Source of the DNA: Gemmatimonadota bacterium
Lineage (GTDB): Bacteria > Gemmatimonadota > Gemmatimonadetes > Gemmatimonadales > GWC2-71-9
NCBI GenBank assembly: GCA_016794825.1
Contig: JAEUJH010000694.1
Span: 1 to 42,741 of the forward strand
Length of the DNA: 42,741 nucleotides
Direction: 5' to 3'
The translations under genes were made by a program, and so were the position numbers. The notes under the pieces are model-generated. The model was not told the origin of the DNA. It saw nothing but the letters and a program-made list of their open reading frames with translations, and ran no database searches. The first letter of the stretch is position 1; every line of letters begins with the position of its first letter. Below, piece by piece: positions 1-42,741 of this stretch.

Positions 1-120
1 GGTCGCGTCGTCGCCGACGGCGGCGATGCGGCCCTCGCGAACGGCCACCGCCGTGGCCAGCGGGCGGGCGGGATCCTGGGTGAGGATCGTCCCGCCGTGG
101 ATGACGAGGTCCGGCCGCAT
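1..120 (-). CDS. Amidohydrolase, N-terminal fragment (cut by window edge)
   Basis: Only the first 40 codons are inside the window. They read MRPDLVIHGGTILTQD and continue with a segment ending in EGRIAAVGDDA. This is the N-terminal beta-sandwich strand pair of the metal-dependent amidohydrolase superfamily (imidazolonepropionase/YtcJ-like enzymes), in which a composite sandwich precedes the metal-binding HxH motif. The catalytic part lies outside the window, so the substrate cannot be named. The ATG (118-120) shares one base with the TAA stop of the upstream aminotransferase fusion gene (TAATG), so the two are translationally coupled and belong to one minus-strand operon. There is no signal peptide, unlike the YtcJ-type lipoprotein at the other end of the window. 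Confidence 0.7.
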   Translation of the reverse strand, partial: MRPDLVIHGGTILTQDPARPLATAVAVREGRIAAVGDDAT

Positions 121-2192
121 TACCGGGCGCTGGCGGCCGGAGCGCGCTGACCGGCCACGTGGGCCACGGCCTCGCCTAACACCGCCAGGCCCTCGCGGAG
201 CTGCTCCTCCGAGATGACGAGGGGCGGGAGCAGCCGGACGCAGTTGCTGAACAGGCCGGCGCGCATGGCCAGGACGCCGCCCTGGACGGCTCGGCGGATG
301 ATCGCCAGGGTTTCCTCCGGCGCGGGCTCCCGGGTATCGCGATCGCGGACGAACTCGGCCAGCATCATAGCGCCGAGGCCCCGGACGTCGCCCACGAGGT
401 CGTGGGTGGCCTGCCAGCCGCTCATGACCTCGCGCATCACCTGACCCAGCCGCGTGACGTGGGCGAGGAATTCGGGACGCCGGATCGTCTCGACGGCCGC
501 GATGGCGGCGGCGCACGCCACCGGACTCCCGCCGTAGGTCCCGCCGATCCCGCCCAGGTGGGCCGAGTCCATGATGTCGGCGCGGCCGGTCACCGCGCTG
601 ATCGGCATGCCGGCGCCGAGCGACTTGGCGGTGACGACGAGATCCGGGACCACGCCGGCATGCTCGATGGCAAACAGCTTGCCCGTGCGCCCGAAGCCGC
701 ACTGGACCTCGTCGGCCACCATGACGATCCCGTGCTGATCGCAGAGGCTCCGGATCTTGGCGAGGAATGGAGCGGGCACGGGCAGGAATCCACCTTCGCC
801 CTGGACCGGCTCGATCAGGATGGCGGCCACCGCGGACGGGTCGACCTGCGCCACCAGGGCGTGGTCGAGCTGCGCCACGCTCCACTCGAGATACTCGGCC
901 GGGGTCATGCCCGCGGGCGTCCGGTAGAGGTTCGGCATCGGGAGCCGGACGATCTCCGGGGCAAAGGGGCCGAAGCCCTTCTTGAACAGCCCGTACTTGC
1001 TGGTCAGGCTGAGGGTGAGGAGCGTACGCCCGTGGTAGCCGCCCTCGAAACAGATCAGCACCGGTCGGCCGGTGGCGCGGCGCGCCAGGTTGACGGCGTT
1101 CTCGACCGCCTCAGCGCCGCTGTTGGCGAGGAGGGTCTTCTTCGGGAAGTTGCCCGGGGTGATCTCGTTGAGCAGTTCGCAGAGTCGGACGTACGGCTCG
1201 TAGGTGGCCACCAGCGCGCAGGTGTGGACCAGCTTGCCGGCCTGATCGGCAATCGCCGCGACCACGTCCGGCGGCGTGTGCCCGACCGCGAGCATCCCGA
1301 TCCCGCCCACCAGGTCGATGAAGGTGTTGCCGTCGGCGTCCTCCACCAGGGCGCCGTGCGCTCGGGCGACGGCGATGTCCGTGGCCTTGGCCAGCCCGGC
1401 GGCCACGGCGGCGCCGCGGCGGGCCAGGAGGGCCCGGCTGTTGGGGCCGGGAATTTCAGTCTGGAGGCGAATCGATCCCATGGTCGGTCTCGAGGATTGA
1501 ACGGGTCGGATGGCGCCGGCGATCGACCGCTCCGCGGGGAGGACGATCAGGACGCTGTGGTTGTCGGATGCCGGGTCGTGGAGATGGTCGGGCAACAGGG
1601 TGCGGATCTCGAAGCCGAGCGCCAACTGCGCCGACAGCGTCGGGTCGACCAGCTGGCCCCGGCGGACGAGTTCGAGATACTCCTCCGGCGGATGGCGGTC
1701 CTTGATCGCTCCGTAGCCGCTGATCATGCCGGCGGTGAGCTGCCCCAGCAACTCGAGTCGCCAGACCAGTTCCTGGCGGGCGGCGTACAGCGCGCGGGCC
1801 AGGCCGCGGCTCCGATAGTCGGGGTGGACCCCGAGGTCGCAGCCGTACAGCCAGGGGCCGTCCGGCTCGTGCGACGTGAGCCACCCGCCCTGGATCACCT
1901 CGGCAAAGGTGTGATGCGGATGGTCGAAGTCGAAGTGACGGCGGATGGTGCTGGTGGCCGCGACGACCCGGCCCTGATGCTCGACCACGAACTGGCCGGC
2001 GGCGAAAAGCTCGAGGTGTTTCCGGTAGTGATGGGCCTTGAACCGCTCGTCGTCGGCCAGGGTCGGGAACACGATCCGCTGGAGGGCCTCGAGTTGCTCG
2101 GCGTCGCCAGCCCGGGTGCCGCGGACGAGCAATCCGTCGCCCACGTCGCGGCGATACGGAACGTCGACCGGCTTCAGTGGCGCGGTGGTCAT
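120..2192 (-). CDS. GNAT acetyltransferase-class III aminotransferase fusion
   Basis: 690 residues starting at ATG 2192; an in-frame ATG at 2252 would overlap the upstream gene by 50 bp and adds a non-protein-like stretch. Residues about 20-190 look like a GNAT N-acyltransferase, with the acetyl-CoA loop region LGVHPDYRSRGLARALY. From about 245 to the end the protein is a class III (GabT/ornithine-type) PLP aminotransferase: EGGYHGRT, the DEVQCGFGRTG segment, and the PLP lysine in TAKSLGAGMP (about Lys523). The class III domain normally moves an omega-amino group to 2-oxoglutarate or pyruvate. The GNAT domain could acylate the same amine or amino acid, but the substrate is unknown. It follows the DUF1080 gene by 10 bp and overlaps the next amidohydrolase start by 1 bp. 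Both domains look intact, so this is a real fusion rather than a missed frameshift. Confidence 0.85.
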   Translation of the reverse strand: MTTAPLKPVDVPYRRDVGDGLLVRGTRAGDAEQLEALQRIVFPTLADDERFKAHHYRKHLELFAAGQFVVEHQGRVVAATSTIRRHFDFDHPHHTFAEVIQGGWLTSHEPDGPWLYGCDLGVHPDYRSRGLARALYAARQELVWRLELLGQLTAGMISGYGAIKDRHPPEEYLELVRRGQLVDPTLSAQLALGFEIRTLLPDHLHDPASDNHSVLIVLPAERSIAGAIRPVQSSRPTMGSIRLQTEIPGPNSRALLARRGAAVAAGLAKATDIAVARAHGALVEDADGNTFIDLVGGIGMLAVGHTPPDVVAAIADQAGKLVHTCALVATYEPYVRLCELLNEITPGNFPKKTLLANSGAEAVENAVNLARRATGRPVLICFEGGYHGRTLLTLSLTSKYGLFKKGFGPFAPEIVRLPMPNLYRTPAGMTPAEYLEWSVAQLDHALVAQVDPSAVAAILIEPVQGEGGFLPVPAPFLAKIRSLCDQHGIVMVADEVQCGFGRTGKLFAIEHAGVVPDLVVTAKSLGAGMPISAVTGRADIMDSAHLGGIGGTYGGSPVACAAAIAAVETIRRPEFLAHVTRLGQVMREVMSGWQATHDLVGDVRGLGAMMLAEFVRDRDTREPAPEETLAIIRRAVQGGVLAMRAGLFSNCVRLLPPLVISEEQLREGLAVLGEAVAHVAGQRAPAASAR

Positions 2193-2202
2193 GACCCTCG
2201 GA

Positions 2203-2958
2203 TCAAGGGAGCACGCGGATCTTGATGCTCCGGAACGCCACCCGATCGCCATGGTCCTGCAACCCGATCAAGCCGCGCCGCGCCGTGCCATACGCCGGCC
2301 AAGCCGCGAACTTGGACGCCTTGACCCGGGCCCGCCACTCGTCGCTGCCCAGCTGGTACTCCACGACCTTGATGCCGTTGAGCCAGTGCTCGACCTGGTT
2401 GCCGGACACCCGGATCCGGGCCTGATTCCACTGGCCGGCCGGCGCGGCCACCGATCGTGGTACCGGATAGAGTCCGTAGTTGGACCCCGCCGAGGTGAGG
2501 AGGGACTTGCCGTCGGCGTGCTCGGCGTCGTCGAGGACCTGCATTTCCGGCGCGCTCCGGAAAATCGGGTCGGGGCCCTCGATGCCGCGGTAGAAGATCC
2601 CGCTGTTGCCGCCCTTGGCGACGCTCCATTCGACGGCCAGCTCGAAGTTCGCGAACTCCTCCGCCGCCACGATGTCGCCGGCCAGCCCGACCCGGGTCAG
2701 GGCCCCGTCGACGACTTGCCAGCCCGACGCGAGTTCCCGTTTCCCGTAGCTCCGCCATCCCGCGGTCGTCTTGCCGTCGAAGAGCAGCTTCCAGCCGTCC
2801 CGCCGTTCGGCCTCCGTCAAGGTGTTCGGGGCGGTCGCCGGCGATGGCTGGGCCCGTCCCTCGGCGGTCACGAGTCCGCCGAGGACGAGGCCGAGCGCAA
2901 GCCACCGGCCGACGATGCGGGGACCGAGGGGTCGGCCCGATCCAGAAAAGGAAACCAT
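2203..2958 (-). CDS. DUF1080 (3-keto-disaccharide hydrolase family) secreted protein
   Basis: 251 residues with an N-terminal signal peptide (hydrophobic stretch about 17-35, ending in GRAQ). The mature part matches the DUF1080/3-keto-disaccharide hydrolase family, a concanavalin-like beta sandwich: early GWKLLFDGKTTAGW motif, NFELAVEWSVAKGGNSGIFYRG, PEMQVLDD and a closing GLIGLQDHGDRVAFRSIKIR. Characterised members cleave 3-keto-glycosides. The length is normal for a single domain. The ATG (2958) lies 1 bp after the TGA of the upstream Gfo/Idh/MocA oxidoreductase and has a GGAG ribosome site 9 nt upstream, so the pair is co-translated. A sugar oxidoreductase next to a keto-glycoside hydrolase suggests the two act in sequence outside the cytoplasm; that link is inference. 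Confidence 0.88.
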   Translation of the reverse strand: MVSFSGSGRPLGPRIVGRWLALGLVLGGLVTAEGRAQPSPATAPNTLTEAERRDGWKLLFDGKTTAGWRSYGKRELASGWQVVDGALTRVGLAGDIVAAEEFANFELAVEWSVAKGGNSGIFYRGIEGPDPIFRSAPEMQVLDDAEHADGKSLLTSAGSNYGLYPVPRSVAAPAGQWNQARIRVSGNQVEHWLNGIKVVEYQLGSDEWRARVKASKFAAWPAYGTARRGLIGLQDHGDRVAFRSIKIRVLP

Positions 2959-2959
2959 G

Positions 2960-4447
2960 TCAGACGCTCCACCCGGCCCGGTACTCGCGAGTCAGGTACC
3001 GATTGGCCTGGGCGTGATTGGTGATTTTCATGGCGGCGCCGTCGTAATGGAGCTTGACGCCCTGTCCGGCGCGGAGGGCCACCACGCCGAGGAGCATGAC
3101 CTCGGTCAGGCGGGCGGCGTAGTCGATCGGGCAGGTCGGCGACCCCTGTCCCTTGCAGGCGTTGGCCCAGTTCATCTCGTGGCTGGTGACGATCCGCGGC
3201 ATCGTCTTGGGGACGGCCGCCGCCTCCGGCCGGAGGGACTCGGGGAAGAGCGTCGGCTTGGCGCCGTAGGTGCCGTGGAGCAGGATGCCCCGGTCGCCGA
3301 CGAAGATGACGCCGCCCTCGCGGTCGAGCGCGACGTCGTCGGGCAACGCCGCCGGGCGCGGGGGCATCAGGCCGCCGTCGTACCAGGTCATCGTGACGGG
3401 CGGTCGGGAGCCCTTGGCGGGAAACTGGTAGTGGGCCAGCATGGCCTGCGGATAGGTGGCCGGCGCGGCTTCGGTGCCGCCCCACGGGGTCGAGGTGGCC
3501 TCGATCGTGGTGGGGTAGTCGAGGTCGAGGGCCCAGAACGGATGGTCGACCAGGTGGGCGCCCATGTCGCCTAACGCGCTGACCCCGAAGTCGACCCAGC
3601 CCCGCCACCGGAACGGGTGGTAGGCCGGATGGTACGGATAGTCGGCGGGCACCGGGCCGAGGTAGCCCTTCCAGTCGAGGCCGGGCGGAGCGGGGAAGTC
3701 GCCGGCGAGGGCGTTGCCGACGATCGAGTTCATGGCCCACTGGCCCCACCAGTCGAGCTTGGCCAGGCCCGGGAAGTCCGCGGGCAGCGACGCCGGCCGC
3801 GGAACGCCCTGCGGCCAGATCGGCCGGTTGGTCCAGACGTGCACCTCGCGGACCGGACCGATGACGCCGGCCTGGACCCACTCGTTGATGAGGCGGGCGT
3901 CGTCGGACGAATGCCCCTGGTTGCCCATCTGGGTGACGACGCCGGTCCGCTTGGCGGTGGCGGCCAGGACGCGAGCCTCGTGGACCGAGTAGGTGAGCGG
4001 CTTCTGGACGTAGACGTGCTTCCCGGCCTCCATGGCCGCCTTGGCGATCGGCGCGTGGAGATGGTCCGGGGTCGCGATCAGGACGGCGTCGAGATCGCGG
4101 TGACGGGCCAGCATGTCGCGGAAGTCCCCGTAGCGGGTGGCCTTCTGGAAGGCGGCGCCCAGCTTTTCGGCGTTCGGCCCCGGCTTGTTGTTGGCGGGCT
4201 TGACCCGTCCCAGCAGGGATCGATCGACGTAGCCGAAGTCGACGTCGCAGAGCGCCACGATGTTCTGGCTGAGCAGCTGCTCGGCGTTGCTCATCCCCAT
4301 GCCGCCCGCGCCGACGATGGCGACGTTGAGCGTGTCGCTCGGGGCCTGGAAGCCGCGGCCGAGGACGTGCCGGGGCACGATGGCCGCGCCCCAGGCGAGG
4401 CCGGCGGTGTCGGTCAGGAACTGGCGGCGGCTGCGATGTCGGGGCAT
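2960..4447 (-). CDS. Tat-exported Gfo/Idh/MocA family oxidoreductase
   Basis: 495 residues. The N-terminus [16 protein letters not shown] is a twin-arginine export signal, so the protein is probably folded with its NAD(P) cofactor before export. The Rossmann domain begins near residue 40 with [18 protein letters not shown], followed by [21 protein letters not shown] and QKPLTYS, the family's conserved lysine-proline in the QKP form common in exported members. The C-terminal alpha/beta domain is complete. Family members oxidise or reduce sugar carbons. The following DUF1080 gene supports a 3-keto-sugar route. The start has a GAGG ribosome site about 8 nt upstream, and a 72-bp gap separates it from the propeller lipoprotein gene. 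The codon GCG-TTA-GGC near 3570 uses the rare TTA leucine inside the CGTTAGGC octamer. Confidence 0.9.
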
Positions 4448-4519
4448 GGCGGGGCCTCGTTGGAGTCGAGGATCAACGAACGATCGGGTGGAGACGAGCC
4501 GGCTCAGGGTCAGGGGCGA

Positions 4520-5788
4520 TCACTTGGCGATCGCGTGGAGACGGACGTGCTCGACGTCATCGGCGTCCTTCCAGATGCCCAGCACCGCGTCGGGATATGC
4601 CGCCGTGACGCGGAGGCCGGCCGGGGCGAGGACGCGGCCGAGGAAGGTGCCCTCGCGGTCGAACACGGCATAACGGCGCTGGGTGGCCCCCGGCTTGCTG
4701 GTTTCCTCGACCCAGAGGGTGCCATCGCTGACGGGCAACAGCGTGGAGATCCAGGGCAGCGTGGACGGATACTTGGCGTTGTTGACCCGATCGAGGAACT
4801 GCTTCTTGAACTGTTCGGGAATGCTCCGCATCTGCGGCGCGGCTTCCATCAATTCGATCTGCTCCTGCTTGTGAGCCGCCACGTCGGCCTCGGTGATCGG
4901 CGCCTCGGGAACCGCCAGCCGAATCAGGCGTTCAATCGTTCCGGCAGGGCTCCGGACCTCGACCTCCCAGGCGTTGTTCTGCGCCACGAAGAGCCGGTCC
5001 TCGCCCACGCCGATGACGGTCTGCTTGCCGAGCGGAACCGGGCTGGGCGTCGAGACGGTCTGGCCGTTGAACGTCATCGGCACCTGGGTCATCTCGAGTC
5101 CGGGGAAAACTCCCACCGTGTCGCGCGTGGTGCCGTCGGGGGCGTAGCGAACGAGCGCGACGGTATCGCGATAGGTGCCGCCGTCGCCGGCCTGGAGGCG
5201 GAACGACATCCTGAGGCCGAGGACCGCGCCATCGGCCAACCGGCCCATCGGGACCGCCAGGCCGAACTGGCCGCCCGTCGGCGCGGACAGGCCACCCTGA
5301 CCTCCGAGGGAGAAGGCCCGGGCAAACTCGGCCCCCGGAGAAATGACCGACAGCCGCTGGAGCATCATGTCGGAGGCGATGACCGAATCGCCGCTGGTGC
5401 GCCAGAGGCCCGCGATCCCCTGGAACTCGCCCGGGCCGGCGCCGGGACGGCCCACCGAGGCCGTGAGCTTGCCTTGCGGGTCGTAGAAACGGACGGCGTT
5501 GGACAGGCCGCTCGACACGACGACCCGCCCGTCGGCCAGGCGGACCGCGCCGTTGATCTGGCTCAGGTCGGTTTCGGGCGTTCCGCCCCCGACGATGTCG
5601 GTGGTCGGGGCCTCGGCGATCGTCCAGCCCTTACCCTCGGCCCAGGCCGGCGCGTCGCTGGCAACGATGGCGATCCCGGCGCTGTCGCGGGTCACCGGCC
5701 CGCCGCCGCCGGCGGTGCCTTCCTTGCCACAGCCGAGCAAGCCGACGAGAAGGAACGGGAGGGCGGCGCGGCCTGACGGGGCAACCAT
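4520..5788 (-). CDS. Six-bladed beta-propeller lipoprotein
   Basis: 422 residues with a lipoprotein signal (FLLVGLLGC, lipid-bearing cysteine about residue 20) followed by a glycine-rich linker. The rest shows repeated propeller-like blades with motifs such as VRFYDPQGKLTASVGRPGAGPGEF, VRYAPDGTTRDTVG, VRSPAGTIERLIRL and YAVFDREGTFLGRV. The GxGPGEF element is typical of the NHL/6-bladed propeller lipoproteins that are numerous in Gemmatimonadota. No enzymatic residues are recognisable, so a ligand-binding or scaffold role is only a guess. It heads the minus-strand operon that continues into the sugar oxidoreductase gene. A TAATTTG box at 5815-5821 upstream fits a -10 element with a leader of about 20 nt. 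Confidence 0.8.
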   Translation of the reverse strand: MVAPSGRAALPFLLVGLLGCGKEGTAGGGGPVTRDSAGIAIVASDAPAWAEGKGWTIAEAPTTDIVGGGTPETDLSQINGAVRLADGRVVVSSGLSNAVRFYDPQGKLTASVGRPGAGPGEFQGIAGLWRTSGDSVIASDMMLQRLSVISPGAEFARAFSLGGQGGLSAPTGGQFGLAVPMGRLADGAVLGLRMSFRLQAGDGGTYRDTVALVRYAPDGTTRDTVGVFPGLEMTQVPMTFNGQTVSTPSPVPLGKQTVIGVGEDRLFVAQNNAWEVEVRSPAGTIERLIRLAVPEAPITEADVAAHKQEQIELMEAAPQMRSIPEQFKKQFLDRVNNAKYPSTLPWISTLLPVSDGTLWVEETSKPGATQRRYAVFDREGTFLGRVLAPAGLRVTAAYPDAVLGIWKDADDVEHVRLHAIAK

Positions 5789-5815
5789 GAACGAGCCTCT
5801 GAAGGGGGGTGCCTC

Positions 5816-5821
5816 AAATTA
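5816..5821 (-). promoter_or_regulatory. Putative -10 box (TAATTT) of the propeller-oxidoreductase operon
   Basis: On the minus strand this reads TAATTT followed by G, an exact match to the Bacteroidota-type TAnnTTTG element. It lies 27 nt before the ATG of the propeller lipoprotein and stands out as AT-rich in GC-rich surroundings. The -35 is not clear. Confidence 0.4.
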
Positions 5822-5856
5822 GCCGATTCGCGGCCGAACGATGAGGGGGGCTGAAA

Positions 5857-5873
5857 CGTGTCGCTCCGACACG
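5857..5873. promoter_or_regulatory. Perfect inverted repeat CGTGTCG-CTC-CGACACG
   Basis: A 7-bp perfect inverted repeat with a 3-nt centre lies in the divergent region between the propeller lipoprotein (minus) and the ComEA-like gene (plus). It could be a regulator site, placed upstream of the likely -35 of the minus promoter, or a small RNA hairpin. A related repeat with the same CGTGTC/GACACG half-sites occurs at 16314-16331. Confidence 0.35.
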
Positions 5874-5875
5874 AT

Positions 5876-5897
5876 CGGGCCCGGTAAACCGGGCTCG
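5876..5897. other. Hairpin CGGGCCCGG-TAAA-CCGGGCTCG
   Basis: The inner arms GCCCGG and CCGGGC are perfect around a TAAA loop, and the stem extends outward with one G-T pair. It directly follows the 5857-5873 repeat. No T-tract follows, so a terminator role is doubtful; it may be a leader structure or a regulator site. Confidence 0.3.
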
Positions 5898-5972
5898 GAA
5901 ACCTGGCGCGGGTCGGCCGCGTTAGGATCTCACGCCGCAGCGAGGCGGACGTCTGCCAACCCGGGAGGATCG

Positions 5973-6467
5973 ATGGTGCAAGTCGTCAGTCTGTTCGTGA
6001 TGATGGTGGCAATGGGTCCCGGACCCGGCACCCCGGCCGCCGCGCCGGACAACCGGGTCATCGACATCAACCGGGCCTCGTTCGAGGAACTGCTGGCGTT
6101 CAAGGGGATCGGTCGGCTCTACGCGGAAAAGATCGTCCGCGCGCGGCCGTTCGCGTCGCGAAGCGAGCTGGTCGACCGTCAGGTCCTGCCTCCGGCCGTG
6201 TACTCGGCGCTCAAGCACCGGTTCCACGCGTCGCCGGTCGAGAACGGCGAGGAGTCGCGGGCGCTCGACGCGGTGCCGGCCGGGATGCTCGATCTCAACC
6301 AGGCCACCGCGGCCGAACTGGCGGCGGTTCCGGGCATCGGCCGGCAGTACGCCGACCGGGTCGTGGCGGGGCGGCCGTATCGGAACGAGGCCGAGCTGGT
6401 GGCGCGGCGGGTGGTGCCGCTGACCGTGTTCCGCCGGATCGAGGGGTACGTCGCGGTTCAGCGTTAG
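5973..6467 (+). CDS. ComEA-like double helix-hairpin-helix protein
   Basis: 164 residues from ATG 5973, chosen because GGGAGG sits 6 nt upstream and the in-frame sequence before it is not protein-like. After a hydrophobic N-terminus (VVSLFVMMVAM) there are two helix-hairpin-helix units: IDINRASFEELLAFKGIGRLYAEKIV (about 30-80) and LDLNQATAAELAAVPGIGRQYADRVV (about 108-160). Each has the NxA...ELxxxxGIG signature of ComEA, the DNA receptor of natural transformation, and of related HhH export proteins. ComEA usually has one HhH unit pair after a membrane anchor; the spaced duplication here is less common. No other competence gene is adjacent, so a DNA-uptake role is uncertain. The stop codon lies inside a CGTTAGGC octamer, and a TAGGAT box at 5923-5928 may be its -10. 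Confidence 0.75.
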   Translation: MVQVVSLFVMMVAMGPGPGTPAAAPDNRVIDINRASFEELLAFKGIGRLYAEKIVRARPFASRSELVDRQVLPPAVYSALKHRFHASPVENGEESRALDAVPAGMLDLNQATAAELAAVPGIGRQYADRVVAGRPYRNEAELVARRVVPLTVFRRIEGYVAVQR

Positions 6468-6485
6468 GCGGAGATCGAAAAGCCG

Positions 6486-6518
6486 CGAGCCCGGCCCCCC
6501 TTCGGGGGGCCGGGCTCG
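6486..6518. terminator. Strong hairpin terminator between convergent genes
   Basis: A perfect 15-bp stem (CGAGCCCGGCCCCCC and its complement) with a TTC loop lies 18 nt after the ComEA-like stop codon. On the minus strand the stem is followed by a TTTT run (6477-6480), so it best terminates the convergent minus gene, while the symmetric stem could also act on the plus transcript. Confidence 0.75.
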
Positions 6519-6547
6519 TCGTCATTCGGGGTGTCGGTGGTCGACCG

Positions 6548-6991
6548 TCAGTGCACGGCCGGAGCGATCTGGCCGGACCGGGACAGGAACGACATCGGCC
6601 GGTTGCCCGGTTCGAGTTCGCCGACCCAGGCCAGCGGATCCTCGACGATGACCGGCGCCTGTTCCCCGACCGCGAACGGGTCCCGGAGCTTGGCGTCGAG
6701 ATCGTCGTCGCAGTCGACCACGATGACCACGAGGCCGGTGGTGGCCCGGGCTCCCGCGACCCGGACGGCTTTCTGGTCGATCGGGGGTTCCGCCGAGGCA
6801 ATGCGGACCCCGGGCGGAATGACCCGGGCCGCGACGCGGGCGAGGATCGATCCGGGGGCCGCGAGGACGATCTCGACCTTCGGCGACACCGGGTGCTCGC
6901 GCAACCAGCGTGCAGCGTTATGCACTTCGTCCGCCGTCATCGCCGCCACCACGTAACTCAACTCGGGGCGGGGCTCGTGACCCTGGGACAT
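6548..6991 (-). CDS. Small glycosyltransferase-2-like or hypothetical protein
   Basis: 147 residues from ATG 6991, supported by AAGGA 8-9 nt upstream; a longer reading to 7087 adds unlikely sequence. The order of elements resembles the first half of a GT-A (family 2) glycosyltransferase: an opening strand SYVVAAMTADEVHNAARWL, then VEIVLAAPGS, then VRVAGARATTGLVVIVVDCDDDLDA, which corresponds to the GAxxATGxxxxxxDxD segment that binds the nucleotide-sugar metal. The protein ends about 45 residues after that point, so the acceptor half is missing. It may be a truncated glycosyltransferase or an independent small protein that keeps only the nucleotide-binding fold. There is no signal peptide or membrane segment. 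It is the last gene before the convergent terminator at 6486-6518. Confidence 0.55.
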   Translation of the reverse strand: MSQGHEPRPELSYVVAAMTADEVHNAARWLREHPVSPKVEIVLAAPGSILARVAARVIPPGVRIASAEPPIDQKAVRVAGARATTGLVVIVVDCDDDLDAKLRDPFAVGEQAPVIVEDPLAWVGELEPGNRPMSFLSRSGQIAPAVH

Positions 6992-7112
6992 CCGGGCATT
7001 CCTTGCGTGGCTGGACCCCGTCCAACGGGCAAGGGAGGTGCCGGACCGGGGGTCGGGCGCGTCGGGCCGGCCATCTCCAAGGGCCACATGGGCCTAGGTC
7101 GTGGGTGGGCGG

Positions 7113-7132
7113 ACCGGCCGCCGGGGGCCGGT
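7113..7132 (-). terminator. Possible hairpin terminator after the cysteine synthase gene
   Basis: ACCGGCC-GCCGGG-GGCCGGT forms a perfect 7-bp stem with a 6-nt loop about 105 nt beyond the stop of the minus-strand cysteine synthase gene. No T-run follows. The rest of 6992-7236 shows no gene. Confidence 0.3.
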
Positions 7133-7236
7133 TCCCGGTCTCCAGGGCAAAAGGTGGCAGTCCCCGCGGGTGGCGAGGGTCAGGACGGGTCGGAGCGGCG
7201 GGTTCCCTGGCGGGTTTGGGGCGGGCGGGCCGCCGG

Positions 7237-8295
7237 TCAGGGATTGGCGCACATGGCGCAGGAGCGGCCGATGGCCTCGAAGCCCAGCAGGTCGGTGTCC
7301 GGGGTGAGGAACCCCGGTTTGACCGGCTCGGGCCGCATCAGATCGGTGCTCAGGTACTTCTTGTTGCTGTCCGGGAAGAGGGTCACCACGGTCGCTCCCT
7401 CGGGGAGCCGTTCGGCCGCGATCAGCGCCGCGAGGAAGTTGGCCCCGGAGGAAATGCCGACCGCCAGGCCGAGGTCCGAGGCGAGGGCCTGAGCCATCAG
7501 GATGGCGTCGCCATCGTCCACCGCGATGATGTCGTCGAGCCGGCTCAGGTCGACGATAGCGGGGATGAACTCGTCCGAGATGCCCTGGATTCGGTGACTG
7601 CCGACCTTCCGTCCGGTCGTCAGCGTGGGCGAACTCATCGGCTCGACCGGGTGCAGCTTGATGGCCGGCTGGAGACGTTTGAGCAACCGACCGGTGCCCA
7701 TGATGGTGCCGCCGGTCCCGACCCCCGCGACGAAGGCGTCGGGTCGGCGCCCCAGCGGGCGGAGCTGCGCCATGATCTCCGGCCCGGTGCTCCGCTCGTG
7801 CGCGGCGCAGTTGTCGTCGTTGGAGAACTGGTGGGGCAGAAACGCGCCCGGGGTGTTTCGGGCCAGCCGGTCGGCCAGTTCGATCGAGCCCAGGAATCCG
7901 CCCTGTTCCCGACTGACCAGGGTGATGCTGGCGCCGAACGAGCGGATCAGGTCGATCCGCTCCCGGCTCATCCAGTCGGGCATGAAGATGGCCACGGGAT
8001 GGCCCAGCGCCCGACCGATGGCCGCAAAGGAAATCCCGGTGTTGCCGCTGGTGGCCTCGACCACCAGGCCACCGGGCGCCAGGTCGCCCCGGCGGCGGGC
8101 TTCCCGGAGGATGTGGAGCGCCATCCGGTCCTTGACGCTCCCCGTCATGTTCAGGTTTTCGGACTTGGCGTAGATGGTCCGGCGGGTGCCGCGAAAACGG
8201 CAGTCGATCGCGAGCAGTGGCGTGTTGCCGATCAGGATGTCGAGGCCCCGGGCGCGGCCCGACAGCGGATCCTGCGGGGGAGCGAGGCGCGTCAT
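7237..8295 (-). CDS. Cysteine synthase/cystathionine beta-synthase family PLP enzyme
   Basis: 352 residues of the fold-type II PLP family. LIGNTPLL at about 21-28 is the family's opening motif. Lys55 in [11 protein letters not shown] should bind [14 protein letters not shown] is the substrate-carboxylate loop, and [18 protein letters not shown] is the phosphate-binding glycine loop. Such enzymes add sulfide (or another nucleophile) to O-acetylserine, or phosphoserine or homocysteine in relatives. After the usual end of the fold there is a tail of about 35 residues ending [13 protein letters not shown], with a CxxC pair that classical CysK lacks. No cysE or sulfate-assimilation gene is adjacent, so the exact substrate is open. 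The gene stands alone, with a TAGTTT box at 8348-8353 upstream. Confidence 0.85.
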
Positions 8296-8347
8296 CGGCG
8301 TTTCGAGATCATGGGTACCCCGATCGGTGTCCGTCAGATGCCAGCCG

Positions 8348-8353
8348 AAACTA
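8348..8353 (-). promoter_or_regulatory. Putative -10 box (TAGTTT) of the cysteine synthase gene
   Basis: The minus strand reads TAGTTTC, matching the TANNTT pattern seen at other lead genes. It lies about 52 nt before the ATG at 8295, in the only AT-rich patch of the 95-bp gap. Confidence 0.35.
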
Positions 8354-8389
8354 GGGCCCCCAGCCTGAAGCGATCATGAACGGCGGCGC

Positions 8390-10108
8390 TCAGAACCCGC
8401 CGCCGCCGCCCCCGCCGCCACCCCCGCCGGACGACCCGCCGCTGAAGCCGGAACCGCTCGAACTCCGGGGCGAGGACGCCATCGTCGTGCTGGCCCGAGT
8501 CGACAGATCGGACAGCCGGGTCGAGAAGGTGCCGATGTTGAACGACCCGGGGTGCGCGCCGGCGTACCATCGGGGCGGTTCATTGCAGATGCCCTTGAAC
8601 GCAAGGGCCCATTTCTTCTCGACGCCGAACGCCATCGCGAACGGGAGGAACTTCTCGAACATTTCCGGAGTCCGGACGAAGTCGCGGAGCCGGTCGCCCT
8701 CGGTGCGACCGAGGAACTCCTCGAATCCCTTGATCTGCTCGACGGCGCGGGCCCCCGCCACGGTCCGGGCCGGCATGTGCCACCCGAACCACAGCATGAT
8801 CAGCCCGACCACGACGCCGGCGATGATGAACGGCACCGGGGTAAGGTCGATTTGCGGGCTGAGCGCCGATCCGCCGACCGCCATCAGTGCGCCCACCAGG
8901 ACGCCCCCCGCCATGTACCCGGCTTTGACCCGGTCGGGGCGGGCCTGGTAGAACCCGCGGGCCACCAGGCCGTCGAGGATGCCGTCCTGGATCGGCTTGA
9001 TGCTCTTGTAGAACTGGTTCTCCAGTTCGCTCAACTCGACCGACGCCTCGCCGTGGGGGAAGAGACCCTCGAGCAGTTCGCGTTCGTGGATCTTGAGGCC
9101 GCGCCACTCCGACGGATCCTTGAGGCGATGGAACACGAACTCGTCGTTCTTGAGGAGACCGAACAGCCGGCTTTCCTGTTCTTCCTCGATCCGGATGAAT
9201 CCCCGGACGGCCAGATCGACCAGCGTGGCCGTGATGTCCCGCATGTCGACCGAGTGGTCCAACAGGGTGCCGGCCTCGCCCGGGGTCAGCTGGGCGGGGG
9301 CGTCGTACTGGACCGTGATCGGCAGCGGGTCGGGGTCGCGGCCCCGGCGCTTCCACACCAGCAGCATCAGGACGAAGACCGGGACCGGAATGGCGAGCGG
9401 CCAGTTGCTGGCCACGAACCCGGCGGCCTTGGCCGACGTCGGTGGCTCGACCACGACACCCTTGTTCCACCCGACGACCGCGGTCATTCCCTCCCGGAAG
9501 TCGAGCTGCTTGGGCATCATCACCGACACGGTCGTGCCGGAGGTCGTGACGATGGCGTCGCGCGAGGTGGCGCCGTAGACGCCATTGAAGGCGATCGCGC
9601 GGATCCCGGATGCGGCGCCGGGCAGTTCGATCCGGGCCGAGGCGGCCTCGATCGGGACCTCCCACTCGTCGCCGGTGATGTTCCAGTACAGCTCGTCGTG
9701 GTCCTCGAAGAACCGGAGGCCGTTGGTGGCTCGATAGGTCAGCACCACGGTCCGCGTGGCGTCCTCGGCGCCCGGGACCCAGATCTTGAACTTCTGGTAG
9801 TGGCGTTCCCGGCTCTTCTCGACCTCGAGGGCGTTGCCGTCGGCGTCGGTGACCGAGATCAGTTTGAGGCGGAGGCTCCAGTTGAATCCCTGCGGGGTCC
9901 GGTACTCGACCGGAATGGTCCGGAAGAGCCCGTTCCATTTGCCGGTGAACCGCGGGGTGATGGTCTCGGTGATGTCGAGGCTGGCGTCCGGGTTGACCCG
10001 GATCGTGGCTTCGAACCGTTCGATGACGAGGGAACGTTCGGCGCTCTGAGCGCTGGCCCGACCGCTGGCCGCGAGGAGCGCGCCGAGGAGTACCAGGAAC
10101 TGGCGCAT
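8390..10108 (-). CDS. DUF2207 membrane protein with poly-glycine tail
   Basis: 572 residues from ATG 10108, where a signal peptide begins (MRQFLVLLGALLAASGRASAQ). The extracytoplasmic DUF2207 domain follows: RFEATIRVNPDASLDITETITPRF, then WNGLFRTIPVEYRT and later YWNITGDEWEVPI. Transmembrane segments come next (about 255-270 LAIPVPVFVLMLLVW, and two near 425-465), with a cytoplasmic region between them. The last 25 residues are nearly pure Gly/Ser, ending in eleven glycines and Phe. This YciQ-like architecture is common next to lemA, and indeed the LemA gene ends 4 nt upstream. Their joint role is poorly defined; envelope homeostasis is the usual suggestion. Confidence 0.88.
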   Translation of the reverse strand: MRQFLVLLGALLAASGRASAQSAERSLVIERFEATIRVNPDASLDITETITPRFTGKWNGLFRTIPVEYRTPQGFNWSLRLKLISVTDADGNALEVEKSRERHYQKFKIWVPGAEDATRTVVLTYRATNGLRFFEDHDELYWNITGDEWEVPIEAASARIELPGAASGIRAIAFNGVYGATSRDAIVTTSGTTVSVMMPKQLDFREGMTAVVGWNKGVVVEPPTSAKAAGFVASNWPLAIPVPVFVLMLLVWKRRGRDPDPLPITVQYDAPAQLTPGEAGTLLDHSVDMRDITATLVDLAVRGFIRIEEEQESRLFGLLKNDEFVFHRLKDPSEWRGLKIHERELLEGLFPHGEASVELSELENQFYKSIKPIQDGILDGLVARGFYQARPDRVKAGYMAGGVLVGALMAVGGSALSPQIDLTPVPFIIAGVVVGLIMLWFGWHMPARTVAGARAVEQIKGFEEFLGRTEGDRLRDFVRTPEMFEKFLPFAMAFGVEKKWALAFKGICNEPPRWYAGAHPGSFNIGTFSTRLSDLSTRASTTMASSPRSSSGSGFSGGSSGGGGGGGGGGGF

Positions 10109-10112
10109 CGAG

Positions 10113-10667
10113 TCAGCGTCCTCCGAAATCGAGACGGGGCGCGGCCCGTTCCGCGCCGTCGTCGATGGCAAAGAACTCCCGGGGCGAGAACCGGAAGGGG
10201 CCGGCGACGAGGTTGGCCGGGAACTGGGCGATCCGGGTGTTGAGGTCGCGCACGACCGCGTTGTAGTAGCGGCGGGCCTGCTGGACGTGGTCTTCGATCT
10301 CGCTCAGGTTCTTCTGCAGCGAGAGGAAGCTCTCGGTGGCCCGGAGGTCGGGGTAGGCCTCCGCCAGCGCAAAGATCTGCCGTACCTGGGCGGCCAGGGC
10401 GCCTTCCGCTTCGCCGCTCTGGCGGGGGCCCGAGGCGGCGGTGGCCTTGTTGCGGGCCTCGACGATGGCCTCGAGGGTCTGCCGTTCGTAGCCGGCGTGT
10501 CCGGTGACGGAGGCCACCAGCGTCGGGATCAGATCGTGCCGGCGCTTGAGCTGGACGTCGATGTCCGCCCACGCGTTGTCCGCCAGCAGGCGGAGTCGGG
10601 CCAGTCCGTTGTAGGTGAAGATGACGAACCCGGCCACCACGACCAACGCCACCACCAGATAACCCAT
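10113..10667 (-). CDS. lemA: LemA family protein
   Basis: 184 residues, the usual LemA length. One N-terminal membrane helix (about 3-20, LVVALVVVAGFVIFTYNGL) is followed by the long helical bundle with family motifs NAWADIDVQLKRRHDLIPTLV, ESFLSLQKNLSEIEDHVQQARRYYN and VRDLNTRIAQFPANLVAG. The short helix faces out and the bundle probably lies in the cytoplasm. LemA proteins are widespread but have no settled biochemical role. The start ATG has GGAG about 8 nt upstream. Further upstream, TACCTTTG (10699-10706, minus) is a good -10 element. The gene is followed after 4 nt by DUF2207, the classic LemA-DUF2207 pair. Confidence 0.92.
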   Translation of the reverse strand: MGYLVVALVVVAGFVIFTYNGLARLRLLADNAWADIDVQLKRRHDLIPTLVASVTGHAGYERQTLEAIVEARNKATAASGPRQSGEAEGALAAQVRQIFALAEAYPDLRATESFLSLQKNLSEIEDHVQQARRYYNAVVRDLNTRIAQFPANLVAGPFRFSPREFFAIDDGAERAAPRLDFGGR

Positions 10668-10698
10668 GCCATTCTCCAGGGTCGAGGTCGGACGGCAT

Positions 10699-10706
10699 CA
10701 AAGGTA
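10699..10706 (-). promoter_or_regulatory. Putative -10 box (TACCTTTG) of lemA-DUF2207
   Basis: Exact TAnnTTTG match on the minus strand, 32 nt before the lemA ATG. It is mirrored by TACCTTGA at 10757 for the divergent plus gene, so ATTACCTT occurs as an inverted pair in this intergenic region. Confidence 0.45.
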
Positions 10707-10756
10707 ATGGACCGGGGGCGCGGCCACGGTTCCTGACGACCGGGCGGCCGGCGGAT

Positions 10757-10762
10757 TACCTT
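10757..10762 (+). promoter_or_regulatory. Putative -10 box (TACCTT) giving a leaderless transcript
   Basis: TACCTT ends 5 nt before the ATG of the old yellow enzyme gene (spacer GACGG), which would place the transcription start at the A of the ATG. CTGACG at 10733-10738, 18 nt upstream, shares TGAC with the -35 consensus. No Shine-Dalgarno sequence exists at this start. Confidence 0.45.
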
Positions 10763-10767
10763 GACGG

Positions 10768-11856
10768 ATGCCCTCGCTCTTCGACCCCCTCGTGCTTCGG
10801 GGCGTGACCCTGAAGAACCGCATCGTCGTCTCGCCGATGTGTCAGTACTCCTCGACCGACGGTCTGGCCACCGACTGGCATCTGGTCCACCTCGGCAGTC
10901 GGGCCGTCGGCGGCGCCGGCCTGGTCATGGCCGAGGCCACCGCCGTCTCGCCCGAAGGCCGGATCAGTCCCCAGGATCTCGGCCTCTGGACGGATGACCA
11001 GATCGAGGGGTTGGCCCGGGTCTGCGCGTTCGTGTCGGCGCAGGGGGCGGTGCCCGGCGTCCAGCTGGCGCACGCCGGGCGGAAGGGAAGCACCCGGCGG
11101 CCGTGGGAACCCGGCGGCGCCGTGCCCCCGTCGGAGGGTGGCTGGGAACCCGTGGCGCCGAGCCCCGGGGCGTTCGTGCCGGGCTACCCCGAGCCGCGAG
11201 AACTCGAACAGGCGGAGATCGAGGCGATCGTGGCCTCGTTCGCGGCCAGCGCCCGGCGAGCCGCCACCGCCGGTTTCCGGGTCTTCGAGATCCACGCCGC
11301 CCACGGATATCTCCTCAATCAGTTTCTGTCGCCGACGAGCAACCGGCGGACCGACGGTTACGGTGGCGATTTCGAGGGACGGATCCGCCTGGTCCGCGAA
11401 GTGGTCGCGGCCGTCCGCGGGATCGTGCCGGAGTCCGCCCCGGTATGGGTCCGGATCTCGGCGACGGATTGGTCGCCTGACGGATGGACTGTCGAGGACT
11501 CCGTCGAACTGGCCCGCCGGCTGGGCCGCGACGGTGTCGACCTGATCGACTGCTCCTCGGGCGGCAACGTGGCGGGGGTCAAGATTCCGATCGGGCCCGG
11601 ATACCAGACGGCGTTTGCCGAGCGGATCCGGCGGGAGGCCGGGGTCATGACCAGCACCGTCGGGATGATCACCGAGGCGGCCCAGGCGGACCACATCATC
11701 CGCACCGGCCAGGCCGATCTCGTGCTCCTCGCGCGGGAACTGCTGCGTGACCCGTACTGGCCCCTCCGGGCGGCCCGCACGCTTGGCGTCCCGACCGGAT
11801 GGCCAGCCCAATACCTCCGCGCGGCGCCGAAGGGGACGCCCGCGCGGGACCTCTGA
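10768..11856 (+). CDS. NADH:flavin oxidoreductase, old yellow enzyme family (YqjM type)
   Basis: 362 residues covering a complete FMN-dependent TIM barrel. The short N-terminus SLFDPLVLRGVTLKNRIVVSPMCQYSS contains the class-defining cysteine of YqjM-like enzymes. HAGRKGS, the substrate-binding FEIHAAHGYLLNQFLSPTSN segment and the phosphate-binding end of the barrel (TVGMIT...ADLVLLARELL) are present. These enzymes reduce activated C=C bonds of enones, nitroalkenes or quinones with NAD(P)H. The gene heads a plus-strand operon: the solute-binding-like lipoprotein begins 14 bp after its stop, then kinase and response regulator follow with 4-bp overlaps. The missing ribosome site and the -10 box 5 nt before ATG suggest a leaderless message. 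Confidence 0.92.
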   Translation: MPSLFDPLVLRGVTLKNRIVVSPMCQYSSTDGLATDWHLVHLGSRAVGGAGLVMAEATAVSPEGRISPQDLGLWTDDQIEGLARVCAFVSAQGAVPGVQLAHAGRKGSTRRPWEPGGAVPPSEGGWEPVAPSPGAFVPGYPEPRELEQAEIEAIVASFAASARRAATAGFRVFEIHAAHGYLLNQFLSPTSNRRTDGYGGDFEGRIRLVREVVAAVRGIVPESAPVWVRISATDWSPDGWTVEDSVELARRLGRDGVDLIDCSSGGNVAGVKIPIGPGYQTAFAERIRREAGVMTSTVGMITEAAQADHIIRTGQADLVLLARELLRDPYWPLRAARTLGVPTGWPAQYLRAAPKGTPARDL

Positions 11857-11870
11857 GGCGGACGCGGTCG

Positions 11871-13265
11871 ATGCCACGACGGTGTCGGGGGCGGCGGCGG
11901 ATCGGCCGGACCGTCGGATCGACGCTGCTGGCGTGGCTCGCGGGGTGCGGACCGCCGGCCCAGCCGAACGGCCCGAGTCCGCTTGCCTCGGATGGCTGCC
12001 GGCTTCCGACCTCGCCGACCGCCGTGGTGCCGGACACCGTCGTCGTCGTCGTGCCCGGGCCGCTCGGGTCGCCCTCGCTTCCACCCGATTCCGACGCCGA
12101 CCGCGTGGTGGCTCGGCAACTCTATCTCCCGCTCATCCGGGTCGACTGCCGCGGCGAACTCCGGTCCTCTCTGGCGGGGCGGTGGTGGTCCGACTCGGGC
12201 GGGCGGGTGTGGCGGTTCGAACTGATCGAGGGACTCCGGTTTGCCGATGGTTCCGCTCTCGATGCCGCGGCGGTCGTGGCCAGCTGGCGGCGGACCGGGT
12301 TCGCCGGCGGCGGGGTGGGTGGCGGCCGTCTCGACGCCGTCGAGGACGCGACGGTACTCTCGGCCAGCGCGCTCGATGCCCGGACGGTGCGGGTCGGGTA
12401 CTCCGCGCCGGTCGCGTCGCCGCGCGGTCTGGCGGACGTCCGGATGGGCGTCGGCGGCCCACCCGGTCCGGATGGCCGGCCGGCCGAGTCGGGGAGGTTT
12501 CGGCTCGGACCCAGCCGGAGCGATGGCGTCGCGATCCTGGAGCCTCGAACTGCGGGAACGGTCGTGAGGGTGGTCGGGCTCCCGCCTAACGCCGACCCCC
12601 GCGACCGGCTGGCCGGTACCCGCCCGGCCGACGTCCTGCTCACCCGGGATCTCGCCACCATCCGGTTTGCGGCGGCCCGCGGGTTCGAGGTCACGCCGCT
12701 TCCCTGGGACCGGACCTACGACCTGGTGACCGCGCCCGGGTTAACCCCGCCGACCGCGCCCGCGGCCGCCGAGTTGGAGGCGCTGGCCGCGTTGGCGGTT
12801 CGGGCCGACGCCCGCCCCGCGACCGCCTCGTCCGGCTGCCCCGGTTCATCGGCGGCCGGTCCGACGCCGCGAGGCGGGGTGGCGTACCGAAGTGACGATC
12901 CGATCGGACGAGACCTGGCCGAACGGATCGCGGCGCTGACGGGCCTCGCGGCGCCGCCCCGGTGGTTGGCCGCCACGGTGGGCGCCAGGTCGGCGGGTTG
13001 GCCGGCGGTACCGCTGACGGCGGCGGCCCTCGAACGGGCGGTGACGGGATCGACGCCCGTGACGGTCCCCGATCGCGCGGGGACGGGATCGACGACCACC
13101 GCGGCCATCGTGTCGCGGGCGTCGGCCACCGCCGTGGCGTGTCCGGCCGCCGGGCCGGCCCGGCTCCCGCTCATCGAGAGCCGCGCCACGGTCATCCGGA
13201 CCGCGACGCCGGTCGGGCTCCTGCTCGAGGCCGATGGCGGGATCTGGCTGGAGCCCCGGCCATGA
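11871..13265 (+). CDS. Divergent family-5 solute-binding-like lipoprotein
   Basis: 464 residues from ATG 11871. The arginine-rich start and STLLAWLAGC lipobox (cysteine about residue 26) mark a lipoprotein. Residues about 70-140 follow the opening of extracellular solute-binding protein family 5 (DppA/OppA): VARQLYLPLIRVDCRGELRSS, LAGRWWSDSGG, VWRFELIEGLRFADGSALDAAAVVASWRR. The remainder is Ala/Gly/Pro/Thr-rich and poorly conserved, and no permease or ATPase genes are nearby. Its TGA overlaps the ATG of a histidine kinase (ATGA), which suggests a sensing rather than a transport role. The C-terminal half may be degenerate, so ligand binding is uncertain. A GCCTAACG octamer lies at 12584-12591. 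Confidence 0.65.
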   Translation: MPRRCRGRRRIGRTVGSTLLAWLAGCGPPAQPNGPSPLASDGCRLPTSPTAVVPDTVVVVVPGPLGSPSLPPDSDADRVVARQLYLPLIRVDCRGELRSSLAGRWWSDSGGRVWRFELIEGLRFADGSALDAAAVVASWRRTGFAGGGVGGGRLDAVEDATVLSASALDARTVRVGYSAPVASPRGLADVRMGVGGPPGPDGRPAESGRFRLGPSRSDGVAILEPRTAGTVVRVVGLPPNADPRDRLAGTRPADVLLTRDLATIRFAAARGFEVTPLPWDRTYDLVTAPGLTPPTAPAAAELEALAALAVRADARPATASSGCPGSSAAGPTPRGGVAYRSDDPIGRDLAERIAALTGLAAPPRWLAATVGARSAGWPAVPLTAAALERAVTGSTPVTVPDRAGTGSTTTAAIVSRASATAVACPAAGPARLPLIESRATVIRTATPVGLLLEADGGIWLEPRP

Positions 13266-14893
13266 GGTTCCGAACCCGGCTGGCCCTGGCGTTCGTCGTC
13301 GTGGCGTTAGGCCCGGTCCTGGTCCTCGGCGTGGGGCTTCGGCGCGAGATGCTGGCCCGGTTCGATCGGCAGGCCGACGACCGGGTGGCCGGGCTGGTGC
13401 GGCTGTTGCGCCAGCGGGTCGGCGACGATCTGGCGGTGGCCCGGTCGCGACTCGCTTCGCTGGCCCGTTCGCTCGAGGCCGACAACCGCTTCCGGCTGGC
13501 GGAGGCCGGCGGTGATCGTCGCTGGCTCCTCGACTGGGCCGCCGAGGCGATGCCGGCCACCGGCCTGGCCGTTCTCCAGCTCCACGAGGCGACCGGTCGG
13601 ATCCTGAGTTCGGGACAGTTCCGGAACGACTTCGACCGGGTCGCGCCAACCCTTCCCAACGCGGTCGGGTCGGACAGCGGCTTGGCCCTGGTCCGGGCTC
13701 GTCGGCCCGAGGGGTCGGTGCTGGCGCTGGCTACGATGGACTCGGTGCTCGTGGCCGGCCGCCGTTATGTCCTGGTCGGCGGTCTTCCCGTCGACTCCGC
13801 CCGCCTGGGGGCGCTCGCGCCGGATCCCGAGATCGCGGTGGCGCTCGAACTCGGACCGGTGGCCGAGGGCTCGGCGGTGGTCGCCGAGATTCCGCTCCGG
13901 TTCGGCGACGACGTCGGTGAGTCGGTGGGGCGGGCCAGTCTGGTCGTCCGTCGCGACCCTGGCCCGGCCCAGGCCCTGGCGCGGCGGCTCGACCGATGGA
14001 TCGTGGTGGCGGTGGCGGGCACGCTCGTCGCCGCGCTGTTGCTGGCGCTCTGGCTGGCCCGCCGGGTGGCGCAGCCGATTGCCGACCTGGCGGCCAAGAC
14101 CGAACGGATCGATCTCGAGCGACTCGATCAGGGCTTCGCGACCGATCGGCCCGATGAACTCGGGGCGCTGTCGCGCCTGCTCGACCAGATGACGAACCGC
14201 CTCCGGCTCGGCGCCCAGCGCCTCCGGGAGGCCGAGCGTCGCGCCACGGTGGGCGACTTGGCGCGCCAGGTCAATCACGACATCAAGAACGGCCTGACCC
14301 CGATCCGGCACGTGGTCCGCCATCTGGTGGACACCGCGGAGCGCGAACCCGAGCGGCTGGTGCCGATCCTGCTCGAGCGGCGGGCCACCCTCGAGTCGAG
14401 CGTCGACTATCTCGACCAGCTGGCGCGGAGCTACGCCCGACTGGCGCCGTCTCCGACCGGGGCCCGGGCCGATGCGGCCGCCATCCTTCACGAGATCGCG
14501 GCGGCGCGCCGGTCGGAGCGGGTGGCCGTGCCGGTCCGGATCGAGGGCCCGGTGCCACCCGTGGCGGCCGATCCCCTGGTCCTGCGGCGGATCGTCGAGA
14601 ATCTGGTGGCCAACGCGGTCGATGCCCTCGAGGGCCGCGCCGGCACCATCGTGCTCGAGGCGGCCAGCGCGCCCGCGGGGCCGGTGCGGATCAACGTCGC
14701 CGATGACGGTCGCGGGATGACAGCGGCCGAACTCGAGCGCGCTTTCGACGACTTCTTCTCGACCAAGCCCGGTGGCACGGGGCTCGGGCTGTCGGTGGTT
14801 CGGCGGCTGGTCAGTGACGTTGGCGGATCGATCCGGGTCGAGACCGGGCCGGGGCAGGGCGCCACTTTCTTCCTGGAGCTTCCCGCGGCATGA
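13262..14893 (+). CDS. Membrane sensor histidine kinase (NtrY/NtrB-like)
   Basis: 543 residues from ATG 13262, which overlaps the lipoprotein stop by 4 bp. TM helix 1 (about 5-27) and TM helix 2 (about 246-268) bracket an extracytoplasmic domain of about 215 residues. A HAMP-like linker follows (269-320). The dimerisation box carries His339 in RQVNHDIKNGLTPIRHVV, the HDxKN form found in NtrY/NtrB-type kinases. The ATPase domain shows the N box (ENLVANAVDAL), the G1 box (VADDGRGMT), the F box (FDDFFSTKPGGTGLGLSVVRRL) and a G2 loop near the end. It should phosphorylate the sigma-54 activator encoded next, with a 4-bp overlap. The lipoprotein encoded just upstream may deliver the signal to the periplasmic domain (inference). 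A rare TTA leucine codon sits in the CGTTAGGC octamer at 13305-13312. Confidence 0.88.
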   Translation: MRFRTRLALAFVVVALGPVLVLGVGLRREMLARFDRQADDRVAGLVRLLRQRVGDDLAVARSRLASLARSLEADNRFRLAEAGGDRRWLLDWAAEAMPATGLAVLQLHEATGRILSSGQFRNDFDRVAPTLPNAVGSDSGLALVRARRPEGSVLALATMDSVLVAGRRYVLVGGLPVDSARLGALAPDPEIAVALELGPVAEGSAVVAEIPLRFGDDVGESVGRASLVVRRDPGPAQALARRLDRWIVVAVAGTLVAALLLALWLARRVAQPIADLAAKTERIDLERLDQGFATDRPDELGALSRLLDQMTNRLRLGAQRLREAERRATVGDLARQVNHDIKNGLTPIRHVVRHLVDTAEREPERLVPILLERRATLESSVDYLDQLARSYARLAPSPTGARADAAAILHEIAAARRSERVAVPVRIEGPVPPVAADPLVLRRIVENLVANAVDALEGRAGTIVLEAASAPAGPVRINVADDGRGMTAAELERAFDDFFSTKPGGTGLGLSVVRRLVSDVGGSIRVETGPGQGATFFLELPAA

Positions 14894-16239
14894 GCCGAAT
14901 CCTGGTCGTGGACGACGTCGCCCCGATGGCGATGCAATACCGGTACGATCTCGAACGGCTCGGCGGGCACCACGTCGTCACCGCCACCAACGGGCCGGCC
15001 GCCCTCGAGATCCTCGACCGCGACGACATCGACTGCGTCATCCTCGACCTCGAGATGCCGGGCATCGACGGGTTCGAAGTCCTGCGCGAGATTGGCCACC
15101 GCGGCATCGAGACCCCGGTCATCGTCTACACCGGCACGGGCAACTACGACCGTTGCCTTCAGGCGGTGCGCCTCGGCGCGGCCAGCTTCATCGACAAGGC
15201 CGAGCCGATGGAACGAGTGGCGCTCGAGGTGGCGCACGCGATCGAGCGGCATCGGCTGAGGCGAGAGGTAGCCGCGCTCGAGACTCGCCTGGCGGAATCG
15301 TCACTCCTCGGTCGGAGCGCCGCCATGACGCGCCTCCGGGAAACGATCGGCCGGGTGGCGCCGGTGCCGAGCCCCGTGCTGATCCAGGGCGAGAGCGGCA
15401 CCGGCAAGGAATTGGTGGCGCGGGAACTCCACCGACTCGGCGGCCGCCCCACGGGTCCGTTCCTGGCGATCAACTGCGGCGCGCTGCCCGAGAATCTGGT
15501 CGAGAGCGAGCTGTTCGGTCACGAAAAGGGCGCCTTTACCGGCGCGGTGGGGAGCCGCCAGGGCGCGTTCGAGGCGGCCAACGGAGGCACGCTCTTCCTC
15601 GACGAGATCGGCGAACTGCCGGTGGCCGCCCAGGCCAAGCTGCTCCGGGTCCTGGAGCAGCGGGAAGTGACTCGACTGGGCGCCAACCGGCCGCTTGCCG
15701 TGGCGGTTCGGGTCGTCGCGGCCACCAATCGCGATCTCGACCGGATGGTGGCCGACGGCGGCTTCCGGGAGGATCTCCTCTATCGACTCAATGTCCACGT
15801 CGTGACCGTCCCGCCGCTTCGGGATCGCCCCGAGGACATCGCGTTTCTGGCCGAGCGGTTCCTGGATCAGGTCTGTCGGCGGTTCGGGGTCCTTCCCAAG
15901 CGACTGGCCGGCGAGGCCCGCGAGCGGCTGGCGGGATACGACTGGCGACGGAACAACGTCCGGGAACTCCGCAACGTGATCGAACGGGCCGTCGTCCTGG
16001 CCGACGGCGACGTGATCCGGGTCGAGCATCTGCCTCCCAACCTCGGCGCTGCGGCACCCGATCCGACCGGCGACGACATGTCATTCCAGGCCCAGCGGAC
16101 CCGAGCGGAGCGGCAGATCGTGCTCGCGGCGCTGGAGCGGCACGACTGGCACGTGACCCGGACCGCCGAGTCCCTCGGTCTGGCCGACCACGCGAGCCTG
16201 CTCAAGATCATGCGGCGGCTCGACATTCGGCGCGGTTGA
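14890..16239 (+). CDS. NtrC-family sigma-54-dependent response regulator
   Basis: 449 residues. Receiver domain 1-120 with the acidic pair Asp8/Asp9, phospho-acceptor Asp53 (VILDLEMPG) and Lys103 (FIDKAEP). The AAA+ domain (about 140-365) has Walker A GESGTGKE (167-174), the sigma-54 contact loop GAFTGA (214-219), Walker [11 protein letters not shown] (233-242) and an arginine-finger region [11 protein letters not shown]. The C-terminus is a Fis-type helix-turn-helix ([26 protein letters not shown]). All parts of a working sigma-54 activator are present, so at least one promoter of the GG-N10-GC type should be its target. A candidate lies at 16451-16464 before the next gene, with an inverted repeat about 150 bp upstream of the expected start. 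Confidence 0.93.
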
Positions 16240-16313
16240 CCGAGGCGGCGTCCGTCGCCGGCCGGGGCCGAACGGACCGCGCCTTCAGCCAGACTCCCCG
16301 GCCCGCCAGGCCT

Positions 16314-16331
16314 CGTGTCCGGATGGACACG
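16314..16331. promoter_or_regulatory. Inverted repeat CGTGTCC-GGAT-GGACACG, possible enhancer site
   Basis: Perfect 7-bp arms with a 4-nt centre, plus a third half-site GGACACG at 16359-16365. It lies about 75 bp after the NtrC-type gene and about 150 bp upstream of the expected start of a candidate sigma-54 promoter, a normal distance for an NtrC-family enhancer. Half-sites resemble those at 5857-5873. Confidence 0.35.
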
Positions 16332-16450
16332 CCGCCGGCCGCCCCATGGTGGCCCGCCGGACACGGTCGGCGCCAGCCTCGTTTCCGCCGGCGCGCCTAA
16401 CTCTTTCATTCTTCGTCGGTTCCAGCCTCCTCTTCTGCGGTGTCGCGGCC

Positions 16451-16464
16451 GGCCGTCGGCTTGC
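16451..16464 (+). promoter_or_regulatory. Candidate sigma-54 promoter (GGC...TTGC)
   Basis: GG at 16451-16452 and GC at 16463-16464 are separated by exactly 10 nt, within CGGCCGTCGGCTTGCG. The GGC and TTGC cores match the -24/-12 consensus, but several flanking positions do not. The leader to the TPR gene would be about 50 nt. A sigma-70-like alternative, TAACTC, starts at 16398. Confidence 0.25.
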
Positions 16465-16525
16465 GATACCGGGTGGCGACCGCAGGCTCACGGCGCCGGT
16501 CCCGCCATCACTCGAGGAGGAAGCG

Positions 16526-17530
16526 ATGTCCGTCACCCGTTCGTTCCGTCGTCAATCCGTGCTGGCCGCCAGCGTTCCGGTGGCCCTGCTGCTGGCGGCC
16601 GCGTGCGATCCGCCGCGGCGCAAGAGCGGGGAGGAAGCCAAGGTGCCGGAGGCGCCGCCCGTTGCCCCGGCCACCGCGATTCCCGCCGGCGGTCTTCCGC
16701 CCCGGGTGGTTCCGACCGAATCGGAGCCGGCCATCACCGGCACCGGCGAGGACGCGTACCGAGCCGGGCGGTTCAAGGAAGCCAAGGTGCTCCTGGCCGC
16801 GGAGCTGGCCAGCCGACCTGAAGACGCCGGTCGGTTCCATCTGCTGGGCCTGGCGGCATGGAAGAGCGGCGACTGGCGAGCGGCCGAAAAGGCCTTCGAT
16901 CGAGCCATCGCGCTCGAGCCTCGCGGGGTGAGGAGCTACCTCGGCGCCGCCCGGGTCCTGCTCGATCTGGGCCGTTCTCAGGAGGCCCTCGAACGGGTCG
17001 AGCACGCCGTGCGGCTCGATTCGACTTCGGTGGACGCGATCCGGGTCCAGGCTCGGGCCCAGGCCAAGCTTGGCCACGTGGACGATGCCGTCGCCAGCTA
17101 CCGGCGGGCGCTGTTGCTCGACGAGCAGGACGTCTGGACGCTCAACAACCTCGGCGTCCTCTATCTCGACCTGGGTGACCCGGATGCCGCGCTCGGCCCC
17201 TTGGCCCGGGCCGTTCAGCTCCGGCCCGAGTCGCCGGTGTTCCAGAACAACCTGGGCGTGGCGCTCGAGCAGGACGGCTACCCGTTGGCCGCTCGGCGGG
17301 CCTTCGAAGCGGCGGTGCGGGCGGACAGCGGCTACGCCAAGGCGGTCGCCAACCTCCAGCGGATCGGCGCGGTGGTGACCGACTCGACCCGGGAAGGGCC
17401 CCTGAGTCTGGCCAAGGTGGCCGACCTGTTCCGACTCGAAATCGGGATGTGGCGCGACTCCGCGGTCAAGCTCGAGCCGATCGACTCGGTGGCGCCGCTC
17501 CGCCCCGATTCGACTCCGCCCCGGTTCTAA
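16526..17530 (+). CDS. TPR-repeat lipoprotein
   Basis: 334 residues from ATG 16526, fixed by a strong GAGGAGG ribosome site 7-8 nt upstream. The signal peptide ends in the lipobox LLLAAAC (cysteine about 27), followed by a charged and proline-rich linker to about 70. From about 74 to 280 there are six or so tetratricopeptide repeats, for example DAYRAGRFKEAKVLLAAELA, FHLLGLAAWKSGDWRAAEKAFDRAIALEP and WTLNNLGVLYLDLGDPDAALGPLARAVQL. TPR lipoproteins act as protein-protein scaffolds at the outer or inner membrane. The partner is unknown. It follows the kinase-regulator operon by 286 bp, in which a sigma-54-like promoter and inverted repeat may make it a target of that regulator. A hairpin terminator follows. 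Confidence 0.85.
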   Translation: MSVTRSFRRQSVLAASVPVALLLAAACDPPRRKSGEEAKVPEAPPVAPATAIPAGGLPPRVVPTESEPAITGTGEDAYRAGRFKEAKVLLAAELASRPEDAGRFHLLGLAAWKSGDWRAAEKAFDRAIALEPRGVRSYLGAARVLLDLGRSQEALERVEHAVRLDSTSVDAIRVQARAQAKLGHVDDAVASYRRALLLDEQDVWTLNNLGVLYLDLGDPDAALGPLARAVQLRPESPVFQNNLGVALEQDGYPLAARRAFEAAVRADSGYAKAVANLQRIGAVVTDSTREGPLSLAKVADLFRLEIGMWRDSAVKLEPIDSVAPLRPDSTPPRF

Positions 17531-17549
17531 GCGAGGGGTTGGTACGAGA

Positions 17550-17575
17550 CGGGGGCCGGCGTGAGCCGGCCCCCG
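17550..17575 (+). terminator. Hairpin terminator after the TPR lipoprotein
   Basis: CGGGGGCCGGC-GTGA-GCCGGCCCCCG forms a perfect 11-bp stem with a 4-nt loop 20 nt after the stop. It is followed by GTTCGTTTCT, a weak T-rich tail. Confidence 0.7.
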
Positions 17576-17650
17576 GTTCGTTTCTGGCAGTCCGGCCGAT
17601 CCAACCTTCGATGGCCCCGGTCGGCCTCCGGTCCCATCGCCGGACCCGAG

Positions 17651-17723
17651 TAACGTCCGCCATGCGCACCCACACCGGCTATCTCGGTTCACCACCACCC
17701 ACCGGCAGGAGCTGATCGACATG
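17651..17723 (+). pseudogene. yjbQ: yjbQ/UPF0047 5' remnant, frameshifted and truncated
   Basis: From ATG 17662 the reading MRTHTGYL is followed, after a 1-nt deletion at GG 17686-17687, by FTTTHRQELIDM (17688-17723). Together these match the opening of UPF0047/YjbQ proteins (secondary thiamine-phosphate synthase family), which typically begin with a THT-YL-F-T-HR-E-I pattern. After 17723 the similarity stops, and the end of the convergent cyclophilin gene lies 27 bp further on. A TAACGT box ends 5 nt before the ATG, the same spacing as in two intact leaderless genes of this window, so the start and its promoter seem to have been preserved. The identification rests on about 20 residues recalled from the family and was not tested by a search. 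Confidence 0.6.
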
Positions 17724-17750
17724 CCGGCTCGACCCAACGGGTATTCCTGC

Positions 17751-18416
17751 CTAACGGCGCCACTCGCGGACCACCCGCGCCGTCCGGATGAAGTCGAGGC
17801 GGGGGAACTGGCGGGCGAGGTAGGCGTTGCCGGCCACCCGGATCGAATCCTGGGACGGTCCCGGCTTCCGGTCGGCGCGAGTCCCGCCGTACTCGAACGT
17901 GAGCGAGTCGGCGGCCGCCATCCCCTCGAGGACCTCGCCGATCGGCGGGAAGCCGAACGTCGTGGTCGTGTCGAGCCGGGGATTGTCGACCAGGTTCAGG
18001 TAGAGCTGGACCGACCGGGTGTTGGGCCCGCCGCGGGCAAACGCGATCCGGCCCCGGGTGTTGGAAGCCTGGACCGGCTCGTCGGGGATGCTCCGACCCT
18101 CCCAGGCGCCGTTGACCCGGGGGTCGCCCGAGAGGCCCCACTGGGCCACGAAGCCGCCGACCACCCGGAAGAACCGGGCATCGTCGTAGTACCGGTGCTT
18201 GACCAGGTAGTAGACCCGATCCGCGCCGAGCGGAGACCAGGGGCGGCGGACCCGGAAGACGATCGGGCCCCGGCTCGACTCGAGGCGCACGTCGAAGCTG
18301 TCAGGCCCGATCCGGGTCAGGCGCTCGGCGCGGGGGCTCAGGAGGGGGTCGCCGCGCGAACAACTGGCGAGTGCGGCAACCGCGGCCAGCACCAGGGCGG
18401 GGGAGAGGGGGCGCAT
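17751..18416 (-). CDS. Cyclophilin-type peptidyl-prolyl isomerase lipoprotein
   Basis: 221 residues from ATG 18416; a TTG 27 nt upstream would only add non-signal residues. The signal peptide MRPLSPALVLAAVAALASC carries a lipobox ending at Cys19, so this is a periplasmic, membrane-tethered protein. The cyclophilin fold is visible in YYDDARFFRVVGGFVAQWGLSGDPR (canonical FHRVxxxFxxQxGD), NTRGRIAFARGGPNTRSVQLYLNLVDNPRLD and FGFPPIGEVLEGM. The active-site arginine of FxRV and the glutamine are present, so it is probably an active prolyl isomerase aiding folding in the envelope. The stop codon is inside a GCCTAACG octamer (17749-17756). TACCTTGA upstream (18440-18447, minus) is the likely -10. Confidence 0.9.
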   Translation of the reverse strand: MRPLSPALVLAAVAALASCSRGDPLLSPRAERLTRIGPDSFDVRLESSRGPIVFRVRRPWSPLGADRVYYLVKHRYYDDARFFRVVGGFVAQWGLSGDPRVNGAWEGRSIPDEPVQASNTRGRIAFARGGPNTRSVQLYLNLVDNPRLDTTTTFGFPPIGEVLEGMAAADSLTFEYGGTRADRKPGPSQDSIRVAGNAYLARQFPRLDFIRTARVVREWRR

Positions 18417-18441
18417 GACGGTCTCGGTCGAGGAACGCCTC

Positions 18442-18447
18442 AAGGTA
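18442..18447 (-). promoter_or_regulatory. Putative -10 box (TACCTT) of the cyclophilin gene
   Basis: The minus strand reads ATTACCTTGA, the same ten bases found before the old yellow enzyme gene. It is 25 nt before the ATG at 18416. The divergent plus gene has TACCAT at 18502-18507 as its own candidate. Confidence 0.4.
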
Positions 18448-18535
18448 ATGAGGGGAAAGGCGCCGGGGCGGCGGCGGTTGGCGGTTGGAGCCGGGTCGGA
18501 GTACCATCAAGGAACCGCCGGACCGAGCCAGTCGA

Positions 18536-19663
18536 ATGCGCCCAATCGTTGCCGTGGTGCTGGGCCTCCTCGTCGCGCCGTTGCCTCAGTCGCGGGCCCA
18601 GGCTCCCGCCGAGTTTGCCGCGCTCATCGCCCGACTCTCGGAGCCGGACGGGGCGTTCCACAGCGACAATCTGGTCTCGAACGAAACCTCCTACCTCCAC
18701 GTCTTCAGCGCGTTCCGCGACCTGGGCGTCAAGGGCGGCGCCTACCTCGGGGTCGGACCGGAGCAGAGCTTTTCGTACCTGGCGGAAATCGAACCGGAGA
18801 TCGCGTTCATCGTCGACATCCGGCGCGATAACCTCCTGCTCCACCTGCTGCTCAAGGCGATGTTCGCGACCGCGGGCAACCGGCTCGAGTACCTCTGCCT
18901 CCTGTACGGCCGCGCCGCCCCCGCGGATCTGGCCCTGTGGACCGACCTGCCGCTCGAGTCGCTGCTCGAATACCTCGACGCCCGATCGGCCGATTCGGTC
19001 GTCCACGTCGCCAATCACCGTCGGCTGATGGCGATGGTGGGGTCGTTCGGGGTCCCGCTCACCGATACCGACCGGGCCACCCTCCGGCGGTTCCACTACG
19101 AGTTTGCCCGGGCGGGGCTCGACGTCCAATACACCACCCAGGCGGGGCGGATGTGGCGGGCCATGCCGACCAACCGGGACCTGTACCTGGCCACGGACCT
19201 CGACGGTGTCCAGGGGAGCTACCTCGCGTCCGAAGACCGGTGGCGCCGGGTCCGCGACCTCCAGCGCCGCCATCGGATCATCCCCGTCACCGGCGACCTG
19301 GCGGGGCCCAAGGCGCTCCGGGCCATCGGGCAGTACCTGACTCAAACCCGGCGGACCGTCTCGGTCTTCTATGTGTCGAACGTCGAGCAGTATCTCTTCC
19401 GCAACGACGTCTTTCCGGCTTTCGTGGCCAACACCCGGACCCTGCCGACCGGTCCCAACAGTCTCCTGGTCCGGAGCCTGGTCGGGGGCGGCCGCTGGAG
19501 CGGGGGATCGGGGTCGTCGCCGGGCCTGGTGAGTCGGCAGCGGGCCCAGACCTTCAAGCGATTCCGCGAGATCACGGCCACCCCGGACAGCGTGAGCTAC
19601 CGCGCCCTGGTGGCGGACGCCTTCGAGCTTCGGCTCCGGACCGGACCCCCGGTCGACCGTTAG
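18536..19663 (+). CDS. Secreted Rossmann-like protein, paralogue A
   Basis: 375 residues from ATG 18536, where a signal peptide starts (MRPIVAVVLGLLVAPLPQSRAQ). I do not know a function. A conserved block at about 40-150 (SDNLVSNETSYLHV, GVKGGAYLGVGPEQSFSYLAEI, then AFIVDIRRDNLLLHLLLKA) looks like a nucleotide or S-adenosylmethionine binding Rossmann unit: a GxGPE loop after the first strand and an acidic residue (VDIRRDN) at the end of the second. A methyltransferase-type fold is plausible, but a secreted location is odd for one. Other conserved blocks are DLYLATDLDG, SYLASEDRWRRVR, VTGDLAGPKALR and FYVSNVEQYLFR. A close paralogue lies at 22858-23973 in the opposite direction. The stop codon is in a CGTTAGGC octamer. 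Confidence 0.75.
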   Translation: MRPIVAVVLGLLVAPLPQSRAQAPAEFAALIARLSEPDGAFHSDNLVSNETSYLHVFSAFRDLGVKGGAYLGVGPEQSFSYLAEIEPEIAFIVDIRRDNLLLHLLLKAMFATAGNRLEYLCLLYGRAAPADLALWTDLPLESLLEYLDARSADSVVHVANHRRLMAMVGSFGVPLTDTDRATLRRFHYEFARAGLDVQYTTQAGRMWRAMPTNRDLYLATDLDGVQGSYLASEDRWRRVRDLQRRHRIIPVTGDLAGPKALRAIGQYLTQTRRTVSVFYVSNVEQYLFRNDVFPAFVANTRTLPTGPNSLLVRSLVGGGRWSGGSGSSPGLVSRQRAQTFKRFREITATPDSVSYRALVADAFELRLRTGPPVDR

Positions 19664-19700
19664 GCTGATCGGGCGGTCGAGCCCGGGTCGGTCCCGCGGT

Positions 19701-19706
19701 TATCTT
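19701..19706 (+). promoter_or_regulatory. Putative -10 box (TATCTT) giving a leaderless transcript
   Basis: TATCTT ends 5 nt before the ATG of the CoA ligase gene (spacer CCGAC), the same geometry as at 10757-10768. No ribosome site is visible between the preceding stop codon and this ATG. A -35 is weak (TCGAGC at 19677-19682). Confidence 0.45.
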
Positions 19707-19711
19707 CCGAC

Positions 19712-21835
19712 ATGACGTTCGCCTCTCCGCTCGACCCGATCCTCCGGCCGCGCTCGATTGCCGTCGTCGGCGCGTCCCGGACCCCCGGCACGATCGCGCA
19801 CGAACTGGTGGCCAGCCTGGTCCGGTGCGGATTCGTCGGCCCGGTGTTCCCGATCAACCCGAACGCCAGTTCGGTCTGCGCCATCAAGGCCTACCCGACC
19901 ATCCGGGCCGTGCCCGATCCGGTCGACCAGGCCGTGATCGTGGTGCCCAAGGAACGAGTCGAGTCGGTGGTGCGCGAGTGCGCCGACCACGGGGTCAAGG
20001 GCCTGGTGGTGATCTCGGCCGGGTTCCGGGAAATCGGCGGCGAGGGGGTGGAGCGGGAGCGGCGGCTGACCGCGTTCGTCCGGGAGCGCGGCATCCGGAT
20101 GGTCGGCCCCAATTGCATGGGGGTCCTCAACGCCGACCCGGCGGTGTCGATGAACGGCACCTTCTACCCCAACCTCCCGCCGTTCGGCCGCGCCGGTTTC
20201 GTGTCGCAGTCCGGCGCCATGGGGCTCTCGGTGCTCGACTACGCCCGGGAGTACGGGATCGGCATTGCCCAGTTCGTGTCGGTGGGCAACAAGCCCGACG
20301 TCAGCGGCAACGATCTGCTCGAGGCCTGGGAGCACGATCCCGGCATCGACTCGATCCTGATGTACGTCGAAAGCTTCGGGAACCCCCGCCGGTTCCTCGA
20401 GATCGCGTCCCGGATCACGCGGAAGAAGCCGATCATCGTGGTCAAGTCGGGCCGCTCGCGGGCCGGGGCCCGGGCCGCGTCGTCGCACACCGGGGCCCTC
20501 GCCGCGAGCGACACGGCCGTCGACGCGATGCTCACCCAGGCGGGTGTCCTCCGGGCCGGCAGTGTGGGCGAACTGTTCGACCTGGCAATGGCCTTCTCCG
20601 GCCAGCCACTCCCCCGGTCGCGGCGGACCGCGGTGCTGACCAACGCGGGCGGGCCCGGCATCCTGGCCGCCGACGCGCTGGAACGTCACGAAGTCGACAT
20701 TCCCGAGCTGTCGCCGCCGACGGTGGAGCGGCTCCGGCCGCTGTTTCCCGAGTACGCCTCGATCCGCAATCCGCTCGACATGATCGCCTCGGCCACTCCG
20801 CCCGGTTACCGGACGGCGCTGGCGGCGCTGCTCGAGGACCCGGCGGTCGATTCCGCCGTGGCGATCTTCGTCCCGCCGCTCGGCGTGAGTCAGGGCGACG
20901 TGTCGGAGGCGATCGCGGCCGCGGCGATAACCCGGCCGGACAAGCCGGTGCTGGCCGTGCTGATGGGACACGAGGGACTCCCGGCCGGCAAGGCGGGCCT
21001 CCACGAGGCCGGGATCCCGGCCTACATCTTCCCGGAATCGGCGGCGCGGGCGCTGGCCGCCATGTGTCGGCAGCGCGAGTGGAGCGAGAAGGCCGTCCCC
21101 GTGGTCGAGACCCTGCCGGTCGATCGGCCGGCTGCGGAGCGGATCATCGCCGAGGCGGTGGCGGCCGGGACGCGGAAGCTGCCGGAGGCCGCCGCCCTCG
21201 ACCTGCTGGCGGCGTACGGGGTGCCGGTGGCCCGGGCGCGGCTGGCGCGGACGCCGGAGGAATCGGCGATCATCGCGGCGGAGTTCGGCGGGCTGGTGGC
21301 GCTCAAGATCGTCGCGCCGGCCATCATCCATAAGAGCGACGTCGGCGGCGTCGTGCTCGGCCTGTCCGGCCCGGCCGTGGCCGAGGGTCACCGCCGGATG
21401 ATCGCCACTGTGACCGAACGAGTGCCCGGCGCCGAGATCACCGGCGTGCTGGTGCAGGAGATGTTGCCGAGCGGCCGCGAGATGATCGTCGGCGGCACCC
21501 GCGACGCGTCGTTCGGGCCGATGGTCATGTTCGGGCTCGGCGGCGTCTTCGTCGAGGTGCTGAGCGACGTGGTGTTCCGGATGGCCCCGATTGCCCGGTC
21601 GCAGGCGGGTGAGATGATCACCGGCCTCCGCGGGGCGAAACTGCTTGCGGGGGTCCGGGGCCAGCCGCCGGCCGATCGGCGGGCCATCGAGGACGTCCTG
21701 CTTCGGGTGTCGCAGCTGCTGGTCGACTTCCCGATCGTCGCGGAACTGGACCTCAACCCGCTGCTGGTCTACCCGGATCGGGCCGTGGCGGCCGACGCCC
21801 GGGTCGTGCTGGGGTTGCCGGAGGAGGCTCGCTGA
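19712..21835 (+). CDS. Acyl-CoA ligase, ADP-forming (acetate-CoA ligase type)
   Basis: 707 residues with the fused alpha-beta layout of NDP-forming acyl-CoA synthetases. The CoA-binding Rossmann domain is at 1-135 (RPRSIAVVGASRTPGTIAHEL). Two succinyl-CoA-ligase-like domains follow (about 145-460), with the phospho-histidine His259 in SSHTGALA. The C-terminal ATP-grasp domain spans about 480-700 (LVALKIVAPAIIHKSDVGGVVLGL, GAEITGVLVQEM, DLNPLLVYP). Such enzymes interconvert acyl-CoA + ADP + Pi and free acid + ATP, usually for energy conservation or acid activation. The length is typical. The gene lies between the two secreted paralogues, and its TGA overlaps the ATG of the DUF1460 gene by one base, so they are co-expressed. 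Which acid is used cannot be told from sequence. Confidence 0.93.
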   Translation: MTFASPLDPILRPRSIAVVGASRTPGTIAHELVASLVRCGFVGPVFPINPNASSVCAIKAYPTIRAVPDPVDQAVIVVPKERVESVVRECADHGVKGLVVISAGFREIGGEGVERERRLTAFVRERGIRMVGPNCMGVLNADPAVSMNGTFYPNLPPFGRAGFVSQSGAMGLSVLDYAREYGIGIAQFVSVGNKPDVSGNDLLEAWEHDPGIDSILMYVESFGNPRRFLEIASRITRKKPIIVVKSGRSRAGARAASSHTGALAASDTAVDAMLTQAGVLRAGSVGELFDLAMAFSGQPLPRSRRTAVLTNAGGPGILAADALERHEVDIPELSPPTVERLRPLFPEYASIRNPLDMIASATPPGYRTALAALLEDPAVDSAVAIFVPPLGVSQGDVSEAIAAAAITRPDKPVLAVLMGHEGLPAGKAGLHEAGIPAYIFPESAARALAAMCRQREWSEKAVPVVETLPVDRPAAERIIAEAVAAGTRKLPEAAALDLLAAYGVPVARARLARTPEESAIIAAEFGGLVALKIVAPAIIHKSDVGGVVLGLSGPAVAEGHRRMIATVTERVPGAEITGVLVQEMLPSGREMIVGGTRDASFGPMVMFGLGGVFVEVLSDVVFRMAPIARSQAGEMITGLRGAKLLAGVRGQPPADRRAIEDVLLRVSQLLVDFPIVAELDLNPLLVYPDRAVAADARVVLGLPEEAR

Positions 21836-22839
21836 TGGTTGCCCGAAGCCGAGGGTTCGCGATCTGGCTGGCGGTCACCACTGGGGCGTGCGGCCCGGCG
21901 GCTGGCGCCGTTCCGGTCGGAGGCACCCCTGCTGGCGGGGCCGTTCCGGTGGAGGGCCCTCCCCCGGTCAGTGCGGTTCCTGTCGACGGGGCCGCCGCCA
22001 CCCGGGATACCATTCCCGGAACGCCGTGGACCGTCGAGGACTGGCGGATCTTCTCGAACCGGATTCGGTGGGCCAAGGCGGAGGGCCTCGATCGCGTTCC
22101 GCTTGGCGAGGCGATCGCCCGGCTCGGTGTCACGTTCGTCGGGGCTACCTATCGGCCGGCCACGCTGGAGGTTCCCGGGCCCGAGCGCCTGGTCGTCAAC
22201 CTCCGGGAACTCGACTGCGTCACCTTCGTCGAGAACGTGCTGGCGCTGACCCGCTTCCTGCGGCACGATGGCGTGGCACTGCTGGACGATCCGGCCGCGG
22301 CTCGGACCCGGTACGAGGGGTATCTGCGCGACCTGCGGTATCGCGGGGGCCGGCTCGTCGGCTACTCGTCACGCCTCCATTACTTCTCGGAATGGCTGGC
22401 CGACAACGAACGCCGGGGCGCTGTTCGGCAACTGACTCGCGAACTCGGCGGGGTGGAGGATCGGGAGCCGATCACGTTCATGTCGACCCACCCCCAGTCC
22501 TACCGGCAGTTGGCCGACTCGGCGGTGCGCCTCGAGATCGAGCGGATCGAGCGGGAGCTGAATCGGGGGCCGGGGCGCTGGGTCCTTCCGGAAGCCGGCA
22601 TCGCGGCGGCGGCCGCCGGGATCCGCGATGGCGACGTGATCGCCGCCACCTCGACGGTCGGCGGGCTGGACGTGGCCCACACCGGGTTCGCGCTCTGGCG
22701 GAACGGCCGCCTCCACCTGCTCCACGCGCCGCTGGTCGGGAAGAGTGTCGAGATCTCCGAACTCCCGTTGGCCGATCGGATCCTCGGTCTGGCCGGGCAG
22801 GACGGGATCATGGTGGCCCGGCCGCTCGAACGGCCGTAA
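21835..22839 (+). CDS. DUF1460 (N-acetylmuramoyl-L-alanine amidase-like) protein
   Basis: 334 residues. A short hydrophobic N-terminus (FAIWLAVTTGAC) could be a lipoprotein signal, although threonine at -3 is not ideal. It is followed by a Pro/Gly linker with three AVPV-type repeats (about 25-52). The DUF1460 domain (about 65-330) has the papain-like Cys128 in LRELDCVTFVEN, then GYSSRLHYFSEWL, and the likely catalytic histidine in DVAHTGFALW. DUF1460 members are NlpC/P60-related and cleave peptidoglycan peptides or amide bonds. The ATG (21835) shares one base with the upstream CoA ligase stop. The convergent paralogue B ends 18 bp downstream. Peptidoglycan turnover next to a CoA ligase suggests recycling of wall-derived acids, which is speculative. 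Confidence 0.82.
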   Translation: MVARSRGFAIWLAVTTGACGPAAGAVPVGGTPAGGAVPVEGPPPVSAVPVDGAAATRDTIPGTPWTVEDWRIFSNRIRWAKAEGLDRVPLGEAIARLGVTFVGATYRPATLEVPGPERLVVNLRELDCVTFVENVLALTRFLRHDGVALLDDPAAARTRYEGYLRDLRYRGGRLVGYSSRLHYFSEWLADNERRGAVRQLTRELGGVEDREPITFMSTHPQSYRQLADSAVRLEIERIERELNRGPGRWVLPEAGIAAAAAGIRDGDVIAATSTVGGLDVAHTGFALWRNGRLHLLHAPLVGKSVEISELPLADRILGLAGQDGIMVARPLERP

Positions 22840-22857
22840 TCAGGGGCCGGAGGCCGC

Positions 22858-23973
22858 CTAACGTCCCGGCGGGACCGGCGGGTTCTCGACGGTGGCGTCG
22901 TTGGCCACGCCCCAGTAGGACACCTGATCGCCGGCGATGGACACGTGCTGGAGAAACCGCGCCACCGTGTGGACCTGCTGGGTGCTGAGGTGGCCCGACG
23001 GCGCGGCGGGTTGGCCAGCGCCCCGTCCGAACCAGCTCCGGATCAGGACGCTCCGTGGCTCGGTCGGAAGCGCCTTGACGTTGGCGACGAAGGCCGGAAA
23101 CGTCCCCCCTCGGAATAGATACGACTCCACGTTCGACAGATAGAAGGCCGAGACCGTTCGGCCGGTCTCGGTCAGGTAGCGGCCGATTTCGCGCAGGGCC
23201 TTGGGGCCGGCCAGGTCGCCGACCACCGGGATGATCAAGTCTTCCCGTTCCATGGCCCGGACGATGCGCCACCGGTCCTCGGTGGCGAGGTAGCTGACCT
23301 GGGCGCCGGTCAGGTCGGTGGCCAGGTAGATGTCGCGGATCGACGGAAACCACGGCCGGAACGAGCGGCCCCGGTTGGTGTAGCGGAGTTCGAGGCCGGT
23401 GGTGGCGAATTCGTCGTGGAACCGCCGAATCGTGGCTCGATCCTCGGTCGAGAGCGGCACGCCGAACGACGTCACCTTGGCCATCAGGGCCCGGTGGGAT
23501 CGTTCGTGGAGCGGACGACTCACCGGGGTCGAGTCGATCCAGCCGAGCAGGTCGGTCAGCGGCCGGTCGGTCCACGCGTGGAGGTCGGGAGGGACCGGCC
23601 GGCCGAACAGGAGGCAGAGATACTCGAGCCGGTTGGCCGAACTCGAGAAGATGGCCTTGAGCAGCAGGTGGAGCAGGAGATTGTCCCGCCGGATGTCGAC
23701 GATGAAGGCGATCTCCGGGCGGATCTCGGCGATGTAGGAAAAGCCCTGCTCGGGGCCGACCCCGACGTACGCGCCGCCCTTGATCCCGCGTTCCCTGAGG
23801 GTGCCGATGACGTGGAGGTAGGAGGTCTCGTTGGAGACGAGGTTGTCGCTGGGGAAGAACCCGGGGCCCTCCGAGAGCTGGCTGACCAGGGCCGGGAAGT
23901 CGGGCCGGACCACCGGCCGAACCGGCCCGTGGACGATGAAGCCGACGGCCAGGATCGCCAGTGAATGCCGCAT
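22858..23973 (-). CDS. Secreted Rossmann-like protein, paralogue B
   Basis: 371 residues from ATG 23973 (signal peptide MRHSLAILAVGFIVHGPVRP). An in-frame GTG at 24015 preceded by TATATTC could be a leaderless alternative start. It shares the same conserved blocks as paralogue A (18536-19663): DNLVSNETSYLHV, KGGAYVGVGPEQGFSYIAEI, a 19-residue identical run ending in LLLHLLLKA, NRLEYLCLLFGR, DIYLATDLTG, GDLAGPKALREIG and FYLSNVESYLFR. By eye about 70% of positions match in the first 110 conserved residues and roughly half elsewhere. The GxGPE loop and VDIRRDN suggest a Rossmann or methyltransferase-like core. Function unknown. The stop codon lies in a GCCTAACG octamer, as in paralogue A. Confidence 0.75.
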   Translation of the reverse strand: MRHSLAILAVGFIVHGPVRPVVRPDFPALVSQLSEGPGFFPSDNLVSNETSYLHVIGTLRERGIKGGAYVGVGPEQGFSYIAEIRPEIAFIVDIRRDNLLLHLLLKAIFSSSANRLEYLCLLFGRPVPPDLHAWTDRPLTDLLGWIDSTPVSRPLHERSHRALMAKVTSFGVPLSTEDRATIRRFHDEFATTGLELRYTNRGRSFRPWFPSIRDIYLATDLTGAQVSYLATEDRWRIVRAMEREDLIIPVVGDLAGPKALREIGRYLTETGRTVSAFYLSNVESYLFRGGTFPAFVANVKALPTEPRSVLIRSWFGRGAGQPAAPSGHLSTQQVHTVARFLQHVSIAGDQVSYWGVANDATVENPPVPPGR

Positions 23974-24082
23974 CCGGGCCAGGCCCGGGAGCGGGCGACT
24001 CAGCAGGGTCGTCACAGTCGCTGAATATACGGAGTTGGGGGGCGTTCCGGCGCCGCCCCCCACGGCCAGGCCCCGCCGCGAC

Positions 24083-25465
24083 TCAGAAGGAGCCGAAGGC
24101 CGTCCCGAGTATCAGGGCCACGATCAGGGCCAGGATCGGTCCGGCCACGCTGACCATGAAGATGTCCAGGTACGATTCCCGATGACCGAGCCGACAGATT
24201 CCGAGCAGGGTAATGATCGCCCCGTTGTGGGGAAGTGAATCGAGCCCGCCCGAGGCGATCGCCGCGATCCGGTGGAGCAGGTCTGGCGAGATGCCCGCCG
24301 CCGTGCCGAGTTCGAGGTAGCGCGCGCCAAGCACGTTGAGCGCGATGCTCATCCCGCCCGAGGCCGAGCCCGTGATCCCGGCCAACACGTTCACCGAAAT
24401 CGCCTCGGAAATCAGCGGGTTGGAGGGCCAGAGGCCCATGATGAAGCCCTGGATGACGCCGAACCCGGCCAGCGACGCGATGACCGATCCGTAGCCGACC
24501 TCCGACGCGGTGTTGAAGATCGGCAGGAGCGAACTCATGGTGCCGTCGTTGACCGACGTCTTGAGATCCCGCCACCGCGAGCGGTTGAGCAAGACCACCA
24601 GGACGACCGCGATCGTCAGCGCCACGATCAGCGACCAGATGCCCCGGACGTCGTTCAGGCTCACCCCGCCGAATTTCTTTTCCGCCAGGTAGGCCGCGTC
24701 CATGCTCGGGATCACGAACCGGGTCACCGTCCAGTTGATCACGATGACCGCCACGATCGGAAGCAGCGCGACCCAGAGCCCCGGGCCCCGCTCCGCCTGC
24801 GGCGACTCGGCCCGGTCCATGGGGTGATCGCCGTAGCCCTCGCCGGCGGCGCGGGCCGCGCGGCGGTCCAACCACCAGAGTCCGAAGGCCAGCATGACCA
24901 ACCCGGCCACGACGCCGATGCCCGGGGCCGCGAACGTGTCGGTTCCGAAGAAGGGCATTGGAATGGCGTTCTGGACGGCCGGCGTTCCGGGAAGCGCCGT
25001 CATCGTGAACGTGGCCGCCCCGAGGACGATCGAACCCGGGATCAGTCGCTTGGGCAGCCCGCCCTCGCGGAACAGGACGGTGGCGATCGGATAGACGGCA
25101 AACGCCACCACGAACACCGAGACGCCGCCGTAGGTCAGGATGGCGCACGACAGAACGATCGCGAGGATGGCCCGCCGGGCGCCCAGGCGGTTGACGATGC
25201 TCCGCGCGATCACGGCGGCGGCCCCCGAGTCGCTCATCAAGCGGCCGAAGATGGCCCCGAGCAGAAAGAGCGGGAAATACTTGACGAGAAAGCCGCCCAG
25301 GCTCGCCATGAAGATCTGGGTGTACGTGGCCAGGAGCCGGGTTTCGCCGCTGGCCAGCGCGGCCAGCAGCGCCAGGCCCGGGGCCAGGATCAGCACGTTG
25401 ATGCCACGGTACGCCAGGTACATGAGCAACGCGAGCGAGATCAGGATGCCGAGAACACCGATCAT
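24083..25465 (-). CDS. GntP-family permease
   Basis: 460 residues with about twelve hydrophobic segments and the features of the gluconate:H+ symporter (GntP) family. The N-terminus is MIGVLGILISLALLMYLAYRG. FLLGAIFGRLMSDSGAA is the usual GxxxGxLxxxSGAA segment, with ILTYGGVSVFV and GSASGGMSIALN later. GLDSLPHNGAIITLL near the C-terminus is the second re-entrant signature seen in 3-hydroxybutyrate/gluconate transporters. It should import a small organic acid with protons. The ATG overlaps the stop of the histidine kinase gene by 4 bp, so the permease is the last gene of a regulator-kinase-permease operon. That arrangement suggests the two-component system controls uptake of the acid it senses, though this is inference. 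Confidence 0.88.
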   Translation of the reverse strand: MIGVLGILISLALLMYLAYRGINVLILAPGLALLAALASGETRLLATYTQIFMASLGGFLVKYFPLFLLGAIFGRLMSDSGAAAVIARSIVNRLGARRAILAIVLSCAILTYGGVSVFVVAFAVYPIATVLFREGGLPKRLIPGSIVLGAATFTMTALPGTPAVQNAIPMPFFGTDTFAAPGIGVVAGLVMLAFGLWWLDRRAARAAGEGYGDHPMDRAESPQAERGPGLWVALLPIVAVIVINWTVTRFVIPSMDAAYLAEKKFGGVSLNDVRGIWSLIVALTIAVVLVVLLNRSRWRDLKTSVNDGTMSSLLPIFNTASEVGYGSVIASLAGFGVIQGFIMGLWPSNPLISEAISVNVLAGITGSASGGMSIALNVLGARYLELGTAAGISPDLLHRIAAIASGGLDSLPHNGAIITLLGICRLGHRESYLDIFMVSVAGPILALIVALILGTAFGSF

Positions 25466-26913
25466 GTCGAGGCCGGGGAGTGGGGAGGGACGGAGGATTC
25501 GGGAGCTGGCATTTCCAGGAGGAACGACTTCCGGCCGGCGGCCGGTTCCTGCTCGAGGCGGAGCGTGCCGCCGTGGATGGTGGCCACCCAGCGGACGATG
25601 GCCAGGCCCAATCCGCTGCCGGGCACGTCATTCCGGAGTCGGACGAATCGCTCGAAGATCCGCTCGACGGCGTCGTCGGGGATCGGCGGACCCCAGTCGG
25701 TGACTCGGACCCAGCTGGTTTTCCGGGGTCCGTCGCCCTCGCCGACGCTCACCTCGACGTCGCTGCCGGGGGCGTAGAGCAGCGCGTTCTCGATCAGGGC
25801 CAGGACGGCCCGCTCGATCAAGGTGGCGTCGCCGCGGACGGGGGTCGCGTCGAAGCGTCCGACCGCGATCCGGCGGCCGGCCGCCGCCGGCAACCGGCTG
25901 GCCCGGACGATGGCATTGCTGGCCGCGTCGTCGAGGAAGATCACCGCGGTGGATTCGAGGTCCTCGGCGGTCTCGCCCCGGGCCAGGAGGAGCAGGTCGC
26001 CGACCAGCTGGCCGAGGTGCTGCGCCTCGCGTCCCAGCCGCTCGAGCACGGCGACCTGCGTCGGACTCGCGGCTTCGAGCCGGGCGGTGTCGATCTCGTT
26101 CCGCAGAATGGCCACCGGGGTGCGGAGCTCATGCGCGGCGTCGGCAAAGAAGCGGCGCTGGTTGGCGGCGGTGTTCCGCTCCTGGTCGATGGCGGCCTCG
26201 AGGCGGCTCACCAGGGCCACGAAGGCGGTCTGGAGTCGACCCACTTCGTCGCGCTCGGTGGGGAGCGGGACCGGCTGGAGCTCCGGGTGCTCACCCCGGA
26301 TGACCGCTTCTCGGAGCCGGTCGGCCATGGCGGCCATGGCCGTCACCGGCGTCAGGACCCGGCGCGACACCACCAGGGCGACCGCGGCTCCCGCGGCCAG
26401 GCTTGCCAGCACGCCCAGGAAGAGAACCGCCCGCAGGTCTCGAAGCCGCTCCTCCATCGGCACCAGCGTCAGGCCGACCGCCAGCTGGAATCCCATTGCC
26501 AGCTCGGTCGTGGCCACCCGGCTCGGGCCGTTGGGGGCCATGACGGTAATGGGGCCGCCGTTGGGCGAGGGCAGGGACACCCGCCAGAGGTCGGGCGCCG
26601 CCTCGAGGGGCCGGCTCTGGGCGAGGCGGGTGCCGCTCGGGTCGACCGCCACGACTGATCGATCGCCGAAGACGAGTTCCGAGACGATGTGGACGACGGT
26701 GGCCTGGGGCGTGCCGTACTCGGCGAGTTCCGAACTGAAGAGCGCGCGCGCCGCGCCGAGGGAGTGGTCGAGGGTCTGGTCGACCTCCGCGCGCCAATGC
26801 CGCTCGAGGACGGCATAGAGAGCCGCCGCGCCAACGGCGAGGAGGAGGGCAAAGGTCGCCGCGACGGCGACGGTCAGACGAACGCGGAGACCGCGGAGTG
26901 GGTAGCTAGCCAT
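25462..26913 (-). CDS. Sensor histidine kinase (EnvZ/QseC type)
   Basis: 483 residues from ATG 26913, overlapping the response regulator stop by 8 bp. TM helix 1 (11-33) and TM helix 2 (about 162-183) enclose an extracytoplasmic sensor of about 125 residues. A HAMP linker follows with RRVLTPVTAMAAMADRL. The HisKA box FFADAAHELRTPVAIL carries His261, and the ATPase domain has ALIENALLYAP, WGPPIPDDAVERIFERF and GSGLGLAIVRWVATIHGG. The usual DxGxG G1 box is changed to VTDWGPPIPDD, so the first glycine position is kept but the second is replaced by Pro; ATP binding is probably retained. Its partner is the OmpR-type regulator just upstream. The GntP permease start overlaps its stop by 4 bp. Confidence 0.9.
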   Translation of the reverse strand: MASYPLRGLRVRLTVAVAATFALLLAVGAAALYAVLERHWRAEVDQTLDHSLGAARALFSSELAEYGTPQATVVHIVSELVFGDRSVVAVDPSGTRLAQSRPLEAAPDLWRVSLPSPNGGPITVMAPNGPSRVATTELAMGFQLAVGLTLVPMEERLRDLRAVLFLGVLASLAAGAAVALVVSRRVLTPVTAMAAMADRLREAVIRGEHPELQPVPLPTERDEVGRLQTAFVALVSRLEAAIDQERNTAANQRRFFADAAHELRTPVAILRNEIDTARLEAASPTQVAVLERLGREAQHLGQLVGDLLLLARGETAEDLESTAVIFLDDAASNAIVRASRLPAAAGRRIAVGRFDATPVRGDATLIERAVLALIENALLYAPGSDVEVSVGEGDGPRKTSWVRVTDWGPPIPDDAVERIFERFVRLRNDVPGSGLGLAIVRWVATIHGGTLRLEQEPAAGRKSFLLEMPAPESSVPPHSPAST

Positions 26914-27589
26914 CGGTGGCGTCGGGTCGCAAAACGTACCCGGCGCCACGGACAGTGTGCAATAGAGGGCGCCCGCCGGCGACGTCGAGCTTCTTCCGGA
27001 GGCGGGCGATGTAGACGTCGATGATGTTGGACGCGGGGTCGTAGTTCTCGTCCCAGACGTGGGCGCTGATCAAGGCCCGACCCACGACCTGGCCCGCGTG
27101 CTTGCCGAGGAACTCGAGGAGCGAGAACTCCGTGGTGGTCAGCTCGATCCGGTGCCCGGCCCGGGTCGCGGTCCGGCTGGCCGGGTCGATCCGAAGGTCG
27201 TCGATTTCGATGGCGGTCGGCCGGATGGTCGGGTGGCGCCGTTCCAGAGCCCGCAGGCGGGCCTGGAGTTCGTCGAGCGCGAACGGCTTGACCAGGTAGT
27301 CGTCCGCCCCGGCGTCGAGGCCCTCGACCCGATCCGGGATCGAGTCGCGGGCCGTGAGGGCCAGGATGATGACGTTGGCGCCGGTCTTCCGGAGGGTTCG
27401 CGCCAGGTCGAGGCCGGAACCGTCCGGCAGGTTGAGATCGAGGACCAGCGCGTCGTACGGGTCGAGGCCGAGCTTGCTGAGCGCCTCGGCCACCCCGCCG
27501 GCCGAATCGACCGCGTGGCCCCCTTGGCGGAGACCGCGGGTCAGCGAGTCCCGGAGCTGGGGCTCGTCCTCGACGACCAGGATTCTCAT
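26906..27589 (-). CDS. OmpR/PhoB-family response regulator
   Basis: 227 residues. Receiver domain 1-115 with acidic residues at 8-9, phospho-acceptor Asp51 (LVLDLNLPDGSG), Thr79 region (LALTARD) and Lys101 (DYLVKPF). The winged-helix DNA-binding domain (about 130-222) includes LTTTEFSLLEFLGKHAGQVVGR, VDVYIARLRKKL (read here as DVYIARLRKKLD) and HTVRGAGYVLRP, all typical of the OmpR/PhoB group. It is the first gene of the regulator-kinase-permease operon. TAGGTTTC at 27642-27649 (minus), preceded by TTAACT, gives a plausible promoter with a leader of about 48 nt. Its own operon is the most likely target. Confidence 0.94.
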   Translation of the reverse strand: MRILVVEDEPQLRDSLTRGLRQGGHAVDSAGGVAEALSKLGLDPYDALVLDLNLPDGSGLDLARTLRKTGANVIILALTARDSIPDRVEGLDAGADDYLVKPFALDELQARLRALERRHPTIRPTAIEIDDLRIDPASRTATRAGHRIELTTTEFSLLEFLGKHAGQVVGRALISAHVWDENYDPASNIIDVYIARLRKKLDVAGGRPLLHTVRGAGYVLRPDATDG

Positions 27590-27643
27590 CGGGCAACCCC
27601 GGCGGTCACGGCGGTGGGCGGCAGTCGGTTCGACACGGCTGGA

Positions 27644-27649
27644 AACCTA
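27644..27649 (-). promoter_or_regulatory. Putative -10 box (TAGGTT) of the two-component operon
   Basis: The minus strand reads TTAACT-N19-TAGGTT, followed by TC. The box is about 55 nt before the response regulator ATG and falls in the 82-bp gap after the LuxR-type gene. Confidence 0.35.
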
Positions 27650-27671
27650 GGCCGGACAGGTGAACGCACAG

Positions 27672-28235
27672 TTAACGGGGCTCGACCTCCGGTTCACCCT
27701 CCCGCGCCGGGAGGAGCAGGCCGCCCAGGAAAAACCCCGCGAGCTCGGCCCGGCCCGAGAGCCCCGACTTCCGGTAGACCGCCACCGCGTGCTGGCGGAC
27801 GGTCTTTTCGCTCCGGTCAATTTCCCGAGCAATCCGCTTGACGCTGTGTCCCTTGATGAGGCGGAGCGCCAGCTCCCGTTCCGCGGGCGACAGCTCCCAG
27901 GCGTCGAACTGGCGGGCCACCTCCCGGCCCAGTCCGTCGAGGGCCCGCTCGGCGCTGGCACGCCAGGCATCGCGTTCGGCCCGGCGGGTTGCCAGATCCC
28001 GGTGGGCCGATTCGAGCGAATGACGGGCGGCCATCCAGCCCCGAGCCAGGTAGCCGAGCCCGCCAAGGCTGAGCAGGATGAGAAGGATTTCCAGCACCAC
28101 GTGGGCGCTCGGGCGGGTGGGAGCGTCGAGAATGAGATCCGTCACACCCCCGACGACGACCGCGCCAAGGACCACGGCCAGAAACAGCCCGATGTTAGGC
28201 CCTTCGGCCGGTCCGTCCTGGTCCTCGAAGTCCAC
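27672..28235 (-). CDS. Membrane-anchored LuxR-type HTH regulator
   Basis: 187 residues, GTG start at 28235 with GGAG 9-12 nt upstream. Two membrane helices come first (about 15-33, IGLFLAVVLGAVVVGGVTDLI; about 46-66, VVLEILLILLSLGGLGYLA). A charged, coiled-coil-like helix follows (about 70-110, ARHSLESAHRDLATRRAER). A LuxR/GerE-type helix-turn-helix occupies about 112-170: WELSPAERELALRLIKGHSVKRIAREIDRSEKTVRQHAVAVYRKSGL. The recognition helix and the SEKTVRxH pattern are intact. It should bind DNA while tethered to the membrane, with the coiled coil possibly mediating dimerisation or signal passage. No sensor domain or receiver is present. It is divergent from the DUF2231 gene, and the 164-bp region between holds an inverted repeat. 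Confidence 0.82.
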   Translation of the reverse strand: MDFEDQDGPAEGPNIGLFLAVVLGAVVVGGVTDLILDAPTRPSAHVVLEILLILLSLGGLGYLARGWMAARHSLESAHRDLATRRAERDAWRASAERALDGLGREVARQFDAWELSPAERELALRLIKGHSVKRIAREIDRSEKTVRQHAVAVYRKSGLSGRAELAGFFLGGLLLPAREGEPEVEPR

Positions 28236-28268
28236 GATTCCGCGCTCCGCGCTGGGCTGCAGGGTCGG

Positions 28269-28274
28269 AATCTA
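28269..28274 (-). promoter_or_regulatory. Putative -10 box (TAGATT) of the LuxR-type gene
   Basis: Minus-strand TAGATTCC lies 33 nt before the GTG start. It partly overlaps a plus-strand candidate, TACTCT (28273-28278), for the divergent DUF2231 gene, so the two promoters may exclude each other. Confidence 0.3.
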
Positions 28275-28299
28275 CTCTTGGGACGGATGCCGGGGCCGG

Positions 28300-28325
28300 T
28301 CGGGACGTTTGTCGGATGGTCCCGA
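28300..28325. promoter_or_regulatory. Inverted repeat TCGGGAC-N12-GTCCCGA
   Basis: Perfect 7-bp arms in the divergent region between the LuxR-type and DUF2231 genes. The same 7-mer forms the core of the operator-like repeat at the peroxiredoxin promoter (28973-29005). A further related sequence, CTTGGGACGG, lies at 28277-28286. Confidence 0.35.
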
Positions 28326-28399
28326 GCGGGCCGGAAGGGCAGGTTCGACCCGTGCGCTGGTGCTGGCCGACCCGTTCCTCGAATGAAGGAGAATTCAGC

Positions 28400-28927
28400 A
28401 TGTTACCCGATCCGCTCCACCCCGCGATCGTCCACTTCCCGATCGTCCTGGCGGTCCTCCTGCCCGTCGCCGCGATCGGCGCCCTGTTCCTGATTCGGCG
28501 GGGAACGGTCACCCCGAGGCTCGGCTGGGGGGTCGTGACCCTCCTGGCGCTCGGACTGTTCGGCAGCAGCTGGCTCGCGGTCGAGACCGGGGAGCAGCAG
28601 GAGGAACGGGTCGAGCAGGCCGTGCCCGAACGGATCATCGAGAGCCACGGCGAGCGGGCCGAGCGGTTCCTGGTCCTGACCGGCGCCACCCTGGCACTGG
28701 CGGGGCTCGGGCTGGCCCGCGGCCGGGTCGGCGAAATGGGGCGGGCCGTAGCCACGGTGGCGACGCTGGCCCTGCTGCCGGCCGGCTACCAGGTGGGTCA
28801 CTCCGGCGGCGAACTGGTGTACCGCCACGGGGCGGCCCAGGTCCACGTCGCGGCCGCGGCCACGCCTGGCACCGAGGGCGGTGGCGCGGAAGCCCGGTCG
28901 GACGATGGGGATGACGACGACCGCTGA
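28400..28927 (+). CDS. DUF2231 membrane protein
   Basis: 175 residues from ATG 28400, with AAGGAG 10 nt upstream. The opening MLPDPLHPAIVHFPIVLAVL is the DUF2231 signature. Four hydrophobic segments follow (about 10-32, 43-62, 92-110, 116-135), so it is an integral membrane protein. The family is thought by some to be related to haem or redox membrane proteins because of the conserved early histidines (here His7 and His12), but no activity is established. The C-terminal 30 residues are Ala/Gly-rich and then acidic (SDDGDDDDR). It is followed after 105 bp by a peroxiredoxin gene, and related inverted repeats flank it, so an oxidative-stress connection is possible. Confidence 0.8.
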   Translation: MLPDPLHPAIVHFPIVLAVLLPVAAIGALFLIRRGTVTPRLGWGVVTLLALGLFGSSWLAVETGEQQEERVEQAVPERIIESHGERAERFLVLTGATLALAGLGLARGRVGEMGRAVATVATLALLPAGYQVGHSGGELVYRHGAAQVHVAAAATPGTEGGGAEARSDDGDDDDR

Positions 28928-28967
28928 CTCGACCCGGGGTCCGGACCGAATCGCTGATCCCGTCCGG

Positions 28968-29005
28968 TTGATCCGTCCCGAGGGGAGGCTAACTTCTCGG
29001 GACGG
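28968..29005 (+). promoter_or_regulatory. Peroxiredoxin promoter overlapped by a perfect inverted repeat
   Basis: TTGATC (28968-28973), 16 nt, then TAACTT (28990-28995) form a plausible promoter with its start near 29002, about 31 nt before the peroxiredoxin ATG. CCGTCCCGAG (28973-28982) and CTCGGGACGG (28996-29005) form a perfect 10-bp inverted repeat with a 13-nt centre that exactly brackets the -10 box, the classic position for a repressor operator. The repeat followed by TTT could alternatively be a terminator hairpin of the DUF2231 gene. Confidence 0.5.
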
Positions 29006-29032
29006 TTTCGACCCCCAACCAGGCTGGTACGA

Positions 29033-29668
29033 ATGTCACTGCAACTTGGCGATGTGGCCCCCGATTTCTCGGCCGACACGACCCACGGCCCGATCCGCTT
29101 CCATGAATGGAAGGGTGGCTCGTGGGCGGTGCTGTTTTCCCACCCCAAGGACTTCACCCCGGTGTGCACCACCGAACTCGGGGCCGCCGCGCGGCTCAAG
29201 CCGGAGTTCGAACGCCGCAACTGCAAGATCATCGGCCTGAGCGTCGATCCGGTGGCGTCGCACGTCAAATGGGAGGGTGACATCACCGACGTGACCGGGC
29301 AGGTGGTCAACTTCCCGATGATCGGCGATCCGGATCGCGCGGTCTCCAACCTCTACGGGATGATCCACCCCAACGCCAACGACACGATGACGGTCCGGTC
29401 GGTGTTCGTGATCGGGGCGGACAACAAGATCAAGCTGATGCTGACCTACCCGGCCAGCACCGGCCGGAACTTCGACGAGATCCTCCGGGTCATCGACTCG
29501 CTCCAGTTGACGGCCAACTATCAGGTGTCCACGCCGGCCGACTGGCAGCCGGGTCAGGACGTGATCATCGTCCCGGCGGTCTCGGACGAGGACGCGAAGA
29601 CCAAGTTCCCCAAGGGCTTCGTCACCAAGAAGCCGTATCTGCGGGTCACGCCCCAGCCCGATCGCTGA
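29033..29668 (+). CDS. 1-Cys peroxiredoxin (Prx6 type)
   Basis: 211 residues, typical for the Prx6 group. The peroxidatic Cys45 is in SHPKDFTPVCTTELG, with the conserved Arg region (MTVRSVFVIG) and the Prx6 C-terminal extension (NYQVSTPADWQPGQDVIIVPAVSDEDAKTKFPKG). The only other cysteine near the core (NCKIIG) is not in a resolving position, so reduction probably needs an external thiol. It reduces hydrogen peroxide and alkyl hydroperoxides in the cytoplasm. The ribosome site is weak (AGG 12-13 nt upstream). The promoter is overlapped by an inverted repeat, suggesting dedicated regulation. The membrane EEP-family gene follows after 45 bp and may be co-transcribed. Confidence 0.95.
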   Translation: MSLQLGDVAPDFSADTTHGPIRFHEWKGGSWAVLFSHPKDFTPVCTTELGAAARLKPEFERRNCKIIGLSVDPVASHVKWEGDITDVTGQVVNFPMIGDPDRAVSNLYGMIHPNANDTMTVRSVFVIGADNKIKLMLTYPASTGRNFDEILRVIDSLQLTANYQVSTPADWQPGQDVIIVPAVSDEDAKTKFPKGFVTKKPYLRVTPQPDR

Positions 29669-29713
29669 CCTCCGTTCCGCGCCCCGCCCGGTCACGGGTG
29701 GGGCGCTCCTTTC

Positions 29714-30898
29714 GTGACGACCCCGACGTTCGCCGGTTCGCCGTACGTCATCCGCTGCGGCGGGCAGGGCCACAAGGTGGGCCTCGACCCGGGGCGCTTC
29801 TGGCGACCCGCCCGCTGCCCGGCCTGCCATGCGGCGGTCGACCCGTTCCGGCTCCGCCGGCTCTGGTGGTGGCTCCGCGGCCAGGCGCCGCGGTCCCGCC
29901 TCAAGGTGGGCGCGACGTTCCTGACCCCGCTCGACGGAATCATCCTGCTCACGGCCGCCGGACTCGCCCTCGTATCGGTGCTGCTGCGGACCGGCGACCG
30001 GTGGTGGGGCGGCACGGTCCTCCTCTTCAGCGGTCGGTGGCCGTGGCTGCTGCCGCTTGGCCCGCTGGCGGTCATGGCGCTGTTCAGTCGCCGGTTCCTG
30101 ACGGTGGGCCTGTTGCTCGTGCCGACGCTGATCGGCGGTCTGGGGGTGATGGGTGGGTCGCTCGGACTCGGCCGGTTGTCCGGACGGGGCGACCCCGTGG
30201 CCACCGTCCGGATCATCACCTTCAACGTGGCTGGCGGCGAGACCGCGGCACGCCACTTGGCGGAACTCGTCGACGACTGGCAGCCGGACCTGGTGGCCAT
30301 CCAGGAGTGTGGCCCCGTCATGCGGTCGGCCATGGCGGCCATCCGCGGGTACCGTTCGTACTCCGGCGTGGTGTGTCTGCTCTCCCGGCTTCCGGTGCAG
30401 TCGGTGGAGCAACTGCCCCGGAAATCGGTGGCCGAGGCTGGCGGTTCGGGGATGGTCATCCGGTACCGCATCGAGGGGCCGCGGGGGCCATTCGATCTGA
30501 CCAACGTGCACCTCGACACGCCTCGTCAGGGGTTCGAATCGCTGCTCCGCGGCGAGACCTCGGCCCCGCTGACCATCGAGGAGGGGATCGTCCTGCGGGA
30601 CATCGAGTCGCGCCAGGCTCGGCAGTGGGTCGAGGAGGGGCCGGGCCCGCGCCTCGTGGCCGGCGACTTCAATCTCCCGTCCGAAAGCGCCATCTACCGG
30701 GAACACTGGGGCGACCTGACGGAGGCGTTCGAGGCCGCCGGGTTCGGGATCGGCGCCACCCGGTTCAATGGGTGGATCCGTCTCCGGATCGATCACGTCC
30801 TGGCGGATGATTCGTGGGTGGTGCGGTCGGCCCGGGTGCTGCCGGACTACGGGTCGGATCACCGGCCGCTGCTGGCGGATCTGGAACGGCGGCGGTAG
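29714..30898 (+). CDS. Membrane EEP (endonuclease/exonuclease/phosphatase) family protein with zinc-ribbon start
   Basis: 394 residues, GTG start. Residues 14-39 (RCGGQGHKVGLDPGRFW then ARCPACH) hold Cys15, His20, Cys35, Cys38 and His39, a zinc-ribbon-like pattern. Three membrane helices follow (about 70-92, 108-124, 128-152). The EEP domain begins at 166 with RIITFNVAGG and continues with VAIQECGP, FDLTNVHLDTP, LVAGDFNLPSES, RIDHVLAD and GSDHRPLLADL. These are the metal-binding and catalytic residues of the DNase I/sphingomyelinase/inositol phosphatase superfamily. The helices should place the enzyme domain outside the cytoplasm, suggesting a lipid or nucleotide phosphodiester substrate. It lies 45 bp after the peroxiredoxin gene. 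Confidence 0.82.
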   Translation: MTTPTFAGSPYVIRCGGQGHKVGLDPGRFWRPARCPACHAAVDPFRLRRLWWWLRGQAPRSRLKVGATFLTPLDGIILLTAAGLALVSVLLRTGDRWWGGTVLLFSGRWPWLLPLGPLAVMALFSRRFLTVGLLLVPTLIGGLGVMGGSLGLGRLSGRGDPVATVRIITFNVAGGETAARHLAELVDDWQPDLVAIQECGPVMRSAMAAIRGYRSYSGVVCLLSRLPVQSVEQLPRKSVAEAGGSGMVIRYRIEGPRGPFDLTNVHLDTPRQGFESLLRGETSAPLTIEEGIVLRDIESRQARQWVEEGPGPRLVAGDFNLPSESAIYREHWGDLTEAFEAAGFGIGATRFNGWIRLRIDHVLADDSWVVRSARVLPDYGSDHRPLLADLERRR

Positions 30899-30922
30899 CC
30901 GGGTCGTTACCGTGGCCGGATC

Positions 30923-31213
30923 TCAGCGACGTCGCTTCAACACCGTCACGACGGTCAGGCCGATGATCCCCAGTCCCGAAGCCGGCAGCGTAATCAGCGA
31001 CAACCAGCCGAAGCCCTGCAGCGCATTGAGCGCGCCGCCCAGGTCGACGCCCGCCACCGGGCACGGATGGACGGCCGCTTCGTCCACTCGGCAGCCCAGC
31101 CGGTCCCCGAGCCACGACGCCCCGACGGCCGCGAGCAGGGGCGCGATCCCGAACAGGCCGATGCCCACGTAGGCGGCCGCCGTGCGGAGGCCGCCCTGGG
31201 GGAGGGAGGTCAC
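30923..31213 (-). CDS. Small hypothetical membrane protein (96 residues)
   Basis: 96 residues from GTG 31213, which overlaps the TGA of the upstream transporter gene (GTGA, 4 bp). This coupling and the clear hydrophobic pattern support it although it starts with GTG and is small. Segments about 13-32 (AYVGIGLFGIAPLLAAVGASWLG) and about 67-91 (FGWLSLITLPASGLGIIGLTVVTVL) are likely membrane helices. The loop between them contains two cysteines (GCRVDEA and HPCPVAG) that may pair outside the membrane. The protein ends in KRRR. I do not recognise a family. Its tight linkage to the NTT-type transporter suggests a small subunit or accessory protein. Confidence 0.6.
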   Translation of the reverse strand: MTSLPQGGLRTAAAYVGIGLFGIAPLLAAVGASWLGDRLGCRVDEAAVHPCPVAGVDLGGALNALQGFGWLSLITLPASGLGIIGLTVVTVLKRRR

Positions 31214-32496
31214 CGCGCCAGGGTCGCCTGCCGGCGACCGAGCCAGAGCGCGATGCCGAGCCACGCGGCGGCCAGGGGTGCCGCCACGAACGCGGTGCCG
31301 GCCAGACCGAGGCCTAACGCCGCCATGCCCCGCATGCTCCACGCCCCCACCTGATCGCCGCCGCGGTAGACGAAGGTGTCGATGAAGTGCTTGGCCTTGT
31401 ACTTGTCCTCGCGCGACAGCACCGTGTAGAGCACCTCGCGGGCGGGTCGGGCCACGGCGTACTCGCCGGCCCGGCGGAGGACCTGGAACACCACGAACAC
31501 CGCCAGGACGGGCACCGCGCCGAGCAACGCAAAGCCGGCCACCGAGAGGGCGGGCAGCAGCGCCAGCGTCAACGTCACGCCCAATGACTTGATGAGCCGC
31601 CCGGTCAGGAACATCTGGGTCAGGAGGGTGAGCACGTTGACGGCCAGATCGAGCCGGGCAAAGAATGCGGTCTGCGCCGCCCGGTCTGAAAATGACCGGG
31701 AGGCCAGCTCCGCCTGCTGGAAGTAGAGGACGGTGGAACCCACCGTGAACAGCAGCATGTAGAGGCAGATCCCGAGCAGGTAGGGCGACTTGAGCACGTG
31801 GCTGACCCCGGCCAGCGTCCCGCCGCCGATGAGCTGCTCGACTTCGCCCCGGGCTTCGGCTTCGCCCCGCTTGAGCCGCGACAGGCGGCGGACGCACTGC
31901 ACGGCCAGTTCGAGGAGGATGGCCGAGACGAGGAACAGGGAGGTCGGCCCGACCCGTTCAGCCAGCGTGGCGGTCAGCGCGGCGCCGGTGATCCCGCCCA
32001 GGGTCCCGCCGAACCCGATGAACCCGAACAGTCGCTTGGCCTGCTCGGTCCGGAACACGTCCACCATGAACGCCCAGAAGACCGACACGACGAACAGGTT
32101 GAAGACGCTGGTCCAGACGAAGAAGACCCGACCGATCCACACCAGCCGCTCGGCGGGGACGAACTCGAAAAGCAGGAAGAACGCCAGGATGTTGGCGACG
32201 AAGAACCGGTTGGACAGCGTGATGAACCGCTCCCGGGGCAGCCGGGCCACCAGCGCCGCGAACGGTGGGTGGACCGCCAGGGTGGACAGCAGCGTCCCCA
32301 TGTAGAGCCATGGCAGGTTGCGGGTGCCGCCGGCCACGCCCATCTGCTCCCGGATCGGCCGCATGATGAACCAGGCCGACAGGAGGCAGAAGAAGTACGC
32401 GCACGCCAGGAGCATGGTCCGGACCTCGTCGGCCCGGACCTCGACGACGCGCTGGAGCAGCCGGGTGCCCGGGCCGACCGGTGGCGTATCCGTCAC
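31210..32496 (-). CDS. NTT/MFS-type nucleotide transporter-like membrane protein
   Basis: 428 residues from GTG 32496, which overlaps the TGA of the CocE hydrolase gene (GTGA). About twelve membrane helices are visible. The first half has AYFFCLLSAWFIMRPIREQMGVAGGTRNLPWLY, the hallmark of bacterial proteins related to the ATP:ADP (NTP/NDP exchange) translocases, followed by WTSVFNLFVVSVFWAFMVDVF and KRLFGFIGFGGTLGGITGA. Near the end REVLYTVLSREDKYKAKHFIDTFVYRGGD is also typical. True nucleotide exchange is proven in obligate intracellular bacteria; in free-living bacteria the substrate of this branch is unknown. An ALG motif codes TTA-GGC within the octamer at 31312-31319. It sits in a three-gene operon, hydrolase-transporter-small protein. 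Confidence 0.72.
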   Translation of the reverse strand: MTDTPPVGPGTRLLQRVVEVRADEVRTMLLACAYFFCLLSAWFIMRPIREQMGVAGGTRNLPWLYMGTLLSTLAVHPPFAALVARLPRERFITLSNRFFVANILAFFLLFEFVPAERLVWIGRVFFVWTSVFNLFVVSVFWAFMVDVFRTEQAKRLFGFIGFGGTLGGITGAALTATLAERVGPTSLFLVSAILLELAVQCVRRLSRLKRGEAEARGEVEQLIGGGTLAGVSHVLKSPYLLGICLYMLLFTVGSTVLYFQQAELASRSFSDRAAQTAFFARLDLAVNVLTLLTQMFLTGRLIKSLGVTLTLALLPALSVAGFALLGAVPVLAVFVVFQVLRRAGEYAVARPAREVLYTVLSREDKYKAKHFIDTFVYRGGDQVGAWSMRGMAALGLGLAGTAFVAAPLAAAWLGIALWLGRRQATLAR

Positions 32497-34748
32497 CGGC
32501 GAATGACCGGGAGCGTCACCGAGCTCGGATGGGCGCGGGAATGATGGACCGCCATCGAGCCGACCACGGTTTCGGTGACGAACGCCTCGTGCTTGCCGGT
32601 GTTGGAGTTCGGGAACGAATAGTTGTCGACCGCGTTCATGATCGCGATCCGGATCCGGTGCCCCTTCCGGAAGGTGTTGGCGATCGATCGGATCCCGATC
32701 TGATACTTGACCACTTCGGTCGAGTCGCCCGAGAGGAGGCGCTCCGACTCGAAGTTCGACCCGAAGATGTGGTTCTGCGGGTCGTCGTTGTGGCGGAACC
32801 GGGCCCGGACCATCCCCTGGGTAATGCGGTGCGACTTCCCGTCGGGGTCGAGATCCGAGACGTGGATCCACCAGTCGGTGTCGCGGACGTCGGTGGAGGC
32901 GTACAGGGTGGCGGAGAGCGCGCCCGCGATCGTGAGGTCCTCCTCGAGCGGCGCCGAGGTGTACGTCAGCACGTCGGGTCGGGCCTCGATGTCCTTCATG
33001 TCGTACGGATAGCTCTGGACGTCCTCCCAACGGAGCATCTGGTCGAAGCTCATCCAGTTGGGCGGCGCGTTGGCCGGGTCGTAGCGGTACCGATCGGCGG
33101 GCTGGTCGCCGGTCGGTGCCTGGCGGCTCAGGGTGCCGGAGGTAAAGCTCCGGTGGGCGTCGCCGGTGCTGGCGAGATACCAGGTCTCGGCCACGGCTTC
33201 CTTGGGCGGCCAGGCGGTGGCGGTGCGCCACTCGTTGGCCCCGAGGACGAAGTAGCGGACCACCGGCTCGGCCGGCGACGGGGTCATCCCCTTGAGGTGC
33301 TGGTCATACCAGCGCTGCTTGGTGATCCAGATGTCGTCGCGCAGGGCGTCGGCCCCGAAGCGATAGCCGTTGAGCATCCGGTCGAGGTTGTACCCATGGC
33401 GCCACGGGCCGACGATCAGCCGCTGGGGTCCGGTGCCATAGCGGCTCATCAGCGCCCAGTTGCTCTCGGTGCCGGGAAAGTCGTCGTCCCACCACCCGCT
33501 GATCATCAGTGCCGAGAAGTCCCGCGGATGAGTGCCCCGATACCAGTCCTGCTCGGCCCAGTAGGCGTCGTTGGTGGGGTGCTGGAACAGGGTGTTCCAC
33601 TGGGGCAGGTCGTGCCCGAGGGCGTAGTTGTCGAGGTCGATCAGGGGGCGGTGGCGGAGCACGTCGCTCCAGGTCCGATTGGGCAGGAGCTTCTGCTCGA
33701 GCATCCAGAAGGAGTAGAACGCCATGCCCTCGACGAAGCTGCCACCCATGTACGGCTGATCGCTGAAGGCCGTTCCCATCGAGCTCTCGGGGACCAGGCA
33801 CTTGAGGGCGGGGTTCCGAGCCATGGCCGCGGTCCACTGGGTATAGCCGACGTACGATCCGCCCTGCATGCAGATCTTGTCGGCCGACCACGGTTGCGCC
33901 ACGATCCAGTCGAGGGCGGCCGCGCCGTCCCGCCGCTCGTGGATCATGGGCTCCCAGACCCCGTCTGAGCGGTTGGCCGGGTCGGTGAACGAGGTGCCCC
34001 GGGTAGCCTGGACGACGAGCGCGTACCCGCGCGCCGGGTAGTGCCACATGCCGCCGATGACGTCACCGATGCCGTAGGGGGTCCGGATGAAGACCACCGG
34101 GTACGGCCCCTCGATCCCATCGGGCAGGTACACGAGCGTCGCCAGCCGGGTTCCGTCGGGCATGGCCACCATCTGCTTGCCCAGGGCCCGGTAGCCGTAC
34201 CGCCCCGGCGAGATGTCCGGCTCACTCCATCGGGCCACCGTGGTGAAGCGCTCGTAGCCTCGCCGGACCAGGACCATGTCGGCGCCGACGTCATAGGCCG
34301 CCACCAGGCGGTTGTCCGGCCCGATGATCAGGTCCATGGGACGGGAGGCGTCCTTCCGGGCCCAGTGGGCCACCGTCACCGGCCGTCCGGCCACCGGCTC
34401 CGTGAGGGTCCGATGCCGTTCGTAGATGGTCCGCCGATCCGGCCACCCGACCAGTTCGAGTGACTGCCAGTCGACCCGGGACACCCGGTCGATGAGCGGG
34501 ACCACGCCTCGCACCGCGCCCCAGAGGGAAAACGCGGTGTCGGTGGCAATCGCCGCCCCGGAGGTGGAGCGGGCGGGACCCCATTGGTTGGCGGCCGGGT
34601 TCTTCTTCCGGATCGTGTACCGCGCCGCCTCGCCCCGCCCGGTGACCGTCAGTTCGGCCACGCGGATCCCGGCGATGTACCCGTCGTACACGGTTTGGGT
34701 CTGCGCGAGCGGGAGGGCCCCGAGGGCGAGGGCCAGGAAGAGAGTCAT
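32493..34748 (-). CDS. CocE/NonD family secreted hydrolase
   Basis: 751 residues from ATG 34748, with AGGAG 7 nt upstream and a short signal peptide (MTLFLALALGALPLAQT). The first 185 residues form an extra N-terminal domain of unknown type. The alpha/beta-hydrolase (X-Pro dipeptidyl-peptidase/cocaine esterase type) follows: MVAMPDGTRLATLVYLPDG, then the nucleophile elbow GGSYVGYTQW (Ser298), WDDDFPG and the histidine region IVGPWRHG. The C-terminal jelly-roll (XPD/CocE C domain) has the LSATLYASTDVRDTDWWIHVSDLDPDG motif. Such enzymes cleave acyl groups or dipeptides and glutaryl amides; the substrate is not determinable. An AT-rich divergent promoter region (34775-34800) separates it from DUF2306. 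Its stop overlaps the transporter GTG start. Confidence 0.9.
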   Translation of the reverse strand: MTLFLALALGALPLAQTQTVYDGYIAGIRVAELTVTGRGEAARYTIRKKNPAANQWGPARSTSGAAIATDTAFSLWGAVRGVVPLIDRVSRVDWQSLELVGWPDRRTIYERHRTLTEPVAGRPVTVAHWARKDASRPMDLIIGPDNRLVAAYDVGADMVLVRRGYERFTTVARWSEPDISPGRYGYRALGKQMVAMPDGTRLATLVYLPDGIEGPYPVVFIRTPYGIGDVIGGMWHYPARGYALVVQATRGTSFTDPANRSDGVWEPMIHERRDGAAALDWIVAQPWSADKICMQGGSYVGYTQWTAAMARNPALKCLVPESSMGTAFSDQPYMGGSFVEGMAFYSFWMLEQKLLPNRTWSDVLRHRPLIDLDNYALGHDLPQWNTLFQHPTNDAYWAEQDWYRGTHPRDFSALMISGWWDDDFPGTESNWALMSRYGTGPQRLIVGPWRHGYNLDRMLNGYRFGADALRDDIWITKQRWYDQHLKGMTPSPAEPVVRYFVLGANEWRTATAWPPKEAVAETWYLASTGDAHRSFTSGTLSRQAPTGDQPADRYRYDPANAPPNWMSFDQMLRWEDVQSYPYDMKDIEARPDVLTYTSAPLEEDLTIAGALSATLYASTDVRDTDWWIHVSDLDPDGKSHRITQGMVRARFRHNDDPQNHIFGSNFESERLLSGDSTEVVKYQIGIRSIANTFRKGHRIRIAIMNAVDNYSFPNSNTGKHEAFVTETVVGSMAVHHSRAHPSSVTLPVIRR

Positions 34749-34774
34749 CGGATCTCCTGGGTGGTCGTCGTCAT

Positions 34775-34800
34775 CACGTCGTATATTGTATTCGAAACCC
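34775..34800. promoter_or_regulatory. AT-rich divergent promoter region
   Basis: The sequence GTCGTATATTGTATTCGAAACC is the most AT-rich stretch in this part of the window. Plus-strand TATATT (34782-34787) and minus-strand TACAAT (34785-34790) are overlapping -10 candidates for DUF2306 and the CocE hydrolase, respectively. Confidence 0.35.
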
Positions 34801-34861
34801 ACCGCCGAGCCAGCGTATTTCCGTCTCCGCCCCGCAGCGTCGTCGAGCCCTGGCCTGGTGG

Positions 34862-35464
34862 GTGGTCTTCATCCTGGCCGTTCCGATCGCCGCCTACGCG
34901 TTCTGGTACCTGCTGGCCGGCGACCGCGCGTTCCCGCCCGATCTGGCCGCCTCGTTCCGGGCCCGTCCCTGGGGCATCTACTCGCACGCCTTGTTCGGCG
35001 GGATCGCGGTCCTGCTCGGCCCGCTCCAGTTCCGCCGCGATCTGCTCCGGCGCCGCCGCCTCCATCGCGCGATCGGCCTCGGGTTCGTCGTCACCGCGGC
35101 CCTGACCGGGGCGGTCGGCCTGGCCATGGCGCCGTTCGCGTTCGGGGGGGCCATCACCCGGATCGGCTTCGGCACGCTGGGGGCCGCGGTCCTGGTCGCG
35201 GTCGGCACCGGCTATCGTCGGATCCGCGGCCGGGACGTGGCCGGCCATCGGGAATGGATGATCCGGGCCTACGCCCTCATCTTTGCCGCGGTGACCCTGC
35301 GACTCGAGCTGCCGTTCCTGACCGTTGGGCTCGGTGGCTTTCTCCCGGCGTACCAGGTCGTGGCCTGGAGCTGCTGGGTTCCCAACCTGGTGGCGGCCGA
35401 ACTGTACCTGCGATCATCCCGCGTGGCCGCCAGCGCAACCCTGCCAAGAATAGCCGATGCCTGA
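34862..35464 (+). CDS. DUF2306 membrane protein (start uncertain)
   Basis: 200 residues from the GTG at 34862. The frame stays open upstream but holds no ATG or GTG; an earlier reading (RRRALAWWVVFILAVP) would give a better membrane-protein N-terminus and would need a rare start such as CTG 34850 or ATT 34817. The protein has about seven hydrophobic segments. IYSHALFGGIAVLLGPLQF, LHRAIGLGFVVTAALTGAVG, HREWMIRAYALIFAAVTLRL and the ending LVAAELYLR are typical of the DUF2306 (YozB-like) family. The histidines in SHALFGG, RLHR and GHREWMIR are conserved and might bind haem, but the function is unknown. Its TGA overlaps the next gene's start by 8 bp. Confidence 0.75.
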   Translation: MVFILAVPIAAYAFWYLLAGDRAFPPDLAASFRARPWGIYSHALFGGIAVLLGPLQFRRDLLRRRRLHRAIGLGFVVTAALTGAVGLAMAPFAFGGAITRIGFGTLGAAVLVAVGTGYRRIRGRDVAGHREWMIRAYALIFAAVTLRLELPFLTVGLGGFLPAYQVVAWSCWVPNLVAAELYLRSSRVAASATLPRIADA

Positions 35465-35987
35465 CGATTCTCCATCCGGTCCGGCCCCCGACGTGGCCGG
35501 GCTCCTCGCCCGACTCGACCAACTCGGGGTCCGTTACGATCGCCACGACCACGCGGCCGTCTTTACCTGCGACGAGGCGGAGCGGACGGTGCCCGCGGAG
35601 GTGGTCGCGGCGCACACCAAGAACCTCTTCCTGCGCGACCAGAAGGGCCGCCGCCATTGGCTGGTGGTGACGGACTGCGCCAAGCAGGTCGATCTCAAGG
35701 CCCTGGCGCCCTTGATCGGCGCCGACAAGCTCGGGCTCGCCTCGCCGGAACGGCTGCTCCGGTTCCTCGGCGTCACCCCGGGGTCGGTGACGGTGCTCGG
35801 CCTGGTGAACGATCGCGACCGGGCGGTCGAACTCGTCGTCGATCGGGACGTTTGGGAGACCGAGCGGTGGCGGGCCCATCCGCTGGTGAACACGGCGACC
35901 CTGATCCTCGAGCGGAGCGGGGTGGAGGCGTTCCTCGCGGCCACCGGGCATACGCCCCGGATCGTGGCCGTGCCGAGCCGAGCCTAG
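35457..35987 (+). CDS. Prolyl-tRNA editing domain protein (PrdX/YbaK family)
   Basis: 176 residues, the full length of a stand-alone editing deacylase. HTKNLFLRDQKGRRHWLVV (about 54-72) contains the invariant lysine and the KNLFLRD motif of the PrdX (ProXp-ala) branch. ADKLGLASPERLLRFLGVTPGSVTVLGLVND and HPLVNTATLILERSGVEAFLAATGH complete the fold. Enzymes of this branch hydrolyse mischarged Ala-tRNAPro (relatives act on Cys-tRNAPro), in the cytoplasm. The ATG lies 8 bp inside the DUF2306 gene. The TAG stop and the TAG stop of the convergent PAP2 gene share the palindrome CTAG (35984-35987). Confidence 0.9.
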   Translation: MPDDSPSGPAPDVAGLLARLDQLGVRYDRHDHAAVFTCDEAERTVPAEVVAAHTKNLFLRDQKGRRHWLVVTDCAKQVDLKALAPLIGADKLGLASPERLLRFLGVTPGSVTVLGLVNDRDRAVELVVDRDVWETERWRAHPLVNTATLILERSGVEAFLAATGHTPRIVAVPSRA

Positions 35988-36703
35988 AACGTCAGCGTCA
36001 CGCCCACCGCGCCCGGTCCCGCCAGGGGCCGGATCCGGCCCCGCCGCTCGGTGATCTGTCGACCCACCAGATAGCCGATCGCGGCGCCGCCGACCACATC
36101 GGACAGCCAGTGCTTGTTGTCGTTGATCCGGGCAAAGCCGGTCACCGCCGCCGCGCCGTAGAACGCGATGTCGGTCCAGCCGTCCGGCGTCGAGTGAGCC
36201 AGGCTCGTGGCGATGGCCATGGCCAGCGTGGTGTGGCCGGAGGGGAAGGAGGCGTTGCTCGAGAACGGATGGAACTCCATCGGGTCGAGCCCATCCCGTG
36301 GCCGGACTCGTCCGAAGCCAACCTTGAGGGCTCCGGTGATGGCGCCGGCGACGACGCCCGCGGCCGCGGCCTTGGCGCTGGCCCCCATGATCCTTGAGTC
36401 GCCCAGGATCCGTCCGGTGACCCAGCCGGCGGCCAGCGCCGGCCCCACGTAGAAGAAATGCCCGAACGCGTTCCCGACCGAGGCCACCCCGTTGGTGGCG
36501 ACGGATCGTTCGGCCTGGGATCGATCGCGGACGGTGCCGTCGATCAGCGCGGCGGCCGCGATCGCGCCGACCGCGGCCGCCGCCTCGATCGGCCGGATCA
36601 GGGGTGGGCGGTGGCCGGAACCGGCGGAGTCGACCTGCGCCGCGGCCACCGGGGCGCGGCCCAGCGCCAACCCGACGACCAGGAGCCTAACGCCCAGGCG
36701 CAT
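35984..36703 (-). CDS. PAP2-family phosphatase
   Basis: 239 residues from ATG 36703 with a signal peptide (MRLGVRLLVVGLALGRAPVAAAQ). The acid phosphatase signature is complete: KVGFGRVRP (KxxxxxxRP), PSGHT, and ARINDNKHWLSDVVGG, a variant of the SRxxxxxHxxxD motif with Ala in place of the usual Ser. Several hydrophobic segments make it a membrane phosphatase with its active site facing the periplasm. Possible substrates are undecaprenyl diphosphate, phosphatidate or lipid A 1-phosphate. The start lies 17 bp inside the upstream methyltransferase-like gene, and together with NagB-LmbE they form a minus-strand operon. Confidence 0.9.
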   Translation of the reverse strand: MRLGVRLLVVGLALGRAPVAAAQVDSAGSGHRPPLIRPIEAAAAVGAIAAAALIDGTVRDRSQAERSVATNGVASVGNAFGHFFYVGPALAAGWVTGRILGDSRIMGASAKAAAAGVVAGAITGALKVGFGRVRPRDGLDPMEFHPFSSNASFPSGHTTLAMAIATSLAHSTPDGWTDIAFYGAAAVTGFARINDNKHWLSDVVGGAAIGYLVGRQITERRGRIRPLAGPGAVGVTLTF

Positions 36704-37424
36704 CGAGCCACCGGGTCTGGCGCTGGAGGATCCGGAGCACCCCGGCAACGACCGCCGCCGCGCCAAGGCCCACGAGCCAGCCGCGCGACAGACCGGGACG
36801 GCCGGTCTCGACGGCGACCGTGAGCCCCTCGAGCAGGGAGAACAGGAAAACGGCCGAGAAGAACCCATAATACTCCTGGCGCAGCACGGTCCGGAGCGAG
36901 AACGGCAGCGCGGGCGGGCGCCAGCGAAGGAGTGCTGGCCAGAACGCCGGGGTCACCGCCGCCCAGCTCAGGAACTCGGCCCCGAACCGGTCGCGGAGGA
37001 ACTTCTCCTCGGCAAGGACGATCCGCTCGTGGTAGAGCCAGAACACGAGGGCGATCAGGACGGGGGCCCACCAGGATCCGGTGGCCGCCGCGGGGCCGAT
37101 CCAGAGGAAGAAGTTGCCCAGGTAGAGCGGATGCCGAACCATCGAGTACAGGCCGGTCGTCGTGAGCGACTCGGCCACCTGGAGCGAGCGGTTCTTGCCG
37201 GAGGTGCCGGCGGGCGCGAAGCCGATCACCAGGATCCGGATGACGAGGCCGACGGCGGCGAGGGCGGCGCCCAGCGTTGCGGGCACCGGTTCGAGACCGG
37301 GGCGCTCGCCGGGATGGACCTCGAACCCCGCCAGGACCAGCGGAACGAGGAGCAGGGGGGGCGCGTAGCTCCGGTACCGGAACAGCCACGCGCCGGACCG
37401 CTCCAGCTCCTCACGAAGGGCCAT
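36687..37424 (-). CDS. Isoprenylcysteine/lipid A 1-phosphate methyltransferase-like membrane protein
   Basis: 245 residues with about seven hydrophobic segments. The motif LTTTGLYSMVRHPLYLGNFFLWIGPA, then LYHERIVLAEEKFLRDRFGAEFLSW, is the SAM-binding signature of the ICMT/PEMT family (GxYxxxRHPxYxG and EExxLxxxFGxxY). A GKNRSLQVAESL segment before it resembles Leptospira LmtA, which methylates the 1-phosphate of lipid A, but I cannot distinguish it from other family members. It overlaps the PAP2 gene by 17 bp and NagB-LmbE by 14 bp. Coupling to a phosphatase suggests phospholipid or lipid A head-group modification. Its stop codon lies in a GCCTAACG octamer (36685-36692). Confidence 0.78.
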   Translation of the reverse strand: MALREELERSGAWLFRYRSYAPPLLLVPLVLAGFEVHPGERPGLEPVPATLGAALAAVGLVIRILVIGFAPAGTSGKNRSLQVAESLTTTGLYSMVRHPLYLGNFFLWIGPAAATGSWWAPVLIALVFWLYHERIVLAEEKFLRDRFGAEFLSWAAVTPAFWPALLRWRPPALPFSLRTVLRQEYYGFFSAVFLFSLLEGLTVAVETGRPGLSRGWLVGLGAAAVVAGVLRILQRQTRWLDAPGR

Positions 37425-39240
37425 CGACGACGTAGGCCTCCATCGCGAAGTACTCGGCCAGGCCGAGCCGGTCGAGCTCGGCGGCGGTTTCCTTGTTGCG
37501 GGACTCGACCCGTTGCCAGAACTCCCGCTCGTCGAGCCCGGGGAATGGGGCCGAGTCCTTCTGGGACTGGTGCTTGAAGATCGCCTGGATCTTGAGCGCC
37601 AGTTCCTCCTGGGCCAGCGGCACGAGCCAGGTGGCCTCGGTGACGGGCCACTCCTGCCACGCCCCTCGATAGAGCCAGACCTCGGGGCGGGGGACGAATC
37701 CGCGGAGGGCCTGGTCGATCGCTTCCTTGCACATCCGATGGGTGCCGTGCGGGTCGGACAAGTCGCCGGCCACGAAGATCAGGTCGGGGCGGCACTCCTC
37801 GAGGAGGGCCCGGACGATCGCCACGTCGGCCAGGCCGATCGGCGCCTTGCGAACGGTGCCGGTCTGGTAGAACGGCAGGTTCAGGAACCGCGCGGCACTC
37901 CGGGGCAGGCCGAGGGTTTCGATGCCGCTGACCGCCTCGGACTCGCGGATGATCCGCTTGAGATCCTGTACCTCGCGGATGTCCACCTGGCCCGGCTGCT
38001 TTTGGGCCAGGAACCGCTCGATCCGATCGGCCAGGGCCGCCGTGGCCTCCGGCGCCAGGCCCCGTTCATTGGCCAGGCGCAGCGTGTAGTCGAGGTAGCG
38101 GCGGACGTCGTGGTCGAACACCGCGATGTTGCCGCTGGTCAGGTAGGCGACGGTGATGGTGTTCTCGTTCAGCACCAGCTTCCGGAGCATGCCGCCCATC
38201 GAAATGACGTCGTCGTCCGGATGGGGCGAGAAGCAGATCACTCGCTGACGGGTGGGCAGCTTGGAGCGGCCCCGGATCCGCGCGCCGAGGGCATTGAAGG
38301 CAAATCCGTTGAGCGCTCCTGGCGTGCCGAACTTGGCCAGCAGGGAGGACAGTTTGTGCTCGACGTAGTCGCGCTGGGTCAGCTTGAGGATGGCCCGTCC
38401 GGTCCGGAGCGCCAGCCTGACCACCGCCCGCAGCGCCAGCTGATCGGTCCACTCGACTTCGTCGACCAGCCACGGCGTGGCGACCCGCGTCAGATCGGCG
38501 GCCGCCGACCGGTCCAGGAAGAACGTGGTGGCCGGGTGGGTCTGGAGGAAGGTCGCCGCGACCTCGGTGTCGACCTCGCCCTCGATGGCGCGGCGGACGA
38601 TGGCCGCCTTGTGCTCGCCGGTGGCCAGGATGGCGATTTCCCGGGCCTCGAGGATGGTGGCGACACCCATCGTGATCGCCTCGCGCGGGACGTAGGCCTC
38701 GCCGAAGAAGTCGGCGGCGGCGTCCCGACGGGTGACGGTGTCGAGGGTGACCAGGCGGGTTCGACTTCTTGCCCCCGATCCCGGTTCGTTGAAGCCGATG
38801 TGGCCCGTCTTGCCAATGCCGAGGAGCTGGAAGTCGATCCCGCCGGCGGCGCGGATGGCCGCTTCGTAGCTGGCGCAGTGGTCGTCGACCTGCTCCCGCG
38901 GGAGGTTGCCGTCGGGGATGTGGACGTTGGCCGGCGGAATGTCGATGTGGTCGAACAGGTGCTCCGCCATGAACCGATGGTAGGAGTGGATGTTCTCCGG
39001 CTCCATCGGGTAGTACTCGTCCAGGTTGAACGTCACCACGTTGCGAAAACTGAGGCCCTCATCCTGGTGGAGGCGGATCAGTTCCCGATAGACGCCGACC
39101 GGCGTCGACCCGGTGGCCAGGCCAAGGACGGCCGCGCGGCCCTCGGCGTTGGCGCGCCGGATGACCTGGGCAATCCGGGTCGCGACATCGGCCGCGAGGG
39201 TGACGTGATCGTCGTGGACGATGGCCTGGAGCTTTTCCAT
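37411..39240 (-). CDS. nagB: Glucosamine-6-phosphate deaminase fused to a LmbE/PIG-L deacetylase-like domain
   Basis: 609 residues. Residues 1-275 form the NagB isomerase/deaminase: GLATGSTP (40-47), FNLDEYYP (71-78), GIGKTGHIGFNEPGS (141-155) with the catalytic His147, and the 6-phosphate region. Residues about 330-600 form a LmbE/PIG-L zinc deacetylase: CFSPHPDDDVISMGG (HPDD motif 340-343) and SDPHGTHRMCKEAI. The fusion is known from Bacteroidota NagB. Converting glucosamine-6-phosphate to fructose-6-phosphate with an attached N-deacetylase suggests that one polypeptide could handle N-acetylated sugars, but no test is available here. It is the first gene of the minus-strand operon with the methyltransferase-like and PAP2 genes. 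The ribosome site is weak. Confidence 0.9.
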   Translation of the reverse strand: MEKLQAIVHDDHVTLAADVATRIAQVIRRANAEGRAAVLGLATGSTPVGVYRELIRLHQDEGLSFRNVVTFNLDEYYPMEPENIHSYHRFMAEHLFDHIDIPPANVHIPDGNLPREQVDDHCASYEAAIRAAGGIDFQLLGIGKTGHIGFNEPGSGARSRTRLVTLDTVTRRDAAADFFGEAYVPREAITMGVATILEAREIAILATGEHKAAIVRRAIEGEVDTEVAATFLQTHPATTFFLDRSAAADLTRVATPWLVDEVEWTDQLALRAVVRLALRTGRAILKLTQRDYVEHKLSSLLAKFGTPGALNGFAFNALGARIRGRSKLPTRQRVICFSPHPDDDVISMGGMLRKLVLNENTITVAYLTSGNIAVFDHDVRRYLDYTLRLANERGLAPEATAALADRIERFLAQKQPGQVDIREVQDLKRIIRESEAVSGIETLGLPRSAARFLNLPFYQTGTVRKAPIGLADVAIVRALLEECRPDLIFVAGDLSDPHGTHRMCKEAIDQALRGFVPRPEVWLYRGAWQEWPVTEATWLVPLAQEELALKIQAIFKHQSQKDSAPFPGLDEREFWQRVESRNKETAAELDRLGLAEYFAMEAYVVDGPS

Positions 39241-39287
39241 GGATGTCGTATTCTTTCCCCGTCGCCCCTTCCAGGCAAGGAGTCCCC

Positions 39288-40808
39288 ATGATTCGCCGCC
39301 AGAACGCGGTCGTGTCGGCCCTCATCGGGCTGTCGATCGCCACCGTCGCGACGGCCCAGCGGCCTCGCAGCTTTGCCGACCTCCGCGGGTTCGACGAATG
39401 GGTGACCACCACGATGGCCGAGTGGCACATTCCCGGTCTGGCGATCGGGGTGATCCGCGACGGTCAGGTCGTCGTCGCCAAGGGCTACGGATTCCGGGAT
39501 GTCGAGGGGCGCGAGCCGGTGACCTCGCGGACCGTCATGGGCATCGGGTCCAACTCGAAGTCGTTCACGGTCGTCCTGATGGGCATGCTGGCCGACGAGA
39601 AGAAGCTCGACTGGGACGCGCCCGTCCGGACCTATCTCTCTGACTTCCGGCTGTGGGACGACTTTGCCACCCGCGAGATGACCCCCAAGGACCTCGTCAG
39701 TCACCGGTCCGGGCTGCCCCGTCACGACAACGCGTGGTACGGCCGGCCATTTTCCCGCGAGGAACTCTATCAGCGGCTTCGGTATCTGGAGCCGAACGCC
39801 TCGTTCCGGAGCCGTTACCAGTACCAGAACCTGATGTTCATGACCGCCGGCTACCTGGTCGAGAAAATTTCGGGACGCGGGTGGGACGAACTGATCCGCG
39901 ATCGGATCTTCATGCCGCTCGGGATGCTCCGCTCCAACACCTCGGTGCGCGAGACCCCCGGCGCCGGCGACTTCGCCTTCCCGTACACCTGGCGCAACGA
40001 CTCGCTGATCCGTCTGCCGTTCCGCAACATCGACGCCGTCGGCCCGGCCGGGTCCATCAACTCGTCGGTCGACGACATGCTGAATTACATCCAGTTCCGG
40101 ATCGACCAGGGGCAATTCGGCGGCAAACGGCTCCTCTCGGAGGCCAACGAGAGGTTGATGCAGTCGCCCCAGATGGTGACCGGGGCCTCGGTGGATCATC
40201 CCGAGCTGGGGCACGCCGCCTACGGTCTCGGCGTCGGGGTTTCGACGTACCGGGGTGCCAAGCTGGTGTCGCACGGCGGGGGGATCGACGGCTACATCTC
40301 GGCGATGTCGTGGATGCCCGACGAACGAATTGGCATCGTGGTGCTCACCAATCTGTCGGGCAACAACCCGGTGCCGACCATCGTGATGCGGACGATGTAC
40401 GATCGGCTGCTCGGCGTCCCGGCGGTGGACTGGGTGGCTCGACAGCGCGCCGCCGACGCCCGGGCTCGGGAGCGCCAGGAAAGGACTCGCCAGGAGCGCC
40501 TGGCCGACCGCCGGCCGGGGACCCAGCCGAGCCATGGCATCGCCGACTACGCGGGAACCTACGAGCATCCGGGGTACGGGACGCTGGTCATTGCCCCGAG
40601 TTCGGGCCTGGACCTGACGGCCACCCTGGCCCCGCACCAGGCCCGGCTGACCCACTTCCACTACGACGTCTGGGAAATCCAGGACCCGGGCGGCGTGGTG
40701 CCGTTCTCCGGGCGGGTCCGCTTCGTCACCAACGCCAAGGGCGTCGTCGAGCGGGTGCTCGTTCCGCTCGAGCCGGCCGGGGCGGACATCGCGTTCGTCC
40801 GGAAATGA
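39288..40808 (+). CDS. Class C beta-lactamase-like serine hydrolase
   Basis: 506 residues from ATG 39288, with AAGGAG about 9 nt upstream and a signal peptide (ALIGLSIATVATAQ). Catalytic motifs are SxxK at Ser88-Lys91 (GSNSKSF), YxN at Tyr177-Asn179 (YQYQN) and an HGG motif in KLVSHGGGIDGY in place of KTG. The C-terminal 100 residues resemble the DUF3471 lipocalin-like domain (YAGTYEHPGYGTLVI). Homologues include esterases, D-aminopeptidases and D,D-peptidases; true beta-lactamase activity is unlikely to be its main role. The stop overlaps the ATG of the YtcJ-type amidohydrolase (ATGA), a recurring pair of secreted hydrolases. It diverges from NagB-LmbE across only 47 bp. Confidence 0.92.
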   Translation: MIRRQNAVVSALIGLSIATVATAQRPRSFADLRGFDEWVTTTMAEWHIPGLAIGVIRDGQVVVAKGYGFRDVEGREPVTSRTVMGIGSNSKSFTVVLMGMLADEKKLDWDAPVRTYLSDFRLWDDFATREMTPKDLVSHRSGLPRHDNAWYGRPFSREELYQRLRYLEPNASFRSRYQYQNLMFMTAGYLVEKISGRGWDELIRDRIFMPLGMLRSNTSVRETPGAGDFAFPYTWRNDSLIRLPFRNIDAVGPAGSINSSVDDMLNYIQFRIDQGQFGGKRLLSEANERLMQSPQMVTGASVDHPELGHAAYGLGVGVSTYRGAKLVSHGGGIDGYISAMSWMPDERIGIVVLTNLSGNNPVPTIVMRTMYDRLLGVPAVDWVARQRAADARARERQERTRQERLADRRPGTQPSHGIADYAGTYEHPGYGTLVIAPSSGLDLTATLAPHQARLTHFHYDVWEIQDPGGVVPFSGRVRFVTNAKGVVERVLVPLEPAGADIAFVRK

Positions 40809-42526
40809 CGATCCGTCGGCTGCTGGTCGGGATCCTTCTGGCGACGGGCTGCGACCGGTCGACGCCGGCCGACCTGATCCTGACCAACGCGCGGGTCTAT
40901 TCGCTCGCCTGGGGAGAGCCGGATTCCGCCGGCCGGCCCGCCAAGGACGCGCCCTATGGGCCCCAGGGCTGGCATCCCGACGCCGGTGCCGTGGCCATCA
41001 CCGACGGCCTCATCACTTTCGTCGGTTCGGTCGAGGAGGCAGCCCGGTTCCGCGACTCATCCACCCGGGTCATCGATCTCGGCGGCGCCACCCTGGTGCC
41101 GGGACTGATCGACTCGCACACCCATGTGGCCGAGTTGGCGCTCAACCTGGCTCGCCTCGATCTGATCGGGGTGGCCACCGAGGCGGAGGTCGTCGAGCGG
41201 GTCGCGGCGCGCGCCCAATCGGTGCCCAAGGGCGAGTGGATCGTCGGCTATGGATGGGACGAAGGGGCCTGGGCCAATCGCTATCCGACCCACGAAGCGC
41301 TCACGAGAGCGGTGCCGGATCACCCGGTATTCCTCCGGAGCCTGCATGGGTTTGCCGGGTGGGCCAATCGGATGGCGCTGGAGCGGGCCGGGATCGGCGC
41401 CGCGACCGTTGCGCCGATCGGAGGCTCGATCCTGACGGATCGCGGCGGCGCGCCGACGGGGGTGGTCCTCAATCGGGCGGTGACCTTGCTCGAGGCCGCC
41501 ATCCCGGCACCGACGCCCGATCAGCTGGCCGAGCGACTGGCCGTGGCGCTCGATACGATGGCGGGCCGCGGGTACGTCGCCGTTCACGAGGCGGGCACCG
41601 ACGCCGCGACGCTCGCGGCGTTCGAGCGGTTGGAGCAGACGGGCCGGCTCCCGATTCGAGTCTCCGCGATGTTGTCGGCCCGGGACACCGCCCTGACCCG
41701 CGAGTGGCTGGCCCGCGGCCCGCTCCGCGATCCGACTCGACGACTGCGGGTCGCCGCGGTCAAGGCGTACTATGACGGCGCGCTGGGCAGCCGAGGGGCG
41801 CGGCTGCTCGAGGACTACGCGGACAGCGCCGGCCACCGCGGAACGAGCGGCGAGAACTACGGCTTCGATCGCGCGGCGGTGGCCGCCCTGATGCGGGCCG
41901 GCTTTCAAGCCGCCATCCACGCCATCGGCGATGCCGGCAACCGGGAAGTCCTGGCCTTCATCGATTCGGTGTCCAAGGCCGCCCCGGGCAGTCGGGCGGG
42001 CCGACACCGGATCGAGCACGCCCAGGTCGTCCATCCCGACGACTTTGCCCGGTTCCGGGCCGCCGGGGTCATCGCGTCGATGGAGCCGCCCCACGCCGTC
42101 GAGGACATGCCCTGGGCCGAGGCTCGACTCGGGCCGGATCGGATCGGCGGCGCGTACGCTTGGCGGACGATGCGGCGTTTCGGGATCCCGCTGATCCTCA
42201 ACTCCGATCTGCCCGGTTCCGACTTCGACTTCTACTACGGGTTCCATTCCGCCGTGACCCGGCGGGATCGGAGCGGTCGGCCGTTCGAGGGGTGGTTCCC
42301 GGAGCAACGGCTGTCGCCCGAGGAGGCGTTGCGGGGCTACACGAGTTGGGCGGCGTTCTCGTCGTTCGATGAGGCGGTCACCGGTATCATCGCGCCGGGC
42401 CGCTGGGCCGATCTCACGGCCCTGGACGTCGATCCGTTGGCGTTCGGGGAACGGGAGCCGGTGCTCCTGCTGCGGGGAAAGCCGGTGCTGACCGTGGTCG
42501 GGGGGCAGGTGGCGTTCGAACGCTGA
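40805..42526 (+). CDS. YtcJ-type amidohydrolase lipoprotein
   Basis: 573 residues. The start MTIRRLLVGILLATGC is a lipoprotein signal (cysteine 16). The amidohydrolase_3 fold has the metal motif LIDSHTHV, later KAYYDGALGSRGA (lysine), IHAIGDAGN, HRIEHAQVVHP and the final aspartate in LNSDLPGSDFDFYYGFH. YtcJ-like enzymes hydrolyse cyclic amides or N-acyl bonds; known homologues include N-substituted formamide deformylases. The exported, lipid-anchored form differs from the cytosolic YtcJ proteins, and pairs here with a secreted serine hydrolase by a 4-bp overlap. The left edge of the window starts another amidohydrolase of the same superfamily. The stop is clear and only repeat-rich sequence follows. 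Confidence 0.92.
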   Translation: MTIRRLLVGILLATGCDRSTPADLILTNARVYSLAWGEPDSAGRPAKDAPYGPQGWHPDAGAVAITDGLITFVGSVEEAARFRDSSTRVIDLGGATLVPGLIDSHTHVAELALNLARLDLIGVATEAEVVERVAARAQSVPKGEWIVGYGWDEGAWANRYPTHEALTRAVPDHPVFLRSLHGFAGWANRMALERAGIGAATVAPIGGSILTDRGGAPTGVVLNRAVTLLEAAIPAPTPDQLAERLAVALDTMAGRGYVAVHEAGTDAATLAAFERLEQTGRLPIRVSAMLSARDTALTREWLARGPLRDPTRRLRVAAVKAYYDGALGSRGARLLEDYADSAGHRGTSGENYGFDRAAVAALMRAGFQAAIHAIGDAGNREVLAFIDSVSKAAPGSRAGRHRIEHAQVVHPDDFARFRAAGVIASMEPPHAVEDMPWAEARLGPDRIGGAYAWRTMRRFGIPLILNSDLPGSDFDFYYGFHSAVTRRDRSGRPFEGWFPEQRLSPEEALRGYTSWAAFSSFDEAVTGIIAPGRWADLTALDVDPLAFGEREPVLLLRGKPVLTVVGGQVAFER

Positions 42527-42564
42527 CGACCGTCGGCTCGGTGGATCCGCCGGACCAGTCCGAG

Positions 42565-42627
42565 CCGCCGGACCCGCCGGACCCGCCGGAGCCGCCGGAG
42601 CCGCCGGTGCCGCCGGTGCCGCCAGAA
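42565..42627. repeat. Tandem 9-bp repeat, seven units (CCGCCGGNN)
   Basis: Seven units of CCGCCG followed by GAC, GAC, GAG, GAG, GTG, GTG, then CCGCCA-GAA. They lie 39 bp after the amidohydrolase stop. In one plus frame they would encode PPD, PPD, PPE, PPE, PPV, PPV, PPE, but this frame has no start in view. On the minus strand a different open frame (42414-42740) would give a Gly/Gly/Ser-Thr tail after a plausible helix at the window edge (CRDEYARLAASWERLLRPHG); it overlaps the amidohydrolase by 113 bp, so the coding strand is unresolved. Confidence 0.6.
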
Positions 42628-42741
42628 CCCGGCGCGATTCGCGGGATGGTCGGGATCCCCGCCGTCCGGGCCGGAGGTCTTCCGTGGGGGCGGAGCAGCC
42701 GTTCCCATGATGCCGCCAGCCGGGCGTACTCGTCCCGGCAG

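Follow-up and report, generated by a model that had tools for sequence, protein, structure and literature searches.

How two closely related proteins come to carry both an export leader and what looks like the core of a methyltransferase is the question raised by a stretch of contig JAEUJH010000694.1 of an uncultured Gemmatimonadota bacterium (the window, 42,741 nt), since methyltransferases are normally found inside the cell. The two genes, here called paralogues A and B, lie on opposite strands and face each other across a CoA ligase gene and a gene for a PF07313 (amidase-like) protein, as the preliminary description had it:

18536..19663, + strand: paralogue A, a DUF7790 (PF25046) protein with a Sec-type leader, MRPIVAVVLGLLVAPLPQSRAQA (PF25046, 4.1e-30, 105.5 bits)
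18740..18784, + strand: motif I of paralogue A, AYLGVGPEQSFSYLA, comprising strand 1, then a loop and helix (alignment invariants and DSSP)
19712..21835, + strand: single-chain NDP-forming acyl-CoA ligase (Pfam profiles CoA_binding, Succ_CoA_lig, and ATP-grasp_5)
21835..22839, + strand: AmiA-like (PF07313) protein with a leader (PF07313, 4.4e-39)
22858..24015, − strand: paralogue B, a DUF7790 protein with a probable GTG start at 24015 (PF25046, 3e-31, 109.3 bits)

A pairwise comparison of A and B gives 58% identity across 368 aa (E 3e-134); as first noticed, the two share long identical blocks (e.g., FIVDIRRDNLLLHLLLKA) and a GxGPE loop, which reads GVGPEQ in both. Each copy has an ortholog in a sister genome, so that the duplication, judging from the tree, predates the split from the sister species.

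Both had been credited with signal peptides. Paralogue A has a classical leader with an AQA end, and its ATG is kept in the sister genome. For paralogue B, the sister genome has a leucine codon (CTC) in place of the ATG at 23973 previously assigned as the start, while an in-frame GTG 14 codons upstream, at 24015, is kept in both the window and the sister genome, eight bases behind a conserved TATATT; because of this difference in conservation, 24015 is the more likely start. The B leader has a hydrophobic stretch of 10 residues but no clear cleavage site was found in it, so that the signal peptide stands for A, while cleavage of B is uncertain. Neither protein has a lipobox, and there is no Cys in either leader.

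The preliminary description could name no function for these proteins, regarded a secreted SAM- or nucleotide-fold family as unusual, and had proposed a profile search, structure prediction with fold comparison, a check of motif conservation, and a look for the four-gene neighborhood in other genomes. By profile, however, both are members of an already catalogued but uncharacterized family, DUF7790, the family of the Leptospira lipoprotein LIC_10091 (NCBI name), which has a solved member (6ulo, from Leptospira interrogans): they score 105.5 (A) and 109.3 (B) bits against a Pfam cut-off of 23, and PF25046 is present in all 79 rows of an alignment of relatives (A3). A match to a characterized family, which that description held would count against it, did not occur. 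With the LIC_10091 family (NF047518) and 6ulo they share the conserved SNE, GVGxEQ, Asp, SN-E-Y, and Arg; unlike the LIC_10091 family lipoproteins they lack a lipobox, and they score 50.2 (A) and 46.2 (B) bits on NF047518, below its equivalog cut-off of 350.

DUF7790 is a bacterial family of patchy distribution. The relatives considered here are the best 80 of 440 loci. A first alignment (A1, 26 rows) consists of A and B plus 24 out of a further 26 distinct loci, L012 and L025 not having passed the motif filter; A3 holds the two window proteins, 68 of the 80 loci and nine further loci, with L040, L053, L079, L080, L082, L085, L087, L089, L094, L095, L101, and L110 left out as truncated, broken or near-duplicate, as judged by eye. 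Leaders were scored in 76 of the 80 loci (excepting L053, L089, L098, and L101). All 76 have a hydrophobic stretch with a mean of at least 1.6, and in 74 the mean is at least 2.0, vs. 261 of 646 neighboring genes; a lipobox is present in about 15 of the 76 (from a by-eye reading of 21 pattern hits). Export thus looks general across the relatives sampled.

An AlphaFold2 model of paralogue A (pLDDT 87.3, pTM 0.88) has the topology b1-aA-b2-aB, a helical insertion of ~130 residues, then b3-aC-b4-aD-b5: an alternating b/a Rossmann core with the class I strand order, although with six strands of at least three residues by DSSP rather than seven. Its best match is 6ulo (Z 26.4 over 281 residues, 17% identity). 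Class I AdoMet-dependent methyltransferases come next among the matches listed, with a Z no higher than 9.4, which is not far above the best Z of 7–8 that the tool gives as typical for models with no clear match; the nearest are FPP/PSPP methyltransferases and NNMT. The other 49 listed entries (Z 8.3–9.4) all have methyltransferase or SAH-complex titles except 8p0j, a vaccinia RNA polymerase assembly. A library of viral structures yielded a single match at E <0.001, an uncharacterized Yasminevirus fragment; the remaining matches are weak, several of them DNA methyltransferases. This confident model and its likeness to a solved relative show the DUF7790 core to be a class I methyltransferase-type Rossmann fold; a likeness at Z ~9 shows no function. 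The model, the fold comparison, and the leaders of the relatives sampled support the earlier suggestion that an exported protein has a methyltransferase-like core.

A and B share with class I AdoMet-dependent methyltransferases the Rossmann core, the strand order, and the conserved Asp ending strand 2. Unlike them, they are exported, have a large helical insertion between aB and b3 and a motif I without its third Gly, and lack a profile match: none of the 79 members matched a methyltransferase profile in Pfam or NCBIfam at E up to 10, within the limits of HMMER filters that drop most matches above E 0.1. Matches beyond DUF7790 and LIC_10091 were confined to families matched by one or two of the 79.

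Most rows of the alignment have GVGP[ED]Q, with E or D replacing the third Gly of the usual GxGxG, and strand 2 ends in a conserved Asp, by alignment and model. In the numbering of the model (residue 1 is the codon at 18608), V49, P51, Q53, and Y57 of motif I are invariant in 79 of 79 rows. Eleven of the 20 invariant residues fall in four cofactor-site loops, defined after the model was seen, that make up 32 of its 351 residues (hypergeometric P 6e-8). In 6ulo, two residues invariant in the DUF7790 alignment, P51 and R72, are replaced by Ser and Thr, respectively. None of the tools used showed a ligand.

The reading we favor, with a probability of roughly 0.55, is that A and B are envelope proteins whose conserved methyltransferase-type pocket binds a small ligand. 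Once exported, they would reside in the periplasm or at the envelope surface, in keeping with the Leptospira homolog LipL40, which by immunofluorescence is reported to be surface-exposed on live cells (PMC2889836). The pocket would lie at the strand ends, formed by GxGP[ED]Q, the Asp of VDIRR, VxGD, and SNVE, and the ligand would be covered by the helical insertion and the N-terminal SNE motif; it would most likely be a compound met outside the inner membrane, rather than cytoplasmic AdoMet. Catalysis is possible, and the proteins probably act without a fixed partner gene. DUF7790 would in this way have a pocket of the methyltransferase type on the far side of the inner membrane, in surroundings not expected to contain AdoMet, and knowing its ligand would reveal either a new extracytoplasmic chemistry or a fold re-used for another compound. 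Because the pocket residues are conserved, the question of the ligand is directly testable. A search of the literature on periplasmic, secreted or extracytoplasmic methyltransferases and on extracellular AdoMet (subscription journals being mostly outside its scope) had no DUF7790 title among the matches listed.

A and B might instead be scaffold or binding proteins that take no ligand, in which the fold serves a surface adhesin or a structural lipoprotein and has no small-molecule site. An extracytoplasmic location without an obvious AdoMet supply would fit this. So would the surface exposure of LipL40, which is also reported to bind plasminogen in vitro (PMC2889836); a second report, however, conflicts with the first, in that LipL40 serves there as a non-binding control (PMC2935396). 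A scaffold would not be expected to keep its cofactor-site loops so strongly conserved across phyla, and for soil and water Gemmatimonadota and Acidobacteriota a host ligand of this sort is presumably not evident. A ligand-free role seems rather unlikely.

Another alternative keeps the cofactor: A and B could be working AdoMet-dependent transferases, related to the DUF3419 (PF11899) proteins, which we take to be the BtaA family of diacylglycerol 3-amino-3-carboxypropyl transferases. Their extracytoplasmic substrates would be envelope lipids, glycans or proteins, and AdoMet would have to reach the envelope. In favor are the conserved cofactor-site loops, with the Asp ending strand 2, and a DUF3419 model that agrees with the A model in strand order and in the position of its helical insertion; the DUF3419 model aligns to 6ulo over 228 residues, the longest among 50 listed entries (the next is 188), but its Z of 13.4 is tied with those of ordinary methyltransferases. 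We know of no established free AdoMet outside the cytoplasm in these bacteria, which also counts against this alternative.

A sequence link between DUF7790 and DUF3419, prompted by motif spacing, was rejected, the profile comparison being no better than a reversed control. For DUF3419 an alignment of 21 of 24 loci was used (A4; L159 and L165 are partial, L166 is under the family cut-off). With six DUF3419 rows P is 0.26; a permissive alignment of 22 rows is colinear with DUF7790 over 288 columns, with P of 0.11 and 0.065 in the two directions. The profile scores (20.7 and 23.2) are below those of the reversed control (24.0 and 25.3); in 100 column shuffles the mean and maximum were 15.8 and 25.8 one way, and 16.4 and 22.0 the other way. 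Ordinary methyltransferases (a set of 29) score 20.8, level with DUF3419, which itself matches that set at E 4e-7. There is no DUF3419 Pfam match among the 79 DUF7790 members, and the 50 listed matches of the DUF7790 model include none named as an aminocarboxypropyl transferase, which excludes nothing. BtaA is kept as a suggestive structural hint only. Working AdoMet transferases appear distinctly unlikely. More doubtful still is a version in which Gemmatimonadota, Acidobacteriota, and Leptospira have an exported, partly surface-displayed branch of AdoMet-type transferases that shares an ancestor with BtaA and acts extracytoplasmically on the lipids or proteins of the envelope; if true, AdoMet or a substitute cosubstrate would have to be present there.

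The four-gene order recurs in one sister genome only (G004/L033), and relatives of the ligase and amidase together are found in one of the 80 DUF7790 loci. The amidase is present in all six genomes of the genus, yet in four of them both a DUF7790 gene and the ligase are missing from the amidase flanks retrieved (1.5 kb; for G001 a single side). The commonest neighbor cluster occurs in six of the 80 loci, and the commonest Pfam family in four of 49 same-strand neighbors (49 of 50 were scanned, without L101); clustering used a home-made ORF caller that recovered the anchor in 76 of the 80 loci, and, contigs often being short, partners more than 6 kb away or on other contigs would be missed. A single functional cassette, for instance in envelope recycling with the CoA ligase activating a released acid, is thus highly improbable and was rejected, despite the order shared with G004/L033 and the ligase/amidase overlap, with no neighbor cluster in more than six of 80 loci. 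In our reading the ligase–amidase pair is a bystander.

The ligase has NF045493 as its best NCBIfam match, at 590.5 bits, below the cut-off of 1300. Its translational coupling to the amidase had been stated outright in the preliminary description; the overlap itself is there, and because the ligase stop (TGA, 21833–21835) and the amidase ATG (21835–21837) have one base in common, the A, coupling is plausible.

Paralogues A and B are a new pair within a known but uncharacterised family, DUF7790 (PF25046), which they match at 105.5 and 109.3 bits, respectively, in a Pfam profile search (cut-off 23). The two are 58% identical over 368 aligned residues. The preliminary description could name no function for them, and the family match does not change this, since DUF7790 is a name without an assigned function; scores against the NCBIfam LIC_10091 family lipoprotein model (A 50.2, B 46.2 bits) are far below the 350 bits set for equivalogs. 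A 5.4 Mb draft genome in 994 contigs contains the window as contig C159, and the window's closest relatives in the named collection come from Gemmatimonadota. The four genes are arranged as follows, the stop codon of the ligase and the ATG of the amidase overlapping by one base:

18536-19663, plus strand: paralogue A
19712-21835, plus strand: NDP-forming acyl-CoA ligase
21835-22839, plus strand: AmiA-like protein (PF07313, formerly DUF1460)
22858 to about 24015, minus strand, across the ligase and amidase from A: paralogue B

Upstream of A are genes for a TPR protein (16346-17530, plus strand) and a cyclophilin-type peptidyl-prolyl isomerase whose leader resembles those of lipoproteins (17751-18443, minus strand). 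Upstream of B, on its strand, a GntP-type permease gene (24083-25465) overlaps a histidine kinase gene (25462-26949), with a response regulator adjoining (26906-27589); the set may be a sensor system serving a carboxylate transporter. Two minus-strand ORFs with a 4-base overlap (13307-14491 and 14488-15252) have no Pfam match at E up to 0.001, and may be non-genes or else belong to unnamed families.

A methyltransferase-type fold for A and B is well supported. An AlphaFold2 model built from an alignment of 26 relatives (pLDDT 87.3, pTM 0.88) orders its strands and helices as class I methyltransferases do and carries an insertion of about 130 helical residues between aB and b3; DSSP assigns it six strands of at least 3 residues. 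The sole Foldseek entry with E < 0.001 was 6ulo (two chains, best E 1.4e-12), described as an uncharacterised Leptospira interrogans protein, which was also recovered by a profile search of PDB sequences (1.4e-20) and is likely LIC_10091/LipL40 itself. VIA-align gave Z 26.4 over 281 residues for 6ulo; the next matches listed are methyltransferases, among them NNMT and those acting on FPP and PSPP, at Z of 9.4 or less. The sole viral structure matching the model at E < 0.001 is a protein fragment from the giant virus Yasminevirus (A0A5K0UB36).

Twenty positions are invariant in an alignment of 79 relatives; 11 of these fall within the four loops that follow strands 1, 2, 3, and 4, together 32 of 351 residues (P 6e-8, for loops that we picked from the model). 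The family motifs are an N-terminal DNliSNE, GGaYiGVGPdQnFsYiA, iAfivDiRRdN, PvvGdlaG, and SNVE.Yl. The Leptospira protein shares SNE, GVGSEQN, the Asp, SN-E-Y, and a late Arg, but has Ser at P51 and Thr at R72 (A positions, model numbering).

Methyltransferase-type chemistry is unsupported. DUF3419, the BtaA family, was compared because of its motif spacing. Its model (pLDDT 90) has the same element order as DUF7790, with an insertion at the identical place, and aligns with 6ulo over 228 residues (rmsd 3.7; Z 13.4, tied with many other entries listed), the other 49 entries listed aligning over at most 188. Profile comparison of the two families gave no support for kinship: it scored 20.7 and 23.2, where the reversed alignment reached 24.0 and 25.3 and a set of ordinary methyltransferases 20.8.

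What is unusual about A and B is the location of such a fold outside the cytoplasm, a placement supported by sequence. All 76 DUF7790 loci scored have a hydrophobic stretch (10 residues, mean hydropathy at least 1.6) upstream of the domain, and 74 reach 2.0, as do 261 of 646 neighbouring genes within their first 75 residues, a rough control because of membrane proteins among the neighbours and crude start calls. About 15 of the 76 have a well-placed lipobox. Signal peptides were proposed earlier for both paralogues; A has a leader terminating in AQA, and B has no clear cleavage site. The sister genome has CTC in place of the ATG of B at 23973, while a GTG at 24015 is conserved in both, as is a TATATT eight bases before it (24013-24029, minus strand), making a leaderless GTG start plausible.

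LipL40 is reported to be detected by antibody on live Leptospira cells and to bind plasminogen (PMC2889836); elsewhere it served as a non-binding control (PMC2935396). A review table (PMC10781872) lists elastin binding for it and cites a 2010 paper, probably PMC2935396, in the consulted passages of which elastin binding by LipL40 was not found.

The four-gene neighbourhood, proposed for a recurrence check, was found in one sister genome only (G004, named record L033), the single locus with ligase and amidase relatives among the best 80 of 440 named loci. The amidase is present in all six genomes of the genus; in the other four, its 1.5 kb flanks (one side only in G001) contain neither ligase nor DUF7790. 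No neighbour cluster occurs in more than 6 of the same best 80 loci, and among 49 same-strand neighbours scanned with Pfam the commonest domain was DUF72 (4). Close opposite-strand DUF7790 pairs do recur: the Acidobacteria loci L062 (545-6386) and L093 (3150-6981) each carry a second copy no further than about 2-4 kb away, and in both the genes are divergent, unlike the facing genes here. In the tree, each paralogue groups with its counterpart from the sister genome at full support, and A is closer to other Gemmatimonadota genes than to B; the duplication is therefore older than this species pair.

A search of 200 Gemmatimonadota genomes found DUF7790 in 47, and among the 61 nearest genomes 20 have it, frequently in several copies; both counts include the window's own genome and are lower bounds, since a short fragment in G003 surfaced only with a protein query. 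Besides Gemmatimonadota, the 80 loci kept of 440 are from Acidobacteriota, one Latescibacterota, and one labelled Deltaproteobacteria. One genome (G171) has about five DUF7790 genes; another (G079) has two on one contig, on the same strand and less than 4 kb apart. In a DUF7790 gene of Bacterium HR08 (L101:6001-6078), an in-frame stop a few residues past the SNE motif reflects either a pseudogene or a sequencing error.
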